From contig JAJNBJ010000002.1 of NCBI GenBank assembly GCA_021155965.1, positions 386,289 through 450,288 on the forward strand: 64,000 nucleotides of DNA, given 5' to 3'. The stretch is from Flavipsychrobacter sp. GTDB taxonomy: Bacteria; Bacteroidota; Bacteroidia; Chitinophagales; Chitinophagaceae. The translations under genes and the position numbers were made by a program. The notes under the pieces are model-generated. The model was not told the DNA's origin. It did not search any database and saw only the letters and a program-made list of their open reading frames with translations. Below are positions 1-64,000 of this stretch, one piece after another (positions within the stretch are counted from its first letter, which is position 1; each line of letters opens with the position of its first letter).

Positions 1-1493
1 GGTCCGTACAATAATGCACGAGCAAATGAGATTAACTGGCGCTGCCCTTGGGAGAGGGTATTTCCACGTTCCATCACATCAAAGTCGTAGCCACCGGGCA
101 ACCGCATGATAAAATCGTGGATACCGAGCATTTTTGCCACTTCCTCTACTTTACTGCGTGGTATATCGGGGTTGCGTAAAGTGATGTTATCTGCGATAGT
201 ACCCGAGAACAGGAAAACATCCTGCAGCACAATACCAATGTGGGAACGCAGGTTGCTGACATCATACTCACGTAACTCGCGACCATCTATATAAATATGC
301 CCGTTCTCAATCTCGTACATCCTATTGAGTATGCTTACCAGAGATGTTTTGCCTGCGCCGGTATGGCCTACCACCGCCAGCGTTTTACCTGCATCGACGG
401 AAAAGGAGATACCTTTTAGTACGGGTACACCCGGCTTGTAGCTAAAGTCTACATTACGGAACTCCACATCTCCTTTTATGTGCCCTGCTATATACGCGCC
501 GTTATCATGCAGGTGCTCGTTACTGTCCAGCACAGTGAATACACGCTCCCCTGCTATCACGCCCATCTGTAAGACATTGAACTTATCCGCCATCATACGA
601 AGCGGGCGGAACAACAAGTTGAGGTACATAACAAAGGCTATAATAACACCGGGGGTAGTTTTATAATCCATGATGCGTACGGCACCATACCATACGAGCA
701 GGCCAAGCGATGCCGCAAGAATAATTTCGACTATAGGGAAGAAAACAGAATAAGCGAAAATGCCCTTAATATTAGCATCGCGGTGCTCTTTATTGGTCTC
801 TTTGAATTTATTCATCTCGCGCTGCTCTGCAGCAAACACCTGCACAATGTACATTCCCGTAAGATGCTCCTGTACAAAAGCATTGAGCGCAGCAACTGCA
901 TTGCGGACACGCTGAAAAGACTTATTCACAGCCTCTTTGAACCACCAGGTGGCAACAATAAGTATGGGGAAAGTTGAAAGACATACCAAGGTTAGCCGCC
1001 AATCAGTTACGAGCATCACAATAATGATAGCAATGATCGTAAGTATATCGGCAACAATGGAAATGATACCTTCAGAAAAAATGTCGTTGATAGCCTCTAT
1101 ATCATTGATAGTACGTGTGGTGAGCGTGCCGATGGGGGTACGGTCGTAGTAGGAGATGTTCTGAAAGAGAATCTTCTTGAAAACATTATTACGCAAGTCG
1201 TTAACCACCACCTGCCCAAGCCAGTTGGCGCGGTAACTGAACCAGAAACGCAACAGGCTTTCCACCAGCAGGATGCCGAACTGGAATACGCTGATCCAGA
1301 TAAGGCCCATCAGCAGGTTCTCCTGTATATATTTATCAACGGATACTTTTATCAGGTATGGCCGGAGGGGGGAAATGACTGCCAGGATAATTGCAAGTAC
1401 CATGGCAAGATACAAGGTCTTCCGGTACGGCCGGGTAAAAGAAAAGATGCGCCGTAACAGTTTGAAGTCAAATATCTTTTTTGCCGTATCCAT
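1..1493 (-). CDS. ABC exporter, fused permease-ATPase (3' end outside window)
   Basis: Reading the minus strand from ATG at 1493 gives about 497 residues with no stop before the window edge, so the C-terminus is missing. The first ~320 residues form a type-I exporter membrane domain with several hydrophobic segments and the coupling motif TPIGTLTTRTIND. The ATPase domain follows, with Walker A GHTGAGKT, a Q-loop (GIVLQDVFLFSG) and the signature LSQGQRQ; Walker B and the H-loop lie outside. This is the MsbA/multidrug half-transporter family, which moves lipids, drugs or peptides across the inner membrane; the substrate cannot be told from sequence. It begins 2 bp after the prfB stop, so the two are probably co-transcribed. 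Confidence 0.93.
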   Translation of the reverse strand, partial: MDTAKKIFDFKLLRRIFSFTRPYRKTLYLAMVLAIILAVISPLRPYLIKVSVDKYIQENLLMGLIWISVFQFGILLVESLLRFWFSYRANWLGQVVVNDLRNNVFKKILFQNISYYDRTPIGTLTTRTINDIEAINDIFSEGIISIVADILTIIAIIIVMLVTDWRLTLVCLSTFPILIVATWWFKEAVNKSFQRVRNAVAALNAFVQEHLTGMYIVQVFAAEQREMNKFKETNKEHRDANIKGIFAYSVFFPIVEIILAASLGLLVWYGAVRIMDYKTTPGVIIAFVMYLNLLFRPLRMMADKFNVLQMGVIAGERVFTVLDSNEHLHDNGAYIAGHIKGDVEFRNVDFSYKPGVPVLKGISFSVDAGKTLAVVGHTGAGKTSLVSILNRMYEIENGHIYIDGRELREYDVSNLRSHIGIVLQDVFLFSGTIADNITLRNPDIPRSKVEEVAKMLGIHDFIMRLPGGYDFDVMERGNTLSQGQRQLISFARALLYG

Positions 1494-1495
1494 AC

Positions 1496-2587
1496 TTATT
1501 CAGCAGTGGTATTCGCGCTCATCAGGTATGCTTTAATAAAACCATCCAGTTCTCCATCCATTACCGGCTGCACATTGCCTACTTCGTAATCTGTGCGGTG
1601 GTCTTTGATCATCTTGTAGGGATGAAAAACATAGGAACGTATTTGCGAACCCCACTCAATTTTTTTCTTGCCTGCATTGGTAGCATTCAATACTTCCTGG
1701 CGCTTGCGCAGTTCTTCCTCATACAAACGGCTTTTCAGCATGGTCATGGCTTTCTCCCTGTTCTCGCCCTGCGTGCGTGCCTGCTGGCATTCCACAATAA
1801 TACCAGTAGGTATGTGTTTCAGCCGCACCGCCGTCTCCACCTTGTTCACATTCTGGCCACCGGAACCGCCTGAACGGAAGAATGCCCACTCCACTTCTGC
1901 CGGGCTTACCTGTATATCGATAGTGTCATCAATAAGCGGATAAACAAATACAGATGCAAACGAGGTATGCCTGCGGGCATTAGAATCGAAAGGGGAGATA
2001 CGCACCAATCGGTGCACGCCACTTTCTGCCTTCAGCAACCCATATGCAAATTCGCCATCAAACTCAAGCGTAGCCTGTTTGATACCCGCGCCATCGCCAT
2101 ATTGCACATCTATTTCGCTCACTTTCCAACCTTGCTTCTCTCCATACATACGGTACATGCGCAGCAACATTTCTGCCCAGTCCTGGCTTTCTGTGCCGCC
2201 AGCACCGCTGTTTATTACCAGCATCGCCGGCATTTCATCCTCAGGCGCATTTAATGTTGATTTGAACTCCAGTTCATCTATATCCTTAACTGATCTTTCG
2301 TACGCTTCTTCTACTTCCTCTTCCTTCGCCTCACCTTCTTTCCAGAAATCAAATAACACGGCAAAATCTTCAACTGCGTTCTTCACCTTATTGTAAAATT
2401 CCGTCCAGTATTTATTGATCTTAATTTCTTTGAGAATGCCGGTTGCGCGTGCATTGTCATCCCAAAACCCGGGGGAAAGGGTTAACTGCCGGTCATTCTC
2501 CAACTTAGCCAGTTTCTCATCAATATGAAGAAAAAGATGCAAATGTTGCATCCGCTCCCGCATCTCTTTCAGGTTTTCCTGTGTCAT
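1496..2587 (-). CDS. prfB: Peptide chain release factor 2
   Basis: RF2 reads UGA and UAA stop codons in the ribosome and triggers peptide release. The 363-residue product has the peptidyl-hydrolysis GGQ motif at about 243-245 and the RF2 anticodon-like SPF at about 198-200. ATG at 2587 (MTQENL) is preferred over the in-frame TTG at 2596. The gene reads as one continuous frame: in the region where many RF2 genes carry the autoregulatory CTT-TGA frameshift site (around residues 20-25) this one reads FLHID with no in-frame stop, so the feedback frameshift is absent. A TACCTTTG -7-like box (2594-2601, minus strand) sits so close to the ATG that the mRNA could be leaderless. Confidence 0.97.
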
Positions 2588-2593
2588 AGCGGG

Positions 2594-2601
2594 CAAAGGT
2601 A
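2594..2601 (-). promoter_or_regulatory. Candidate -7 box of prfB
   Basis: TACCTTTG on the minus strand matches the Bacteroidota -7 consensus TAnnTTTG exactly. It ends 7 bp before the prfB ATG, which would put the transcription start at or next to the start codon. No TTTG -33 box is seen at 18-19 nt spacing, so support is partial. Confidence 0.4.
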
Positions 2602-2621
2602 AGAAAATAACACCCCAAACC

Positions 2622-2651
2622 CCCGCCCGACTGAACAGTCATTCGGGCGGG
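2622..2651. repeat. GC-rich inverted repeat between divergent genes
   Basis: CCCGCCCGA (2622-2630) pairs with TCGGGCGGG (2643-2651) around a 12-nt loop that itself holds GACTG/CAGTC. It lies between the divergent prfB and SpoIIM-like genes, is far more GC-rich than its surroundings, and has no T-run on either side, so it is not a normal intrinsic terminator. It may be a dispersed palindromic element or a fold in a leader RNA. Confidence 0.5.
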
Positions 2652-2770
2652 CCTGAAGGGGCTTCCTCATATTGTCTGAAACTATTTAGAAAAACACAAA
2701 GCAATAATATACCTCTTTCATGGTATATAGATTTAACTCAAATGCCCTAAATTGTAGCTTTATTCATCGC

Positions 2771-3724
2771 ATGAGAGAAGGCCAGTTCATTAAACGAAAC
2801 CTGGAACGGTGGGAACATTACCAGGAACCTACCGAAGACCCCGACGAAGTAGCCAAACGATTCACTTACCTGGTTGACGACCTGTCTTATGCCAAGACAT
2901 TTTATCCGTATGGCAATACCATAAAATATATCAACAGCATAGCCGCAAATATTTACCTATCCATCTATAAGAACAAAAAAGAGAAATCAAACAGGTTCGT
3001 TACTTTCTGGAAAACTGAACTGCCGCTTGTTATCAGGAAGCACCACAGGGTGCTTTTGTTTGCCCTGATCTATTTTCTGGCATTTGTTTTCCTGGGAGCA
3101 TTCTCGGCCTACAATGACCAGACATTCGTCCGGGCGGTATTAGGAGATGGCTATGTAGATATGACCGAACGCAATATTGCCAACGGTGACCCCTTTGGTG
3201 TGTATAAAAACAGCAATGAACTGGCAATGTTCCTGTATATAGCGTTCAATAACATCCGTGTGGCATTCCTGTGTTACAGTATGGGTATATTCCTGGGCGT
3301 TGGCACTATATATCTTTTATTCACGAACGGACTGATGGTGGGCGTATTCGAGTATATGTTCTTTCACCACAACATTGGAATGAAATCGATACTGGTAGTT
3401 TTTATTCATGGTACGCTGGAACTTTCGGCCATAGTGATAGCCGGCAGTGCCGGGCTGATATTGGGCAGCTCGCTGTTATTCCCCGGCACCTATACCAGAG
3501 GACAATCGCTGAGACAAGCCGCCAAAGACAGTGTAAAAATACTCATGAGCCTGATACCTGTTTTTATAGTTGCGGCATTCTTTGAAGGGTTTGTAACACG
3601 CCACACGGGTATGCCCATATGGCTTAGCCTGCTGATCCTTTCTTCTTCTGCTGCATTCATAGCCTGGTATTACATCATATACCCGATACGCGTAAGTAAG
3701 CGGGTTGCAAAAATAAACGGATAG
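2771..3724 (+). CDS. SpoIIM-like (stage II sporulation protein M family) membrane protein
   Basis: A 317-residue polytopic inner-membrane protein. ATG at 2771 (MREGQFIKRNLERWEHY) is preferred over the upstream ATG at 2720, because the amphipathic N-terminus typical of the family starts there. After a soluble ~95-residue head come about five hydrophobic segments, including VLLFALIYFLAFVFLGAF and SILVVFIHGTLELSAIVIAG. In Bacteroidota this family sits beside MoxR/DUF58 genes and has nothing to do with spores. It heads a tight co-directional run of five genes ending at 8173 and is 1 bp ahead of the next gene. Molecular role is not established. Confidence 0.85.
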   Translation: MREGQFIKRNLERWEHYQEPTEDPDEVAKRFTYLVDDLSYAKTFYPYGNTIKYINSIAANIYLSIYKNKKEKSNRFVTFWKTELPLVIRKHHRVLLFALIYFLAFVFLGAFSAYNDQTFVRAVLGDGYVDMTERNIANGDPFGVYKNSNELAMFLYIAFNNIRVAFLCYSMGIFLGVGTIYLLFTNGLMVGVFEYMFFHHNIGMKSILVVFIHGTLELSAIVIAGSAGLILGSSLLFPGTYTRGQSLRQAAKDSVKILMSLIPVFIVAAFFEGFVTRHTGMPIWLSLLILSSSAAFIAWYYIIYPIRVSKRVAKING

Positions 3725-3725
3725 G

Positions 3726-4415
3726 ATGCACATGGTAAAGAAAATACTGATCTTCCTATGTATCACCTGTATAACAGCAATGAATCCATTGTTTGCTGAA
3801 CCGGCTACGCGCACTATTACAACAACACAATGGAACCAGTTGAAAAATGATAAAGAACTGAACTATAAGAATGACCGGGAAGGTGTAGTGAAACCAAAGC
3901 CCTATAAGAAGAGCGCACTGGTGAAGTTTTTTGAAACACTCTTTGCATTTTTAGGGACCTCAGTAGGTATTTTCCTGATGTGGGGCGCTGTAATTATCGT
4001 GGTTGTCTTTATCATTTATAAAATATTCTTCAGCAAGGATAATATACTATTCAGCAGGAACAAGCGTATAGCAACGGATACGGGGCCCATAGGAGATGAA
4101 GAAGATATACTGTCCACAAACTGGGAAGCACATCTGCAAACGGCTATTGATAACAACGACCTGAGGCTGGCCGTACGGTATAGCTATATGTGGCTGCTGC
4201 AAATGATGCAGCAGCAGCAGCTCATTAACTACCGCAGCGATAAGACCAACTATGAGTATTATACCGAGCTAAGCAACACCAATTATAAAAAGCCTTTCAG
4301 GCAGCTATCGCTGCAATATGAGTTTGCCTGGTATGGACAGTTTGGCATGCCCCAGGAAATGTTCAATGACTATTTAACCCAATTCAAAAACCTGAAAGGC
4401 CAACTGGGGAGATGA
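3726..4415 (+). CDS. DUF4129 domain-containing membrane protein
   Basis: A 229-residue protein with an N-terminal signal peptide ending near LFAEPA, a periplasmic stretch of ~55 residues, one membrane segment (about 83-101, VGIFLMWGAVIIVVVFIIY) and a cytoplasmic C-terminal domain with the DUF4129 pattern (LRLAVRYSYMWLLQ, then TNYEYYTEL and YEFAWYGQF). DUF4129 is often joined to transglutaminase-like or MoxR/DUF58 modules, which fits the neighbours. Its stop overlaps the next start as ATGA (4412-4415), implying translational coupling. Function is unknown. Confidence 0.85.
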   Translation: MHMVKKILIFLCITCITAMNPLFAEPATRTITTTQWNQLKNDKELNYKNDREGVVKPKPYKKSALVKFFETLFAFLGTSVGIFLMWGAVIIVVVFIIYKIFFSKDNILFSRNKRIATDTGPIGDEEDILSTNWEAHLQTAIDNNDLRLAVRYSYMWLLQMMQQQQLINYRSDKTNYEYYTELSNTNYKKPFRQLSLQYEFAWYGQFGMPQEMFNDYLTQFKNLKGQLGR

Positions 4416-5776
4416 GTTTACGGCATTGCACATATTATTTGTTGCTATTACTGCTGCTGACCGGGTGTTCAGGAGATACTACTGATAATTTAGCAAAATG
4501 GCGCATCACCCTCAACCATGAGGATAAAATACCCTACGGCACATACCTGGCTTATGAGTCGCTGAAGTACTATTTCAAAGGAGCAAAGGTTGAAGTACTG
4601 TCGCAGGGATTTAAGTATACCAACATGGACAGTAAAATGAAATACCCGGCAGGCCGCTCGCTGATGGTGCTTGAAGGGTTGAGATTTTACGTTTCGGAAA
4701 AGGAATGGGATGACCTGAAACAGTTTATCCGCGATGGCAATGAGGTTATCATATTCAGTAGCTGGATAGATAAGAAGATACAAGAGGAGTTAAAGGTGTA
4801 TAAGTGGCGTGCAGGTGATGAAACCAATATGCTCTACATCGATAAAGAAGATTTTGACCATAAGAATATACTGAAGCTCACAAATGCCCCCGGTAAAACC
4901 TATGGCTACGAAGGTCGATCTATCAGGGGTTATTTTGAGTTCACGTACAAGAAAGACACAACTGAAGAGGATAAAAAAAGCAGCAATGAAAACAGCACAG
5001 CCGAAAGTGACACAGTAACCGAAGACAGTGCTGAAGAAAGCGATTACACAGAAGAAGACAATAGTTATGAAATTGCAATAACCCCGGATACATTAGGCAA
5101 AGCAGGTGAGCAACCTAACTTCATCAGGTATAGCATTGGCGATGGGCACCTCACACTACATGCTGCCCCGCTAACGCTCACCAACTACTTCCTGCTACAG
5201 GATGGCAATGAGAACTATCTTACAGGCATATGGCAAACACTGCCTTCAAATATCACACAGGTTTACTGGCAGGACTTTTACGCCCGGAATACAGAATCAT
5301 CAAGCCTGGCTATACTCTGGCAATATCCTGCTACGCGCCTTGCACTTATTTTAGCACTAATAGCCATACTGGTATATATTTTCTTTGAAGGAAAAAGAAA
5401 ACAGCGCGTGATCCCTATTATACCTCCTGTAAGAAATGAATCTGTTTCTTTCGTGGAAACGGTGGGCCGGCTGTATTACAATAAACGCAACCACGCAAAC
5501 CTTGCTGATAAAATGGTGCAGCAGTTCCTGGAATGGGTGCGGTCGCATTACTTTCTGAATACGAACATGCTTAACGACACATTCATCAACCAACTCACCA
5601 TAAAGTCGGGGCAGAATGAAATTGTGGTGAAATGGCTGGTTTCAACAATACATGAAATAAAACTGGGAGGAGCAAACATTGACGATGATTACCTTTATAA
5701 ACTCTATACAGTGTTGCAAAAGTTTTATAAGAAGGAAATAGTGCAAATTTCAAAACTATCGGAAGTAAAAACATAA
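4412..5776 (+). CDS. DUF4350 domain-containing lipoprotein/membrane protein
   Basis: A 454-residue protein beginning with a lipoprotein signal (LLLLLLLTGCSG, Cys at about 19). Residues ~30-130 match the DUF4350 (ThuA-like) fold seen in these clusters, with YGTYLAYESLKYYF. An acidic, low-complexity stretch (about 190-220, rich in E, D, S, T) separates two parts of the outer domain. A membrane segment at ~305-325 (LALILALIAILVYIFF) is followed by a cytoplasmic tail. It is coupled to the DUF4129 gene upstream and followed after 26 bp by the MoxR ATPase gene. A lipid anchor plus a late membrane helix would pin both ends of the outer domain to the inner membrane; this is inferred. Confidence 0.8.
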   Translation: MSLRHCTYYLLLLLLLTGCSGDTTDNLAKWRITLNHEDKIPYGTYLAYESLKYYFKGAKVEVLSQGFKYTNMDSKMKYPAGRSLMVLEGLRFYVSEKEWDDLKQFIRDGNEVIIFSSWIDKKIQEELKVYKWRAGDETNMLYIDKEDFDHKNILKLTNAPGKTYGYEGRSIRGYFEFTYKKDTTEEDKKSSNENSTAESDTVTEDSAEESDYTEEDNSYEIAITPDTLGKAGEQPNFIRYSIGDGHLTLHAAPLTLTNYFLLQDGNENYLTGIWQTLPSNITQVYWQDFYARNTESSSLAILWQYPATRLALILALIAILVYIFFEGKRKQRVIPIIPPVRNESVSFVETVGRLYYNKRNHANLADKMVQQFLEWVRSHYFLNTNMLNDTFINQLTIKSGQNEIVVKWLVSTIHEIKLGGANIDDDYLYKLYTVLQKFYKKEIVQISKLSEVKT

Positions 5777-5802
5777 ATTACCAGTCATTTAAAACGTACA
5801 TA

Positions 5803-6783
5803 ATGGAACAACAGGAACAAAGCGTTCAGCAACCATATACCCACGCACTCAGCCAGCTCATAGAGCAGGTGCAGGAACAAATACAGCAGGTTATTGTGGG
5901 CCAGCACAGCATGGTAGAGCAATTGCTTGCGGGCCTGCTTGCCGATGGGCACATACTTATAGAAGGCGTGCCGGGAGTAGCAAAGACATTGACTGCCAAA
6001 TTGCTCGCCAAGCTGATCAATACAAGGTTCTCAAGGCTGCAATTTACCCCAGACCTAATGCCGAGCGATGTGCTGGGCACCAGTGTTTTCAACCCTCAAA
6101 CGTCAACCTTTCAGTTCAAGGCTGGCCCGGTGTTCAGTAATATTGTACTGATCGATGAGATAAACCGCGCCCCGGCAAAAACACAGGCTGCCCTCTTCGA
6201 GGTAATGGAAGAACGGCAGGTAACCGTGGACGGCATTACGCATAAAATGCAATCGCCTTTCATGGTGATCGCCACCCAGAACCCGATAGAGCATGAGGGC
6301 ACCTACCGGCTGCCTGAAGCACAGCTCGACCGCTTCCTGATGAAGATAACCGTTAGCTATCCATCGCTGGAAGAAGAAGTGAAAATATTAAGCATGCACA
6401 ATAAAGCTGCTATAGCTGACGTGCTGGGCAAAGTGGAAGCCATCATCACACCGGAAGTGCTGGCTAATGCCCGAAGCCAGGTGAGAGAAACACATATTGA
6501 ACCAAAGCTGCTGGAGTTTGTTGCCAGGATCGTTTGGGAGACCCGCAATGACAAATCACTGTACCTCGGCGCTTCGCCGCGTGCGTCTATCGCCATACTG
6601 CAGATCGCCAAGGCATATAGTGTGCTGCGTGGGCGTATGTATGTGATACCCGAAGACATTTTGCAGGCTGCACCTGCCGTATTGCGCCACAGGATAGGCC
6701 TGACACCAGAACGAGAAATGGAAGGGTCTACTACTGACGATGTAATTAAAGAGATAATAGCGAGGCTGGAAATACCGAGATAG
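5803..6783 (+). CDS. MoxR-family AAA+ ATPase
   Basis: A 326-residue AAA+ protein. Walker A is EGVPGVAKT (about 54-62), Walker B IVLIDEINR (about 114-122), sensor 1 VIATQNPIEHEGTY, followed by the arginine-finger region EAQLDRFLMK and the C-terminal lid. MoxR ATPases act as chaperones that insert cofactors or remodel partner complexes, usually with a DUF58 and a von Willebrand-type partner. The DUF58 gene is next, as expected; no VWA gene is seen within the cluster. Confident as to family, not as to substrate. Confidence 0.95.
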   Translation: MEQQEQSVQQPYTHALSQLIEQVQEQIQQVIVGQHSMVEQLLAGLLADGHILIEGVPGVAKTLTAKLLAKLINTRFSRLQFTPDLMPSDVLGTSVFNPQTSTFQFKAGPVFSNIVLIDEINRAPAKTQAALFEVMEERQVTVDGITHKMQSPFMVIATQNPIEHEGTYRLPEAQLDRFLMKITVSYPSLEEEVKILSMHNKAAIADVLGKVEAIITPEVLANARSQVRETHIEPKLLEFVARIVWETRNDKSLYLGASPRASIAILQIAKAYSVLRGRMYVIPEDILQAAPAVLRHRIGLTPEREMEGSTTDDVIKEIIARLEIPR

Positions 6784-6829
6784 GTTGACTAGTTGACAGG
6801 TTAAAGGTTGATAAGTAAGTTTGCAATTT

Positions 6830-8173
6830 TTGAAAAAATATATCGGAGATCTGTTCATCAGCAGGCGGTGGTACCTGCTGGTGGGGAGTTGTGTTATCTT
6901 CCTGTTCCTTGCTTTCTTTATCCATATGCTATACCAGCCGGCGCTGGCATATACCTGCATAATAGCACTGTTCACGCTCATAGATTATATACTGCTGTTC
7001 GCAGTGAATGGAGGCATTGCGGCAAAACGCATTGTATCCCCACGTTTCAGCATTGGCGATGAAAATACGGTAACATTAACCGTTGCTAACTCCTACCCCT
7101 TTAAAATAAAGGGGATACTTATTGATGAATTGCCGGTGCAGTTCCAGCAACGGAACTTTCAACTGGATATTATCGCTGGGTACAGATCGGGGGAAATTCC
7201 CTATTCCTATAAACTACGTCCATTGCTTCGTGGTGAATTCAGGTTTGGCAACCTTGTTTGCTATGCATCTACCCCACTCGGGCTATTACGGCGAAGGTTC
7301 ACAACCACTTTTTCGCGGGAGGGATCTGCCGTAAAAGTTTATCCATCATACCTGCAACTAAAAAAATACCAGTTGCTGGCTACAACCGGCAGTGTAATGA
7401 CCGGCGTGAAAAAAGTGCGCAGGCTTGGCCATAGCCTTGAATTTGAAAAAATAAAAGACTATGTGCAGGGCGATGATGTGCGCACCATCAACTGGAAAGC
7501 CACTGCCAGGAACCGTGCGCTTATGGTAAACACCTATACCGATGCCCGCCAGCAGCAGATATACTGCCTGGTGGATAAGGGCAGGAGTATGAAAATGCCG
7601 TTTGAAGGCCTGACGTTGCTCGATCACTCCATCAATGCGTGCCTTGCCATGCTGAATGTAGCCCTGCTGAAACAAGACAAGGCGGGACTCATCACCTTCT
7701 CCAATAAGATAAGTGACATAATCGCCGCAGACAGGCGAGCAAACCAATTGCACCGCATCCTGGAGACATTGTATAAGCAGGAGACCCAATTCAAGGAAAG
7801 CGATTACGAGGCTGTCTGGAGTTTGATACATAGATCTATTACACAACGCAGCCTTATTTTGTTATTCACCAACTTCGAGACATTTTCATCGCTGGAGCGG
7901 CAACTGCCTTTCCTGAAAAAGATAGCACAACGGCACCTTACCTGTGTAGTATTCTTCCAGAATACCCTGCTTAAAGAGATACGCGACACGCACCCTGATA
8001 ATATTGAAGGCATATACATCAAAACGATAGCCGACCAGTTCGACCTGGAGAAAAAACAGATCGTAAAAGAGCTGCGCCGCCACGGCATTTTGTCTATTCT
8101 TACTACTCCCCAAAACCTTTCGGTAGATGTTATTAATAAATACCTGGAGCTAAAGGCACGGCAAATGGTTTGA
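6830..8173 (+). CDS. DUF58 domain-containing membrane protein
   Basis: About 447 residues. No ATG lies near the expected N-terminus: candidate starts are TTG at 6830 (giving M-KKYIGDLF) or TTG at 6821; 6830 is chosen as matching the usual short basic N-terminus. Two membrane segments (about 15-60, YLLVGSCVIFLFLAFF and CIIALFTLIDYILLF) precede a beta-rich region and the DUF58 signature GHSLEFEKIKDYVQGDDVR followed by INWKATARN. The C-terminal part is VWA-like. DUF58 proteins are the standard partners of MoxR ATPases; the 46-bp spacing after the MoxR gene supports a shared transcript. Confidence 0.9.
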   Translation: MKKYIGDLFISRRWYLLVGSCVIFLFLAFFIHMLYQPALAYTCIIALFTLIDYILLFAVNGGIAAKRIVSPRFSIGDENTVTLTVANSYPFKIKGILIDELPVQFQQRNFQLDIIAGYRSGEIPYSYKLRPLLRGEFRFGNLVCYASTPLGLLRRRFTTTFSREGSAVKVYPSYLQLKKYQLLATTGSVMTGVKKVRRLGHSLEFEKIKDYVQGDDVRTINWKATARNRALMVNTYTDARQQQIYCLVDKGRSMKMPFEGLTLLDHSINACLAMLNVALLKQDKAGLITFSNKISDIIAADRRANQLHRILETLYKQETQFKESDYEAVWSLIHRSITQRSLILLFTNFETFSSLERQLPFLKKIAQRHLTCVVFFQNTLLKEIRDTHPDNIEGIYIKTIADQFDLEKKQIVKELRRHGILSILTTPQNLSVDVINKYLELKARQMV

Positions 8174-8279
8174 CCCTCCCCCAACAAGTTGTCTGGTATT
8201 TTTTTCATTTCTCACCCAAGAACTCACCCTTTTTTTACGTCTATAGTAGGTAAGAAACACTTAACCACATTTTAAACTT

Positions 8280-9962
8280 ATGAAAAAAAACTTCTTATAC
8301 CCGTCAATTGCGTTCCTTTCCTCTATATGTTCTTTGCATGCGCAAACTCCATTTAACACTATAGACTCGGTCAATATTAACAAGATAAATGCTGCAGTAC
8401 TAGTCCATGGTGATATGTGGTGGAACCCTGACCCGACGGATTACCAACCAAAGTGTATTTTCCCAAACGGTTCAAAAAAACATCTAAACTTCACTAGTGC
8501 ATTGTGGATGTCTGGTTTTGACGGAACGGGCCAATTGCATGTAGCTGCGCAAACCTACCGAATAAATGGTAATGATTTCTGGCCAGGCCCTTTGAACAGC
8601 AGTGACACGCTCACTTATGCAACATCTGCTGAATGGGCAAAAATATGGAAAGTAAATCGTACGGATATTCAGTATTTCCAGTCTTTGGTCACGCATACCA
8701 CAACAAACACACCAACAGAAATATTAAGGTGGCCCGCCAAAGGAAACATTTATGCACAGGGCAATGCAGGGGTATCATTAACAATAACGGGTAACATGGC
8801 ACCTTTTGTGGATGTGAATAGCAATGGCAATTATGAGCCGTTGCTCGGCGAATACCCTGATGTAAAAGGAGACCAGGCTTTGTGGTGGGCATTCAGTGAT
8901 AACGGCCCCACACATACTCAATCAAACGGAAAACCATTAGGCGTAGAAATTCATGCGATGTCCTACGCTTATAACAGGGGTACCCTTATTGACTATGTAG
9001 TTTATTATGAGTACACAATTATAAACAGGTCATCGAATACGTACAATAGTTTCAGGATAGGACAATGGACTGATACCGAGATAGGATATTATTTAGATGA
9101 CTATATAGGTTTTGACTCTACCTGGCGAATGGGGATAACATATAATGGCACTAATGACGATGGCGGGGGTGCAGGGCATCCCACGATTTCCTATGGTGTT
9201 AATCCTCCCCAGTCAGCAATAACTATGATCGTATTGCCAGGCGACGCTGGTACCAGTTATGTTCCGGCAGGTAGTTTTGTTTATCATAATAATGACAATT
9301 CCATAATAGGTAACCCCTCCGTTGATTCCCAGTACAGTAACTATATGCGTGCCAAGCTAAGGAATGGTACTCACTTTACAAATGACTTTTCGGGCGCCGG
9401 GGTTCCATGTAAAGGTTTTGGAAGTGGGGCCGACTGTAACTATGTGTTTACGGGTGATCCATCAATAAATACACAATGGTCGATGTGTTCGTGCAATAGT
9501 AACCCGGGTGATCTCAGACCAATACTTTCAAGCAATGATTTTACATTGAGTGCAGGTGGCCAGGTAAAAGTAGTATTCGCGCTTATTGTTGCAGACTCGG
9601 CAGGCGGTTGTGGGGTCGCAAACTATAATAAAATTAAGGTCGTCGCTGATACTGCATGGAAAAACTATTTCAATCCACCCGCACCGTTACCGCCAAATGC
9701 CATAACAAACTTAGAGACACCGCATCTACTACATATATGTCCCAATCCGGCAAATACTAAATTATTTATTGATGCTACAGGCTCGGATACAGGCAAAGAA
9801 AGCATAACTGTTTATAATGCTTTAGGGCAAATAATCAATATATCGCTCAGTAGATCCGGCAAACGCTACGAAGCAGACATAACCGAATTACCTGTAGGGC
9901 TTTACAACATCTTGTATCGCTGTAGAGATGCATATACTACCGCCAAATTTATAAAAGAATAG
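8280..9962 (+). CDS. Secreted protein with T9SS type-A sorting domain
   Basis: A 560-residue protein with a clear Sec signal peptide (FLSSICSLHAQ) and a C-terminal T9SS sorting domain of ~80 residues (ICPNPANTKLFID, NALGQI, LPVGLYNI, ending AKFIKE). The middle ~420 residues resemble a large family of Bacteroidota secreted proteins of unknown function: a region rich in W, Y, D and G with DVNSNGNYEP, which looks like a dockerin-type or calcium-binding loop. It would be exported by Sec and then delivered to the cell surface by T9SS. A strong intrinsic terminator follows at 9988-10013. Confidence 0.88.
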   Translation: MKKNFLYPSIAFLSSICSLHAQTPFNTIDSVNINKINAAVLVHGDMWWNPDPTDYQPKCIFPNGSKKHLNFTSALWMSGFDGTGQLHVAAQTYRINGNDFWPGPLNSSDTLTYATSAEWAKIWKVNRTDIQYFQSLVTHTTTNTPTEILRWPAKGNIYAQGNAGVSLTITGNMAPFVDVNSNGNYEPLLGEYPDVKGDQALWWAFSDNGPTHTQSNGKPLGVEIHAMSYAYNRGTLIDYVVYYEYTIINRSSNTYNSFRIGQWTDTEIGYYLDDYIGFDSTWRMGITYNGTNDDGGGAGHPTISYGVNPPQSAITMIVLPGDAGTSYVPAGSFVYHNNDNSIIGNPSVDSQYSNYMRAKLRNGTHFTNDFSGAGVPCKGFGSGADCNYVFTGDPSINTQWSMCSCNSNPGDLRPILSSNDFTLSAGGQVKVVFALIVADSAGGCGVANYNKIKVVADTAWKNYFNPPAPLPPNAITNLETPHLLHICPNPANTKLFIDATGSDTGKESITVYNALGQIINISLSRSGKRYEADITELPVGLYNILYRCRDAYTTAKFIKE

Positions 9963-9987
9963 TTTTCCGATATACCCTATGACCCGG

Positions 9988-10013
9988 AGCCTGTTTGATA
10001 AACAGGCTTTTTT
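9988..10013 (+). terminator. Intrinsic terminator after the secreted-protein gene
   Basis: AGCCTGTTT (9988-9996), loop GAT, AAACAGGCT (10000-10008), then six T to 10013. The stem is perfect over 9 bp and closes the transcript from 8280. Confidence 0.9.
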
Positions 10014-10043
10014 CGTGTACTTTTCAGCACGAATCGCGAATGC

Positions 10044-11498
10044 ATGGAATTTATTGAAAAACGTTACTTGCTGATACTGGCCTGCATCCCTATAATAAGC
10101 CTTGCTTTACATTTTCATGTCCTGGACCGCGACCTGCTGGGCTACCATGTCTGGCGGCAAACAGAAACACAAACTGTCATCAATAATTTTTACACAGAAG
10201 ATCTCAACATTCTCAATCCACGTATTAACGACCGGGCAGATACAGACAGGATACACCGCATGGAGTTTCCATTCATGCAGTGGCTGTTTGCTCTTTTTTA
10301 CAAGTTGTTTGGCTCTCATATAGCCATCAGCAGGATACTTACGTTCCTCATCGGGCTTGGATCTGTTTATGGCATGTTCTATTTATGCAATAACATTTTC
10401 AGGAATAAAGCAATGGCGGTTATATGCGCGTGGTGTTTTAATTGCTCACCAGTATTCTATTATTACACCATCAACCCCATGCCCGACAATATGGCATTAT
10501 GCTGTGGCATATGGAGCATCGGGCTGTTTTATGCTTACCTGAATACACAAAAAATGAAGTATGTGCTGTGGAGCGCATTTTTCCTCGCTAGCGCCACACT
10601 GGCAAAACTACCATTCATCCTTTACGGGGCTTTCATTTTTGCTTTTTTTGCAGTGCAGCTAAAACGAAGAGAGTATAACTGGAAACAACTTTTGCAATGC
10701 CTCTCTATATATATATTATTTGCTCTGCCGCATATAGCATGGTATGCTACCGTAATCCCCCAATGGGGCCATAACCCCATAGTGAAAGGGATCTTTGAAA
10801 CTACTATGGGCACGGCAGAACTAAACCATATCTTCTGGGCAACCCTTTACTCCACCCTCCCCGAATTGCTTATCAACTATGGCTCTGTTCTATTCTTCAT
10901 TGCAGGCTTTTACTTTCTGTTCAGGAACAGGAAACAGCATCATAAATATTTTCCACTTTTTATTGTGTGGGGAGCGGTGCTCATCCTCTATTTCCTTTTC
11001 GAGATGAATGCCATTGCACTTATACACGACTATTACCTTTTCCCATTCCTGCCGGCTATTTTCCTTTTGGTGGCATATGGCGCTTATTACCTTTTACTGC
11101 GAAGAAATACTTTCCTGGGTAAATTGTCGTTGCTCTGTCTTGCCATACTGCCGCTTACTGCCTTTTTGCGGGCAGACCCGAGATGGGACACCGCCACGCC
11201 GGAATTTAACCCGGTTTATTACCATAACAAAGAGCAATTAAGAAACCTCATCCCGGATAACGCCCTTTGTATTGTTGGCAATGACGATTCCCATTATATA
11301 CTGTTGTATTATATAAACAGGAAAGGCTGGGCTTTTGACAATGATAACCTTGATGAAAGCTCGTTAACCTACTTCATGAACCACGGGGCAAAGTATTTAT
11401 TTACTGACAGTCGCATTGATGATAAACCCGAAATAAAAACCCATCTCGCAGAAAAAATATTTGAGCAAGAAACGGTGCGCGTATATAAATTAAAATAA
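10044..11498 (+). CDS. GT39-like membrane glycosyltransferase
   Basis: A 484-residue protein with 10 or more hydrophobic helices and a short polar C-terminal domain. The first outer loop carries DRDLLGYHVWRQTET, matching the acidic catalytic loop after helix 1 in the PMT/ArnT-like (GT-C, GT39) fold. Such enzymes move sugars from polyprenyl-phosphate carriers to lipid or protein acceptors on the outer face of the inner membrane. Acceptor and sugar cannot be told. It is followed after 13 bp by a lipoprotein gene in the same direction. Confidence 0.82.
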   Translation: MEFIEKRYLLILACIPIISLALHFHVLDRDLLGYHVWRQTETQTVINNFYTEDLNILNPRINDRADTDRIHRMEFPFMQWLFALFYKLFGSHIAISRILTFLIGLGSVYGMFYLCNNIFRNKAMAVICAWCFNCSPVFYYYTINPMPDNMALCCGIWSIGLFYAYLNTQKMKYVLWSAFFLASATLAKLPFILYGAFIFAFFAVQLKRREYNWKQLLQCLSIYILFALPHIAWYATVIPQWGHNPIVKGIFETTMGTAELNHIFWATLYSTLPELLINYGSVLFFIAGFYFLFRNRKQHHKYFPLFIVWGAVLILYFLFEMNAIALIHDYYLFPFLPAIFLLVAYGAYYLLLRRNTFLGKLSLLCLAILPLTAFLRADPRWDTATPEFNPVYYHNKEQLRNLIPDNALCIVGNDDSHYILLYYINRKGWAFDNDNLDESSLTYFMNHGAKYLFTDSRIDDKPEIKTHLAEKIFEQETVRVYKLK

Positions 11499-11511
11499 CG
11501 AAATTTACCGC

Positions 11512-12474
11512 ATGTTGAGGTACGTAGCCCTGCTTACAGCTTTTTTTCTCCTATCGGTCTGTTCTTGTAAAAAAGACCTTCTGCACTGGCAGAAGATAGT
11601 GAAACTGAATAGCCATACTGATTCAAGATTAAACCATATCAGGTTTATTAATAACAGCGTATGCCTCATTACCGGTGGCATCATGTATGAAAGGGCAGAA
11701 GTGCTGCGGTCAACAGACGGCGGCTACACATTCGTTTCAAATACTTATCCTGAATCAGGCAAACAAGCAAAGGGATTTTGTGTATCTCCATCCGGCGTAA
11801 TTTACCTGTGCGGGACCGATGGTACTGTACTGCACTCAAAAGACAATGGCGCTAGCTTTCAGTTCAACCGGATCCATACCTGGGACCTGTATGTTGGCGT
11901 TGCTTATCCTGTGGATGATACCGGAATTTTTATCAACACGGTTGTGCAGGAAATTGGCACTATACAGCAGGTAGACAGCAACTATAATGTAATAGATAAA
12001 CAGTCTTTTAAATTTGGGCTAAATGATATTTACATGGTAAGCCCCTCAACAGGCTATGTAGTCGGTTATGGTGCGATATTAAAAACAACTGATCACAGGC
12101 GCACCTGGCATTTCCTTAACCTGACAGGAGATAATTTTATGTGTATGGACAGACATGGGAGTGAACTATGGGTATGTGGTTATAATGGGGGCATTTATCA
12201 CAGCCTTGATGCAGGTGCAAATTGGACAAAAGTGCGCAATGGCAGCGACATAACCATACCACGCTATCATTTATATGGCATTGCATTCAGGGACCCTATG
12301 CAAGGCTGGGCTGTAGGGGAGCAGGGGAAGGTGATCTATACAAAGGATGCCGGTAAACACTGGTCGGAATACGAACATTTTACAAACAGTACACTGCGAG
12401 CAATAACTATATGCCTGAATGGCGACTTGCTTATTGCAGGCGATAATGGTGTTATATTCCGTGTGATACCGTAA
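11512..12474 (+). CDS. Lipoprotein with Ycf48/BNR-type beta-propeller repeats
   Basis: A 320-residue protein with a lipoprotein signal (LLSVCSCKK). The rest is made of repeated propeller blades: RSTDGGYTF, HSKDNGASF, HSLDAGANW and YTKDAGKHW are Asp-box/BNR motifs, and GWAVGEQGKVI is typical of Ycf48-like proteins. The family acts as a scaffold in other organisms, but here it is an outer-surface or periplasmic lipoprotein of unknown role. The 13-bp gap suggests co-transcription with the upstream glycosyltransferase gene. Confidence 0.85.
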   Translation: MLRYVALLTAFFLLSVCSCKKDLLHWQKIVKLNSHTDSRLNHIRFINNSVCLITGGIMYERAEVLRSTDGGYTFVSNTYPESGKQAKGFCVSPSGVIYLCGTDGTVLHSKDNGASFQFNRIHTWDLYVGVAYPVDDTGIFINTVVQEIGTIQQVDSNYNVIDKQSFKFGLNDIYMVSPSTGYVVGYGAILKTTDHRRTWHFLNLTGDNFMCMDRHGSELWVCGYNGGIYHSLDAGANWTKVRNGSDITIPRYHLYGIAFRDPMQGWAVGEQGKVIYTKDAGKHWSEYEHFTNSTLRAITICLNGDLLIAGDNGVIFRVIP

Positions 12475-12476
12475 AA

Positions 12477-13079
12477 TCAGTGCATCCTGTCGCCCCTTGG
12501 CACAAGCAACTGCAATACCTGCTCCTCGATCGTCAGCCACTGCTGCCATGCTGCACGCACTTTTTCTGCAGGATAGTATTGTTCCGCAAGGTCAATAAAT
12601 AAACGGTAATGCCCTGCTTCGGACACCATGAACTTGTAATAAAAATGGCGCAGGTTTTCTTCTGCAAGGCCTTCGTGCAGCAGCCTGAACCGTTCGCAAC
12701 TCCGGGCTTCTATCATTGCAGCTATCATCAGTTTATGCAGCAGTTTATCCTCACCGGGTATATGCTTTGGTTCATGTTGCAGCAAAAGGTTCACATAATC
12801 ATCTTTCCGTTGCCTGCCTAGTGAATAGCCACGCTTTTTCATCTCTGCCCATACCATGCGAAAATGCCCCCACTCCTCCGTAACTATAGGAGACAGTGCA
12901 TTCACAAGATCTTCTTTATCAGAATAGCGTTGTATCAGCGATATGCACTGCGTGGCAGCTTTCTGCTCGCAAAATGCATGGTCGGTAAGTATCTCTTCGA
13001 GAGATACCGATGCAAGGTCAGGCCAGCGGGGATCGGTGGGCAGTTTTAATCCAAGTATGCTGTTGTCGGAAGTACTCAT
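12477..13079 (-). CDS. miaE: tRNA 2-methylthio-N6-isopentenyladenosine hydroxylase (MiaE-like)
   Basis: A 200-residue ferritin-like di-iron protein. Iron ligands are visible as a glutamate in AFCEQKAA, EEWGHF, EARSCERF and SEAGHYRLF, the E/ExxH double pattern of the MiaE family. MiaE hydroxylates the isopentenyl group on modified A37 of tRNAs reading codons that start with U. The gene is convergent with the lipoprotein gene (2 bp between stops) and separated by 11 bp from the reprolysin-like gene upstream of it on the same strand... the two minus-strand genes are ordered protease stop-side second, so co-transcription is unlikely to reflect shared function. Confidence 0.9.
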   Translation of the reverse strand: MSTSDNSILGLKLPTDPRWPDLASVSLEEILTDHAFCEQKAATQCISLIQRYSDKEDLVNALSPIVTEEWGHFRMVWAEMKKRGYSLGRQRKDDYVNLLLQHEPKHIPGEDKLLHKLMIAAMIEARSCERFRLLHEGLAEENLRHFYYKFMVSEAGHYRLFIDLAEQYYPAEKVRAAWQQWLTIEEQVLQLLVPRGDRMH

Positions 13080-13090
13080 GTATTTTCAAC

Positions 13091-15358
13091 TCACTGTACT
13101 ACAAATTTCAGTATGGTCTTACGGTTTTGGGTATCGAACAGCCTGATTATGTACATACCTCTTGGCCATTCATAAACAGGAATGTCGAGCAGGCCGTTCA
13201 CTCTGCCTGTATACACCTCCCTGCCGGCCATATCAAAAATCGCGAACCGTTGCTCCCCCTTATTTCCCGATGCAACGCGCAGGTTGGTATGGGTAGGCAC
13301 CGGAGAAACCGAAATAGCAGTATCTGTACCATCGCTATGGGTAACTGAGAAATTATATTTATTCACGTTAAAGAATACATTGCCTGCACCCTTCACTTTT
13401 ATCCTCGCAAGTTTAGTTGCAGAATCCGGGTTTGCCAGGGGTATCAGCGCACTGCCGGTATTCGGGAAATTACCAATGTAATACGGCCACGTATATCCAC
13501 CATCTTTCGACATATAAATATCTACGCTTGTGGCACTTATCGGGGAAATATCCGTACCGGCAACATCCCATTTCACTTCCTGTGTACTGCCGCCATAATA
13601 TACGGCAGTTGAGTCATCCTGGCTGGTAACTTTGAACCCCTTACCTGTATTGACCACGTTCAGGTGTATGGTATCATCTGGTATCAATACACAGCCATTG
13701 CCGTTCAATATATTGCGCATGGTGAGTTTGAATGTCAGGTACCTGTCGGTATCCGGCACTTTTTCCCCCTGTGCATTTTCCTTACCCGCATTGCTCAATT
13801 TTCCCGCAAGCACCATAGTGTCTTCAGGAAAAACTCTCACGTTTGATTTCGTTGGCCTGTACGATCGGAAAATAGGGCCTGTTTCACGTATATCCACAAA
13901 CCGCTTACCTTTATCAGCACCTTCAGCAAGGTTCCATTGCTCCCAGCAATAAGTTACCGATGCACTGGCAACAGAATCCGTTGCAGCCGGGGCCGTCAGT
14001 TCAAAAGGTGTATGTGCAGGTATGCTGTAGGAATGGGTGAAGGAAGGCAGGTAAACAGTTTTATTACCGGTCGCCGTTTTTGTTGCACAACCATCTGCCC
14101 AGTTTGTGATATAGCTGTGCATGTCCTGCAGGCTCACTGCATGAAAGTAGTCATCGCTGTATGGTTGAATATCATCCGGGCTGCAAAGTCCTGCATATGC
14201 CATAATGGTAGACCCGCTACCCGGCTCATAGGCTGATTCGTGCCAGTTGCCCAAACAAAAATTATCAGAACCATTAAAGGTATGGCTGCCCCCGAATTGG
14301 TGCCCGATCTCATGTGCCACATAATCTATGTCAAAGCCATCGCCGAATGGGTTTACCCTGCCTGTCACACTACGCGCTTTTGACATAGCCCTGCATACAT
14401 TACCAATATCGGAAAGGCCTCCCGCACCTGTGGTAAATACATGGCCAAGGTCATAATTAGCGCTCCCTATACGGTTGTCGCAAACTGTCTGGTTCATAAT
14501 AACGCACGAGGGTGCATTACTATTGATCGCACCAAATGGGTCCGGGCCATTCACTGAACTGATCTCCGAATTCCAGATCAATGTATCTTGTCTGGCAACA
14601 AAAACCATTGTTACGGAAAGTTCACGCTCATACACGCCATTCACACGGTTCATTGTGGTCACCATCTTGCTGAATACCTGTGCTATTGTTGGCGCAGAAA
14701 GGCTTGTGGCTGCGGCTGCATACTGGTGTGAACAGGAAAGCGCCAGGCTGTAAGTGCGTTTTTGGTTGCCATTACTTACCCTGTAAGCACTCGTGCTCAA
14801 ATCAACAGGCTTGTCTTTTGTCGCTGGTTCGGTTTGTATAACTGCGCACTTGCTTTCTGCTGTTAACACAGCAACCTCATCTCTTTTATAATGTGCTGCA
14901 TAGTACCCGTTTTGCCCGTCACCTGCAGGATCTACAAATGAAATTTCACGCTCACCAAATACCATTGCATGGAAACCATACACCGTATGATCAAGTTTAA
15001 TAGTAACCACAGGATCATCAACAGCAACACCTGTAAATGTTCTTAGTTCAGGGTATCGTGCAGCCAGCTCAGCGGGCATCATTGGGGTATACCAAACTTT
15101 AAATTCACGCATAGTACCGTCCGGCATAGGAACTGAAATTATTTGTGCGGCATGCTCATTTGCGGGCAGCGAAAAGAGAAAGGCTTTTAAGCCCAACTCA
15201 TCAGTATGATATATCTCGTACCGGGAGGCATTTATTTTTTGCGAAGAAGCAGGCAAGGTCTCACGGGCAACATGCTTCCAGACAACAGAAGCAAAAACAC
15301 TATGGGTATAAAAAAAGCCGGCTACAAAAAACGCTAAGGCAATATGTCTTCTCATCAC
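13091..15358 (-). CDS. Secreted reprolysin-like (M12B-type) metalloprotease, T9SS cargo
   Basis: A 755-residue protein with an N-terminal signal peptide (FFVAGFFYTHSVFA), a long propeptide-like region, and a metzincin zinc site HEIGHQFGGSH around residue 349, where three His bind zinc and Glu is the general base. After the catalytic domain come Ig/fibronectin-like beta domains and a C-terminal T9SS sorting domain (VSPVPTHTNLRV, then ending KFVVQ). Start could be ATG at 15358 or the next codon. It would be secreted to the surface and cut extracellular proteins; substrate unknown. On the minus strand it lies upstream of miaE by 11 bp. Confidence 0.92.
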   Translation of the reverse strand: MMRRHIALAFFVAGFFYTHSVFASVVWKHVARETLPASSQKINASRYEIYHTDELGLKAFLFSLPANEHAAQIISVPMPDGTMREFKVWYTPMMPAELAARYPELRTFTGVAVDDPVVTIKLDHTVYGFHAMVFGEREISFVDPAGDGQNGYYAAHYKRDEVAVLTAESKCAVIQTEPATKDKPVDLSTSAYRVSNGNQKRTYSLALSCSHQYAAAATSLSAPTIAQVFSKMVTTMNRVNGVYERELSVTMVFVARQDTLIWNSEISSVNGPDPFGAINSNAPSCVIMNQTVCDNRIGSANYDLGHVFTTGAGGLSDIGNVCRAMSKARSVTGRVNPFGDGFDIDYVAHEIGHQFGGSHTFNGSDNFCLGNWHESAYEPGSGSTIMAYAGLCSPDDIQPYSDDYFHAVSLQDMHSYITNWADGCATKTATGNKTVYLPSFTHSYSIPAHTPFELTAPAATDSVASASVTYCWEQWNLAEGADKGKRFVDIRETGPIFRSYRPTKSNVRVFPEDTMVLAGKLSNAGKENAQGEKVPDTDRYLTFKLTMRNILNGNGCVLIPDDTIHLNVVNTGKGFKVTSQDDSTAVYYGGSTQEVKWDVAGTDISPISATSVDIYMSKDGGYTWPYYIGNFPNTGSALIPLANPDSATKLARIKVKGAGNVFFNVNKYNFSVTHSDGTDTAISVSPVPTHTNLRVASGNKGEQRFAIFDMAGREVYTGRVNGLLDIPVYEWPRGMYIIRLFDTQNRKTILKFVVQ

Positions 15359-15480
15359 AGGTTAGATCTGGTATTTTTGCAAATACGGAATAGCAAATGA
15401 AATAAAGGAATAAAGTTAGTAAAATTAACCATACACATTTTTACAAGTTATAAATGCATACCGCCTCGATATAAATCAAA

Positions 15481-15488
15481 TATCTTTG
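15481..15488 (+). promoter_or_regulatory. Candidate -7 box of tsaE
   Basis: TATCTTTG is an exact match to TAnnTTTG, 20 bp before the TTG start of tsaE. No TTTG is seen at the -33 position. Confidence 0.4.
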
Positions 15489-15508
15489 CCCCATAATAGA
15501 AGCAAGAT

Positions 15509-15949
15509 TTGGAGCTGCACTATACACTTGGCACCATTGGCGATGCCGCAAAACAACTTTGGGAACGCTTCGGCGCTTACCGTATTTTCGCTTTTAACGG
15601 CGAAATGGGTGCCGGCAAGACGACGTTCATACATGCCCTGTGCGACCATCTCCAAGTACAGGACACAGTTAGCAGCCCAACATTTGCATTAATAAATGAA
15701 TATCACTTCATTAACGAAGGGAAAGACAATACTATTTACCACCTGGACTGGTACCGACTTAAAGACACTGCTGAGGCTATAAATGCAGGTATGGAAGACT
15801 GCATTTTGCAGGCAAAGAACAAAACGGCATGGTGTTTTATTGAATGGCCCGAAAAAGCGGCAGCCCTGTTAAACCTCCCACATGTGAGCCTCAGTATTGA
15901 GACCGTCAGCAATACAGAACGGAAAATGATAGCTACAATCATTTCCTAA
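15509..15949 (+). CDS. tsaE: tRNA threonylcarbamoyladenosine biosynthesis ATPase TsaE
   Basis: A 146-residue P-loop protein with Walker A GEMGAGKTTF (about 31-40), the switch-like SSPTFALINEY and the HLDWYRL motif where the family has the H-x-D-x-YR pattern. TsaE supports TsaB/TsaD in making t6A37 of ANN-decoding tRNAs. The only start that includes the conserved N-terminus is TTG at 15509 (reading M-ELHYTLG). A Sua5/TsaC-type gene for the preceding step of the pathway lies far away at 55298. Confidence 0.93.
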   Translation: MELHYTLGTIGDAAKQLWERFGAYRIFAFNGEMGAGKTTFIHALCDHLQVQDTVSSPTFALINEYHFINEGKDNTIYHLDWYRLKDTAEAINAGMEDCILQAKNKTAWCFIEWPEKAAALLNLPHVSLSIETVSNTERKMIATIIS

Positions 15950-16047
15950 CGATAAAAAGTGCTTTATTTTCAGCTAATTCGGGGTTGGGGGTTCCAAATA
16001 TTATGCTTATTTTGCAGTTTGATATATAACCGATAAATATTTTCCAT

Positions 16048-19000
16048 ATGTATTTGAATGGTACAAAGTGCGGTTCCCTTATTGTATGTTGTTTACTGTC
16101 ATTATCTGTAATGGCAAAAAACGCAAACACAATTACCGAAGGCCGTGGTTTGAAAAAGCCGCTTTGTTTCGTAGAAAATAAAGGCGAGGTTGTGGACGAA
16201 AACAGCCGTCCCCGCAACGATATACACTATAAATTGTCCACTCCCGGTATGTCTATGTATGTAGGTGCCGGCCAGCTGCATTACCAGTTTGCGAAGGCAG
16301 AAGGTACCCACTCATCTATTTCAAAAGTTACTACCTACCGCATGGATGTAGTTCTTGAAGGCGCAAACCCCAATGCGAAACCGGAAGCATCGGGCAAACA
16401 GGATTACTACGAAAATTACTACCTCAATGGTTATACCGGCGCCGGCTTTACAGCGAATTCATGGAGCAAGGTCACCTACAGGGATATTTATCCGAATATA
16501 GACTGGGTTTTATATGTAAAAAATGGCGAAGTAGAGTATGACTTTAATGTGCGCCCGGGTGGTAACGTAAGCGATATCAAGCTTACCTATGGCGGTGCCA
16601 CTTCCCTGAAAATAAATAGTGATGGTTCGTTGTCTGCAAAAACACCAATGGGCAGCGTTACAGAAAAGACACCATTTGCCTACGAAGCAAATTCGGGGAA
16701 ACAGGTAGCGGCTAACTTCAAACTGAAAGGCAATACAGTAACATTTGAAACAGGTAACTACAACGACGGAATAGTTATTGACCCTGCCCTGCTTTGGAGC
16801 ACTTATTATGGCGGCGCAGGCCTTGAGGTTGCAACTTGTGTTGCCATAGCCCCGGGCAGCGGCAATACTTATGTGGGCGGTTTTACATCCAGTAACCCGC
16901 TCACTACTGCCGGAACTCCGTTCATGTCAGCATACCAGGGCGGAACATCTGATGCCTTTATGGCCAGGTATAGCCCTGCCGGCGTGTTGCAATATGCAAC
17001 ATATATAGGCGGTGCGGGCACCGACAGGGGCCTTGCAATAGCCATCGAAAGCCTGGGCGCTAACATGTACCTTGCTGGCTCTACAACATCAAACCCGGCA
17101 GTAGGTGTGTTATCAACTTTCGGGGCATACCATACTACCAACCTGGGTGGCGTAGATGGTTTCCTGATAAAATTCAACAGCGCGGGCGCCCGCCAATGGT
17201 GTACATTTTATGGCGGAGCGGGCACTGATAGTATAACTTGCGTTGCGGTTGACGGATCAAATAATGTAATTGTTGGCGGACAAACAAACAGTACTACCAA
17301 TATTGCATCATCTGCAGGTGTTTACCAGCCAGCCCGCAACGGCGCGAACGATGCATTCCTTGCAAAATTCAACTCAGCCGGTACTATCCAATGGTCAACT
17401 TATTACGGAGGCACATCAACTGATGCTGCTATGGGCGTTACAACAAACCCTGCAGGCAACATTTTTGTAACCGGTCAAACGAGCAGCGTAACGGACATGG
17501 CAACATCCACGTCCTTTCAACCTACGCTCCGTGGCACTAACGATGCATTCATAGCCATGTTTGACGGTGCAGGCACAAGGACCTGGGGCACCTATTTTGG
17601 CGGCACGGGCGCAGAAACCAGCAACAACGTTGCGTGCGATCCCGTTTCAGGGGCACTCGCCATTGCCGGCAATACCACCAGCGTTAACTTCATTGCAAGC
17701 GCAAATGCACACCAGGCTACTTTCGGCGGCATACAGGATGCTTACATTGCCAGCTTCGACCAAACAGGCAACAGGTTATGGAGCACTTACTTTGGCGGCT
17801 CCCAGTTCGATTACGGCGAGGATGTATGCTTTGACCTTGAAAGTAATGTTGTGGCAGCCGGCGGCACCTTCAGCGCAGCAGGCATTTCCAGCACAGGCAG
17901 TTCACAACCAGCTATCGGTGGCGACTATGACGTATTCGTTGCTAAAATGAACCCACTGGGGCAAAGGGTGTGGGGCACATACTTCGGCGGATCATTTTAT
18001 GATTATGCAACAGGTATTGCTATCGACCGTTCTTTCTCTCCGGGGCAAATGGTTGTATCAGGCCATACTACCAGCATCGGCACTTATGGCTCGGGCGGTA
18101 TAATAACTTCCGGGGCCGCCCAACCTGCATATGGTGGCGGAGTGTATGATGCATTCATTTCCAAATTTGTTGTAGACCTGTATGCTACTCTCGACCAGCC
18201 TTTCACTGATACTTTAGTGTGCGCGGGTGGCACACTGCAGGTGCCTTACAGTATTTACCCTGCCACAGCAACTTTCTTAGCGGGTAATATCTTCTCTGTT
18301 GAGTTATCCGACATTACAGGCAGTTTCGCTTCACCAACCGTTATCGGTTCTGCTGCTGCTACAACATCAGGCATTATTACCTGTACTATTCCTGGCGGCA
18401 CACCTGTTGGGATAGGCTATAAGATACGCCTTGTATCTACCAACCCCATATACGTATCCCCCGATAACTACTACAGCATCAGGGTGGTAGCGACGCTGGG
18501 TGGTACGACTGCATTCTCAAACTCACCAGTTTGTGTAAGTAATACCCTTAACCTGAATGACACAGCCACTTACACAATTATGAGCTGGAACTGGAGCGGC
18601 CCTGCAGGCTTTACATCTACGCTTCAGAACCCATCAATACCGCTTGTAACGATGGCTAATGCAGGTGTTTATTCGGTAACAACAGTACACAACGGCTGTC
18701 CTGCAAGCACAGCAACAACAACAGTGGTGGTCAACAATGTAATACCCCCTACCCCCGTCATCTCCGCAAGCAATGGCTGCGCAGGATTTACATTAACATT
18801 ATTCTCAAACCCCGATACTGTTACCACCGACCCGATATATTATAGTTGGGTGGGCCCGGCAGGCTTTTCTTCTACAATGCAGAACCCAACTATACCCGGA
18901 ACAACCGTTGCGAACACAGGCTACTATTTTGTGCATACAATACTTAACGGCTGTGCATCTGCGGATACGTTCGTATATGTTACCGTTAACCCTGTTATTC

Positions 19001-19845
19001 CCGTATCGGTATCCATTGCTGCTAACAGCCCGTACATTCCCGGCAGCCCCGGCGATACTATCTGCGCGGGTGATCTTGTAACATTCAATGCATTCCCCAT
19101 CAACGGTGGTTCAACACCTTCTTTCCAGTGGCACACAGGGATCGGCGCACCGGTCGTTGGCGCCATAAGCAATAGCTGGTCTACTACGTCGCTGCTTGAG
19201 GGCCAGGGGGTTTTCGTTACGTTGAGCAGCAGTGTGCTTTGCCCCTCTCCTGTTATAGCAACCAGCAACACCATCAAGATGAATGTGATCTCTAATACGC
19301 CTACAGTATACATTGCTGCAAGCCCCGGATTACATGTAACTCCCGGCACTAACATCACTTTCACTTCATACGTATACAATGGCGGTATAGGCCCAACTTA
19401 CCAATGGACAAAGAACGGCGTTGTCATACCGGGGGCAACTAACCCTACTTACACACTTGTTGGTGTGACCAAAATGGATACTATAGCGCTTACTGTTACC
19501 AGCACTATGGCATGTGTGCCCAGCCCGATTAACACCAGCAACAAATTGGTGGTTATGACCAATGTGGGCGTATCAGGCCTTTCTGCGGCGCTTGACGACA
19601 TCAGCCTGTTCCCCAACCCGAACAACGGTACCTTTGCAGTAAAAGGAACACTTGAAAGTGCAGGCATGGTTTCGCTGGAAGTTACCAATATGCTTGGCCA
19701 GGTTATATACACTAACAACTTCCCGGTTCAGAACAATGTGCTGGACCATACGATCGAACTGCCCAAAACAGCAAGTGGCATCTACCTGCTGCGTGTGAAT
19801 AAAGACGGCGATAACAAGATATTCCGTTTTGTTGTAGAACGCTAG
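16048..19845 (+). CDS. Giant SBBP-repeat surface protein, T9SS cargo
   Basis: A 1265-residue protein. Signal peptide near the N-terminus (CCLLSLSVMA), then a ~220-residue N-terminal domain (CFVENKGEV, DIYPNIDWVLY) of the type that precedes SBBP repeats. From about 250 to 700 there are about nine beta-propeller repeats with the pattern W-S/G-TYYGG...D and DAFIAKF. Residues ~710-1170 are Ig/PKD-like beta domains with WSGPAGF and YQWTKNG motifs. The last ~75 residues are a T9SS sorting domain (LFPNPNNGTF, ending FRFVVER). Likely a surface adhesin or scaffold; ligand unknown. Confidence 0.93.
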   Translation: MYLNGTKCGSLIVCCLLSLSVMAKNANTITEGRGLKKPLCFVENKGEVVDENSRPRNDIHYKLSTPGMSMYVGAGQLHYQFAKAEGTHSSISKVTTYRMDVVLEGANPNAKPEASGKQDYYENYYLNGYTGAGFTANSWSKVTYRDIYPNIDWVLYVKNGEVEYDFNVRPGGNVSDIKLTYGGATSLKINSDGSLSAKTPMGSVTEKTPFAYEANSGKQVAANFKLKGNTVTFETGNYNDGIVIDPALLWSTYYGGAGLEVATCVAIAPGSGNTYVGGFTSSNPLTTAGTPFMSAYQGGTSDAFMARYSPAGVLQYATYIGGAGTDRGLAIAIESLGANMYLAGSTTSNPAVGVLSTFGAYHTTNLGGVDGFLIKFNSAGARQWCTFYGGAGTDSITCVAVDGSNNVIVGGQTNSTTNIASSAGVYQPARNGANDAFLAKFNSAGTIQWSTYYGGTSTDAAMGVTTNPAGNIFVTGQTSSVTDMATSTSFQPTLRGTNDAFIAMFDGAGTRTWGTYFGGTGAETSNNVACDPVSGALAIAGNTTSVNFIASANAHQATFGGIQDAYIASFDQTGNRLWSTYFGGSQFDYGEDVCFDLESNVVAAGGTFSAAGISSTGSSQPAIGGDYDVFVAKMNPLGQRVWGTYFGGSFYDYATGIAIDRSFSPGQMVVSGHTTSIGTYGSGGIITSGAAQPAYGGGVYDAFISKFVVDLYATLDQPFTDTLVCAGGTLQVPYSIYPATATFLAGNIFSVELSDITGSFASPTVIGSAAATTSGIITCTIPGGTPVGIGYKIRLVSTNPIYVSPDNYYSIRVVATLGGTTAFSNSPVCVSNTLNLNDTATYTIMSWNWSGPAGFTSTLQNPSIPLVTMANAGVYSVTTVHNGCPASTATTTVVVNNVIPPTPVISASNGCAGFTLTLFSNPDTVTTDPIYYSWVGPAGFSSTMQNPTIPGTTVANTGYYFVHTILNGCASADTFVYVTVNPVIPVSVSIAANSPYIPGSPGDTICAGDLVTFNAFPINGGSTPSFQWHTGIGAPVVGAISNSWSTTSLLEGQGVFVTLSSSVLCPSPVIATSNTIKMNVISNTPTVYIAASPGLHVTPGTNITFTSYVYNGGIGPTYQWTKNGVVIPGATNPTYTLVGVTKMDTIALTVTSTMACVPSPINTSNKLVVMTNVGVSGLSAALDDISLFPNPNNGTFAVKGTLESAGMVSLEVTNMLGQVIYTNNFPVQNNVLDHTIELPKTASGIYLLRVNKDGDNKIFRFVVER

Positions 19846-19858
19846 AAAAAATACTTTT

Positions 19859-19898
19859 AAATGATGAGCCTCCCGAATACTTCGGAGGCTCATCATTT
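19859..19898. terminator. Bidirectional terminator hairpin
   Basis: AAATGATGAGCCTCC and GAA pair with TTC and GGAGGCTCATCATTT across a TAC loop, with one bulged C. The stem of about 18 bp is flanked by a T-run on the left and an A-run on the right, so it can end both the SBBP gene and the convergent minus-strand gene at 19927. Confidence 0.85.
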
Positions 19899-19926
19899 AA
19901 AAACACCACTGATGAAACTTCTTTCT

Positions 19927-20574
19927 TTATCGTAAACCAAATAATAAACCAAGATTAAAATCAACATCGCTTTGTGGGTTATAGGTCTTGCCCATATCTT
20001 CCACGGCATCCGTAAAGCCTGTATAAAATCCCATATCCATATTCAACCAGATATTCTTTGCCAACCTGATATTCAAACCGGCGCCACCATTCACTCCTGC
20101 ATCAAACAAGCTGAAATTGTCTGAGCCGCTCACCTTATACAGGTCGCGGTAGGCAGCAGAAGCGCTGATCTGCTCATCCAGTTTAACGGCAACCGATGGG
20201 CCTACGTAAATATCCGGCCTGATCATATTGCCCGGCTTACCGAAGAAATAGTATAACCGCACCGGCATCCTCAGGTATATAGGCGTGAACGATTGCATTG
20301 TATTTAAATAATTCACCTGGTAGCCTTCTGAAGAAACAACCAGGTTTGCGCCAACACCCCAATGTTTGGTAAGCAATCCTATATACTTAATACCCAGCGA
20401 TTTTTGCGTTTGGTAGCTCGTGTTTCCAGGCAGGTTATGCACCCAGCTATGGCCTAACCCCGCCGTAGGGCCAAAATACCCTGCAGGTATCTTGGCCTTT
20501 GCCCGTTCCTGCGCGTGCGTGCATTGTCCGGCCAGTGCGAATACGATCGTTGCTATCATTAATACCCTTTTCAT
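19927..20574 (-). CDS. Outer-membrane beta-barrel protein (PorT-like family)
   Basis: A 215-residue protein with signal peptide (IVFALAGQCTHAQ) and alternating hydrophobic/polar strands (PTAGLGHSWVH, WGVGANLVVSSEGYQV, YLRMPVRLYYFF, DIYVGPSVAVKL, VDFNLGLLFGL) typical of the small 8-10-stranded outer-membrane beta-barrel domain common in Bacteroidota. The terminal strand ends in an aromatic-poor GLLFGLR. Substrate or function unknown; it is encoded alone, convergent with the SBBP gene. Confidence 0.85.
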   Translation of the reverse strand: MKRVLMIATIVFALAGQCTHAQERAKAKIPAGYFGPTAGLGHSWVHNLPGNTSYQTQKSLGIKYIGLLTKHWGVGANLVVSSEGYQVNYLNTMQSFTPIYLRMPVRLYYFFGKPGNMIRPDIYVGPSVAVKLDEQISASAAYRDLYKVSGSDNFSLFDAGVNGGAGLNIRLAKNIWLNMDMGFYTGFTDAVEDMGKTYNPQSDVDFNLGLLFGLR

Positions 20575-20724
20575 AATAACTTGCTCCGGCTGAAACGAAT
20601 AAAATTCTGTGCCTTTAATACCGTTTTATGGTATTAATTAGAATTTCTTTAACGTAGCTTAAGCAAAAAATGAATTGGGCACTTTCCGGAAAATTGTTTT
20701 AATTTTATAATATAACCCCCGATT

Positions 20725-22239
20725 GTGAAAAAACTATTACACCTGGTATCCGTCATTTTGTTACTGAACACTGCTCATGCGCAGAACTACCAATGTCTGC
20801 AAAGTGGCGTAAAACGGTATTTCACAAATAGTAATGGTTATTTGAGGGGAATGAGGATTGATTCTGCAAGATATATTGGCAGCGATTCTGTTTTTTATCC
20901 GTTTCGTACACCAAGGGGCAGTTATGATGCTTCAAGTAGTATACACTCTGAACTAATTGCCGGCGGCAGTTGGCTTGGCCAAAAAGTGATACAACAGAAC
21001 GATGGTACTTTCATTTTTGACAGCTATTGGGGTGATTCCGTAATTATTAAAACCCGGGCGAATATTGGAGATAGTTGGTTGTTTTATAATGACAGCGGCA
21101 GTACTTATTATATAGCTGCAATTACGGCTGCTGACACAATGACAATCCTGTCGTCTTTAGATTCTATCAAAACAATACTCATAAACGCATATAATAGTTC
21201 AGGCCACGATACCTCCGACCTCTTAGATAGCTTTAATATTGTTCTCAGCAAAAATCACGGATTTGTAGAAATATTTGACTTATATACATTCCCTTATCAT
21301 AAACCTGATTCAGCATACAGGGTTGGACTAGATTTCTTTTTAGATAGGTCAACCTCGACTTCATCTACTATTAACGATTTTGCGGGAAATCCTCCTAGTG
21401 AAATTATCACCGTTTTTAAGCTAATTGACTTCATTATTCCAAATAATCAGCAACTCTATAATTGGAGTGCTGGAGATATTTTTCACGGAGAACATAGGTA
21501 TTCAAATATACCACTGACCTATAGCACTATCAAATTTATGGATACTGTTACGAGCAAAGTCGTTTCGGGGGCGGATATCATTGACTCTGTTACAGGGACA
21601 AATATTGTTTGCCCTTCTGCCTACCCTTGCTCATTGATCTGTAATCGCGGAGTATATATTTTTCATAACAGCACTTATCATATTATTAACCCCTCCTACA
21701 TCCCTGAAGATCGGTCTACTCCTGATTTCTTTCTTTTTTATTTCCCGCACGACACGAGTTACTGTATGCAGAGCCCCCGTTATACAATTATCGATTATGG
21801 CTTTCCTAACTATTCTCTTGATCATCGATGGGTAGCTAAGGAATTTAAATTAGGAATTGGATTAACCTATTTTCAATTTGCATGGCCTTCAGGCTTTGTT
21901 TGGGAATGGGATATACTCAAATATTGCAACATAAACGGAATTGATTGTGGTACGCCATTCGTCATTGACACTTCCACTTCAATAAAAAATGTCCTTACAA
22001 AAAATAGCTATCAAATTTCCCCCAACCCTGCCACAGAAGAACTAACCATAAAAACCAATAGCACGTTCCCATATACAATAGCCCTGCAAAATATGCTCGG
22101 GCAAACCATCATCTTTCTGCAAACTACCAACCAAACAGAAACAATAAACCTAAGCAATATACCGGCAGGCATATATTCTGTGAGCATAACAGATGAGCAA
22201 GGCAACCGGCACAATCAAAAAGTGCTTATCGGGCACTAA
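20725..22239 (+). CDS. Secreted protein with T9SS type-A sorting domain
   Basis: A 504-residue protein with signal peptide (LVSVILLLNTAHAQ) and a T9SS sorting domain over the last ~75 residues (ISPNPATEELTIK, NMLGQTI, IPAGIYSVSI). The start is GTG at 20725; no ATG is nearby. The middle has no recognised motif; it is rich in S, T, Y and D. Base composition looks more AT-rich than neighbours. Followed by the strong terminator at 22242-22264. Confidence 0.85.
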   Translation: MKKLLHLVSVILLLNTAHAQNYQCLQSGVKRYFTNSNGYLRGMRIDSARYIGSDSVFYPFRTPRGSYDASSSIHSELIAGGSWLGQKVIQQNDGTFIFDSYWGDSVIIKTRANIGDSWLFYNDSGSTYYIAAITAADTMTILSSLDSIKTILINAYNSSGHDTSDLLDSFNIVLSKNHGFVEIFDLYTFPYHKPDSAYRVGLDFFLDRSTSTSSTINDFAGNPPSEIITVFKLIDFIIPNNQQLYNWSAGDIFHGEHRYSNIPLTYSTIKFMDTVTSKVVSGADIIDSVTGTNIVCPSAYPCSLICNRGVYIFHNSTYHIINPSYIPEDRSTPDFFLFYFPHDTSYCMQSPRYTIIDYGFPNYSLDHRWVAKEFKLGIGLTYFQFAWPSGFVWEWDILKYCNINGIDCGTPFVIDTSTSIKNVLTKNSYQISPNPATEELTIKTNSTFPYTIALQNMLGQTIIFLQTTNQTETINLSNIPAGIYSVSITDEQGNRHNQKVLIGH

Positions 22240-22241
22240 AA

Positions 22242-22264
22242 AAAAGCGCCTTTCTGGCGCTTTT
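22242..22264. terminator. Intrinsic terminator shared by convergent genes
   Basis: AAAAGCGCC, loop TTTCT, GGCGCTTTT. The A-run before and T-run after let it work in both directions, for the gene ending at 22239 and the minus-strand gene ending at 22287. Confidence 0.88.
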
Positions 22265-22286
22265 CGGAGGTATTTGTTTGAGGATC

Positions 22287-23690
22287 TTATTCAGATACCG
22301 TTATTTTCTTTCGTTCTGTTCCTTCTGAGGTATGCAGCTCAACAATGTAGATACCTGCGCCAAGGTCGCTTACGGGAATGGCCACTAATGCTGTATTCTT
22401 TGCCGGCACTACAGTTTTTAACTCGCGGCCTGCAATGTCTATGATGCGTACAGTGTTTGCTTTAGTCCCCTGTAAATCAATATTGATAACATTTTTTGCA
22501 GGGTTCGGATACACACCCCATGCATTTGCGTTACTAACCGTATTGTTATCCTTTACATCCAGGAATGCGGCGCTGTCGGGCTCTATGTTCACAAGTATTT
22601 CCTGCCTGTTGGTGAAATCGCTGCTGCCCGGCGCCAGGTGCTCCACAATATAAAAGCCATCATAAGTATAGCCCCAGCCCCAGTTGAAGTGAATAAAATT
22701 GTTATCAATATACCCATCAGCGAGGAAACAATGTCCACCAGTTGGCCCGTAGCCTGTATAAATTATAGGGCGCTTTGCATCTATCTCCGCCTTTATCAGG
22801 TGAACCCAGGCGGTATCATCATAGCTGGAACGGAATTCGCCGCGAATAGTAGGCTTATAATGGAAGTAGGTCTGCATGGCAGATTCGGTGCAGTTACCGC
22901 TGCCCAGAACCCAGGCGCCGCTGGCATCTACCCCGTAGTTCATATTAACCCCTATACCTGCATCAGACATTAATGTTGCAACATGGTTGTTCGTTTTAAA
23001 AAGCGCAACCGGCATCGAATCCCACTTATAGGTATGCTCGCCAAAGTTTGCAGTAAGCATTCCATAAGGGCTGTGATATGAATGACTGCCTTGCCCGCGT
23101 TTAGGCCAGCTCCAGTATTTCATCAGTTGTGCCATTGCAGTGGCAACGCAACCTGTAATGGTCTGTTCACCTGCTGACGCATCGAACGGGCAAAGCTCAT
23201 TATAATAAGGCTGCTGGCCCCAGCGCGTGCGCACCAGTGGTGGCACTACTGTAGTCTTAGCTGCCGAAAAGGCTGGGCCACTCTTTAACAGCTCTTTCCA
23301 GTTATTTACCGTAGCCGCAGACGGTGCAATATTGTCCTTAATAACTTTGTTGATCTGCTCTTTATAACCATCCAGCCACGCCGCTACATGAGGAGGCATA
23401 TTTGCGGCATCAAATGGTGCATCGGCAGAGAACGCCAGCACAGGCCTCACCAGGTCATCGCCCGAAACTATGATAAACCCTGCCCCCGGGCTAAGCACAT
23501 AGAAATCAGTTACTTCCTTTCCGTCAATAACAGATGTGGCTTTGTATATAACAGAGAATTGCGAGGATGTTGTAATATCCCTGCTTTTATAAAAATTATT
23601 ACCTACAATTTTAGCGGTATTTTCATCTACAGACTTCCCAAAAGAAACGAATGAAGCAACTACAAACAGGCTAAATAAAATACTCCTCAC
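22287..23690 (-). CDS. Secreted C10-family (streptopain-like) cysteine protease, T9SS cargo
   Basis: About 467 residues from GTG at 23690 (M-RSILFSLFVVASF signal peptide); an in-frame GTG at 23723 would add 11 residues ahead of the signal peptide. An inhibitory prodomain (~25-160, FIIVSGDDLVRPVLAFS) precedes the catalytic domain, with nucleophile Cys at about 181 in TGCVATAMAQ and His at about 320 in GGHCFLADGY, then NWGWG. The last ~75 residues are a T9SS sorting domain (VYPNPAKNVINID). C10 enzymes such as streptopain and interpain cut host proteins or act in nutrition; substrate here unknown. Confidence 0.93.
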   Translation of the reverse strand: MRSILFSLFVVASFVSFGKSVDENTAKIVGNNFYKSRDITTSSQFSVIYKATSVIDGKEVTDFYVLSPGAGFIIVSGDDLVRPVLAFSADAPFDAANMPPHVAAWLDGYKEQINKVIKDNIAPSAATVNNWKELLKSGPAFSAAKTTVVPPLVRTRWGQQPYYNELCPFDASAGEQTITGCVATAMAQLMKYWSWPKRGQGSHSYHSPYGMLTANFGEHTYKWDSMPVALFKTNNHVATLMSDAGIGVNMNYGVDASGAWVLGSGNCTESAMQTYFHYKPTIRGEFRSSYDDTAWVHLIKAEIDAKRPIIYTGYGPTGGHCFLADGYIDNNFIHFNWGWGYTYDGFYIVEHLAPGSSDFTNRQEILVNIEPDSAAFLDVKDNNTVSNANAWGVYPNPAKNVINIDLQGTKANTVRIIDIAGRELKTVVPAKNTALVAIPVSDLGAGIYIVELHTSEGTERKKITVSE

Positions 23691-23793
23691 TATACATATT
23701 TTTTGAACGTGGCGAATATACACATTATCCTCATATAGGGCTGTATTATTTGGGGTAAGTTACCCCCATTCTGGGGTGAAAAGCACTTGAATA

Positions 23794-24789
23794 TCAATAA
23801 TATTTAAACCATACTTCGGTTGCGCCAAATCCATATTTCCCACTCCATTCATTTTTAAAACGGCCCACTTCAGGCGTTTGTTTCAATATGGCATGCACTT
23901 CTTCACGCAACTTGCCCTTGCCAAGGCCATGTATCACAATCATCCGCTCCTGCCTGTGTACTATGGCCAGGTGCAGGTAGTGCTGCAAAGTATCCAATTG
24001 CAGCTTCACGATCTCTGCATTAGACAATCCTTTTTTATTATTTACAAGCGCCTCAATATGCAGATCGATCTCCGTTTGCGCTTTCTCAATGGTATGGTGC
24101 GAAACATGGGCTGACTTTTTAACCGGCATTTCGAATTTCTCTTTTATCTCCGGCTTCTTCTTCAATACAAAATCTTCAATCAGCAAATAACTGAATGTTG
24201 GTTCATTGCCCTGCATCAATTGGTTCACATGCTCGAACAGCTTTGCGGGCCTTATGCGCAGCACCTCTTCGGCAACCTCCATTTCCGGGTGGGCAGTATC
24301 TGTTAGCTGCCAGTTAAACCGTGGCTGGTCGTTCATATCTGCATAGCTGATGCTGTGCAGGTACACATTACCAAAGGCGTGCAGCGACCCCTCATGCCGG
24401 AATTCACTTTTGTGTGCAAAACGCACATCATAGACAAACTTAACTGCAATTGGCATTTCATTCAGCAGGAATACTTTCAACACATCTACCACTTCTTCCA
24501 TACCATCATTCTTATACACCGGCATAAAAGAAAGGTAAACGCCTTTTGCAAGGCGCTGTTTGCGTTCTGCTATTTTTTCAACAGGTAATTGTTCCGGCAG
24601 GGATGATTTTTTCTTTTTTGTTTTCTCAGTGAACCACTTTAAGTAAGGATGGTCTATATCCTCAATATGCACAGGAAAAGTAACGCCATTCACCTCCACC
24701 TCCATCATCTGCTTGTTGATGTAGGCTGTAACGTGGCCCTCTTCTCCGGTCTGTTTCAATAATATCCTATCCCCTATTGAAAATTTCAT
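23794..24789 (-). CDS. DUF2027/Smr domain protein (MutS2-like C-terminus)
   Basis: A 331-residue protein. Residues ~1-60 form an SH3-like beta domain (GDRILLKQTGEEGHV), the middle is a beta-rich DUF2027 region, and the last ~75 residues are a Smr domain with the signature EIDLHIEALV and VIHGLGKGKLREEVH, the LDLHG/HGxG motifs of Smr nucleases. The ends resemble MutS2 but the ATPase part is absent, which is normal for this Bacteroidota family. Role in DNA or RNA processing is inferred from the domain. It starts 2 bp after the rdgB stop. Confidence 0.88.
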   Translation of the reverse strand: MKFSIGDRILLKQTGEEGHVTAYINKQMMEVEVNGVTFPVHIEDIDHPYLKWFTEKTKKKKSSLPEQLPVEKIAERKQRLAKGVYLSFMPVYKNDGMEEVVDVLKVFLLNEMPIAVKFVYDVRFAHKSEFRHEGSLHAFGNVYLHSISYADMNDQPRFNWQLTDTAHPEMEVAEEVLRIRPAKLFEHVNQLMQGNEPTFSYLLIEDFVLKKKPEIKEKFEMPVKKSAHVSHHTIEKAQTEIDLHIEALVNNKKGLSNAEIVKLQLDTLQHYLHLAIVHRQERMIVIHGLGKGKLREEVHAILKQTPEVGRFKNEWSGKYGFGATEVWFKYY

Positions 24790-24791
24790 GC

Positions 24792-25370
24792 CTAACGCAT
24801 CCTTTCTTCTAAAAAGCTTACCATTTTCTTCACTGCCTTACCCCTATGGCTTATCTGGTTTTTGATGTTCAGTGGCAGTTCCCCAAACGTCATATTATAT
24901 CCATCAGGAACAAATATGGGGTCATATCCAAAGCCACCCTCGCCTCTCTTTTCCTCGATTATCTGCCCTTCGCAAATACCCTCGAAATAATATACTTCAC
25001 CATCCCATATAAGGCAGATCACTGCTTTATAAAACGCACTCATGTCTGCAGCCCCTTTCAATTCACTTAATAGCTTTTGCAGGTTCTTTTCATCATCCCT
25101 GCTCCCGCTGTAATGAGCGCTTTCCACACCGGGCACACCATGCAGCGCATTCACACAAATGCCGCTATCATCTGCAAATACATTTTTACCACAGAACTGA
25201 TATATAGCCGATGCTTTCGCCAAGGCATTTTCCTCAAAAGAATGGAATGGCTCTGCTATCTCCTGCGGAAACCCAATGTCTTTCAGTGATAACAATTCAA
25301 TATCCTCCACCAGTTCCCTGATCTCCCTTATTTTTCCTGCATTATTTGATGCGATAACCAGTTGTTGCAT
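24792..25370 (-). CDS. rdgB: Non-canonical purine NTP pyrophosphatase (RdgB/HAM1)
   Basis: A 192-residue Maf/HAM1-fold enzyme that hydrolyses dITP, ITP and XTP to the monophosphates, cleaning the nucleotide pool. Motifs: SNNAGKIREI at the N-terminus, FADDSGI (metal ligands), SAHYSG and GFGYDPIF. ATG at 25370 (MQQLVIASNN) is preferred over the upstream in-frame start at 25385. It precedes the Smr gene by 2 bp in the same direction. Confidence 0.95.
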   Translation of the reverse strand: MQQLVIASNNAGKIREIRELVEDIELLSLKDIGFPQEIAEPFHSFEENALAKASAIYQFCGKNVFADDSGICVNALHGVPGVESAHYSGSRDDEKNLQKLLSELKGAADMSAFYKAVICLIWDGEVYYFEGICEGQIIEEKRGEGGFGYDPIFVPDGYNMTFGELPLNIKNQISHRGKAVKKMVSFLEERMR

Positions 25371-25413
25371 AGTATAAAAATACAAACACTTAAGTTAGTA
25401 TTTATTTAAAACA

Positions 25414-25442
25414 AATGAGGCAAGCATATCGCCTGCCTCATT
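25414..25442 (-). terminator. Terminator hairpin after 3-hydroxyacyl-CoA dehydrogenase gene
   Basis: AATGAGGCA (25414-25422) pairs with TGCCTCATT (25434-25442). On the minus strand the stem is followed by TGTTTTAAATA, a T-rich tail, ending the transcript of the gene that stops at 25463. Confidence 0.75.
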
Positions 25443-25462
25443 GCTCTTTATCATTGAACTTA

Positions 25463-26365
25463 CTATTTCTTAAACCTTTCGCTTACAACAAGATCTTTGC
25501 TTCCGGGAGTGTATTTATAAAACCCTTCGCCCGATTTTACGCCCAGGTAGCCTGCCTGCACCATGTTGGCAAGCAGTGTTGCCGGTGCATACTTCTGGTT
25601 GCCAAAGCCCATGTGCAACACATTCATAATTGAATAGCACGTATCAAGGCCTATGAAGTCTGCCAGTTGTAGTGGCCCCATAGGGTGCGCCATGCCCAGC
25701 TTCATGATGTTATCGATCTCAGTAATATCCGCTACACCTTCCTGCAAAGCCAGTATCGCTTCGTTGATCATCGGCATCAGGATACGGTTAGAGATGAAGC
25801 CCGGATAATCATTAACAGCACATGGCACTTTACCCAGCGACTTAGACAACGCAATGGTTTTCTCGGTCACTTCCTTGCTTGTAGCATACCCATTGATCAC
25901 CTCTACCAGTTTCATCACCGGAACCGGGTTAAAGAAATGCATACCTATAACTTGCCCCGGGCGCTTAGTATGAGACCCAATGCGTGTAATAGAAATAGAT
26001 GACGTATTGGTAGCCAATATGCAATGCGGCGGGCACAAAGCATCTAACTGTTTGAAGATGTTGATCTTCAGGTCAATGTTCTCTGTTGCTGCTTCCACTA
26101 CAAGGTCGCAATCTTTTACAGCTTCCTCTAACGAAGTATATGTTTTGATACAGCCAAGAGCATTTGTTTTTGCCTCTTCTGTAAATGCCCCCTTAGCGAT
26201 CTGGCGGTCCATATTCTTACCAATGGTTGCCAAAGCTTTATCCATAGCAGCCTGGTTAATATCCATCATGTGCACATTGAACCCATTCTGCGCAAACACA
26301 TGGCAGATACCATTTCCCATGGTGCCGGAGCCGATTACAGTAACAGTTTTAATTCCCAAAGACAT
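25463..26365 (-). CDS. 3-hydroxybutyryl-CoA / 3-hydroxyacyl-CoA dehydrogenase
   Basis: A 300-residue enzyme with the N-terminal Rossmann motif VIGSGTMGNGI (NAD-binding) and the catalytic region HFFNPVPVMKLVEVI, followed by the helical C-terminal domain (NRILMPMINEA). It oxidises or makes 3-hydroxyacyl-CoA in fatty-acid or butanoate metabolism. ATG at 26365 (MSLGIKTV) is chosen; an upstream in-frame start at 26413 would add 16 non-conserved residues. Divergent from pth. Confidence 0.94.
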   Translation of the reverse strand: MSLGIKTVTVIGSGTMGNGICHVFAQNGFNVHMMDINQAAMDKALATIGKNMDRQIAKGAFTEEAKTNALGCIKTYTSLEEAVKDCDLVVEAATENIDLKINIFKQLDALCPPHCILATNTSSISITRIGSHTKRPGQVIGMHFFNPVPVMKLVEVINGYATSKEVTEKTIALSKSLGKVPCAVNDYPGFISNRILMPMINEAILALQEGVADITEIDNIMKLGMAHPMGPLQLADFIGLDTCYSIMNVLHMGFGNQKYAPATLLANMVQAGYLGVKSGEGFYKYTPGSKDLVVSERFKK

Positions 26366-26554
26366 ACCTATGTTTTGATTTTTGATGGAAACTGATTCCA
26401 TTTCTAATACCATAATATTGTTTCTTTTGTTTTATGAGCGCCCAAGATACGTATTGCAATTGTCATGGCAAAAAAGATGTACAGACATATGCATTACATG
26501 TGAATAACTAAATAATTTATCTGTGAATGCGAGGGCATATAGAAGTCTGCAATT

Positions 26555-26562
26555 TATCTTCG
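26555..26562 (+). promoter_or_regulatory. Possible -7 box of pth
   Basis: TATCTTCG differs from TAnnTTTG at one position and ends 5 bp before the chosen ATG, so the transcript could be leaderless. Weak, no -33 box seen. Confidence 0.25.
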
Positions 26563-26567
26563 CGCTT

Positions 26568-27128
26568 ATGAAGTTCCTTATAATAGGATTAGGAAATATA
26601 GGTGCAGAATATGATGCAACACGCCATAATATAGGTTTTGAAGTGGCCGACACATTCGTATTAAAGAATGGTGGTAATTATTCTTTAGACCGCCACGCAT
26701 TTAAAGCGGAGATAAAGTGGAAAGGCAAAACCTTTATAGTCATTAAGCCTACCACCTATATGAACCTTAGTGGTAAAGCCGTAAAATATTGGCTCGACAA
26801 GGAGAAAATACCCTTAGAAAATACGATGATCCTCGTTGACGAGATAGCACTACCCCTGGGCACTATACGCATAAGGGCGTCAGGCAGCAATGCAGGGCAC
26901 AATGGTTTAAAGAACATTGAGCTTGTATTAATGACCGATAAGTATCCACGCCTGCGCTTTGGTATTGGCAGTGACTTTCCTAAGGGGCGGCAGGTGGAAT
27001 TTGTGCTTGGCAAATGGAAACCATCTGAAATACCTATGGTAAAAGACATGCTGCTAAAAAGCGTGGATGCCATAGAGTGCTTTGCCACTCAGGGCATCGG
27101 TAAAGCAATGACCGAGTTTAATAAATAA
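26568..27128 (+). CDS. pth: Peptidyl-tRNA hydrolase
   Basis: A 186-residue enzyme that frees tRNA from peptidyl-tRNAs dropped by the ribosome. Conserved residues: GLGNIGAEYDATRHNIGF (catalytic His in TRHN), PTTYMNLSG, DEIALPLG and GSNAGHNGLKN. ATG at 26568 is chosen over the in-frame upstream ATG at 26523, because the family starts at MKFLIIGLGN. Confidence 0.96.
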   Translation: MKFLIIGLGNIGAEYDATRHNIGFEVADTFVLKNGGNYSLDRHAFKAEIKWKGKTFIVIKPTTYMNLSGKAVKYWLDKEKIPLENTMILVDEIALPLGTIRIRASGSNAGHNGLKNIELVLMTDKYPRLRFGIGSDFPKGRQVEFVLGKWKPSEIPMVKDMLLKSVDAIECFATQGIGKAMTEFNK

Positions 27129-27135
27129 ACCTCTA

Positions 27136-28770
27136 CTAATCTGCCTGGTGGAAGGGATACCTGTAATCCACCGGAGATACATAGGTTTCCTTTATTGTTC
27201 TTGGGCTTAGCCAGCGGTAGAGGTTCAATACAGAGCCTGCTTTATCGTTAGTACCAGAAGCACGCGCGCCGCCGAATGGCTGCTGGCCTACTACTGCGCC
27301 TGTTGGTTTATCGTTGATGTAGAAGTTACCGGCGCTGTTCACTAATGCTTTGGTCATGAACTCGATAGCATGCCTGTCTTGTGCGAAGATGGCGCCTGTT
27401 AGTGCGTATGGCGATGTATTGTCCAGCACATCCAGTTCCTGTATCCAGTTGTCGGCGTCGTAAGTATAGATCGTCAGCACGGGGCCAAATATCTCTTCGC
27501 ACATCGTTACGTACGATGGGTCTACTGTATCAATGACCGTAGGCTCAATAAAATAACCCTTCGATTTATCGCACTTACCGCCGCACAGTATTTTAGCGGC
27601 ACCATTGCTTTGCTCAACATTTGAAATGTATTTGGCGATGCTATCGAATGCTTTCTCGTCTATCACCGCATTGATGAAGTTGGTGAAATCATCTACCGGC
27701 CCCATCTTCATGGTCTTCAGTTCTGCAACCAATTTTGTTTTTATTTCATCTGCAAGGTTAGCGGGTAAATATGCACGGGATGCCGCAGAACATTTCTGCC
27801 CCTGGTACTCGAATGCACCTCTTGCAAGGCCTGCTACAACCGCATCAACATTAGCCGATGGATGCACGAACACAAAGTCTTTACCACCTGTCTCGCCTAC
27901 TATACGTGGGTATGATTTGTAACGCGCTATATTATTGCCAATACTCTTCCACATGCCCTGGAATACGCCGGTAGAACCTGTAAAATGCACACCTGCAAAA
28001 TATGGATGCGCATAGCATATCTCGCCCCCCACAGGGCCTGAAGGATAAATAAGATTGATAACACCTTTTGGTAATCCTGCCTCTATCAGTATCTCCATGA
28101 ACACACTTGCAGAATAGATCTGTGTATTAGCCGGTTTCCATACACATACATTGCCACACATGGCGGGCGCTGTAGGCAGGTTGCCGCCAATAGCTGTAAA
28201 GTTGAATGGAGTAACTGCCAATACAAATCCTTCCAGCGGTCGGTATTCCATGCGGTTATCCATACCCTGCGGCGATATAGGCTGTTGCTTATATATCTGG
28301 CTCAGGAAGTGAACATTGAAACGTAGAAAATCTATCAGTTCGCATGCACTGTCTATCTCGGCCTGGTAAGCATTCTTGCTTTGCCCCAGCATAGTGGCAG
28401 CGTTCATCCTGTAACGGTATTTTGTTGCGAGCAGTTCTGCAGCCTTCATGAATATTGATGCGCGGTGCTCCCAGCTTGTGGCGGCCCAGCTTTCGCGTGC
28501 ATTGAGCGCTGCATCTATCGCGTCATGCACATGCGCTTCTGTTGACGCATGAAAATGCCCCAGCAAATGCCCTGTTTCGTGCGGTGGGCGGATCTCTTTT
28601 TTATTGCCGCTGCGTACTTCTTCACCATTTATATACATAGGTATATCACGCTGCTGGCTTTTCATTTCAGCAAGTGCCTTTTGCAAAGCTTTGCGCTCTG
28701 CACTGCCGGGTGCATAGTTTAAAACAGGTTCATTCTTAGGTTCAGCAAAGTCGAAATATGCGTTATTCAT
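27136..28770 (-). CDS. pruA: L-glutamate gamma-semialdehyde (1-pyrroline-5-carboxylate) dehydrogenase
   Basis: A 544-residue aldehyde dehydrogenase of the stand-alone PruA type. The NAD-site Glu is in VGETGGKDF and the catalytic Cys in YQGQKCSAASR. It converts glutamate semialdehyde to glutamate, the second step of proline breakdown. No proline dehydrogenase gene is in the window. A TACCTTTG -7-like box on the minus strand lies at 28811-28818, about 40 bp before the ATG. Confidence 0.96.
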   Translation of the reverse strand: MNNAYFDFAEPKNEPVLNYAPGSAERKALQKALAEMKSQQRDIPMYINGEEVRSGNKKEIRPPHETGHLLGHFHASTEAHVHDAIDAALNARESWAATSWEHRASIFMKAAELLATKYRYRMNAATMLGQSKNAYQAEIDSACELIDFLRFNVHFLSQIYKQQPISPQGMDNRMEYRPLEGFVLAVTPFNFTAIGGNLPTAPAMCGNVCVWKPANTQIYSASVFMEILIEAGLPKGVINLIYPSGPVGGEICYAHPYFAGVHFTGSTGVFQGMWKSIGNNIARYKSYPRIVGETGGKDFVFVHPSANVDAVVAGLARGAFEYQGQKCSAASRAYLPANLADEIKTKLVAELKTMKMGPVDDFTNFINAVIDEKAFDSIAKYISNVEQSNGAAKILCGGKCDKSKGYFIEPTVIDTVDPSYVTMCEEIFGPVLTIYTYDADNWIQELDVLDNTSPYALTGAIFAQDRHAIEFMTKALVNSAGNFYINDKPTGAVVGQQPFGGARASGTNDKAGSVLNLYRWLSPRTIKETYVSPVDYRYPFHQAD

Positions 28771-28810
28771 TTATTCAGGGATTTGTAATTTGTAATAAGA
28801 TATTAGGGTG

Positions 28811-28818
28811 CAAAGGTA
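28811..28818 (-). promoter_or_regulatory. Candidate -7 box of pruA
   Basis: On the minus strand this reads TACCTTTG, an exact TAnnTTTG match, leaving a leader of roughly 35 nt before pruA. No clear -33 box. Confidence 0.4.
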
Positions 28819-29131
28819 ATCAGGATGCTGCACATTTTTTTGTAACAACAAGTATATGCATAGTATATTAGTTTTTAGCTGTTTAACCATATTTTTTTGC
28901 GCACTATTTGCGCACTTCCTGCGCATTTAGTGATTGATTATCAATTAAGCCCCTGTCCGGATTCGTACGGCAGAAATCGCTGCTGCAATACTAAAAAGGA
29001 GGGAGTTTTATAGTGCAAATTTTGTGCCGAAATGGTGTGCGGAGAAGGTTTTAACATAAGCTTCTGAACTGGAATTTATGGAATTACAGCGCGAGCGTGC
29101 GGGTTAGAAAAAAAGGAGTATCAGAGGAAAA
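28819..29131. other. Gene-free AT-rich spacer
   Basis: No credible ORF or RNA. TGCGCA occurs three times within about 30 bp at 28897-28925 (TTGCGCAC, TTGCGCAC, CTGCGCAT). Near 29090 there is a stretch GCGCGAGCGTGCGGGTTAG whose imperfect copy lies at 29682, so the following lipoprotein gene is flanked by similar sequence. Confidence 0.5.
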
Positions 29132-29539
29132 TTAATTGATCGTAACCGTGTCCGTCGAATAAGCATTGGGGGTTTTCAGAAATTTCAAGTAGTAAGTCCC
29201 AGGTTGTGATGGAGTAAATGAGTACGTGGCAACTCGCGTAGGAGCATCTGCCGTACAAATACACCCTTCATATTTCGCTTTAACAATAACAGTTCGGGTG
29301 TTCCCGGAAAGATTTTCGTCAAAGCTGCCAAATTGACCACAACCACTATTACAACCGAAATATACCTGAAAGGTCATCACCTGATTTACTTTTCCTGTTT
29401 TGTTTCCTTCAACTTTGCTAACATAAGCTTGTTCATGCGACAGGCATTTATTATTGTCTTTGCCGCAATTCGTAAACAATGCGGTAATCAACAACATTCC
29501 TGCTATCCGTAAAGGTGTATTAAGTTTATTGTAACTCAT
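29132..29539 (-). CDS. Small cysteine-rich lipoprotein, unknown function
   Basis: A 135-residue protein with a lipoprotein signal (LLITALFTNCGKD, Cys near 25). The mature part has six further Cys (in NKCLS, FGCNSGCGQ and EGCICTA) and a beta-sandwich-like end (SFTPSQPGTYYLKFL) as in Ig/CARDB-type domains. No family recognised. It stands alone between two AT-rich spacers. Likely on the periplasmic side of a membrane, with disulfides; both points are inferred. Confidence 0.75.
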   Translation of the reverse strand: MSYNKLNTPLRIAGMLLITALFTNCGKDNNKCLSHEQAYVSKVEGNKTGKVNQVMTFQVYFGCNSGCGQFGSFDENLSGNTRTVIVKAKYEGCICTADAPTRVATYSFTPSQPGTYYLKFLKTPNAYSTDTVTIN

Positions 29540-29753
29540 AGTTAATGTTTTAATTGTTGAATCCTGTTTCTTGTGCCTTTGAGTATATCTCTAACGAATA
29601 AAATATAGTTTATATTGTAAAGACGAAATATTCCCAGAATATCTTGGGTATGATGGTCATTTTCTGCACACAGAAAATTCCGGCGCGAGCATGTTGGTCA
29701 GAAAATAAGACCAACACGGGCGGCAAAACTATAGTGCAAAGAGCAAAGGGCCT

Positions 29754-29909
29754 TTATTTAATTATTTCTTTAGGGAGGCCTACAGTACGTAGCATTTCGT
29801 TGGCTTTATCTACTTTATCCTGAAATAAACCTTTGGTAAGATACTTATCCAAGCGTTTATCCACCTTTTTGATAATTGGTTTTAAATTGGATTTTTCGCT
29901 CCTTTTCAT
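29754..29909 (-). CDS. 51-residue basic protein paired with DUF6934-like gene
   Basis: ATG at 29909 opens a 51-codon frame (MKRSEKSNLKPIIKKVDKR...GLPKEIIK) ending in TAA at 29754-29756. It is 9 bp downstream of the DUF6934-like gene on the same strand. It is lysine-rich, predicted helical, and has no membrane segment or signal. The AT-rich coding style matches its partner. The pairing looks like a two-gene unit, but no function is known and I do not recognise a named family. Confidence 0.65.
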   Translation of the reverse strand: MKRSEKSNLKPIIKKVDKRLDKYLTKGLFQDKVDKANEMLRTVGLPKEIIK

Positions 29910-29918
29910 ATTGCAAAG

Positions 29919-30362
29919 TTATATCTTTCTTTTGACAAAAAATGCTTCATATTCGATGCCTTTTTTAAACAGCTCCCACCCGTATTTATGTTGTCCGAAA
30001 ACTTCAAAGTTTTCTTTTATCATTTCTAAGTTATTACTAATGCCTATTCTATATAGTCTCGTCCTTGATTTTGTGTTCCCGGTTGCATAAACCATCGCAC
30101 CGGGATACTTATCTGTGAATTGCAATAAACTCGACGCTACTGTTGCCAATACCTTCTGGCTGTCTCCATTATTTGTGATCACATTATCATCAATATTTCC
30201 AGTTTTCTCATTTTTATCACCGAATCCAAGGTTATACAAATTATGCAAATTAGTCTCTCTGTATATAATAAGTTTGGGTATTTTGCCATTTACACCCTCA
30301 CTTTGAAACTCATATACCATTGATGTTCCACCTACAATTAATGGGTATTTGTCTACGTTCAT
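29919..30362 (-). CDS. DUF6934-like hypothetical protein
   Basis: A 147-residue cytoplasmic protein. It has the pattern I associate with DUF6934: YEFQSEGVNGKIPKLIIY, YNLGFGD, TGNIDDNVITNNGD, KVLATVASSL and TRLYRIGI. ATG at 30362 (MNVDKYPLIV) is chosen; the longer frame starts at a TTG. The family name is given from memory and with moderate confidence. It is the first gene of a pair with the 51-residue protein. Such isolated, AT-rich, narrowly distributed pairs are often mobile; function is unknown. Confidence 0.75.
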   Translation of the reverse strand: MNVDKYPLIVGGTSMVYEFQSEGVNGKIPKLIIYRETNLHNLYNLGFGDKNEKTGNIDDNVITNNGDSQKVLATVASSLLQFTDKYPGAMVYATGNTKSRTRLYRIGISNNLEMIKENFEVFGQHKYGWELFKKGIEYEAFFVKRKI

Positions 30363-30493
30363 ATCAATTTTCAACTTCTTTTCCCATTAAAAATACTACT
30401 CATTCTGAAAAAGGCAACGATATCTATGGAAAACCACTTCATTTCCGCATCTATAATACAAACAGTAAATTGCGTAATTCTTAAACAAAACAT

Positions 30494-31066
30494 TTGCCCG
30501 CAAGCAGCCAACATACCAACCTCAGCGACGAAGAACTTATCCTTGCCTACCGCAGGGATGATGACAACCAATGGCTGGGCTACCTGCTGCAGCGCTACAC
30601 TACCCTTCTACTGGGTGTGGCGCTCAAATACCTGAAAGATAAACCACAGGCCGAAGATGCCGTGCAGCAGGTGTTTATTAAAGTGCTCACGAACCTGCCC
30701 AAAGAACAGATATTGAATTTTAAAGGCTGGCTCTATGTACTGATGCGCAACCATTGCCTGCAGCAACTGCGCGACAAAACCTACAACACCGGAGATGAAG
30801 CTTTACAGTATGTGCCAGACAGTATTAACGATAGCGAGGAAATAAAATGGCAGGAACATACCTTGCAGCAAATGAGCGAAGCAATTGAAGAACTGAATGA
30901 GGAGCAAAGAAAATCGATAGTGCTGTTTTATTTAAAGAAATATAGTTACGAACAAATAATAGAGCAAACAGGTTATACCTTTATGCAGGTGAAGAGCTAT
31001 ATACAGAACGGCAAAAGAAATTTGAAAACAATATTATTAAAGAAATTAGGCAGCACCCGGCAATGA
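30494..31066 (+). CDS. ECF-type RNA polymerase sigma factor
   Basis: A 190-residue sigma-70 family protein with region 2 (LGVALKYLKDKPQAEDAVQQVF, where AEDAVQ is the DE(D)AVQ-type motif; then FKGWLYVLMRNHC) and region 4 (LNEEQRKSIVLFYLKKYSY plus a helix-turn-helix QIIEQTGYTFMQVKSYIQNGKRNLK). It lacks region 1 and 3, as ECF factors do. Start is TTG at 30494; no ATG precedes region 2. The next gene overlaps as ATGA and encodes a small membrane protein that is probably its anti-sigma factor. Confidence 0.9.
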   Translation: MPASSQHTNLSDEELILAYRRDDDNQWLGYLLQRYTTLLLGVALKYLKDKPQAEDAVQQVFIKVLTNLPKEQILNFKGWLYVLMRNHCLQQLRDKTYNTGDEALQYVPDSINDSEEIKWQEHTLQQMSEAIEELNEEQRKSIVLFYLKKYSYEQIIEQTGYTFMQVKSYIQNGKRNLKTILLKKLGSTRQ

Positions 31067-31413
31067 GCGAGCAGGATAACATATCACCCCTTGGCGGAGG
31101 AAAGAAGAACCTTTCTGACGAGAAGCTGATGGCCTATATGGCCGGTAAGCTATCTGCTGCCGAGCAGCATGAGGTGGAGCAATGGCTTGCAGAAGAAGGC
31201 ATGGAAAGCGATGCACTTGAAGGACTGCATGGACAAGATCATGATGACACAAAACATACAATAAACCGTTTGAACCATAACCTGCGCCAAACATTACATA
31301 ATAAAAAACGCAAACGCAGGCCCGCAAATAACAACTATACATCATGGATAGCAATTGTTATTATTCTTATGTTGGCAGTTCTTGCCTATCTTGTGATACG
31401 AAAAGCTATTTAA
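31063..31413 (+). CDS. Probable membrane anti-sigma factor
   Basis: A 116-residue protein whose N-terminal cytoplasmic ~80 residues (LSDEKLMAYMAGKLSAAEQHEVEQWL) match the ZAS-like helical anti-sigma fold without the usual zinc ligands, followed by a basic patch and one C-terminal membrane helix (TSWIAIVIILMLAVLAYLVI). It starts inside the sigma-factor stop (ATGA). The short tail after the helix leaves little periplasmic sensor, so signalling would need a partner; the next gene encodes a secreted GldM-C-like protein. Confidence 0.82.
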   Translation: MSEQDNISPLGGGKKNLSDEKLMAYMAGKLSAAEQHEVEQWLAEEGMESDALEGLHGQDHDDTKHTINRLNHNLRQTLHNKKRKRRPANNNYTSWIAIVIILMLAVLAYLVIRKAI

Positions 31414-31439
31414 ATTACTATTGACTCTCTGAATTGGTG

Positions 31440-32114
31440 ATGAAACGAATCGTTGCTCTCTTAATTTTTTGTGTTTTTTACATTCCTTCTTCTTACGCAC
31501 AGGCAGACAGCATACATGTAATAAACAAATGGTGTGCTAAGAAAGATAGCTTGCTGTTGTTCATAGCAGGCAACAATCTGATACAAGTGTACAGTCGCAC
31601 GCTGAAACCGGCCGATATTAAAGTGAGAAGCCTCGACAAAAGCCTGCGCATAGGCAAACCGGAAATAAAGGGCGATACATTAAGCGTGCTGGCAATGCCC
31701 TTTCCGGCAAAAGGAGAAAAAATGAGGTTTGCCGTGCTGGATGCAAAAACTTCTAAGCAAATAAAAGTGGTAAGCTTTATATGTGACACCATCCCTGAAC
31801 CTGTAGCCATGTTCGGCAACCTGAAAGGCACTGAAGCCAAAAGAAAAGACATTGTTGCACAGGTGAAAATGAACATAGTTTTCCCCGGCTCGCTCTATGC
31901 CTATCCCTATACTATAAAAGGATATACCTTTAAAATAAGCCACGCCAAAGGCAGTGCAACTATACCTGTGAGGGGCTTTTTCCTGATCAATGATGTGATA
32001 AAAGAAATAGGCGCTGCACCTGATGGAACTACTTTTGATATTGTGAACATAATGGCCACCTGCCCCGATTGTGCCACGCGGATGCTGGACAATCTAAAAA
32101 TAAAGATCAGGTGA
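31440..32114 (+). CDS. Periplasmic protein resembling the GldM C-terminal domain
   Basis: A 224-residue protein with a signal peptide (IFCVFYIPSSYAQA) and a beta-rich body. The stretch FICDTIPEPVAMFGNL...AQVKMNIVF, GYTFKISH and LINDVIKEIGAAPDGTTFDI resembles the C-terminal domains of the T9SS/gliding motor protein GldM. ATG at 31440 is chosen over TTG at 31434. It lacks GldM's transmembrane helix and long N-terminus, so it is a stand-alone GldM-C-like protein, 26 bp behind the anti-sigma gene. A sensor or envelope role for the sigma/anti-sigma pair is inference. Confidence 0.7.
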   Translation: MKRIVALLIFCVFYIPSSYAQADSIHVINKWCAKKDSLLLFIAGNNLIQVYSRTLKPADIKVRSLDKSLRIGKPEIKGDTLSVLAMPFPAKGEKMRFAVLDAKTSKQIKVVSFICDTIPEPVAMFGNLKGTEAKRKDIVAQVKMNIVFPGSLYAYPYTIKGYTFKISHAKGSATIPVRGFFLINDVIKEIGAAPDGTTFDIVNIMATCPDCATRMLDNLKIKIR

Positions 32115-32134
32115 AATATTACCACATTAAGAAA

Positions 32135-33097
32135 TTAGTATTTCCTTTCGACCACATAATTCACCAGTTCTTCCATAGCGTGCCTTGCAGGTGTTTCGGG
32201 GTATTTGTGGAGTAACCGTATCGCTTCTTCAATATATTGTTTCATCTTCTGCTGCGCATAAGCTATACCGCCTGATCTTTGCACAATAGCGATCACTTCA
32301 TTCACCTTATCGCGCTCTGTGCTGTTGTTCTTCACTATGTATATGATCTTCCGCCTGGTGGCAGCATCCACATTGTTTAATGTGTAGATAAGCGGCAGGG
32401 TCATTTTCTTTTCCTTTATATCTATACCCGTGGGCTTGCCTATGTTATCCTGCCCGTAATCAAAAAGGTCGTCCTTTATCTGGAAGGCGATACCAATCTT
32501 CTCACCGAACAAACGAAAGTGTTCCGATGCGTTTTCATCATTGGTTGCAGAATAGGCTCCCGCAGCACAGGCTGATGATAAAAGCGATGCTGTTTTGGCC
32601 CTTATTATCTCAAAATAAACGGCTTCATCAATATCCAGCTTGCGCGCTTTTTCCATTTGCAGCAACTCACCTTCACTCATTTCCTTCACTGCGCGCGATG
32701 TGATCTTCAGGATTTGAATATCATCATGCTCAATGGAGAGCAACAGCCCTTTAGATAACAGATAATCTCCCACAAGCACTGCTATTTTGTTCTTCCAAAG
32801 TGCGTTTATGGAGAAGAAGTCCCTGCGTTTCATGGAGTTATCCACTACATCATCATGCACCAAAGTTGCGGTGTGCAGTAATTCAATAAGCCCTGCAGCG
32901 CGGTAGGTTGACTCCCCTATCTCACCCGCAATTTTTGCAGAGAGGAAAACGAACATGGGGCGCATTTGTTTCCCTTTCCGTTTAATGATGAAGCGCATGA
33001 TGCGGTCGAGCAGGGCATTGGAGCTCTTCACACTATCTGAGAATTTTTTCTCAAATAATGAGAGTTCATTGCCAATAACTTTCTTGACCTGGTCCAT
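32135..33097 (-). CDS. Polyprenyl diphosphate synthase family protein
   Basis: A 320-residue trans-prenyltransferase with the first aspartate-rich motif LVHDDVVDNSMKRRD and the second QIKDDLFDYG. It condenses isopentenyl-PP units on an allylic primer; the chain-length determinant residues before the first motif (IELLHTATLVHDD) suggest a medium-long product, used for menaquinone side chains. The gene lies between a GldM-C-like protein (convergent) and an OmpA gene (divergent). Confidence 0.93.
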   Translation of the reverse strand: MDQVKKVIGNELSLFEKKFSDSVKSSNALLDRIMRFIIKRKGKQMRPMFVFLSAKIAGEIGESTYRAAGLIELLHTATLVHDDVVDNSMKRRDFFSINALWKNKIAVLVGDYLLSKGLLLSIEHDDIQILKITSRAVKEMSEGELLQMEKARKLDIDEAVYFEIIRAKTASLLSSACAAGAYSATNDENASEHFRLFGEKIGIAFQIKDDLFDYGQDNIGKPTGIDIKEKKMTLPLIYTLNNVDAATRRKIIYIVKNNSTERDKVNEVIAIVQRSGGIAYAQQKMKQYIEEAIRLLHKYPETPARHAMEELVNYVVERKY

Positions 33098-33300
33098 TAT
33101 AAACTGCTATCCCAAACCGTAAAAATCGATATTAGATTTGTATTCGACGAAAATAATTTATTGGCATGGTAGTTATCCACAATAAAACCATAAAATGGCG
33201 GTTTATTTATATAGCGGTTTGTTTTTTGGGTACCACCTCTATACCTTTGCTCATATATCTGATAATTTAACTTAGAAGATAAAATATAAATACGTATATC

Positions 33301-35058
33301 ATGTTTAGTAAGAGGTACTTATTACTTGTTGGGCTACTTGCAGCGTTCTTTGTTCCATCAGCATTTGCACAGGAAAGCCCGCAACCGGCGCAAACATCTA
33401 CCACCACGCCTGCCCCTACCTCTTCTATGCAGTGGTCGAACAGGGACATGACCTACCGTGGAAAAAATTACGACCCTTTAGATTCCTCCTACTACCCAAA
33501 AGGCAAGAGAAGCAAGCAGTTCAGCCGGTACATGAACCACCAGGAGTTCTTTCCGCCAAAGCCACGCAATAAATGGGAAATCGGTGCCGGATTCGGGCTG
33601 TATAATGTGCTTGGTAATATTCCTTCCGTTTTATTTGGCCAGTATGGCATCAGCGGGCTGCATGTGCATGTGCGCAAATCGCTGGGGTATATTTTTTCGT
33701 TGCGTACACAGTTTGTTTATGGCGCCAGCAGAAACATGGATAGCCAGCCCACTGCTTCTTTCGACGGGCCCTACACAAAGTATGGCTATGTGCCGACCTA
33801 CTACCAGCCAACAACAGGCCAACAACCAACAACGATATACCGCTACACACGCACTGAAACCATACAGCTCAACCTGGATATGGTATTCAATGCCTATAAC
33901 ATTAACTTCCACCAGGCGACTAATAAAATATCCATTTTTGGCTATGTTGGCTTGGGTGCGCTTGCTTACAAAACCAGGGTGAATGCGCTTGATGGCAGAT
34001 ACCAGCCCTACAATTTCGGGAGTATTGTGACCAACCCTAACGATAAACCGGGCAAGATCCGTAAAGCGTTGCGCAAGGGAATGGATAAAACATTTGAGAA
34101 CGATGCTGACAATCCCGCCAAACCATCTAAGATGGTTAAGGGCAAGTACCTTGATTTTGCGCCCAGCATAGGTGCAGGTGTTGCCTACAAAATAAACAAG
34201 ACGTGGAATGTGCAGGTGGAGAACCGCTACACCTTTACCAACGATAAATACTTTGGCGGCTCTGCATTCGGCCCGGCATTGGGCGGTAATGTTACCTCGG
34301 GCCGTGCAGGTTCTTCCAACTACTTCTCTATCGGGCTGAATTATAACATAGGCCTGAAGAAGAAAGCTGTTGAGCCATTGTACTGGATCAACCCGCTTGA
34401 CCATGCTTACAGCGAGCTGTCTTACCCACGCCACATGGTATTGCCAAACCCGGTATTGCCTGATGAAGACCTGGACGGCGTAACAGACCAGTTTGATAAA
34501 TGTCCGAAAACACCTGCGGGTGTGGCTGTTGATGAGCATGGCTGCCCACGCGATACGGATGGTGATGGCGTACCTGATTACAAAGACAAGCAGCACATAA
34601 CCCCAACAGAATGCCAGCCGGTGGATGCTGATGGTGTAGGCAAATGCCCATGCCCTGATGATTGTAAGAACATGGACAGCGACGATGACAACACCAGCCG
34701 GAACCGCAAATGTGGTAACATAAACAGCAGTACATTGTTGTTTAATAATAACAATAATATTAGTAAGGGTATGGAAGCCCAATTGGACATCCTGGCTAAA
34801 CAAATGCAGGCTAACCCCGATTGTAAAGTGGTAATACTGGGCAGCGGCAGTGGCAGCAAACCAAGATTACAGCACTCATGGGAGCATGTGAATGCTGTGA
34901 TAGAGTATATGATGGACAAAAAAGGCATCGGCCGCGACCGTTTTATCTTTAAATACGGGCAAGAGGGCGATGAGAACATAGTTACTTACCGACCTGCAGA
35001 CCGTAATGAACAGGGAGATTCGAATGTGCCGCCGCCGCACCCGGAGATAAAGAACTAG
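33301..35058 (+). CDS. OmpA-family outer-membrane protein with TSP3 calcium-binding repeats
   Basis: A 585-residue protein: signal peptide (LLAAFFVPSAFAQ), an N-terminal outer-membrane barrel of ~300 residues, a TSP3 stretch at about 387-455 rich in Asp (DEDLDGVTDQFDKCP, DTDGDGVPDYKD), and a C-terminal OmpA-like domain with a poly-Asn loop (LFNNNNNISKGMEAQLDIL). The OmpA domain is unusual: the TxDxxG and NxxLSxxRA cores are not seen in standard form (GSGSKPRLQHSWEHVNAVIEYMM), so peptidoglycan binding is uncertain. Confidence 0.85.
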   Translation: MFSKRYLLLVGLLAAFFVPSAFAQESPQPAQTSTTTPAPTSSMQWSNRDMTYRGKNYDPLDSSYYPKGKRSKQFSRYMNHQEFFPPKPRNKWEIGAGFGLYNVLGNIPSVLFGQYGISGLHVHVRKSLGYIFSLRTQFVYGASRNMDSQPTASFDGPYTKYGYVPTYYQPTTGQQPTTIYRYTRTETIQLNLDMVFNAYNINFHQATNKISIFGYVGLGALAYKTRVNALDGRYQPYNFGSIVTNPNDKPGKIRKALRKGMDKTFENDADNPAKPSKMVKGKYLDFAPSIGAGVAYKINKTWNVQVENRYTFTNDKYFGGSAFGPALGGNVTSGRAGSSNYFSIGLNYNIGLKKKAVEPLYWINPLDHAYSELSYPRHMVLPNPVLPDEDLDGVTDQFDKCPKTPAGVAVDEHGCPRDTDGDGVPDYKDKQHITPTECQPVDADGVGKCPCPDDCKNMDSDDDNTSRNRKCGNINSSTLLFNNNNNISKGMEAQLDILAKQMQANPDCKVVILGSGSGSKPRLQHSWEHVNAVIEYMMDKKGIGRDRFIFKYGQEGDENIVTYRPADRNEQGDSNVPPPHPEIKN

Positions 35059-35064
35059 TTAACT

Positions 35065-35098
35065 AAAAAAGAGAGGCTGAATGGCCTCTCTTTTTTTT
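35065..35098 (+). terminator. Intrinsic terminator after OmpA-family gene
   Basis: AAAAAAGAGAGGC (35065-35077), loop TGAATG, GCCTCTC (35084-35090), then eight T. Symmetric A/T runs could allow either direction. Confidence 0.92.
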
Positions 35099-35121
35099 CC
35101 ACATACCCTTATACATATGTT

Positions 35122-35152
35122 TTTGATGTTTACCTAGCGCTGAGTAAATTTG
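35122..35152 (+). promoter_or_regulatory. Bacteroidota promoter before DUF7832-like gene
   Basis: TTTG at 35122-35125, then 19 nt, then TAAATTTG at 35145-35152: exact matches to both -33 and -7 boxes at standard spacing. The start codon at 35181 leaves a leader of ~20 nt. Confidence 0.7.
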
Positions 35153-35180
35153 AATCCAGTAAACCGCAGATTTGCTTTTT

Positions 35181-35864
35181 ATGCTGAAAGTTTATTTAAC
35201 TAAACAAAACCGCAAAACAATTGACTTCGTATTATTTGAAGCTGACGGAAAGTTCGTTTGTAAATCATCTGGAAAAATTGGTAAATCGGGCATCGCAAAC
35301 TCTACTTTAAACGCAGGATCATCAGAAAAGGCAATTGCCGAAATTCACAACGAGACGAAAGAGCTGCTCAAACAAGGATTCGTTATTTCTAAAATGCCAG
35401 ATGGCTTTTTACTAAAAGATATTGTCTTTGACAAAGCTAAATGGCATGTTACAAAGAATTTCCCTGAGAGTACTGATCTGTATCAGAGTTATGTTCATAC
35501 TGGGCTTTATATTTGCTGGCTTATTGAAAAAGATCTTTATGAAACAGACTTTAAAGCTGAGCATATAGTGTCATTACACCAGTTATTAAATCGACAAATT
35601 TCACCCGCTAAATTCTACGAAACAGAACTTGACGGAATTTTCGACAGTGAGGGATTAACACAAAAGGGTATCCGGTTTACATTAGATTATTTCGACTTTG
35701 AAAAGGGGCAATACCTAACTGACTATTTTAGAGTGTTAGATCCGAATGACAACTTACAATCTATGTTTCATATTGAGGATACTTGGAAGAACTATGATAA
35801 ATTGAAAGTTATTTTAGATAAAAAATTTGAGGATTGGAATCAAAAGATAAACACGGTATTATAG
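35181..35864 (+). CDS. DUF7832-like cytoplasmic protein
   Basis: A 227-residue protein starting at ATG 35181; the longer frame begins at a TTG. Residues ~85-125 (FDKAKWHVTKNFP, AYVHTGLYICWLIEKDL as YVHTGLYICWLIEK) match the pattern I associate with DUF7832. The N-terminal ~80 residues are a separate module, beta-rich with a helix (YLTKQNRKTIDFVLFEADGK). AT-richer than neighbours; no operon partner. It has a clean promoter of its own. Family recall is moderate, function unknown. Confidence 0.7.
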   Translation: MLKVYLTKQNRKTIDFVLFEADGKFVCKSSGKIGKSGIANSTLNAGSSEKAIAEIHNETKELLKQGFVISKMPDGFLLKDIVFDKAKWHVTKNFPESTDLYQSYVHTGLYICWLIEKDLYETDFKAEHIVSLHQLLNRQISPAKFYETELDGIFDSEGLTQKGIRFTLDYFDFEKGQYLTDYFRVLDPNDNLQSMFHIEDTWKNYDKLKVILDKKFEDWNQKINTVL

Positions 35865-35882
35865 TTAGCTTCCGCAAACACA

Positions 35883-36434
35883 TCAATGATGAAAATCCCC
35901 TTCCCGCTTCTGGGGCTTACCATAAGGGTAGTTAAAACCCAAACTATCCAGTACTAACATGCCTTCACTTCGTTCAAAATATATGTGGCAGTTATGCTGC
36001 GGCTTAAATTCATTGAACCTGACAATAAGGAATTCGGCCTTGTCTTTTTCAATCCATCCCATTACGTTCAGGTAAACCAGGGTTTTGCGGTAGGCTAACT
36101 TCTGTTGTGCCTCTTCGCTGGTAAGAAGCACTATCCGTGCCTGCTCTATAGTAGCAGGCAATGTTATATCGGGGAAGTCAATGTTTCTGCCAATGAAGAG
36201 CGTATCGGGCAACTGCTTGCCTTTTGTGTACACCTCCTTTATGTATTCGGCAATGGCTTTGGTATAAGCCTGAGCTTCGCCCTCCTGAACAGATGAGTTT
36301 TGTGGTTGAGCAACAGCCTGGACAGTTCCTGCATGGCTTCCGGTTATAGCCGGGCCCTTCTTTGTATCAGCAGCAGGAGCATTACAGGACCAAACCAGTA
36401 TAGCAGTGAAGATATATAGCAGAGGTATTTTCAT
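35883..36434 (-). CDS. Small lipoprotein, unknown function
   Basis: A 183-residue protein with a lipoprotein signal (IFTAILVWSCNAPA). The mature part begins with a polar low-complexity linker (about 20-50) and a folded domain (DTLFIGRNIDFPDITLPATI, KTLVYLNVMGWIEKDKAEFLIVRF) of no recognised family. It starts directly after the stop of the upstream lipoprotein gene (36434/36435), so the two are co-transcribed. Confidence 0.75.
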   Translation of the reverse strand: MKIPLLYIFTAILVWSCNAPAADTKKGPAITGSHAGTVQAVAQPQNSSVQEGEAQAYTKAIAEYIKEVYTKGKQLPDTLFIGRNIDFPDITLPATIEQARIVLLTSEEAQQKLAYRKTLVYLNVMGWIEKDKAEFLIVRFNEFKPQHNCHIYFERSEGMLVLDSLGFNYPYGKPQKREGDFHH

Positions 36435-36917
36435 CTACGGCAGCGCCACATCAAATTCCCCGTTGGCAACACTCACCGTATCGGCAGTGAAGCTGAATGT
36501 GCCTGTAAGCGCATAAGCGGTTTTGCTGACAACAATAATAGTGCCTGATGTTGCATAATGCCGCACATTATTGGCATCGTAGTAGGTGGCCGTGTTTATG
36601 GGCGGGTTGATAGGATATGTATTGGGCCCTTCAAAACGGGTGATGTTGAATTTTATGGTCGTAAAGTTGTTGTTATCAAGATACCGGGTAGCAGAGATGA
36701 GTAGATTAGATATACCGGTGTCGTTGCCCGAATATTTTACATTATACCCATAGGCAGAGTCTGTTCTCCAACTGGCGCCGTTTATTGATGCCGCCATATG
36801 CACAGTAGAATCAAATTTCTTAGGCGGCTCATTCACCACATTGGGCGGCCCCTTTGCCTTTTTGCAGGCAAGGAACGCACAAAATGCCAATACGGGAATA
36901 CACACCAATAACCTCAT
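36435..36917 (-). CDS. Small lipoprotein, DUF6252-like
   Basis: A 160-residue lipoprotein (VLAFCAFLACKKAK). The mature domain has the pattern of small Bacteroidota lipoproteins of the DUF6252 type: AASINGASWRTDSA near the start, then beta strands, ending with LTGTFSFTADTVSVANGEFDVALP-like strands. Its last strands resemble those of the next upstream gene at 36967, so they are likely paralogues or share a fold. Function unknown. Confidence 0.75.
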   Translation of the reverse strand: MRLLVCIPVLAFCAFLACKKAKGPPNVVNEPPKKFDSTVHMAASINGASWRTDSAYGYNVKYSGNDTGISNLLISATRYLDNNNFTTIKFNITRFEGPNTYPINPPINTATYYDANNVRHYATSGTIIVVSKTAYALTGTFSFTADTVSVANGEFDVALP

Positions 36918-36966
36918 AAATTTCCTCAGCTAAATTAACGCAAAAAGACCCGGTTTGGTATAAAGC

Positions 36967-37443
36967 TTAATAAAAGTACCCCGGATTGCCTACAGAGAAG
37001 GAACCATTAGATACCAGCACACCGCTTGCCGTAGTGAACTGGAAATAACCTACAAGGCTGTTGTCGGTGACCTTGGTAATGGCAACTATACCGCCTACTG
37101 CCACATCGTGGGTCCCATTATGTATAAAAGCGGCATTTGCCTGACCCTGCACTATGGAGAAAGTACCCGTTACCCCATGAAACCGGCTGACATACAGTAC
37201 CACTTTATCGTTCAGATACACCTGGTCGGATGAATTACCGGTAATTTGCAATGTAGCCACCGAATCGCTTGACACGGTGTCTATCAATGAAGGCACTACT
37301 GTTGTTGCTGTAAAATTATAGGTACCCATGGTTGCAGTCATGTAGGGGTTAAGAGTAGTTACATAGGAGTTATTTTTATTACATCCTGATATGACCACGG
37401 CGCAACAAACGGCAATAAGTAGTGAAAACAGGCTTTTTTGCAT
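36967..37443 (-). CDS. Small lipoprotein related to its neighbour
   Basis: A 158-residue protein from ATG at 37443 (MQKSLFSLL); the open frame upstream lacks a signal peptide. Lipobox VVISGCNKN. The domain is beta-rich, with a C-terminal GYFQFTTASG...VSNGSFSV that mirrors GTFSFTADTV...ANGEFDV of the downstream lipoprotein. The 49-bp gap and same strand suggest one operon of three lipoproteins (37443 to 35883). Confidence 0.75.
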   Translation of the reverse strand: MQKSLFSLLIAVCCAVVISGCNKNNSYVTTLNPYMTATMGTYNFTATTVVPSLIDTVSSDSVATLQITGNSSDQVYLNDKVVLYVSRFHGVTGTFSIVQGQANAAFIHNGTHDVAVGGIVAITKVTDNSLVGYFQFTTASGVLVSNGSFSVGNPGYFY

Positions 37444-37546
37444 AAGCGATATTTGCGCTAAGATAATCCAATTTATTTTTAAAAATAACACTTTTTGCGC
37501 TAAAACAGCCTTATAGCCCATGCTATTAACCGTTATTTCTTTTTAT

Positions 37547-37554
37547 TACTTTTG
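37547..37554 (+). promoter_or_regulatory. Candidate -7 box
   Basis: TACTTTTG is an exact TAnnTTTG match 20 bp ahead of the membrane-protein ATG at 37575; no -33 box is seen. Confidence 0.35.
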
Positions 37555-37574
37555 ATCTAGCAAAAATAATTCAT

Positions 37575-37988
37575 ATGAATTGGAAACTGGTATTCTCGCT
37601 TTCCCTTTTTGGACTAGCCATGGCAATTGCCACTGTATATTGGGTGCCATCAACTATTGAACCATTTTTCTGGCTCATCATATTTCTCATTTGCGCTTAT
37701 ATTGTTGCCAAAAAAGCACCGGGAAAATATTTTCTGCATGGTTTTATGATCAGCATTTTCAATTGTGTATGGATCACCGCAGCGCATGCTATTTTGTCTG
37801 ATACTTATGCACTTACGCATGCGCAAGAGGCAGCACAATACGAGCAGATGAACAGCGAGATGCACATAAACTTATCGCTGAAGCAAGCCATGCTGCTAAC
37901 CGGGCCGATCATTGGCATTATTTCCGGCCTTGTATTAGGCCTGTTCTGCTTTATCGCCTCTAAAATTTTCAGAAAGGCAGCAATGTAG
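37575..37988 (+). CDS. Small integral membrane protein, unknown
   Basis: A 137-residue protein with about four hydrophobic helices (LVFSLSLFGLAMAIATVYW, PFFWLIIFLICAYIVA, FLHGFMISIFNCVWITAAHAI, GPIIGIISGLVLGLFCFIA). The pattern resembles DUF4199-type proteins but not closely. A TACTTTTG -7 box at 37547-37554 lies 20 bp before the ATG, with no matching -33. No operon partner. Function unknown. Confidence 0.8.
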   Translation: MNWKLVFSLSLFGLAMAIATVYWVPSTIEPFFWLIIFLICAYIVAKKAPGKYFLHGFMISIFNCVWITAAHAILSDTYALTHAQEAAQYEQMNSEMHINLSLKQAMLLTGPIIGIISGLVLGLFCFIASKIFRKAAM

Positions 37989-38039
37989 TTTTACAAAAAC
38001 AATAACACCTGCAGCACAATATGCAGTATTAAACATCGT

Positions 38040-38047
38040 TAATTTTG
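38040..38047 (+). promoter_or_regulatory. Candidate -7 box
   Basis: TAATTTTG matches TAnnTTTG, 33 bp before the start of the T9SS cargo gene at 38081. No -33 box. Confidence 0.35.
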
Positions 38048-38080
38048 GTTTATGATTTTAAAACATAAATCAAATTAACT

Positions 38081-39088
38081 ATGAAAAAAATATTACTCTC
38101 TTTATTGCTGCTTCCCTCAGCATTAATATCGTATGGCCAGGCCACTTTAACCGCTGCTACAAATAATCCCGTTCCGGGCGACTGGTACAACGGGCATTGG
38201 TGCGACCCCACCGGAATTACCCCCGGAGCATCAGGAGCATCGGTTACCTGGAATTTTGCGTCGCTTACGCAAATGAGTTTAGATACCAGCGGTTACTACC
38301 CATGTACCACTGCACTGGAGTGCGATTCTTTTCCGGGCGCCGATATCATCATGTACGATAATTACAACTACTATTATTATAATGCCGATGCAACTGAACT
38401 CTCCATGCTGGGCACCTATGTTCCGGACTTTTCCCTTTACCTGCATTTTGGTCCCGGCACATTCGATATAATGTCCTACCCCTTCACCTACAACAGCACA
38501 CATACCAATACCTTTGAAGTTAATGTACCGGCCTTTTTTTCCTATCATCACCAGGCGGACAGCTTTATTTGTGATGGCTGGGGCACGCTGATACTCCCTT
38601 CAGGCACTCACGCCAACGTATTGCGTGTGCATAACATCGCTATTGCAACAGACAGCAATTTCACCGGTACAGGCTGGGATGTAAGCACATACCAGATAGA
38701 TAACTACTACTGGTACACGCCCGGCTTCCACAACCCACTGCTTTCCATAACTATTGATACAGCCACCAGCAATTCTGTTGCCTACTATACCGTTACATCG
38801 CCGCTGAGCAGTAATTCAGTTAAAACACAAAAAACTACTTTGGATGTGTTCCCTAACCCGGCACAAAATGTACTTAACCTGAAATTTGACCTTGCCAATA
38901 CTAAAGACGCATCAATAACTCTATCAGATATGCTGGGCAGGGTTGTTGCAACAATTACGAACGACCAGATGCATAGCGGAACGAACGAAGTCTCTTTACC
39001 TGTCACTAACCTGCCAGACGGCATGTATATAGTGTGCCTGCATAGCGCCAAAGGCGATATTAGCCGGAAGGTGATGATCAGTAAGTAA
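38081..39088 (+). CDS. Secreted protein with T9SS type-A sorting domain
   Basis: A 335-residue protein: signal peptide (LLLLPSALISYGQA), a ~240-residue beta-rich domain starting ATNNPVPGDWYNGHWCD, and a T9SS sorting domain (VFPNPAQNVLNLKF, DMLGRVV, LPDGMYIVCLH, ending SRKVMISK). The middle domain has Cys at CDPTG, PCTTALECDSF and FICDGWG, likely disulfide-bonded outside the cell. No enzyme motif recognised. It precedes a long hairpin (39108-39141) that may end its transcript. Confidence 0.87.
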   Translation: MKKILLSLLLLPSALISYGQATLTAATNNPVPGDWYNGHWCDPTGITPGASGASVTWNFASLTQMSLDTSGYYPCTTALECDSFPGADIIMYDNYNYYYYNADATELSMLGTYVPDFSLYLHFGPGTFDIMSYPFTYNSTHTNTFEVNVPAFFSYHHQADSFICDGWGTLILPSGTHANVLRVHNIAIATDSNFTGTGWDVSTYQIDNYYWYTPGFHNPLLSITIDTATSNSVAYYTVTSPLSSNSVKTQKTTLDVFPNPAQNVLNLKFDLANTKDASITLSDMLGRVVATITNDQMHSGTNEVSLPVTNLPDGMYIVCLHSAKGDISRKVMISK

Positions 39089-39107
39089 ATAAGCTGTTAT
39101 ATGAAAG

Positions 39108-39141
39108 GATATTCCATAGGCAAACTGCCAAGTGGAATATC
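39108..39141 (+). terminator. Long hairpin between T9SS cargo gene and lptB
   Basis: GATATTCCA (39108-39116) pairs with TGGAATATC (39133-39141), with an inner GGCA/TGCC stem (39119-39122, 39126-39129). The tail TTTGG is a poor T-run, so it could also be a regulatory fold in the leader of lptB. Two TAnnTTTG-like boxes overlap or follow it. Confidence 0.5.
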
Positions 39142-39154
39142 TTTGGTATTTTTG
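39138..39154 (+). promoter_or_regulatory. Two adjacent -7-like boxes before lptB
   Basis: TATCTTTG (39138-39145) and TATTTTTG (39147-39154) both match TAnnTTTG, 33-48 bp before the lptB start. Neither has a TTTG at standard -33 spacing. The first lies inside the right arm of the hairpin. Confidence 0.4.
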
Positions 39155-39186
39155 CATATTCCGGAAGGGGTTAAATACGTATCAAT

Positions 39187-39939
39187 TTGAAGATCACTAC
39201 TCAAGGGCTTGTAAAACAGTATGGTAAAAGGACCGTGGTGAACCATGTATCCTTCGACGTGAACCAGGGAGAGATAGTGGGGCTTTTGGGGCCAAACGGG
39301 GCAGGCAAAACCACTTCTTTCTATATGGTAGTGGGCCTGGTGAAGCCAGATGAAGGCGAGGTTTTCCTTGAGAACGAAAACATTACCAAACACCCTATGT
39401 ATAAGCGTGCCCAGATGGGCATTGGCTACCTGCCGCAGGAAGCGTCCATTTTCCGCAAGCTATCGGTTGAGGACAATATATTTTCGGTACTGGAGATGAC
39501 CAAATTAACGCGTGGCGAACAACGCAATAAGCTGGAAGCGCTGCTGGAGGAATTTCACCTTACACATGTGCGCAAAAGCCATGGCGATGTGCTGAGCGGC
39601 GGCGAAAGACGGCGGACAGAAATTGCACGCGCCCTTGCCGTAAACCCAAAATTCATACTGCTTGATGAGCCATTTGCCGGCATAGACCCCATAGCCGTAG
39701 AAGACATCCAAAGCATAGTAGCTACATTGAAGTATAAAAATATCGGTATCCTGATCACTGACCACAATGTGCAGGAGACACTATCTATCACCGACCGTGC
39801 ATACCTGCTATTTGAAGGCCGCATACTGAAAGCCGGAACGGCTGAAGAACTTGCTGCCGATGAACAGGTGCGTAAAGTATACCTGGGACAAAATTTTGTG
39901 TTGAGGAGAAAAGATTATTTACATAAGAAGACAGCGTAA
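39187..39939 (+). CDS. lptB: LPS export ABC ATPase LptB
   Basis: A 250-residue ABC ATPase that powers extraction of lipopolysaccharide from the inner membrane with LptFG. Motifs: Walker [11 protein letters not shown]-loop YLPQEASIF (typical of LptB), signature LSGGERRR and Walker [14 protein letters not shown]. The start is TTG at 39187; no ATG precedes the conserved N-terminus ([15 protein letters not shown]). Its last base overlaps the first base of the GH3 gene (TAATG). Confidence 0.96.
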
Positions 39940-41453
39940 TGAGCATTATCAGTCCTGCATTTAAAGGTTTTATCAAATTGCGCCAGAGCGCAATAGATAA
40001 CTTTATGCACAACCCTATAGATACACAGCAGCAGGTATTCAACCACCTCATTGGCTCGGCACAATTCACTGAGTACGGAAAGAAATACAATTTTGAGCAA
40101 ATAGACAGTATTGCTGAGTTTCAGAGGATAGTGCCTATTAACGACTATGAATCCCTGAAACCCTATATCCAGCGTATTTTTGAGGGCAACCAGAATATTT
40201 TGTGGCCTTCACCTATCACATGGTTTGCGAAATCAAGCGGCACCACCAGCGATAAAAGCAAGTTCATACCGGTAAGTAAGGAGTCGCTGGACGACACCCA
40301 CTTCCGTGGCGGTAAAGATGTACTGGCATTATACCTGCGCGAGAAACAGTCGAACCTCACATCAGGCAAATGCCTGGTACTGGGAGGCAGCCACCAGATC
40401 AACCAGATGAATGCGGCATCGTTCTTCGGAGACATTTCAGCAGTTGTGCTGCAGAATATGCCATTCGCAGGGCAACTGTTCCGCCTGCCCGAATTGTCCA
40501 TTGCACTGATGAATGAGTGGGAAGAGAAGATAGAACGTATGGCCCACAGCACCATTAATGAGAACGTGACCTATATAGCCGGCGTGCCGACGTGGACAAT
40601 TGTACTGATAAAAAGAATATTCGAAATTACCGGCACTAATAACCTCCTGGATATATGGCCCAACCTGGAGCTATACATTCATGGCGGCGTGAATTTCACC
40701 CCTTACCGCAGGCAGTTCGAGCAATTTATCCCCAGCAATAAAATGTTCTACCGCGAGACCTATAATGCATCAGAAGGTTTCTTTGCTGCGCAGGACAGGG
40801 AAGATGAAGAAGGTATGCTGCTGTTCCTCAACCATGGCATATTCTACGAATTCATGCCAATGGATGAATATGGTAAAGAAAACCCACGCACACTCACATT
40901 GAAAGACGTTGAGCTGTACAAGAACTACGCTATTGTCATCAGCACCAATGGAGGCCTGTGGCGCTATGTGGTTGGTGATACTATCCAGTTCACATCACTT
41001 ACTCCCTTCCGCATCAAGGTAACCGGCAGGCTGAAACATTTTATCAATGCATTTGGCGAAGAAGTGATCGTGGACAATGCTGACAATGCCATTGCCATTG
41101 CCTGTGCAGAGACCGGGGCAGTTGTGGTAGATTATTCCGCTGCACCGGTATATATGACCGGTGAAGATACCGGCGCACATGAATGGATAATAGAATTCGA
41201 GCACCTGCCTGTGCCATTAACCACATTCACTTACCTGCTTGACAAATCGTTGCAGGCCATCAACTCCGACTACGAGGCCAAACGCCATAAAGATATGGCG
41301 CTGCGCATGCCTGTTGTACATGAGATGCCCAAAGACGGCTTTAAGCAATGGCTGAAAGATAAGGGCAAATTAGGCGGGCAGAACAAAGTTCCCCGGCTTT
41401 GCAATGAACGGAAATACCTGGAAGAAATGCTCACGTATGCTTATAAGCCTTAG
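39939..41453 (+). CDS. GH3 auxin-responsive-promoter family acyl-adenylating enzyme
   Basis: A 504-residue adenylate-forming enzyme of the GH3 fold. The ATP-binding motif SSGTTSDKSKFIP (about 95-107) and the C-terminal RLKHFINAFGEEV are characteristic of GH3 enzymes, which adenylate a carboxylate and often join it to an amino acid. In plants they conjugate jasmonate and auxin; the bacterial role is unknown. Its start overlaps the lptB stop by 1 nt, implying coupling, so the gene may act on an envelope-related acid (inference). Its 3' end overlaps the convergent membrane gene by 23 bp. Confidence 0.93.
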   Translation: MSIISPAFKGFIKLRQSAIDNFMHNPIDTQQQVFNHLIGSAQFTEYGKKYNFEQIDSIAEFQRIVPINDYESLKPYIQRIFEGNQNILWPSPITWFAKSSGTTSDKSKFIPVSKESLDDTHFRGGKDVLALYLREKQSNLTSGKCLVLGGSHQINQMNAASFFGDISAVVLQNMPFAGQLFRLPELSIALMNEWEEKIERMAHSTINENVTYIAGVPTWTIVLIKRIFEITGTNNLLDIWPNLELYIHGGVNFTPYRRQFEQFIPSNKMFYRETYNASEGFFAAQDREDEEGMLLFLNHGIFYEFMPMDEYGKENPRTLTLKDVELYKNYAIVISTNGGLWRYVVGDTIQFTSLTPFRIKVTGRLKHFINAFGEEVIVDNADNAIAIACAETGAVVVDYSAAPVYMTGEDTGAHEWIIEFEHLPVPLTTFTYLLDKSLQAINSDYEAKRHKDMALRMPVVHEMPKDGFKQWLKDKGKLGGQNKVPRLCNERKYLEEMLTYAYKP

Positions 41454-42828
41454 TGCTTTTTTTGGGCATAGAAAACTCCCATTTCTTTATTAATTCAGAT
41501 AGCCGTTGCAGCGTGCTGCTGTTAGCTAAATATATCAGCATCAGCGGCAGCATTTTAAATAAACCCCTTTTGGTGGTATTATACAGGTCGGCCAGGGGGA
41601 ATAAATAGCTGATGAACGGCAGGCCTATCATCACTACCGCTATTCCATACAGCATAATAACAGATTCGCGGCTGAACTTTCGCTGCCATGCAAGGTCTAC
41701 CAACAATACCGCATAAAAGAAGGGGATAAAAAAACCAAAGACAAGCAAACCACCTCTTGAAAATATAAGCGGGCTCTGCACTTCGAGCAAGCGGTGGAAG
41801 AAAACAGATATGTTGCCGAGATCCTGGTTCATCTGCCCGCCAACATCAAAAGGCACCGGAACAAACAGGCGTACAAACACGTGAATACAAAGCACATAAA
41901 AAAATACCGGAACCGCCATGAACAATGCAACCTTAACAATGCCTTGCTTCGGCATTTTGTCCTTATATAAATACACCAGCAACAAAGGCACGATCATTGC
42001 CACGAGCATCAATGTCTCTGCCCGTATATAAGTGGCAATGCCAAAAAGGAATGCCGCAAACAGCAATTGATTTGCTTTGTATTCATCTGTATATCTCACC
42101 AGGAAATAAAAACCACAGAAGAAAAGCACCATGTTACTGTAGTCATACAGCACAAGGTAGGTATATGCATAAAGTTCCGGCGTACTGATGAACAGGAAAA
42201 GCAGAAAGCCTGCGAGCACCGGGTGTATCCTTTCTTTCACCAATGTATACAACCATATCATAAAACTCACGAACAGCACACTTAGCCACAAACCACCAAA
42301 GGGATGCACCAGCAATTTATAGATCACCTGTAAGGTGGTAATGTATGGCGATTTAAAATGATTGTTGGTTGTATGCAGGTCTATGGTGAAAACTGAATTG
42401 ATCATTGTTTTTTCACGCACTGTATATTCTGCTATCAGTTCGGGGCCGGAAAGCATATCGCGGGCATAGGTAGGATAGTAATAGCAGCGCCATACACTGA
42501 TCAAAACAAGCGCTGTAATCACAAGAAGGAAAGGAACTTGGTACAGTTGAGGCAAATTAAATTTAAACCGTGGCCTCCTGAATGGCACAAACAGCGGGAT
42601 AGCATGCAAAGCTCCCATTACTGCTGCAGTGATGGTCACACTTTGCGCATCGATAGGTATGTGCAGCAATTGTAAAATACACGGGCCGAAAGATATTACA
42701 GGTACGCCCACCATCATTGCCACACAGAACGCGGGCAGCGGTGCAAGAGCAATTTTGAACAACCGCAGCACTCCCCTGCCCGACAGGTAATGGCATACCA
42801 ATAAAAATATCAATCCTCCAAAATTCAT
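41431..42828 (-). CDS. Polytopic membrane protein, unrecognised, glycosyltransferase-like topology
   Basis: A 465-residue protein with 11-13 hydrophobic helices and a short polar C-terminus (KKSTKAYKHT). The second outer loop contains ARDMLSGPELIAEYTVREKTM, a GT-C-like loop, but no DxD or equivalent can be assigned. It starts within the stop of the upstream gene (ATGA, 42825-42828), so the two are translated together. The end overlaps the GH3 gene on the other strand by 23 bp. Confidence 0.75.
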   Translation of the reverse strand: MNFGGLIFLLVCHYLSGRGVLRLFKIALAPLPAFCVAMMVGVPVISFGPCILQLLHIPIDAQSVTITAAVMGALHAIPLFVPFRRPRFKFNLPQLYQVPFLLVITALVLISVWRCYYYPTYARDMLSGPELIAEYTVREKTMINSVFTIDLHTTNNHFKSPYITTLQVIYKLLVHPFGGLWLSVLFVSFMIWLYTLVKERIHPVLAGFLLFLFISTPELYAYTYLVLYDYSNMVLFFCGFYFLVRYTDEYKANQLLFAAFLFGIATYIRAETLMLVAMIVPLLLVYLYKDKMPKQGIVKVALFMAVPVFFYVLCIHVFVRLFVPVPFDVGGQMNQDLGNISVFFHRLLEVQSPLIFSRGGLLVFGFFIPFFYAVLLVDLAWQRKFSRESVIMLYGIAVVMIGLPFISYLFPLADLYNTTKRGLFKMLPLMLIYLANSSTLQRLSELIKKWEFSMPKKSTKAYKHT

Positions 42829-43358
42829 CTGGTTAACATTTGTTTGTACGCCGTTACCAGGCTGTCCAGGTAAACTTTATCATGTATCCGCCTTACAGAT
42901 ATCTTGCCCGGGCCTTTTACGAGCACTTCGTAGTTTGCCTGGCGGGCATTTTTGCTATCTGCCCATACCGACCTAAGCCCGGTATAATAATAAAGCATGC
43001 ATGGTTCCACTACTCCAAAGCGTGTTTCTTTTACCATCTTCACATGTTGCTGCGGGGGCAGCAATATCAGAGCAACAGATGGATTCTTAATTTTATCTGC
43101 CAGGTTTTTATACACGGCATATGAATAGCCATAGCGATCCAGTTTGCGTTGTTCCAACTCGGGATTTTTTAACTGGTACATCAATATATTATTATCAATA
43201 ATTTTACTATGTAGCCACCTGTTATTTATAGGGATAGTAAAAAAAAGTATAATAACTAATGTTGCCGCTAAGAATAAGTTGATCTTATTGTACATCATAC
43301 AGATATTCAAAAATAGAAGAATGCCTACAAAGTACAAAACACAATTGCGTTTAAACAT
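42825..43358 (-). CDS. Small membrane-anchored protein paired with the polytopic protein
   Basis: A 177-residue protein with two N-terminal hydrophobic helices (about 7-24 and 29-45) and a ~125-residue outer domain (NKILKNPELEQRKL-like lysine-rich start; LPPQQHVKMVKETRFGVVEPCMLYYYTGLRSVWAD). The outer domain resembles the polar C-terminal domains of GT-C glycosyltransferases, so this could be a split partner of the next gene. Coupled by ATGA. No family recognised. Confidence 0.7.
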   Translation of the reverse strand: MFKRNCVLYFVGILLFLNICMMYNKINLFLAATLVIILFFTIPINNRWLHSKIIDNNILMYQLKNPELEQRKLDRYGYSYAVYKNLADKIKNPSVALILLPPQQHVKMVKETRFGVVEPCMLYYYTGLRSVWADSKNARQANYEVLVKGPGKISVRRIHDKVYLDSLVTAYKQMLTR

Positions 43359-43377
43359 ATTGATCTGCTCAATAGAT

Positions 43378-43408
43378 TTTGACTATATGATTTAAAATTG
43401 TATGTTTG
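43378..43408 (+). promoter_or_regulatory. Bacteroidota promoter of oxyR
   Basis: TTTG (43378-43381), 19 nt, TATGTTTG (43401-43408), both exact; the ATG follows at 43426. Divergent from the membrane pair, so this short region probably also holds an OxyR operator, but none is recognised by eye. Confidence 0.7.
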
Positions 43409-43425
43409 TTGCCTAATACTCACCC

Positions 43426-44388
43426 ATGACCATAACACAGATCGAATATGTTGTTGCAGTTGCTACCTATAAAAGCTTTGTTGCTGCTGCCGAAAAATGC
43501 TTCGTAACACAGCCAACACTTAGCATGCAGATCCAGAAACTGGAGGACGAACTTGGCGTTAAAATATTCGACCGTAACAAGCACCCCATCGCAATTACGG
43601 AAATGGGTGAATTAATTGTTGCACAAGGCCGTGTGGCGCTGGCAGAATGTGAGCGCATCCATGAGTTGATACAGGCGCAGCAGGAAATACTCTCCGGCTC
43701 TTTCAAATTTGCAGCCATCCCTACAGTGGCGCCTAATATCCTCCCCGGCTTACTGGAAAACTATTCTAAAAAATTTCCTGCCATGAAACTCCAGGTAACT
43801 GAAATGGAGACCAACCAGATCATCATGGCGTTGCGCAACAATGAAATAGATGCAGCATTGCTGAGTACACCGCTTGAGGAAAAAGATATAAAAGAATACC
43901 CTCTGTTTTATGAACCTTTTGTAGCTTATTTCTCGGAGGGTGAGAAAGCGCTGAAAAAGCGGACGATTAATCCCGAGGATATTTCGCTTGACCGCATATG
44001 GCTACTTAATGAAGGGCACTGTATGCGGAACCAGATCATCAACCTGTGCAGCGAGCAGGTGCAAAAATTGCAGGCGGAACGTCCGTACCGATATGAATCC
44101 AGTAATGTGGAGACGCTTCGCCGCATGGTAGAAAAAAATGGTGGCATGACCGTACTGCCCGAACTTTCCACTCTTGAGTTTTCTGAAGACCAGATAGAAC
44201 ATATCCGCTATTTTGAAGACCCTGAACCGGTACGCGAGATCAGCCTGGTGACGAACGATCATTTTGTGCGTATGACGGTGCTGCAATCCTTGATGGACGA
44301 GATATTAAAGCTTGTTCCTGAAAAAATGCGTGTGCAGAAAAAGAACCGCAAAGTATTGCGCATACAAAGCGCCAAGCTGCACATTTGA
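43426..44388 (+). CDS. oxyR: Hydrogen-peroxide-responsive regulator OxyR (LysR family)
   Basis: A 320-residue LysR-type regulator. The N-terminal winged helix spans ~1-60 (VTQPTLSMQIQKLEDELG recognition region) and the effector domain ~90-300. The two redox cysteines fall at 199 and 208 in NEGHCMRNQIINLC, the same numbering as E. coli OxyR, with the GHC context intact, so disulfide switching by H2O2 is expected. In Bacteroidota, OxyR controls katA, dps and ahpCF; none of these is in the window. ATG at 43426 follows a good promoter. Confidence 0.95.
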   Translation: MTITQIEYVVAVATYKSFVAAAEKCFVTQPTLSMQIQKLEDELGVKIFDRNKHPIAITEMGELIVAQGRVALAECERIHELIQAQQEILSGSFKFAAIPTVAPNILPGLLENYSKKFPAMKLQVTEMETNQIIMALRNNEIDAALLSTPLEEKDIKEYPLFYEPFVAYFSEGEKALKKRTINPEDISLDRIWLLNEGHCMRNQIINLCSEQVQKLQAERPYRYESSNVETLRRMVEKNGGMTVLPELSTLEFSEDQIEHIRYFEDPEPVREISLVTNDHFVRMTVLQSLMDEILKLVPEKMRVQKKNRKVLRIQSAKLHI

Positions 44389-44391
44389 TAT

Positions 44392-44997
44392 TTAGCACGA
44401 ACCTATCAGTATCCGGTTCACGCTTGAGGCAATGATCTTATTTTGCGGGAAAATTGTTGTGAAAGTATTTTTCACCTGTTCCCATTCTTCAGCATCATTC
44501 ACTATATAGTTAAAAGCAAGATGGCCACCGGGTGCCAGGCTTACGCGGCACTGTTCCAGGAAACTGCCGGTGCATACAAATGAAGGCACAACACGTCCTT
44601 TAAAAATATCGAGGAAAACAAAGTCATACTTTGCAGCGTTTGTTTGCATAAAAGCTTCTGCATCGGCACAAACAGGTTGTGTTTTTTCAGGTTTCAACGG
44701 GTCAAGCAATTCCATAGCCCACTCCAGCACTACTTTGTCTTTTTCCACCAGCGTAAAATAGGGATCCGTATTTTTCCGGCGCATCACATGTACCATGCTG
44801 CATAGCCCTGCACCTAACACCAGTACTGACCGCATAGAGGGTAAAAAGCCCCTAAGATTTTTTACTGCAGTAACTGCAGGCGTATAGCGGTCACCATCCG
44901 AATAAAGCGCATCGTTAGTGCCTAACTGAAATTGATTCTGGAAAAGTGTTATTTCAAGATAAGTGTTGTCTGTCCCGTCATAACGTCGCACAGGCAC
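44392..44997 (-). CDS. Spermidine-synthase-like methyltransferase-fold protein
   Basis: A 201-residue Rossmann-fold protein with the nucleotide-binding motif LVLGAGLCSMV, the acidic VEKD at the end of strand 2, and LDIFKGRVVPSF. It matches the spermidine synthase/putrescine aminopropyltransferase family, lacking the N-terminal domain. The first start codon in frame is GTG at 44997, but a coding-like stretch (YKKFLSYFWPVPV) continues upstream to about 45040 with no ATG, GTG or TTG. The N-terminus is thus uncertain. Stops 4 bp from oxyR, convergent. Confidence 0.75.
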   Translation of the reverse strand: MPVRRYDGTDNTYLEITLFQNQFQLGTNDALYSDGDRYTPAVTAVKNLRGFLPSMRSVLVLGAGLCSMVHVMRRKNTDPYFTLVEKDKVVLEWAMELLDPLKPEKTQPVCADAEAFMQTNAAKYDFVFLDIFKGRVVPSFVCTGSFLEQCRVSLAPGGHLAFNYIVNDAEEWEQVKNTFTTIFPQNKIIASSVNRILIGSC

Positions 44998-45131
44998 AGG
45001 CCAGAAATAGCTAAGGAACTTCTTGTATAAAGGTACCCTGATAAGCTATATTTAAATAGTGAATAATCTATCCTCTATTCAAATATATAAAAACGCATTG
45101 AAAATACAAATGGATTGGCGAAATTTTTAGA

Positions 45132-45770
45132 TTATTCCTTCCTGCGGCGCTTGCGGAATAACGGAACCTTGCTCTCATTGCCATTCAGCAGGCGGCTAAT
45201 GTTCTTATGATGGGTGAGCACCACAAGAAAGGCAGTAGCAATAGCAAATAAACGATAACTGAGTTCCTGGGCGTGAGCGCTGAAAATAGATACCAGCAGC
45301 AAGGGAAAAGCTATACTTGCGGCTATAGAACTTAACGAAACATAACGGGTGATGACCAGCATCAGCAGGAATACTGCTACCAGGCTGACAGCAACCAGGG
45401 GATGTATAGAGAGTATCATGCCAAATAGTGTCGCGATTCCCTTCCCACCCCTGAAATCAGCCCAGATAGGGAAAATATGGCCAATAACAGCCGATAAGCC
45501 AAGGAATATCTGCAAATTCACAAAAGGCTCGCTAAGGGGTACCAGGCTGGAAAATAAAGATAATTTAACTGCCAGGAAGCCTTTCATCATGTCTGCCATC
45601 ATCACTCCGCTGCCGGCTTTTGTACCCAATATCCTGAAGGTATTGGTAGCCCCCGCATTGCCGCTGCCATGCTCACGAATGTCTATTCCATAAATCCACT
45701 TGCTTACCCAAACCGCCGAAGGAACTGACCCCATCAGATAAGCCACAATAAGAAGTATTGCTATGGTCAT
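45132..45770 (-). CDS. plsY: Glycerol-3-phosphate acyltransferase PlsY
   Basis: A 212-residue membrane enzyme with about five helices. It moves an acyl group from acyl-phosphate to glycerol-3-phosphate, starting phospholipid synthesis. Diagnostic motifs: GSVPSAVWVS, EHGSGNAGATNTFR (the GSGNxGxTN signature) and FRGGKGIATLFG. A basic tail (KVPLFRKRRRKE) lies on the cytoplasmic side. Confidence 0.96.
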   Translation of the reverse strand: MTIAILLIVAYLMGSVPSAVWVSKWIYGIDIREHGSGNAGATNTFRILGTKAGSGVMMADMMKGFLAVKLSLFSSLVPLSEPFVNLQIFLGLSAVIGHIFPIWADFRGGKGIATLFGMILSIHPLVAVSLVAVFLLMLVITRYVSLSSIAASIAFPLLLVSIFSAHAQELSYRLFAIATAFLVVLTHHKNISRLLNGNESKVPLFRKRRRKE

Positions 45771-45879
45771 TATAATTTACCGATTATCAGGAAAACAAAA
45801 ATAGTCGTTCTCTCTCACAAATCCTAATTGCCTCTGGTTGAATAATTTTACAGTTTAACAGTAATTTTAACATAACAAA

Positions 45880-46704
45880 TTAGTCATCATGTTTATTAAA
45901 CACTAACGCAATCCAATTGCCTTGCTCCTTTATTTTTTCAAAACCAAATTTTACAGTTTCTGCTGCATTAACAATTATATCCCTGTCTTCGCGCAGTAAC
46001 CCGCTCATTAATATTACGCCGTTATTCCCCAGTTTGTCATAAAGCGCCTGCATGTATTGCAACAAAATATGCCGGTTGATATTGGCAAGAATGACCTGAA
46101 ACTTATCATTGCCGGCAACTTCAAGCGACCCTTTTTCCACTCTAATATGCCTGCAGTTATTGCGCTCTAAGTTTTCGCTTGCATTTTCCACGCACCAGTC
46201 GTCGTTGTCTATGGCAAGAATGTTTGTCGCACCCATCATCTCCGCAAGAATTGCGAGCACACCGGTGCCCGTACCAAAATCAAGCACCGATGTATTTTCC
46301 ATATCCTGCTGCTGCATCAGTTGCATCATAAGTTGCGTTGTAGCATGATGCCCTGTGCCGAATGACATTTTTGGCGTGATACGTATATCATACGGCGTAG
46401 TGACTTTTATATCATGAAAATCTGCCCTTATGGTACAAAGCCCCTCAACAATCACAGGCGGAAAATTTGATTCCCATAGTGCATTCCAGTTCTGCTCCTG
46501 TATTATTTCTGTTGCATAATTTGCGCCTAATTGCCCAGTTACAAGCTGCAGTTCTTCTTCATGAAAATTCGGTTGCGCTATGTAGGCTATCAATGTATCT
46601 CCGGCTTCTTCAAAGCCATCATAACCTATCTCTGTGAGCATAGCTATAAGTATACCGCTCTGTTCCTCGCCGGTTATGGCAAAAGTTAATTTTACGTACT
46701 GCAT
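45880..46704 (-). CDS. prmA: Ribosomal protein L11 methyltransferase
   Basis: A 274-residue enzyme that trimethylates L11. The N-terminal substrate-recognition domain (MQYVKLTFAI, WNALWESNFPPVIV) is followed by the SAM site: MSFGTGHHATTQLM, VLDFGTGTGVLAIL, AIDNDDWCVENASEN and ILANINRHIL. ATG at 46704 is preferred over TTG at 46710. It precedes the YeaQ-like gene's stop by only 12 bp on the same strand, so the two may share a transcript. Confidence 0.94.
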   Translation of the reverse strand: MQYVKLTFAITGEEQSGILIAMLTEIGYDGFEEAGDTLIAYIAQPNFHEEELQLVTGQLGANYATEIIQEQNWNALWESNFPPVIVEGLCTIRADFHDIKVTTPYDIRITPKMSFGTGHHATTQLMMQLMQQQDMENTSVLDFGTGTGVLAILAEMMGATNILAIDNDDWCVENASENLERNNCRHIRVEKGSLEVAGNDKFQVILANINRHILLQYMQALYDKLGNNGVILMSGLLREDRDIIVNAAETVKFGFEKIKEQGNWIALVFNKHDD

Positions 46705-46716
46705 ATTCAAGGTAAA

Positions 46717-46998
46717 TTACCTGTTTGTGGCTTTCCTGATCAGCTTAACGATCAGGGCAAGCACAGCCGCGCCTATGGTAGCGGTTATAGTCAGGTCCAC
46801 ATAGTGGTAACCGGTAAGCCTGAGCACACCATCAAAAATATAATTAACTGCAATGTAGCCACCCACTATGCCGAGAACAATGTCCAGCAAAAGCCCGCCG
46901 CCGTCAGCATCTACTATCATCCCGGCAAGCCATCCGGCTATAGCGCCGATTATTACAATAATGAGCCACTGAGGCAAAACAACAAGCAGTAGTGCCAT
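46717..46998 (-). CDS. GlsB/YeaQ/YmgE-like small membrane protein
   Basis: A 93-residue protein with three hydrophobic segments in the GlsB/YeaQ/YmgE (transglycosylase-associated) pattern: IIVIIGAIAGWLAGMIV, LLLDIVLGIVGGYIAV and TITATIGAAVLALIV. ATG at 46998 is chosen; the longer frame begins upstream of the terminator at 47020-47049. Members are often stress-induced; the function is not known. prmA follows after 12 bp. Confidence 0.85.
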   Translation of the reverse strand: MALLLVVLPQWLIIVIIGAIAGWLAGMIVDADGGGLLLDIVLGIVGGYIAVNYIFDGVLRLTGYHYVDLTITATIGAAVLALIVKLIRKATNR

Positions 46999-47019
46999 AA
47001 AATGTTTTTTATAAAAATA

Positions 47020-47049
47020 ATAAAGGTTGCAATCAATTGCAACCTTTAT
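47020..47049 (-). terminator. Perfect 13-bp terminator hairpin after PorE-like gene
   Basis: ATAAAGGTTGCAA (47020-47032), loop TCAA, TTGCAACCTTTAT (47037-47049). On the minus strand it is followed by a T-rich tail (TATTTTTATAAAAAA), so it ends the gene that stops at 47085 just before the small membrane gene. Confidence 0.82.
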
Positions 47050-47084
47050 CAAAGAAATAATATTATTAGCGGGCATCTTGCCAT

Positions 47085-49286
47085 TTACGGCTGCTCATCA
47101 TCCTCTTCCGAATCAACATGCAGGTTCTTTTCCTGCTGATCCATTGTACCAGGCAATGCGCTGTTATACAGTACACGGCGTGTAGGTACATCTGTGATAA
47201 TGCGGAACTCTGTACGGCGGTTCAACTGGCGGCCCTGTGGATTGTCTTTGCCGTCAATGCTATTAGGCGCCGCGGGGTTCTTAGCACCAAAACCTTTTGC
47301 AGTTAGCCTACCCCTGTCAATACCATTCTTCTCAAGGTAGTCGAGCACGGATTGTGCGCGGCGCTGAGACAGGGCCATGTTGTATTCATCCCTTCCTTTT
47401 GCATCAGTATAAGAATATATCTCCACTGTGATAGATGGATTATCAGTAAGAAAGTGAACTACAGAATCAAGTGATTGTACTGACTCAGGGCGCAGTGTTG
47501 CTTTATCGTAATCGTAGAAGATATTACTCACACTGAAGCTATTCCTGATGCTATCGAGATAGATAGTAACTTCTACTGTATCATCAGGGTCAGAACGCTT
47601 AATTTCCATAGTGCTTACAGAAGCCCTTGTAGAAGTGTAGCCGGGTTTATCACCTGTGATGATGTAAGCATGGCCACGAGACATATTGAACATAAAATTG
47701 CCATCTTCTGAATTGTAGGTATTCATTTCACCTTTCTGGTCTACCATTTTCACAACGGTCTGCGGCATCAGGTCCTGTGTTTTTTTGCTCAGCACCTTAC
47801 CTAACACGATCAGCTTTGGCTCACTTTGAATACGCCAGATATCGTTACAGCAGGTTGGGTTTTTAAGTGCATAAGAACCTATACGGTTTGAAACAACATA
47901 CGCATCAGGTTTGCCCAATGGGTCCCTCACGTAATAAAGCTCATCTGCAGAGGTATTGATGGGGTAACCCATATTCTGTATATCAGAAAAACGCGATGGG
48001 CCGCCTGCTGCCCAGTAAATATCGAACCCACCCATTGATTTCAAGCCATTGGTAGAGAAGTACAGTTTATTCTCACGGGAATCGTAGTATGGTGTGATCT
48101 CATCGCTGGTAGTATTGATCTTTTTACCACAGTTCTGCGGACGGCGGTAAGAACCGTTACGGGGATCGATAACCGAGTACCAAAGGTCGTACCCACCCCT
48201 GCTCTGTAGCTTGCGGTTAGAAGAAAAGTAAAGTATTTCTTTCTTACCCACTTTTGCCACCCATGGCATTGTATTGGATGAACCCGGCTCATTTACGTTA
48301 CCAGGCACCAACTGTGGTACACCCCAATTGGTAGATCCGAATTTAGAAACGTATATAGCGCAGGTGATCACCATAGTGTCGCCCTCACTGCATTTTGTAA
48401 AGTAGAACCTGTCTCCGCCGGGGCTGTAACATCCATTACCAACATGGGCGTTAGGGTCCCTGAACGTACCATCATAAAATGGTAAAGGCCATTGGAACGA
48501 GTCAACTACACCAGGATGTTTATGAGAGGTCATAAAATGCTCTTTGTAATTGAGCTTGTCATAACCATTTGATTCGATCACTGCATTACGCCCCATTGTA
48601 GAAAACAGCAACGTGCTATCGCCCAACGGCAATGGAGAAAGCTCGGTGTAGATCGTATTTACATTAGGGCCACAATTCAACATAGTAACGGGTTGTGGTG
48701 ATTTGATCGACTGAATGGCCATGTTACAACCATCTATCTCCATCTTGGCCTTCTTCTTCAGGTCCTTCATCACTTTTGGGGTCTGTTTCCTTTCCTGGTC
48801 ATTATACACATTGGGATCTTCCGTTGGGTCTTTCTGCCCACCGGCAGTTATTTTCTTGTTATCTTCCAGGAACTTGTTAAACATATCGATAGCTGCAACG
48901 TATTCACCCTGCTGTTTCAGCATCTGGCCTGCATAATATGCAGAAAGCGGGTAAACTTTTTTAGCAAGGGCATATGTTTCAGCATAATAGTGCGCAGCCG
49001 GAACATAATCGCGGGTAGCACGGTAGCAAAAAGCAAGCTGGTAAGTTATATATGGGTTCCTTTCGTCGTTGGCTTTTAACTGCTGGTAATAATCAATAGC
49101 ATTAAAGTAACTTCCCTGTATAAATAATTGATCAGCATAACGCAGTTTTCTGTCATCTGACAACTTTCCTATTGGATCATTTGCCCTGTGCCTGTACTTA
49201 TACTTATTTTCCCTTTGGGCATTTGCTTCATATTGAATAGTAATCAACAAAGTCGCCAAAATAATGAACAGCCAATTTTTTCTCAT
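47085..49286 (-). CDS. PorE-like T9SS protein: TPR, WD40-like propeller, CRD and OmpA domains
   Basis: A 733-residue protein with a signal peptide (ATLLITIQYEANAQ). Domain order: TPR helices at ~45-165 (FIQGSYFNAIDYYQQL, YVPAAHYYAETY), a PD40/WD40-like propeller at ~205-490 (repeated SSNRKLQSRGGYDLW, FSTNGLKSMGGFDIYWA), a carboxypeptidase-regulatory-like beta domain at ~500-590, and a C-terminal OmpA domain at ~600-720 (YDYDKATLRPES, VEIYSYTDAKGRDEYN, LSQRRAQSVLDYL). This order is that of PorE, a T9SS component binding peptidoglycan. Just downstream of the PorP/SprF gene, as in known loci. Confidence 0.9.
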   Translation of the reverse strand: MRKNWLFIILATLLITIQYEANAQRENKYKYRHRANDPIGKLSDDRKLRYADQLFIQGSYFNAIDYYQQLKANDERNPYITYQLAFCYRATRDYVPAAHYYAETYALAKKVYPLSAYYAGQMLKQQGEYVAAIDMFNKFLEDNKKITAGGQKDPTEDPNVYNDQERKQTPKVMKDLKKKAKMEIDGCNMAIQSIKSPQPVTMLNCGPNVNTIYTELSPLPLGDSTLLFSTMGRNAVIESNGYDKLNYKEHFMTSHKHPGVVDSFQWPLPFYDGTFRDPNAHVGNGCYSPGGDRFYFTKCSEGDTMVITCAIYVSKFGSTNWGVPQLVPGNVNEPGSSNTMPWVAKVGKKEILYFSSNRKLQSRGGYDLWYSVIDPRNGSYRRPQNCGKKINTTSDEITPYYDSRENKLYFSTNGLKSMGGFDIYWAAGGPSRFSDIQNMGYPINTSADELYYVRDPLGKPDAYVVSNRIGSYALKNPTCCNDIWRIQSEPKLIVLGKVLSKKTQDLMPQTVVKMVDQKGEMNTYNSEDGNFMFNMSRGHAYIITGDKPGYTSTRASVSTMEIKRSDPDDTVEVTIYLDSIRNSFSVSNIFYDYDKATLRPESVQSLDSVVHFLTDNPSITVEIYSYTDAKGRDEYNMALSQRRAQSVLDYLEKNGIDRGRLTAKGFGAKNPAAPNSIDGKDNPQGRQLNRRTEFRIITDVPTRRVLYNSALPGTMDQQEKNLHVDSEEDDEQP

Positions 49287-49338
49287 GTGCGTGAGCGTTG
49301 TTAATGGATATAAAAGTATAAATTGGTTTTAAAAAAAA

Positions 49339-49369
49339 GAAGGGCTTTCTAAAAAAACTTTAGCCCTTC
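49339..49369 (-). terminator. Hairpin between PorP/SprF-like and PorE-like genes
   Basis: GAAGGGCT (49339-49346) pairs with AGCCCTTC (49362-49369) around a 15-nt AT-rich loop. On the minus strand the stem is followed by eight T (49331-49338), an intrinsic-terminator shape, in the 104 bp between the two genes. It may act as an attenuator if the two are one transcript. Confidence 0.75.
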
Positions 49370-49390
49370 CCTAATTATTTATGATTTTTC

Positions 49391-50440
49391 TTAGAAACGT
49401 GAGCAAGGAATTGTCCTTTTCCCTATGAATTTCATAGGATTTGGAGCAATGTACCTGACAGCGATCTCGAAACCGCCGTTACCGTTACTTGACGTATTAA
49501 GAGAAGATATGTTATAATCGTATGCTACCCCAACACGGAAACCTTTAAATTCCACACCTGCACTGATCATAGTAGCATCGCCTGAACGGTACCATGCTCC
49601 AAGGAAAACAGCGGATGAGAAGTTGTTATAACCAGGCTCACCACCAATTTCGTAATGAAATTCATTACCAGCTATAAATTCACTGGCTGACGCCTGCATC
49701 TGATATAAGATAGCAGGGCGCAGGCTCAAGCGTGGGCCTGTTTGCCAGTCTGCCCCAGCTTCAGCGGTATAACGCATATCGAGACCGGTTTGGCGGGACT
49801 TCTTTTTTTCCAAAGCATCGTTGGGTTGGTTAATGTTATTTGCAGCCGCGCCAAGCGTATAACTAAACTTCTCGGCGCCGTGAGAGTAACTTACACCGGC
49901 ATTCACGAGGAAATAATTGATGCTGTTCCCAATTCCTAAATGATATTCCTGCGATAAACCGGGCGTGAATGTGCCATTAACGAACTCATCCCCAAAATAT
50001 AATTTTGAAAGGTCAATGCTCTTTTGCGCATAGCCGCCCTGGAGGCCTACGGCAAGGTCGCTACCATATTCACCATTACCCATGTACTTATGATAAGCCA
50101 GCGAAACCAGTCCTGTAAAATTCTTCAGGTTGCCATCACCTGCCTGGTCATTGAACAATTGTATGCCTGACGCAAGATAGCCGCCGTTCCTTTCAATGAA
50201 AAGCGGAAAGTCGGCATAACCGCCATAAGTCACATATGGGACAGTAACACTGGCCCACTGGTTCCTGTATATGGCGCCGGCACGCGCACGCCCGCTAAAC
50301 ATACCAGTGAATGCAGGGTTTATGATCAACGGCTGCATGTCGAACTGCGTAAAGTGAATATCCTGGGCAAAGGTGGATGTGGCAGTAAGCATGATCGCTC
50401 CAACTATGCTTAAACGGGTAATTCTATTTCTCCTGGTCAT
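49391..50440 (-). CDS. PorP/SprF-family outer-membrane protein
   Basis: A 349-residue protein with a signal peptide (GAIMLTATSTFAQ) and the PorP/SprF signature near the N-terminus (DIHFTQFDMQPLIINPAFTGMFSG, with the FYNQ-type start), followed by many amphipathic strands (LGIGNSINYFLVNAGVSYSHG, LGAWYRSGDATMISAGVEF). PorP/SprF proteins form an outer-membrane barrel that works with PorE or a surface adhesin in T9SS. The C-terminus (FIGKRTIPCSRF) is short and ends in an aromatic. The PorE-like gene is next. Confidence 0.93.
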   Translation of the reverse strand: MTRRNRITRLSIVGAIMLTATSTFAQDIHFTQFDMQPLIINPAFTGMFSGRARAGAIYRNQWASVTVPYVTYGGYADFPLFIERNGGYLASGIQLFNDQAGDGNLKNFTGLVSLAYHKYMGNGEYGSDLAVGLQGGYAQKSIDLSKLYFGDEFVNGTFTPGLSQEYHLGIGNSINYFLVNAGVSYSHGAEKFSYTLGAAANNINQPNDALEKKKSRQTGLDMRYTAEAGADWQTGPRLSLRPAILYQMQASASEFIAGNEFHYEIGGEPGYNNFSSAVFLGAWYRSGDATMISAGVEFKGFRVGVAYDYNISSLNTSSNGNGGFEIAVRYIAPNPMKFIGKRTIPCSRF

Positions 50441-50875
50441 TTCTTTATGTATAATTATCGTGGTAAAAGTACTTATTAAGTTATTGTTTTCAAATAGTTT
50501 GATCCCGGTCTGTATTTGTACTCACATATAACACATAATACGGCGATAGTTTTTCGCGTGGTATGTGCGTCAAAAAAAGACCCCAAAATACTTATCCTCA
50601 GGCTGAAAATACAGAAATAATTTTAAGTAGCAATGCCGCACTTTATATTTTTATATTCTGCTACTATCAGTTACCTACATTTTCACAAAAAATTACTCCT
50701 GCATTTATAAACAAAAAGACAGCTTAAAAACTAAAAACGTTTGCTTTTAGTATAAATTCTTATCAAAAATATAGTATTATTAGATATTTTCAAAATATTA
50801 TAAAATTTATTCAGGCAGGTCAAAATTGATCATTTTGGATGAATAATATTGTATTTTTACTTCGTTATCGCCAAA
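50441..50875. other. AT-rich divergent intergenic region of porP-like gene and ftsK
   Basis: About 435 bp without a credible ORF or RNA. The only promoter-like boxes are TATTTTTG on the minus strand (50764-50771, too far from the PorP start to be certain) and TATTTTTA (50852-50859, one mismatch) just ahead of ftsK. A and T runs are frequent. Confidence 0.4.
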
Positions 50876-53458
50876 ATGGCCAATACTACTACAAAAAATA
50901 AAAAGAAGGAAAAGGCCTCACAGCCTGAAGAGACAGCAACGATAAGCGCAGAAAGAAAACGCCAGGTACGATTAGGTTTTGGCATTTTCTTCATGCTGAC
51001 AGGCATATTCATCTGTTTTTCCATAATTAGTTATTGTTTTACCTGGAGGACCGACCAGGATAGCCTTATCCGTACAACAGGCATATGGGATTTTTTATTA
51101 CATGACCGATCCCCGGTTGCAAATTGGGGCGGCAGGCTTGGGGCAGCCCTTTCGCATGTGCTGGTGTTCAAAGGTGCGGGCATAGCGTCTCTCGTAATTG
51201 GTTTGGGAATTGCAGCAATTGGCATGCATATGATCTACGGCAAGAAGGCAGTGCCTTACTTCAGGTATATGCGGTGGTTATCGATCATTCTGTTACTTGC
51301 TGCGCCTATCTTCACATACCTGATACCTACAAGCAGTTTTGCACTTGGCGGCGCTTTGGGCAAAATAGCCATTGAATACCTGAATGGTTTGCTGGGTTTA
51401 ATTGGCACAGGCATGCTGCTGCTGGCAACACTTTTGTTTTTTGCGTTTGCAGTTTTCGCCCTGGACATAAGCCCCCTGCTCAACCGTATGCGTGCCCATG
51501 CAGGTAAAGTTGCTGAAGCATTGACACCTGCGCCTGTAGCTGTTAATGAAGCCGATAATAATAATGGTTCATTCAGCGAGAGCGCCAATGAAACAGATCT
51601 TGCTCCTGCTGAAACAATGAACACTTTTGGGAACCAACTCAACTATGGTGCAGGGGCGGCGCCTGTGAGCAGCATGCTGCCAGATAATAACAAGCAATGG
51701 GACATGGCTGTGGTAGAAAAACCTGCGGAGGAAGAAGACGGAGCAATAACAGAAGATGAGGAAGTTGAACAGGAAGAAGAACCAACAGAAGACGAAGCTG
51801 CGTACAATGAATACATTGCGCAAAAAGAAGCGGATGCCAACGAACAACGCAAGGCCACGACAGTTGAAGACCTTGATTTTTCCGTTGTAATAAAACAGGA
51901 GGAGACACCAGTTATAAAACATGGCGACCACATATCTATTGCAGATAATGAGCCATTTGCACCTGAAGAAAGCCTGAGAAGCTATCAATACCCGACACTA
52001 GACCTGCTTGAGGACCGTGTGCAGGAGGCTATCTCTATGAACAAAGAGGAACTGGACCGGAATAAAGACCAGATCATAAATACGCTGAGAAGTTTTGGCA
52101 TAGAAATAAAAACAATAACCGCTACAGTAGGCCCAACAGTTACATTGTATGAAATAGTGCCGCAGGAGGGCGTGCGTATTTCTAAAATAAGAAACCTTGA
52201 AGATGACATTGCGCTAAACCTTGCAGCGCTTGGCATACGCATTATTGCACCAATACCCGGCAAAGGGACCATTGGTATAGAGGTACCTAATGCTAATAAA
52301 CAGATCGTGTCGATGCGGGCATTGCTGGCGAGCGATAAGTTTGTGAACAGCAAAATGAGCCTGCCGATAGCTTTGGGCAAGAAAATTGATAATGAGAACT
52401 ATATAGTTGATCTTGCCACCATGCCTCACTTGCTGATGGCTGGCGCAACAGGGCAAGGTAAGTCGGTAGGAATCAATGCGATACTGGTATCGCTGTTGTA
52501 TAAGAAACATCCGTCACAATTAAAATTTGTGATGGTTGACCCGAAGAAAGTGGAGCTCTCTATTTACCGCAAAATAGAAAAGCACTTCCTCGCAAAACTG
52601 CCTAATGAAACTGAACCTATTATCACCGATACCAAGAAAGCAATATACACCCTCAAAGCCCTGTGCGATGAGATGGATAACCGCTACGAGTTACTGAAAG
52701 AAGCCGGTGCGAGAAACATAAAAGAGTACAACGAAAAGATAGTAAACAGGAAAATAAAAAATCCTGCCGAGCATAAATACCTGCCTTTCATAGTGTTGGT
52801 AATAGATGAGTTTGCCGACCTGATAATGACCGCAGGCAAGGAAGTGGAAATGCCTATAGCACGTCTTGCACAATTGGCACGCGCTGTTGGTATTCACCTC
52901 ATCATTGCTACACAGCGCCCATCGGTGAATGTGATCACAGGCACCATTAAGGCTAACTTCCCTGCCCGTATAGCATTCAAAGTATCTGCAAAGGTGGACT
53001 CGCGCACCATACTTGATGCAGGTGGCGCAGAACAGCTTATTGGCCGGGGCGATATGCTTGTGTCTCACGGCAGCGAATTATTGCGCCTGCAGTGTGCGTT
53101 TGTAGACACACCCGAGGTAGAAGAAATTGTTAATTTTATTGGTGACCAACGAGGTTATCCAAGCGCTCACCACCTGCCTGAACCCGAAATGGATGATGAA
53201 GATGGCGGGGGGAAAAGCGTGGACCTGAAAAACAGGGATAAATTGTTTGAAGACTGCGCACGCCTTGTAGTGCAGATGCAGAGCGGTTCTACCTCTAACC
53301 TGCAACGCCGCCTGAACCTGGGTTATAACCGCGCAGGACGTATTATGGATCAACTGGAAGCGGCAGGAGTAGTTGGCCCCACAAACGGCAGCAAGCCCCG
53401 CGAAGTATATTATAAAACTGAAGGAGAATTAGAACAGTATTTAGAATCTTTGGAGTAA
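50876..53458 (+). CDS. ftsK: FtsK/SpoIIIE DNA translocase
   Basis: An 860-residue translocase that pumps chromosome ends through the septum and helps XerCD resolve dimers. ATG at 50876 (MANTTTKNK) is preferred over a TTG at 50849. Four membrane helices (~30-220), an acidic linker (~265-340, runs of E and D), then the motor with Walker A GATGQGKSVG (about 523-532), Walker B LVIDEFADL (about 641-649), ARAVGIHLIIATQRPS and a C-terminal gamma winged helix (RRLNLGYNRAGRIMDQLEAAGVV) that reads KOPS. Followed by lolA after 42 bp. Confidence 0.96.
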   Translation: MANTTTKNKKKEKASQPEETATISAERKRQVRLGFGIFFMLTGIFICFSIISYCFTWRTDQDSLIRTTGIWDFLLHDRSPVANWGGRLGAALSHVLVFKGAGIASLVIGLGIAAIGMHMIYGKKAVPYFRYMRWLSIILLLAAPIFTYLIPTSSFALGGALGKIAIEYLNGLLGLIGTGMLLLATLLFFAFAVFALDISPLLNRMRAHAGKVAEALTPAPVAVNEADNNNGSFSESANETDLAPAETMNTFGNQLNYGAGAAPVSSMLPDNNKQWDMAVVEKPAEEEDGAITEDEEVEQEEEPTEDEAAYNEYIAQKEADANEQRKATTVEDLDFSVVIKQEETPVIKHGDHISIADNEPFAPEESLRSYQYPTLDLLEDRVQEAISMNKEELDRNKDQIINTLRSFGIEIKTITATVGPTVTLYEIVPQEGVRISKIRNLEDDIALNLAALGIRIIAPIPGKGTIGIEVPNANKQIVSMRALLASDKFVNSKMSLPIALGKKIDNENYIVDLATMPHLLMAGATGQGKSVGINAILVSLLYKKHPSQLKFVMVDPKKVELSIYRKIEKHFLAKLPNETEPIITDTKKAIYTLKALCDEMDNRYELLKEAGARNIKEYNEKIVNRKIKNPAEHKYLPFIVLVIDEFADLIMTAGKEVEMPIARLAQLARAVGIHLIIATQRPSVNVITGTIKANFPARIAFKVSAKVDSRTILDAGGAEQLIGRGDMLVSHGSELLRLQCAFVDTPEVEEIVNFIGDQRGYPSAHHLPEPEMDDEDGGGKSVDLKNRDKLFEDCARLVVQMQSGSTSNLQRRLNLGYNRAGRIMDQLEAAGVVGPTNGSKPREVYYKTEGELEQYLESLE

Positions 53459-53463
53459 CTTTG
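53456..53463 (+). promoter_or_regulatory. Candidate -7 box of lolA at the ftsK stop
   Basis: TAACTTTG matches TAnnTTTG and overlaps the ftsK stop, 38 bp before lolA. No -33 box at standard spacing. lolA may thus be transcribed on its own as well as with ftsK. Confidence 0.35.
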
Positions 53464-53500
53464 CACTCCTGATTTCTTTTAAAAATCAATTCAAGTTTAA

Positions 53501-54154
53501 ATGAAAAAATTATTGTTTGCATTGGTATTGGGCATTGGGTGTGCAGCGCAACCGGTAATGGCACAAAACGATACTAAAGCTAAAACCATACTAGAAGCAG
53601 TTAGCAAAAAAATAAACGGCCTTAAAACCCTGAAAGCAAACTTCACCCTGACGCTTACCGGTGGAAAAGGTGGCAGCGTTAAAGACTCGAAGAAAGGGGC
53701 TATTGCCATGAAAGGACAGAAATACCGTGTGACCATCAGTAACCAGGAGATCATCTGTGATGCGAAAACCGTTTGGACGTACAATAAAGACGCTAAAGAA
53801 GTACAGGTAACTAATTACAATCCGCAGGAGCAGTCTATGTCGCCCGCAAAGTTATTCACCAACTTTTACGATAAAGAATATAAATACAGCTACAAAGGCG
53901 ATACAAAAGAACAAGGAAAAAACTGCGACCTGATAGAACTGATACCAAATGACAAGAGCAAGCAGTTATCTAAAATAGAACTGATGGTAGAGAAATCTTC
54001 ATCAACTATACTTGGTGGCAACTATTGGGAGAAGAACGGCAACAAGTACAAAATTGCTATCAGCAATTACAAACCTAATGTAGATATCCCGGACACTTAC
54101 TTTGCATGGGATACTAAGCAAAATCCCGGTGTTGAAGTGGTAGATCTACGATGA
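53501..54154 (+). CDS. lolA: LolA-like outer-membrane lipoprotein carrier
   Basis: A 217-residue periplasmic protein with a signal peptide (LVLGIGCAAQPVMAQN) and the LolA half-barrel: helix ILEAVSKKINGLKTLKANFTLTL, KGQKYRVTISNQEIICDAKTVWTYNKD, SMSPAKLF and PDTYFAWD near the C-terminus. It ferries lipoproteins from LolCDE to the outer membrane. It is 42 bp behind ftsK, an arrangement common in Bacteroidota. A strong terminator follows at 54179-54217. Confidence 0.92.
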   Translation: MKKLLFALVLGIGCAAQPVMAQNDTKAKTILEAVSKKINGLKTLKANFTLTLTGGKGGSVKDSKKGAIAMKGQKYRVTISNQEIICDAKTVWTYNKDAKEVQVTNYNPQEQSMSPAKLFTNFYDKEYKYSYKGDTKEQGKNCDLIELIPNDKSKQLSKIELMVEKSSSTILGGNYWEKNGNKYKIAISNYKPNVDIPDTYFAWDTKQNPGVEVVDLR

Positions 54155-54178
54155 TATTTCTCATAACACAAAAAATTA

Positions 54179-54217
54179 CAAAGGGCACGAGGATTTACTT
54201 TGTGCCCTTTGTTTTTT
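54179..54217 (+). terminator. Intrinsic terminator after lolA
   Basis: CAAAGGGCAC (54179-54188) pairs with GTGCCCTTTG (54202-54211) around a 13-nt loop, followed by six T. Confidence 0.92.
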
Positions 54218-54357
54218 AACCTTGTGTGTATGGTATTACCAGCCGCAAAACCGGCGGCATTGAAATTCTCATGCAAAGATGCAAAGGATGCGCAAAGCAC
54301 ACAAAGGCCATGCCGTATTTAATGCTTAACTAGTATAAGCCTCTCTAGTAAAACAAA

Positions 54358-55239
54358 TCAATTAATTCCGTCTGTTTGCATCTCTTTATTAATCTTTTTC
54401 ACAAGTCCCTGCAACACGCTGCCCGGACCAACTTCAGTGAAATGCGTTGCGCCTAGCTCAACCATTTTTTGTACGGTTTGTGTCCACCTGACAGGAGAAG
54501 TAAGCTGGTTGATGAGGTTCTGCTTTATTAATGCAGGGTCCGTATAAGGAGATGCATCTACATTTTGGTATACGGGGCAGGTGGGATTATTAAAATTTGT
54601 AGCAGCAATAGCAGCCTCCAGTTCTTCGCGGGCTGGCTGCATCAACGGAGAGTGGAATGCACCACCTACCGGCAGCACCAATGCGCGTTTTGCTCCGGCC
54701 GCTTTCATTTTTTCACACGCTATCCTAACCCCTTCATTACTGCCGCTGATCACTAATTGACCGGGACAATTATAATTAGCTGCAACCACTACTTCATCAG
54801 TAATTTCTTTACATATCTCTTCCACTTTAGCATCTTCCAAACCAAGCACAGCAGCCATAGTAGAAGGATTTATTTCGCACGCGCGCTGCATGGCAGCAGC
54901 ACGTTTTGCTACCAGCTTCAGTCCGTCTTCAAAAGATAAAACTTTATTAGCTATCAATGCAGAAAACTCACCCAGCGAATGGCCTGCAACCATATTGGGA
55001 ATAAGATCGGGAGTAGTTTCAAACAATATCACCGAGTGCAGGAAAATTGCAGGTTGGGTTACATTTGTTTGTTTCAGTTCTTCATCTGTTCCACTGAACA
55101 TCACGTCTGTTATGCGAAAACCGAGAATCTCATTTGCCTGTTCAAAACGCTCTTTTGCTTTCGCATTTTGTTCATAAAGGTTTTTTCCCATCCCGGAAAA
55201 CTGCGCTCCCTGCCCAGGGAATACGTATGCATGCTTCAT
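54358..55239 (-). CDS. fabD: Malonyl-CoA:ACP transacylase
   Basis: A 293-residue enzyme that loads malonate onto acyl carrier protein for fatty-acid synthesis. Motifs: FPGQGAQFSGMGKNL, GHSLGEFSAL with the nucleophilic Ser, the catalytic His region GGAFHSPLM, and GPGSVLQGLVK near the C-terminus. Stop is at 54358; start ATG at 55239. Upstream on the same strand is the TsaC-like gene, 58 bp away. Confidence 0.96.
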   Translation of the reverse strand: MKHAYVFPGQGAQFSGMGKNLYEQNAKAKERFEQANEILGFRITDVMFSGTDEELKQTNVTQPAIFLHSVILFETTPDLIPNMVAGHSLGEFSALIANKVLSFEDGLKLVAKRAAAMQRACEINPSTMAAVLGLEDAKVEEICKEITDEVVVAANYNCPGQLVISGSNEGVRIACEKMKAAGAKRALVLPVGGAFHSPLMQPAREELEAAIAATNFNNPTCPVYQNVDASPYTDPALIKQNLINQLTSPVRWTQTVQKMVELGATHFTEVGPGSVLQGLVKKINKEMQTDGIN

Positions 55240-55297
55240 GTATTGTGTATTTAGGGCGCTAAATTAATTGATTTGTTGTTAGGTTGGCGACTATCGG

Positions 55298-55915
55298 CTA
55301 GGCGGTCATGTTCCACTCCCCTGCACCTTGTCTTAATAATTCAGGAACACCACTGCTGCAGTCAATAACAGTTGATGACATTAAATTGCCAATACCACCA
55401 TCAATCACAATATCTACAAGTTTGCCAAACCTTTCATGCATCACCTCTGGGTCTGTATAATATTCAATATCACCATCCATTGGCAACGATGTACTCATTA
55501 ATGGCTTGTCTAATTCAGTTACTATTTCATGGCATATTTTGTTGTCGGGTATACGAATACCCACAGTATCTTTTTTTGTTTTCAACTGTTTGGGAACTTG
55601 CCTGCTGGCTTCGAGAATAAATGTATATGGCCCCGGCAGCATAGCCTTCAGCAGCCGGAAGATGGGCGTATCTACGTTTTTTGCATAGTCGCTGAGGTGG
55701 CTGAGGTCTGCGCAGATGAACGAAAACTGTGCCTTTTTAGGCTCGATCTGCTTTATTCTTGCAATGCGCGCTATTGCATCAGCATTAAAAATATTACAAC
55801 CTATTCCATAAATGGTATCTGTGGGGTAAATAACGACACCACCACCGCGCAGGCATTCCACCACTGTATGTATATTCCTTGATTGGGGATTATCGGGATG
55901 GATGCGCAACAACAT
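55298..55915 (-). CDS. L-threonylcarbamoyladenylate synthase (TsaC/Sua5/YciO family)
   Basis: A 205-residue protein with the YrdC fold: YPTDTIYGIGCNIFN near residues 33-45, KRxK-like basic residues (RIKQIEPKKAQFSFIC) and STSLPMDGDIEY. The family makes threonylcarbamoyl-AMP for t6A synthesis, but the YciO subgroup has a different role and cannot be excluded. The Sua5 C-terminal domain is missing, as in TsaC. tsaE lies far upstream at 15509. Confidence 0.85.
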   Translation of the reverse strand: MLLRIHPDNPQSRNIHTVVECLRGGGVVIYPTDTIYGIGCNIFNADAIARIARIKQIEPKKAQFSFICADLSHLSDYAKNVDTPIFRLLKAMLPGPYTFILEASRQVPKQLKTKKDTVGIRIPDNKICHEIVTELDKPLMSTSLPMDGDIEYYTDPEVMHERFGKLVDIVIDGGIGNLMSSTVIDCSSGVPELLRQGAGEWNMTA

Positions 55916-55968
55916 GTAGTATTTTTTATAAAGTTACATATCAATTGCAGTTTTTCTGCAATTACTTT

Positions 55969-55998
55969 TTTGATTCTACTTTCTACTCTCTACTTTTG
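55969..55998 (+). promoter_or_regulatory. Bacteroidota promoter of glycosyltransferase gene
   Basis: TTTG (55969-55972), 18 nt, TACTTTTG (55991-55998), ATG at 56006. This leaves a leader of only ~1-3 nt, i.e. a nearly leaderless transcript. Confidence 0.65.
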
Positions 55999-56005
55999 AG
56001 CTTAG

Positions 56006-56842
56006 ATGTTCTCAATTATCATACCCACATGGAATAACCTGGCCTTTGCAAAACTGTGCGTGGACAGTATACGCAAACACTCCGCTTATCCCCACCAGGT
56101 GATCCTGCATATTAATGACGGCAGTGATGGCACACTGCAATGGGCCAAAGAACAACACATTGATCATACACACACCGCAGCAAATGAAGGCATTTGCATA
56201 GCCGTGAATATGGCCGGTGGCATAGCCACACAGGATTATGTTGTGTATATGAACGACGATATGTATGTGCTGCCTGGCTGGGATACAAAAATTGTTGAAG
56301 AAATAAAAAAGCTGGACACCGATCGCTTCATGTTCTCCAGCACCATGATAGAACCTACGGACCATAACAACCCAAACGTTATTGTAAAGGACTGCGGCAG
56401 TAGTATAGAAACATTTAACGAAACCGCGCTACTTAAGGAATACAACACAATTGAAAAGAAAGACTGGTATGGCTCCACATGGCCGCCAACCATAGTACAC
56501 CGCAAATACTGGCACATTACCGGGGGGTATAGCATTGAGCTAAGCCCGGGGGTAAGCAGCGATGACGATTTTGCCATGAAGATGTGGGCAGCAGGGTGCA
56601 GGATATTTAAAGGTATTGGCGATAGCAGGGTGTACCATTTTCAGTCAAAGTCAACGCTAAGGGTAAAGAAAAATAATGGCCGCAAGCAGTTCCTGATGAA
56701 ATGGGGCATTAACCAGTCCACTTTCAATAAATACTATTTGCACCGTACGGGCGAGGTATATGACGGCCCCGTAAATGAACCTGATAGCAGCACTATGCAA
56801 CGTGAACGTTTCCGGGCATGGTTAAAGAGAAAGATCATGTAA
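56006..56842 (+). CDS. Glycosyltransferase family 2
   Basis: A 278-residue GT-A enzyme. The N-terminal nucleotide-binding strand FSIIIPTWNNLAFAKLC, the metal site YMNDDMYVLPGW (DxD-like NDD), and the acceptor-loop SPGVSSDDDFAMKMW (ED-like acidic base) are clear. It moves a sugar from a nucleotide donor to an unknown acceptor. No flanking sugar gene cluster is present, which is unusual. It ends ~100 bp before tRNA-Phe. Confidence 0.92.
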   Translation: MFSIIIPTWNNLAFAKLCVDSIRKHSAYPHQVILHINDGSDGTLQWAKEQHIDHTHTAANEGICIAVNMAGGIATQDYVVYMNDDMYVLPGWDTKIVEEIKKLDTDRFMFSSTMIEPTDHNNPNVIVKDCGSSIETFNETALLKEYNTIEKKDWYGSTWPPTIVHRKYWHITGGYSIELSPGVSSDDDFAMKMWAAGCRIFKGIGDSRVYHFQSKSTLRVKKNNGRKQFLMKWGINQSTFNKYYLHRTGEVYDGPVNEPDSSTMQRERFRAWLKRKIM

Positions 56843-56896
56843 TAAACCGCCTCCGATATATGAATAATATTCATCGGTAATACAGCACACATCTTT

Positions 56897-56926
56897 TTTG
56901 CAGTTTCGCTAATAATGCTATCTTTG
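56897..56926 (+). promoter_or_regulatory. Bacteroidota promoter of tRNA-Phe
   Basis: TTTG (56897-56900), 18 nt, TATCTTTG (56919-56926), both exact. The tRNA starts 17 nt beyond the -7 box, leaving a short 5' leader to be cut by RNase P. Confidence 0.75.
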
Positions 56927-56943
56927 CACTCCCAAAACCGAAT

Positions 56944-57016
56944 GGTGCGGTAGCTCAGTCGGTAGAGCAAAGGACTGAAAATCCTTGTGTCGCCGGTTCG
57001 ATCCCGGCCCACACCA
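56944..57016 (+). tRNA. tRNA-Phe (anticodon GAA)
   Basis: A 73-nt cloverleaf: acceptor GGTGCGG, D arm GCTC/GAGC, anticodon arm AAGGA CTGAAAA TCCTT with GAA anticodon, variable GTGTC, T arm GCCGG TTCGATC CCGGC, acceptor CCACACC, discriminator A. CCA is not encoded. Pair 5:68 is C with A, a mismatch in an otherwise intact acceptor stem. Directly downstream of it sits a tyrosine recombinase gene, so the 3' part of this tRNA is the likely attachment site. Confidence 0.96.
56990..57016 (+). other. Candidate attachment site in tRNA-Phe 3' end
   Basis: Inferred from context: the integrase gene starts 226 bp after the tRNA end, and islands of this type usually recombine in the 3' half of a tRNA gene. 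The right-hand copy is not in the window, so the extent and identity of the core are unproved. Confidence 0.4.
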
Positions 57017-57023
57017 CTTGATG

Positions 57024-57065
57024 AAACCTTGAAATAAGCTGATAGCTGATTTTCAAGGTTTTTTA
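57024..57065 (+). terminator. Terminator after tRNA-Phe
   Basis: AAACCTTGAAA (57024-57034) pairs with TTTCAAGGTTT (57051-57061), with AGCT/AGCT in the loop, then a T-run to 57065. Confidence 0.82.
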
Positions 57066-57241
57066 TTTGCAGAATAATGCAAATAAGTGCAGCCAAATGC
57101 GGGAATTTGGTGTAATTTCGGAGACATGGAAAACCGTTAAAAACCTCTTTTCTTCTTCTTGCTTTCTTTAGCATCCAGATGCACTATTTAGCATCTTCTG
57201 TTTTGCACCGGGTTACGGAATTTTACTCCACAACGTAAGCT

Positions 57242-58462
57242 ATGCAAGCATTTGAGCAATTTACCGACATCCACATTTCGTTTTTTTGCAGGACAACTTA
57301 TGAGAACGAAAAGTGCCAAAATCCCATAGTTCTGAGGGTCAGCTACCGGGGAGAGCGCAGAGACATTTTCACCGGCCTATACTGCTACAAATCAGACTGG
57401 GCGCCAAAAATGGGTAAGGTCAGCAGAACTGAACCCCTGGCAGTAGCAATTAACCGCAATTTGGATGCAATCCACCACAAGGCAAAACAGCGGTTTGACG
57501 AGCTGCGATTTTCGGGGGATGAGTTCACCATTGATGATTTGATGGACCGAATAAAAGGTAAGGAACCACCCCCGCAAACACTCGCGGAATATATGGATCT
57601 GAAATTAAAAGAATTGAATGACCGGGTAGATATTGACCTATCAAAACCTACGTTTTACAAATACAACCGTACGAAGAACTATATGGAAGAGTTTCTGTTG
57701 TCCAAAAAAAGAATCCGGAATATTCCGGTATCGAGGGTCAATGCCGATTTCCTCACCCAATTCTTCCATTTTCTGAGAAAAGAAAAGAACAATAGTCATA
57801 ATTCGGCCCTTGCATTGCTTTTCTGCCTGAAAACAATCCTCCAGATGCCTTTAAGAAATGGGGTACTCAAAACAAATCCATTCCTTGAACTGAAAATCTC
57901 AGCTAAAACAGTTTACCGGGATTTTCTGACAATTGAAGAGATAGAAACCTTGGAAAAGTTGAATTTAGATAGTGAATTCATGGAAAGAACCAGGGATATT
58001 TTCCTTTTTGCATGTTATACCGGCCTCTCTTATTCAGATATCTATCAGTTAAAAAAGGAGAATCTTATTCCGGAAAATGACGGAACATTCCACATCCATA
58101 AGCCAAGACAAAAAACCGGGATAATCAGTATTATTCCCTTGTTGCCTCCTGCTCAGCGGATTCTGAAAAAATACTCGCCGAGTGATGATATCAGGGAATT
58201 TTCCTGGTATGTCCCGACAAATCAAAAACTCAATAAAAACCTGAAAACTATTGGGGAAACCGCAGGATTCGATAAGAAACTATTTATGCACCTCGCGCGG
58301 CATACGTTTGCGACAACGGTAACACTGTCGAACGGCGTTCCATTGGAAACAGTAAGCAAAATGTTGGGACATAGTGAGACAAAGACCACTCAGATATATG
58401 CCAAAGTAGTTGCAAGCAAAATAAAGATGGACATGGAACGGGTAAGATCAATTTTTAAGTAG
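57242..58462 (+). CDS. Tyrosine recombinase (integrase), Bacteroidota IntDOT-like
   Basis: A 406-residue site-specific recombinase. An arm-binding N-terminus (~1-100), a SAM-like core-binding domain (~110-215) and a catalytic domain (~225-406). Catalytic residues seen: Lys in RQKTG (about 291), His350 and Arg353 in HLARH, His377 in LGHSETK, and Tyr386 in QIYAKV. The first catalytic Arg is Ser263 (CYTGLSYSD), as in the IntDOT group of Bacteroides conjugative elements. It would catalyse insertion and excision at the adjacent tRNA-Phe. No excisionase is recognised. Confidence 0.93.
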   Translation: MQAFEQFTDIHISFFCRTTYENEKCQNPIVLRVSYRGERRDIFTGLYCYKSDWAPKMGKVSRTEPLAVAINRNLDAIHHKAKQRFDELRFSGDEFTIDDLMDRIKGKEPPPQTLAEYMDLKLKELNDRVDIDLSKPTFYKYNRTKNYMEEFLLSKKRIRNIPVSRVNADFLTQFFHFLRKEKNNSHNSALALLFCLKTILQMPLRNGVLKTNPFLELKISAKTVYRDFLTIEEIETLEKLNLDSEFMERTRDIFLFACYTGLSYSDIYQLKKENLIPENDGTFHIHKPRQKTGIISIIPLLPPAQRILKKYSPSDDIREFSWYVPTNQKLNKNLKTIGETAGFDKKLFMHLARHTFATTVTLSNGVPLETVSKMLGHSETKTTQIYAKVVASKIKMDMERVRSIFK

Positions 58463-58518
58463 CAGTTATTCTGTAAAGTGAGTTTATGAGGGTTTATGAT
58501 AATTCCTGTGCTATTGCT

Positions 58519-58541
58519 GGAATTTTCCGGAAAATTCCGGA
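58519..58541. repeat. Palindromic element, copy 1 (perfect 20-bp palindrome)
   Basis: GGAATTTTCC followed by GGAAAATTCC is a perfect palindrome at 58519-58538, continuing GGA. It ends 6 bp before the ATG of the small ORF at 58548. Copy 2 at 58789-58812 differs by one inserted A and one substitution. A repressor operator or recombinase accessory site is the natural guess, not shown. Confidence 0.7.
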
Positions 58542-58547
58542 ACAAAT

Positions 58548-58715
58548 ATGATAGAACTGAAGGACTTCCAATGCAAGCCTCTATATACTGCGCGTTGCAT
58601 ACATGTGCGACCGAGGCAACCGTATCCATTGGAGTTCCTTGGAAACCACGTAAACGCTTCATATAGTGAGACAACACCTCCAGAAAAAATATGCCGTAGT
58701 GATGGCAGAGTATAA
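58548..58715 (+). CDS. 55-residue hypothetical protein behind a palindrome
   Basis: ATG at 58548, TAA at 58713-58715. The product (MIELKDFQCK...PLEFLGNH...GRV) is basic, with four Pro-rich or Arg-rich stretches and three Cys, and has no signal or membrane segment. Its coding bias is not obviously wrong, but the frame is short and no family is recognised, so it is a candidate only. The palindrome at 58519 sits where an operator would sit. Confidence 0.4.
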   Translation: MIELKDFQCKPLYTARCIHVRPRQPYPLEFLGNHVNASYSETTPPEKICRSDGRV

Positions 58716-58788
58716 AAAGTCATTGTTCACTCAGTAGTTAATCTCAATGAAAATTGCACGACATATTATATTTGCGTAGATAAATATG

Positions 58789-58812
58789 GGAAATTTTCCG
58801 AAAAATTCCGGA
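58789..58812. repeat. Palindromic element, copy 2 (imperfect)
   Basis: GGAAATTTTCCG followed by AAAAATTCCGGA: the same element as copy 1, 270 bp downstream, with one extra A and one G-to-A change in the centre. It lies 32 bp before the ATG of the interrupted ORF at 58844. Having the element ahead of two consecutive small frames is what makes it stand out. Confidence 0.7.
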
Positions 58813-58843
58813 TTATACTCCAATTTCGATGCATTCGTATTTT

Positions 58844-59227
58844 ATGACGATTCACCAATTTTGTCCAAAATTCGGGATTAGTATTCAAGACATAAAGTCG
58901 GCATTGAGTAGGCCAGACCTCGGGCTGTTCTATGTTCTAACGGATACTGAAATAGCTTGTGTACGGGAATACGACTTCTAAAAAGCCAAATTAAAAAAGG
59001 AGCTCATTCTAGGTATTAAACAAGCGAATAAGGAACTGTCAATAATAAAAACCAAGGCCGAAAAAAAGGTGGTCAAAAAGAAGATTGAAAAGCTCGAAAT
59101 GCAGTTGAATAAGTTAGCGCCACCTAAAAAGATCCGCACCAAATCATCTCAACAAAACCCATTTAATCCGAAAGGGCATAAGCCTGCGTATGTGCGAATT
59201 ATTACAACGCCAATGGGGCATAAGTGA
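58844..59227 (+). pseudogene. 127-codon gene interrupted by an in-frame TAA
   Basis: From ATG at 58844 the frame runs 45 codons (MTIHQFCPKFGI...REYDF), hits TAA at 58979-58981, and continues in the SAME frame for 81 more codons to TGA at 59225-59227. The second part (KAKLKKELILG, then a Lys/Glu-rich helix, then NPFNPKGHKPAYVRI) looks coding. A nonsense mutation is the simplest cause; a frameshift would not leave both halves in one frame. No family recognised. Confidence 0.7.
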
Positions 59228-59381
59228 TAAAGAGTAGACTTCCGTATTTACTATTTTGCAACCCTTTTTACTGACAATACACAAAATGAATATATTTTAA
59301 TGTCATTCGTCTAGCAAACCTCTGAATTCCATTAGATAAAAGCTACTTTTGAGACATTGATAAAGAATGACATAGTAGGCC

Positions 59382-61244
59382 ATGAATCCAACTATTGGAC
59401 AACGAATTTCGACACGAGGAGAGGATTTTATAATAACTAATTCGAATACTAACCATGACGGGTCTTTTTTGATCGAGGCAGAGGGTATTAGCGAGCTGGT
59501 TAAAGGGAAAAGATTTGCATTTGACACAAACTTAGATACAGATATTCGGCAGGTTGATCTCAATCTTACGAAGCTGGTACCTGATACAGACAGCGGATAC
59601 AGAAAGACCAAACTGTTCTTAGAAACCCAAATCAGAAATTCTGCAATATTTTCCGAGAAAATTACAATAGCCAATAAGGCTGCAATTAATGCTGCCGACT
59701 ACCAGCTCACCCCAACTCTTAAAGCCCTGCAGCTACCTCGGCCCCGCTTACTCATAGCAGATGGGGTTGGTCTTGGCAAGACAATCGAGGTGGGAATATT
59801 CCTCACGGAAATGATAAAAAGGGGCAAGGGAAAGCGAATTATGGTACTGGCTCCGAAATCTATCTTGGCACAGTTTCAGCAGGAATTGTGGAACCGCTTT
59901 GCTATTCCATTGGTTCGCCTGGATTCTGAAGGTATTGCGAAGATCAAATCGCAACAGCCAGCCAATAAAAATCCGTTTGAGTTTTATGATAAGATTATCA
60001 TCTCGATTGACACTCTGAAGAACAACTCTAAATTCAGGCACTACCTCGAGAAGTCAAGATGGGATGTTATTGTTATTGATGAGTGTCATACCGTAGCGAA
60101 CGACAAAAGCCAGAAAGGCGACTTGGCGCAGTTTGTTGCCAAGAAATGCGAGTCCTTAATTCTGACATCCGCTACTCCCCATAATGGGCGAAAGGAGAAT
60201 TTCGCCAATCTCATCAACATGATTGAACCAACCGCTATACTTAAAAGCGGTGACTATGATAAAACTCATGTTGAGCCGTATTATGTTCGCAGGTTTAAGA
60301 ATGATATTGCTGATGCTGAGGCAAGAAAGAATTTTTCCGAAAGAGAGGTAATCAGGATTCCTGCTCCATTGAGCGAAGGCGAGATTGATTTTTTGCAATA
60401 CCAGCAGGATTTGAAGTTTAAAGCTATTGATGCCGTTAAGCACGGCAAGCCAAAGGATGATTTTCTTTTTTCGATTGGAATCTTCAAAGCGTTCATGTCA
60501 TCGCCAATTGCCGCTCTTGAAAGTGTGAAGCGGAGAATTGAGAAAGTATCGGCAAAAGTCAAAGAAGGGAATTTCTACGAAGAGAACCTTGAAGTGCTCA
60601 ACACACTGAAATCAAAGCTTGAGCAGATACTCGGTTCAAAATCTGACACTAAGTATACCAAGCTTAAAAAGGCGCTTCTCGACCTGGGATGGTCTGGTAA
60701 GAAGCATGACGATCGGTATGTGATTTTTGCTGAAAGAATCGACACACTGGAATATCTGAAGAAACAACTGACGACTGATTTCAAAATGTCTGAGGATGCT
60801 ATTCAATTCTTCCATGGCGGATTGAACGATACCGATCAACAGAATATAATAGAGGATTTCGGAAAGCAGGATAGTACAGTGAAAATACTGCTCAGTTCCG
60901 ATGCAGGATCTCAAGGAGTGAACCTCCACTACTATTGCCATAGAACGTTTAACTACGACATTCCATGGTCTCTCATAACGCTCGAACAGCGCAATGGCCG
61001 TATTGACAGATATGGTCAGAAGTACACTCCCTATATCTACTACTTAATTGCAGATTCTGATGTGGACGGACTGAAGACCGACTTGCACATCGTAGAGCGA
61101 TTAACTCAAAAGGAAGAAGTAGTCTACCGAATGCTGGGCGATGCGGGGTCGGTGATGAAGCTTTATGATGCTGGTAAGGAGGAAAAGTTGGTGGAGCGAG
61201 CCTTCCTGAAACAAGAACTCAATAGGCTCAATGGAGGGAGTTAA
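59382..61244 (+). CDS. SNF2/DEAD-type helicase, probably C-terminally truncated
   Basis: A 620-residue superfamily-2 helicase/translocase. Motifs: I ADGVGLGKTIE (about 126-136), II VIVIDECHTV, III LTSATPHNG, and in the second core domain SSDAGSQGVNLHYY (motif V) and EQRNGRIDRYGQ (motif VI). It is RapA/DISARM-DrmD-like. Relatives usually run to about 1000 residues, so ~350 C-terminal residues appear lost; the end (FLKQELNRLNGGS) is abrupt, and antisense coding-like sequence begins right at the stop. The N-terminal 80 residues are a beta-rich domain. Role may be defence or repair. Confidence 0.85.
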   Translation: MNPTIGQRISTRGEDFIITNSNTNHDGSFLIEAEGISELVKGKRFAFDTNLDTDIRQVDLNLTKLVPDTDSGYRKTKLFLETQIRNSAIFSEKITIANKAAINAADYQLTPTLKALQLPRPRLLIADGVGLGKTIEVGIFLTEMIKRGKGKRIMVLAPKSILAQFQQELWNRFAIPLVRLDSEGIAKIKSQQPANKNPFEFYDKIIISIDTLKNNSKFRHYLEKSRWDVIVIDECHTVANDKSQKGDLAQFVAKKCESLILTSATPHNGRKENFANLINMIEPTAILKSGDYDKTHVEPYYVRRFKNDIADAEARKNFSEREVIRIPAPLSEGEIDFLQYQQDLKFKAIDAVKHGKPKDDFLFSIGIFKAFMSSPIAALESVKRRIEKVSAKVKEGNFYEENLEVLNTLKSKLEQILGSKSDTKYTKLKKALLDLGWSGKKHDDRYVIFAERIDTLEYLKKQLTTDFKMSEDAIQFFHGGLNDTDQQNIIEDFGKQDSTVKILLSSDAGSQGVNLHYYCHRTFNYDIPWSLITLEQRNGRIDRYGQKYTPYIYYLIADSDVDGLKTDLHIVERLTQKEEVVYRMLGDAGSVMKLYDAGKEEKLVERAFLKQELNRLNGGS

Positions 61245-61365
61245 TCCGTACTCTTTGGCAATTATCCCGTTTATTAATTGCTTGTTGTCGGCTTCGTAGC
61301 TTTTCAGCATAATAAGGTATTTCTGAATAAAGTCCGTACTTTCACACATAAATAATTTGTGAAAT

Positions 61366-63154
61366 ATGGAGATTCTATTGGTAGTTATTTGCATTTTGCT
61401 TGCCGTTGTAATTCTTCTACAATTCCTATTCCGTAGTAAGCCAACGGAAGCAACGGACAATTCTCAAAAAATCGATCAGCTGTCTGCCGCATTGGCACGG
61501 ATGGAAACTGGCATTAAGGATGACTTCCGAACAAACAGGGAAGAGAATGCAACAATTGCCAAGGACAATCGCTTGGAGTTAAACAATACTCTGAAAGACT
61601 TCAAATCAGAATTGTCTCAAACATTGTCTGCAATAACATCTGCGAGTCAAAAAGCACTGGAGGTTATTAACAAAACACTCGATGAGAAGGTAGATGCACT
61701 CACGAAGAAAATTGATGAAAACAATATAGCAAATAGGGAATCACTGGCAACGGGGCTGAAAGACTTTACTCTTGAGCAAAGAACCCGCTTCTCTGAATTG
61801 AAGGAAGAGCAAAAGGAGTTTAAAACAGAATTATCCCAGACACTTACTGCTATTACCACGGCTAATCAAAAGGCTTTGGAACTCATCAACAAAACACTTG
61901 ATGAGAAGACGGAAACTTTGACCAAGAAGATCGATGAAAATAACTTAGCGAATAGAGAGTCCTTAGCAACTGGGCTAAAAGATTTTACTCTTGAGCTGCG
62001 TAATAGATTTACCGATTTAAAAGAGGAACAAAAGGAATTTAAACAAAAGACCATAGAGCAATTAGAGAAGATTTCGGGTAAGGTGGAGGAAAAACTCACC
62101 GCTCTTAACAATCAATCAAAAGAGGATAGTCGCCTTATGCGAGAATCCTTGTCAATTTCATTCAAAGGTTTTGAGGAGACATTTAATAAGAATGTGGAAT
62201 CGTTTAATAACCTTCAAAGAGAGAAATTTGGCCAATTAGAAGAGAAGCAAATGAAGCTGGTTGAAAGCACCGAAAAGAAGTTGGAAGAGATGCGTATTAC
62301 TGTTGATGAGAAGCTTCAAAAAACACTGAATGAACGGTTAGGACAATCCTTCGAGTTAGTGGGTAAGCAGTTGGAAAGCGTTCAAAAGGGCTTGGGTGAA
62401 ATGCAAACGCTCGCTCAGGATGTTGGTGGTCTGAAGCGTGTTTTGAGCAACGTAAAGATGCGTGGTGGTATAGGTGAGGTTCAGTTAGCAATGCTGCTGG
62501 AGCAAGTACTAGCTCCTGAGCAGTACGAAGCGAATGTGAAGACTAAATCTGGTAGCGGAGACCTAGTGGAATTTGCCATAAAGTTGCCAGGCCGTGATGA
62601 TGGCAATTCAGTTGCAGGGCGCATATGAAATCGGGGATGTGGCACAAATTGAAGGCTGCCAGAAAATCCTTGAAGCCACAATAAAGAAGATGGCCAAGGA
62701 TATTGGAGACAAATACATTGATCCCCCGAATACAACCGATTTTGCAATAATGTTCCTGCCATTTGAAGGCATCTATGCGGAAGTCGTGCGTAAAGCTAGT
62801 TTGCTTGACGATTTGCATCGCAATTTCAAAATTGTTGTTACTGGACCTACAACACTCGCTGCAATCTTAAACAGCCTGCAAATGGGCTTTAAGACACTTG
62901 CGATACAAAAGCGCAGCAGTGAGGTTTGGAAGATTCTTGGAGCCGTGAAGCAAGAGTTTGAGACATTTGGAGGATTGCTCGATAAGGCACAAAAAAATAT
63001 TTCTACGGGTTTAAACCAGTTAGATGATGTTATGGGCAAACGTACCAAAGCTATACAGAGAAAGCTACGTGACGTTGAGACAATTGGCGTGGCAGAGGCA
63101 AAGTTATTTTTCCCAGAAAGTGATAACAATACTGGTCCAGAAGACGACAACTAG
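61366..63154 (+). pseudogene. rmuC: rmuC, broken by a deletion-frameshift
   Basis: RmuC is a membrane-anchored coiled-coil protein with a nuclease-like domain that limits inversions at repeats. Frame 1 (61366-62628) has the N-terminal helix (EILLVVICILLAVVILLQF), a long coiled coil (~35-350) and the domain start (MRGGIGEVQLAMLLEQVL, VEFAIKLPGRDD), then goes off-frame and stops at 62628. Frame 2 (to 63154) continues the family from LQGAYEIGD through KYIDPPNTTDFAIMFLPFEG. The conserved YLPIDAKFP core between them is gone, so a deletion of about 60 bp near 62601-62612 both broke the frame and removed the core. Product likely inactive. Confidence 0.85.
61609..62046 (+). repeat. 219-bp tandem duplication inside rmuC coiled coil
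   Basis: 61609-61827 and 61828-62046 encode two 73-residue units, ELSQTLSAITSASQKALEV... and ELSQTLTAITTANQKALEL..., about 80% identical by eye in protein. The copies have diverged in DNA, so the duplication is not recent. Confidence 0.8.
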
Positions 63155-63192
63155 GAAAACTATAATCGACATCAGCACAGCATCAGATTGCG

Positions 63193-64000
63193 TCAGTTTG
63201 CAATTGCCGTTACGCCATCTTCCGTACCTTGTAACACCCACAATTTTGCAGGAATTCCATCGTTTTCTAGTTTACGCATAAAAAATTTTGCCTGAACGGT
63301 ATCGTGAGTAGCCAATAACACCTGAAAGTCGAAAGTTGTTATATAATCACGTAATAAGTCGAAAACTGCCGAGGCGTGAACCAAATCATGGTGTTGTGTT
63401 GGGTCATCTAATAGCAGAGTGCGCCAAGGAGACCACTGGTATTTTTGAGCCATCGCAAGCAAAAATGTAAACTGAAGATCAGTGATTTGAGCTTCACTTG
63501 CGACATGAGCCACGAGTGTATTGTCACCGTGAAGCTTTATATTAACATCTGCGTGCTGCTTTTTATAATGGCTATAACTATTTAGATTGGTATTGGCAAA
63601 TCTTGGATCAACAACGATCCTTTTGAGAAGCTTATTCCATAGTGGGTTAATTGATTGAATACGGTCATTTACTTTCTTTAATTCAGAATCGATGTTTTTC
63701 GCAAAACTGTTTAGAGTTTTGATTTTTAAATTAATTGTCTGAACCGCATTATTGGCTTTGTCAAAATCTTCTTTTATTTTTTTTGCGTATTCTGCTTCTG
63801 TACTCCTCCCTATCACTCTCTTAATGTCACTTTCAATTTTTAAGTACTCTTCAGACTTTCGCCATTTTGTTATTTCAATATTAAGAGAGTCAATTTTTTG
63901 TTTGTCATTTTCCCTATTAGACAATAAGGTGCCATTTTCACCCTTTGCTTTTTCTAACAAATCAATTGAAGGTTCGCCAGTCAATTCTAAGTCTTTCCAT
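63193..64000 (-). CDS. SMC/Rad50-like ATPase, C-terminal part (5' end outside window)
   Basis: The minus-strand frame is open from the window edge and stops at 63193; 268 residues are visible. A coiled coil (about 10-110 of the visible part) leads into an ATP-binding cassette end: a signature-like ASEAQITDLQFTFLLAMA, Walker B with D-loop TLLLDDPTQHHDLVHAS, and H-loop LLATHDTVQ. This is the SMC/RecN/Rad50-type ATPase fold seen in repair and in several phage-defence systems (Lamassu, Wadjet, Septu). Which one cannot be told without the N-terminus. The gene is convergent with rmuC, 39 bp apart. Confidence 0.85.
   Translation of the reverse strand, partial: WKDLELTGEPSIDLLEKAKGENGTLLSNRENDKQKIDSLNIEITKWRKSEEYLKIESDIKRVIGRSTEAEYAKKIKEDFDKANNAVQTINLKIKTLNSFAKNIDSELKKVNDRIQSINPLWNKLLKRIVVDPRFANTNLNSYSHYKKQHADVNIKLHGDNTLVAHVASEAQITDLQFTFLLAMAQKYQWSPWRTLLLDDPTQHHDLVHASAVFDLLRDYITTFDFQVLLATHDTVQAKFFMRKLENDGIPAKLWVLQGTEDGVTAIAN

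Follow-up and report, generated by a model that had tools for sequence, protein, structure and literature searches.

The island and its cargo

The window, by which we mean the whole stretch of 64,000 nucleotides analysed here, ends in an island that opens with an intact tyrosine recombinase gene (int) beside the 3' end of a tRNA-Phe gene (Table 1), as is typical of a tRNA-targeting island. The short palindrome of interest follows this gene and does belong to an integrase island, in line with the initial annotation. All eight closest integrases, that of the window included, are found 220-247 bp after either a tRNA-Phe (n=5) or a tRNA-Ser (n=3), the distance for the seven relatives being measured to the first matched residue. 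A duplicated tRNA end was sought at the eight loci with exact 12-mers: the window island has none before the contig end, and the related genome G053 has a 17-nt repeat at position 13614. In seven genomes of the same genus, the 0.7-1.5 kb read downstream of tRNA-Phe contains no integrase of this group, which makes a recent arrival of the island in the source lineage probable. The plasmid collection gave one weak match, and one search method returned no int relatives from the genome_contigs collection.

Table 1. Features of the island within the window (positions refer to the window; a dot marks features given no strand)
Feature	Position	Strand	Remarks
tRNA-Phe(GAA)	56944..57017	+	Presumed integration target of the island; ARAGORN
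Intact tyrosine recombinase (int), 406 aa	57242..58462	+	225 bp downstream of the tRNA; Pfam PF00589 (6.1e-17), PF17293, PF13102
GGAATATTCC decamer within int	57717..57726	.	
GGAATTTTCC decamer within int	58195..58204	.	
Palindrome copy 1, intact	58519..58538	.	56 bp past the int stop codon
Eroded 3' part of a second integrase gene, carrying a 55-codon frame	58555..58720	+	DNA alignment
Palindrome copy 2, decayed, 8/10 pairs	58790..58809	.	52 bp past the aligned end of the integrase remnant
Interrupted frame, probably debris	58829..59227	+	In-frame TAA at 58979; no homologue found
SNF2 helicase, DrmD-like, cargo	59382..61244	+	PADLOC DrmD 8.1e-98
RmuC-like protein, split, cargo	61366..63154	+	Two overlapping frames, 61366-62628 and 62594-63154
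SMC/LmuB-like protein, C-terminal part, cargo	63193..63984	-	Runs beyond the window; full 1000-aa protein matches LmuB at 1.7e-80

Judged from its genes, the cargo looks like anti-phage defence, comprising a DrmD-like SNF2 helicase, an RmuC-like protein and Lamassu-like genes. The DrmD-like protein scores 351.5 bits against the NCBIfam model DISARM_DrmD, under the cut-off of 610. The two RmuC-like frames match positions 1-113 and 137-290 of the 291 in the PF02646 profile; the split reflects a frameshift or a sequencing error, and the first frame contains a 219-bp tandem repeat (71%). The cargo spans 59382-63984 and runs on to the end of contig C16 (locus L060); its minus-strand genes, with an LmuB-like match at 1.7e-80 and a weak LmuA-like match at 1.4e-6, look Lamassu-like. 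The end of C16, which lies inside the island (L060:14107-14202), and the start of contig C2 (L127:4-99) share 96 identical bp in inverted orientation. Synteny was used to ask whether C2 joins C16: for the RND gene on C2, no tRNA was found within 1.5 kb upstream at the loci of 15 relatives, nor within 13-17 kb in the four relatives that were read further.

The palindrome behind integrase ends

Copy 1 of the palindrome (GGAATTTTCC/GGAAAATTCC) is built of two tandem decamers of the form GGAWWWWTCC and, as reported initially, is an exact 20-bp palindrome. Copy 2 (GAAATTTTCCGAAAAATTCC) had been placed at 58789-58812 and described as carrying one indel and one substitution; the copy is real, but two substitutions suffice to derive it from copy 1, no indel is needed, and it keeps 8 of the 10 base pairs. 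The spacings of 6 and 32 bp given earlier between the two copies and the frames that follow them hold with a 23-bp form of the element (to 58541) and the ATG at 58844. When up to 3 mismatches are allowed, the window yields these two copies and no others, and 100 shuffles yield not a single match; the palindrome of this integrase island is not a product of chance. The earlier remark that no such element was noticed elsewhere in the window stands at this threshold, though an exact third copy exists outside it. The window holds six GGAWWWWTCC decamers, four of which start between 57717 and 58529.

The segment 58555-58720 aligns to integrase DNA at 58258-58427 with a score of 82, whereas 300 shuffles reach at most 47; by this alignment the 55-codon frame at 58548-58715 is the worn end of a second integrase and not an independent gene. 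The frame that follows copy 2 has no match in Pfam, PHROGs or the plasmid collection and is probably debris as well. The initial annotation had taken the two frames for consecutive small genes and offered a shared operator as one role for the repeated element. Neither idea is supported: one frame is integrase debris, the other is interrupted and has no match in those three collections, and in the absence of two intact, conserved downstream genes we rejected two small genes under one operator. That annotation had itself named a genome-wide scatter of the element, or a lack of conservation of the frames, as evidence to the contrary; the element is not scattered in the genome, and the frames show no conservation in the collections searched. 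Its further suggestion of arm-type sites for the integrase is unlikely for the intact copy, which the entire int gene separates from the tRNA end, 1.5 kb away. The island instead carries two integrase ends in tandem: the intact int comes first with its palindrome, and the worn tail of an older, related integrase follows with a decayed one. Given this tandem arrangement, copy 2 would have come from repeated integration at this one tRNA and subsequent decay, and not as a repeated operator. An easy error is thereby corrected, that of reading integrase debris between repeats as operator-controlled small genes.

In the source genome as a whole the palindrome is scarce: three sites are found when up to 3 mismatches are allowed, and the looser pattern GGAWWWWTCCGGAWWWWTCC also gives three, two of them common to both searches. 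A genome-wide repeat family was rejected on these counts. The exact third copy (G000:C36:1900-1919) lies 66 bp past the point where an aligned integrase tail of some 20 codons ends; this tail lacks one base at its stop. When C36 is compared with the window, gap columns counted, the UTR beside the palindrome agrees in 9 of 22 columns and the palindrome in 20 of 20; the integrase tail agrees in 52 of 64 columns and the first part of the UTR in 41 of 44. We rejected reading the sequence that follows the C36 copy as a pseudo-tRNA, since it has no second copy in the genome and its locus (L004) gives no tRNA or Rfam match. The looser pattern also uncovered a perfect palindrome of the same type at G000:C2:269-288, beside an imperfect one at C2:182-221 (18/20 pairs); neither tblastn nor a profile detected an integrase tail near them.

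The related island of G053 has an integrase 46% identical to that of the window, 228 bp from a tRNA-Ser. Two palindromes lie 3' of this intact gene, and again behind a 17-codon integrase remnant 8.3 kb further on. Last integrase codons, UTR and both palindromes together form a direct repeat of 295 columns with 89% identity, within which the palindromes (58/62) are not clearly better kept than the remainder (206/236). Six cargo genes between the repeats could be classified: two CotH, VTC, DUF4956, DUF2490 and a methyltransferase. The 17-nt copy of the tRNA-Ser end lies beyond the second repeat.

Distribution among integrases and genomes

We surveyed genomes, some of them drafts, with degenerate patterns that were themselves derived from the palindrome sites. 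The pattern GGAWTWTTCCGGAAWAWTCC is matched in 2 of 396 genomes of the order, with six sites that all lie behind integrase ends. The looser GGAWWWWTCCGGAWWWWTCC is matched at 13 sites in 5 of 394 family genomes: six sites are behind integrase ends, one is inside the G053 integrase, one is on C2, and for the remaining five no integrase of this group was present in the DNA fetched. The exact window palindrome, with up to 2 mismatches, is matched in 11 of 294 family genomes; at 11 loci checked outside the source genome and G053, neither tblastn nor a profile detected an integrase, and in seven of them the site is inside an ORF. In genome G072 such a site lies in a coding frame, 7.2 kb past a close relative of the window integrase. 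Another family genome, G233, carries nine palindromes within 2 mismatches, distributed across contigs; no integrase was found in its checked loci (L046, L050, L051), and the L050 palindrome sits in the middle of a much longer inverted repeat close to a contig end, which may be an assembly fold-back.

Among integrases the palindrome is just as uncommon. It lies behind two of the eight closest and is missing from the other six, one of which (G281) is followed by imperfect palindromes of other sequence. It accompanies one of 29 family integrases, that of G053; three others (L012, L027, L031) have unrelated imperfect palindromes behind int. The viral contigs supplied 80 more distant integrases, 9 of which were excluded for short flanks, and none of the 71 usable ones has the palindrome, one having an unrelated palindrome. 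A general integrase feature was rejected on the counts in family genomes and viral contigs; with six of the eight closest and all 71 distant integrases lacking it, the integrase does not generally need the palindrome. The viral contigs hold no exact copy of it; the degenerate pattern occurs in five, in one of which (L116) a weak integrase match (E 7e-4) lies about 8 kb from the palindrome.

The genome_contigs collection, described as covering 84,980 species, contains 41 stretches that match the degenerate pattern, two of which are G053; in the remaining 39 the palindrome is inside an ORF of at least 100 aa in 24 cases and not in 15. A 39-member profile, run because tblastn missed the L077 integrase and found that of L081 only, detected integrases in just L077 and L081. 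On both of these Bacteroidia contigs the palindrome is intergenic and another integrase lies 1.6-2.3 kb away. They also share, about 0.2 kb from the palindrome, an ORF of 131-136 aa (L077:4506-4901 and L081:1200-1610; 63% identical) with a CNRCKKPL motif; neither copy has a Pfam match, and the L077 copy has no NCBIfam match. As far as the literature reached by our search goes, it contains no report of this palindrome.

Possible roles and known counterparts

What we observe directly is a palindrome that is symmetric, rare and placed behind integrase ends; the best reading of the sequences is that it marks the ends of integrase genes, rather than switching two small genes. Ten intergenic sites were compared: three from the window and C36, four from G053, and one each from C2, L077 and L081. 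The four A/T (W) positions pair in all ten, with four different A/T strings, the sites of L077 and L081 having been retrieved by a pattern that already fixes two of the four A/T pairs. Overall, 10 of 10 pairs are kept in nine sites and 8 of 10 in the decayed copy of the window. The outer arms add nothing to the pairing in four sites (both window copies, G053 4673 and L081) and extend it by 1, 2, 2, 4, 9 and 10 bp in the other six. Of the five sites without integrase, one pairs fully. RNA folding gave z-scores of -3.51 for copy 1 of the window (61-nt) and 0.12 for copy 2 (no stable fold), -2.46 for C36, -6.07 and -5.45 for G053, -4.40 for C2, -4.98 for L077 and -2.38 for L081. For C36, L077 and the second G053 copy the top prediction is the expected hairpin, and L081 comes close to it; for the first G053 copy and C2, the neighbouring palindromes are predicted to pair with each other. 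Pairing and predicted folds together favour structure, though not one fixed hairpin. The hairpin role mentioned in the initial annotation thus keeps its basis in that the palindrome could form a hairpin, but in the window the best fold is shifted to 58525-58542 and is not that of the 20-mer. A canonical intrinsic terminator was rejected: neither copy has a G+C-rich stem followed by a T run, no U-tract follows the palindrome stem, and the two terminator-like sites in 57000-59500 (2.1 expected by chance) are at neither 58519 nor 58790, none of them standing behind int.

Our leading explanation, to which we give a little less than an even chance, is that the palindrome would be a cis-acting 3' element of one tRNA-associated tyrosine-integrase lineage. 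It would most likely form a hairpin where the message ends, and its duplication would be due to tandem integration and decay. Standing at the end of the int message, this putative hairpin would act either as a 3' barrier or in a negative control like that of lambda sib. We prefer the hairpin because complementarity is kept between the two halves, and at several sites between the outer arms, even though their sequence differs. Against it speaks that the palindrome is intact beside the truncated integrase tails of C36 and G053, where a role in the int message should be lost. The conserved GGA/TCC letters and the extra decamers inside int suggest instead a double-stranded DNA site whose two 10-bp-phased decamers would be bound by a dimeric protein (a repressor, a silencer or a recombination accessory factor) in control of int or excision; this we consider possible, though on the unlikely side. 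The window, C36, C2 and G053 all share the decamer letters. The window int has two GGAWWWWTCC where codon shuffles average 0.19 (13 of 5000 reach 2), and the G053 int has two, as a tandem pair, where they average 0.25 (68 of 5000); such over-representation inside both palindrome-bearing genes would fit a DNA-binding protein. Likewise GGAANNTTCC is found six times in the window, five of them starting between 57717 and 58529, and the departure of the best fold of copy 1 from the 20-mer hairpin counts in the same direction. A protein would, however, have no need of complementary outer arms of unrelated sequence, which add 4, 9 and 10 pairs at three sites; the palindrome lies behind int and not at its promoter; and the tandem pair inside the G053 int is asymmetric (7/10 pairs). 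As only two of the sampled integrases carry the palindrome, any claim of constraint draws on few independent cases.

That same limitation to two integrases, together with the decay of the older window copy to 8 of 10 pairs, would suit a neutral passenger, i.e. a fold-back scar that landed behind an integrase by chance and was copied along. We find this quite improbable, since the same 20-mer design, with symmetric changes, stands behind integrases only 46% identical, and recurs between genes on two further Bacteroidia contigs with an integrase gene and a common ORF about 0.2 kb off. A different proposal makes the 3' end of int plus the palindrome a second recombination site that exchanges island cargo and whose copies flank it. 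The direct repeats of G053 (integrase tail, UTR and palindromes) do enclose some 8 kb of cargo with no recombinase among its six classified genes, the short remnants start alike (about 64 nt before the integrase end in C36 and about 55 nt in G053), and the similarity between window and C36 ends right after the palindrome. In G053, however, similarity continues for about 110 bp beyond the palindromes and integration is already explained by the direct repeat of the tRNA end; the window remnant begins much further upstream, and six of the eight closest integrases have no palindrome, so that we hold cargo exchange to be very unlikely. Least credible to us is a fuller version in which the palindrome and the last int codons would form a portable second recombination or retention module at both cargo ends, with which defence genes and other cargo would be swapped and the integrase on the tRNA side left in place.

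If the hairpin reading is right, some island integrases of this group would carry a built-in 3' control element that outlives the gene, and the palindrome would serve as a sequence tag by which to locate integrase tails and old borders of islands that escape gene finders.

Several known systems invite comparison. REP and BIME elements are intergenic palindromes present in many copies scattered over the genome; the sites described here are likewise short palindromes behind genes, sometimes paired (G053, C2), but with the looser pattern they number three in the source genome and five in G053, mostly at integrase ends, and so are neither many nor scattered. The attC sites of integrons are folded inverted repeats used by a tyrosine recombinase, and in this our sites may resemble them; unlike them, our sites form no visible cassette array and lie behind int in a tRNA-associated island. 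A defining feature of lambda sib is that it is severed from int upon integration at attP; another trait of sib is RNase III cleavage with loss of the int message. Like sib, the palindrome is an inverted repeat that follows a tyrosine integrase gene and could fold in the message, but in the integrated island it remains 56 bp behind int, and without that separation we do not file it as a sib. Sib is described as a downstream element that controls int (PMC5300877). Accretion of elements at one attachment site is likewise known for other elements (PMC5704250). The tandem integrase remnants of our island agree with such successive integration at one site, and differ in that a palindromic tail is repeated with each integrase end.
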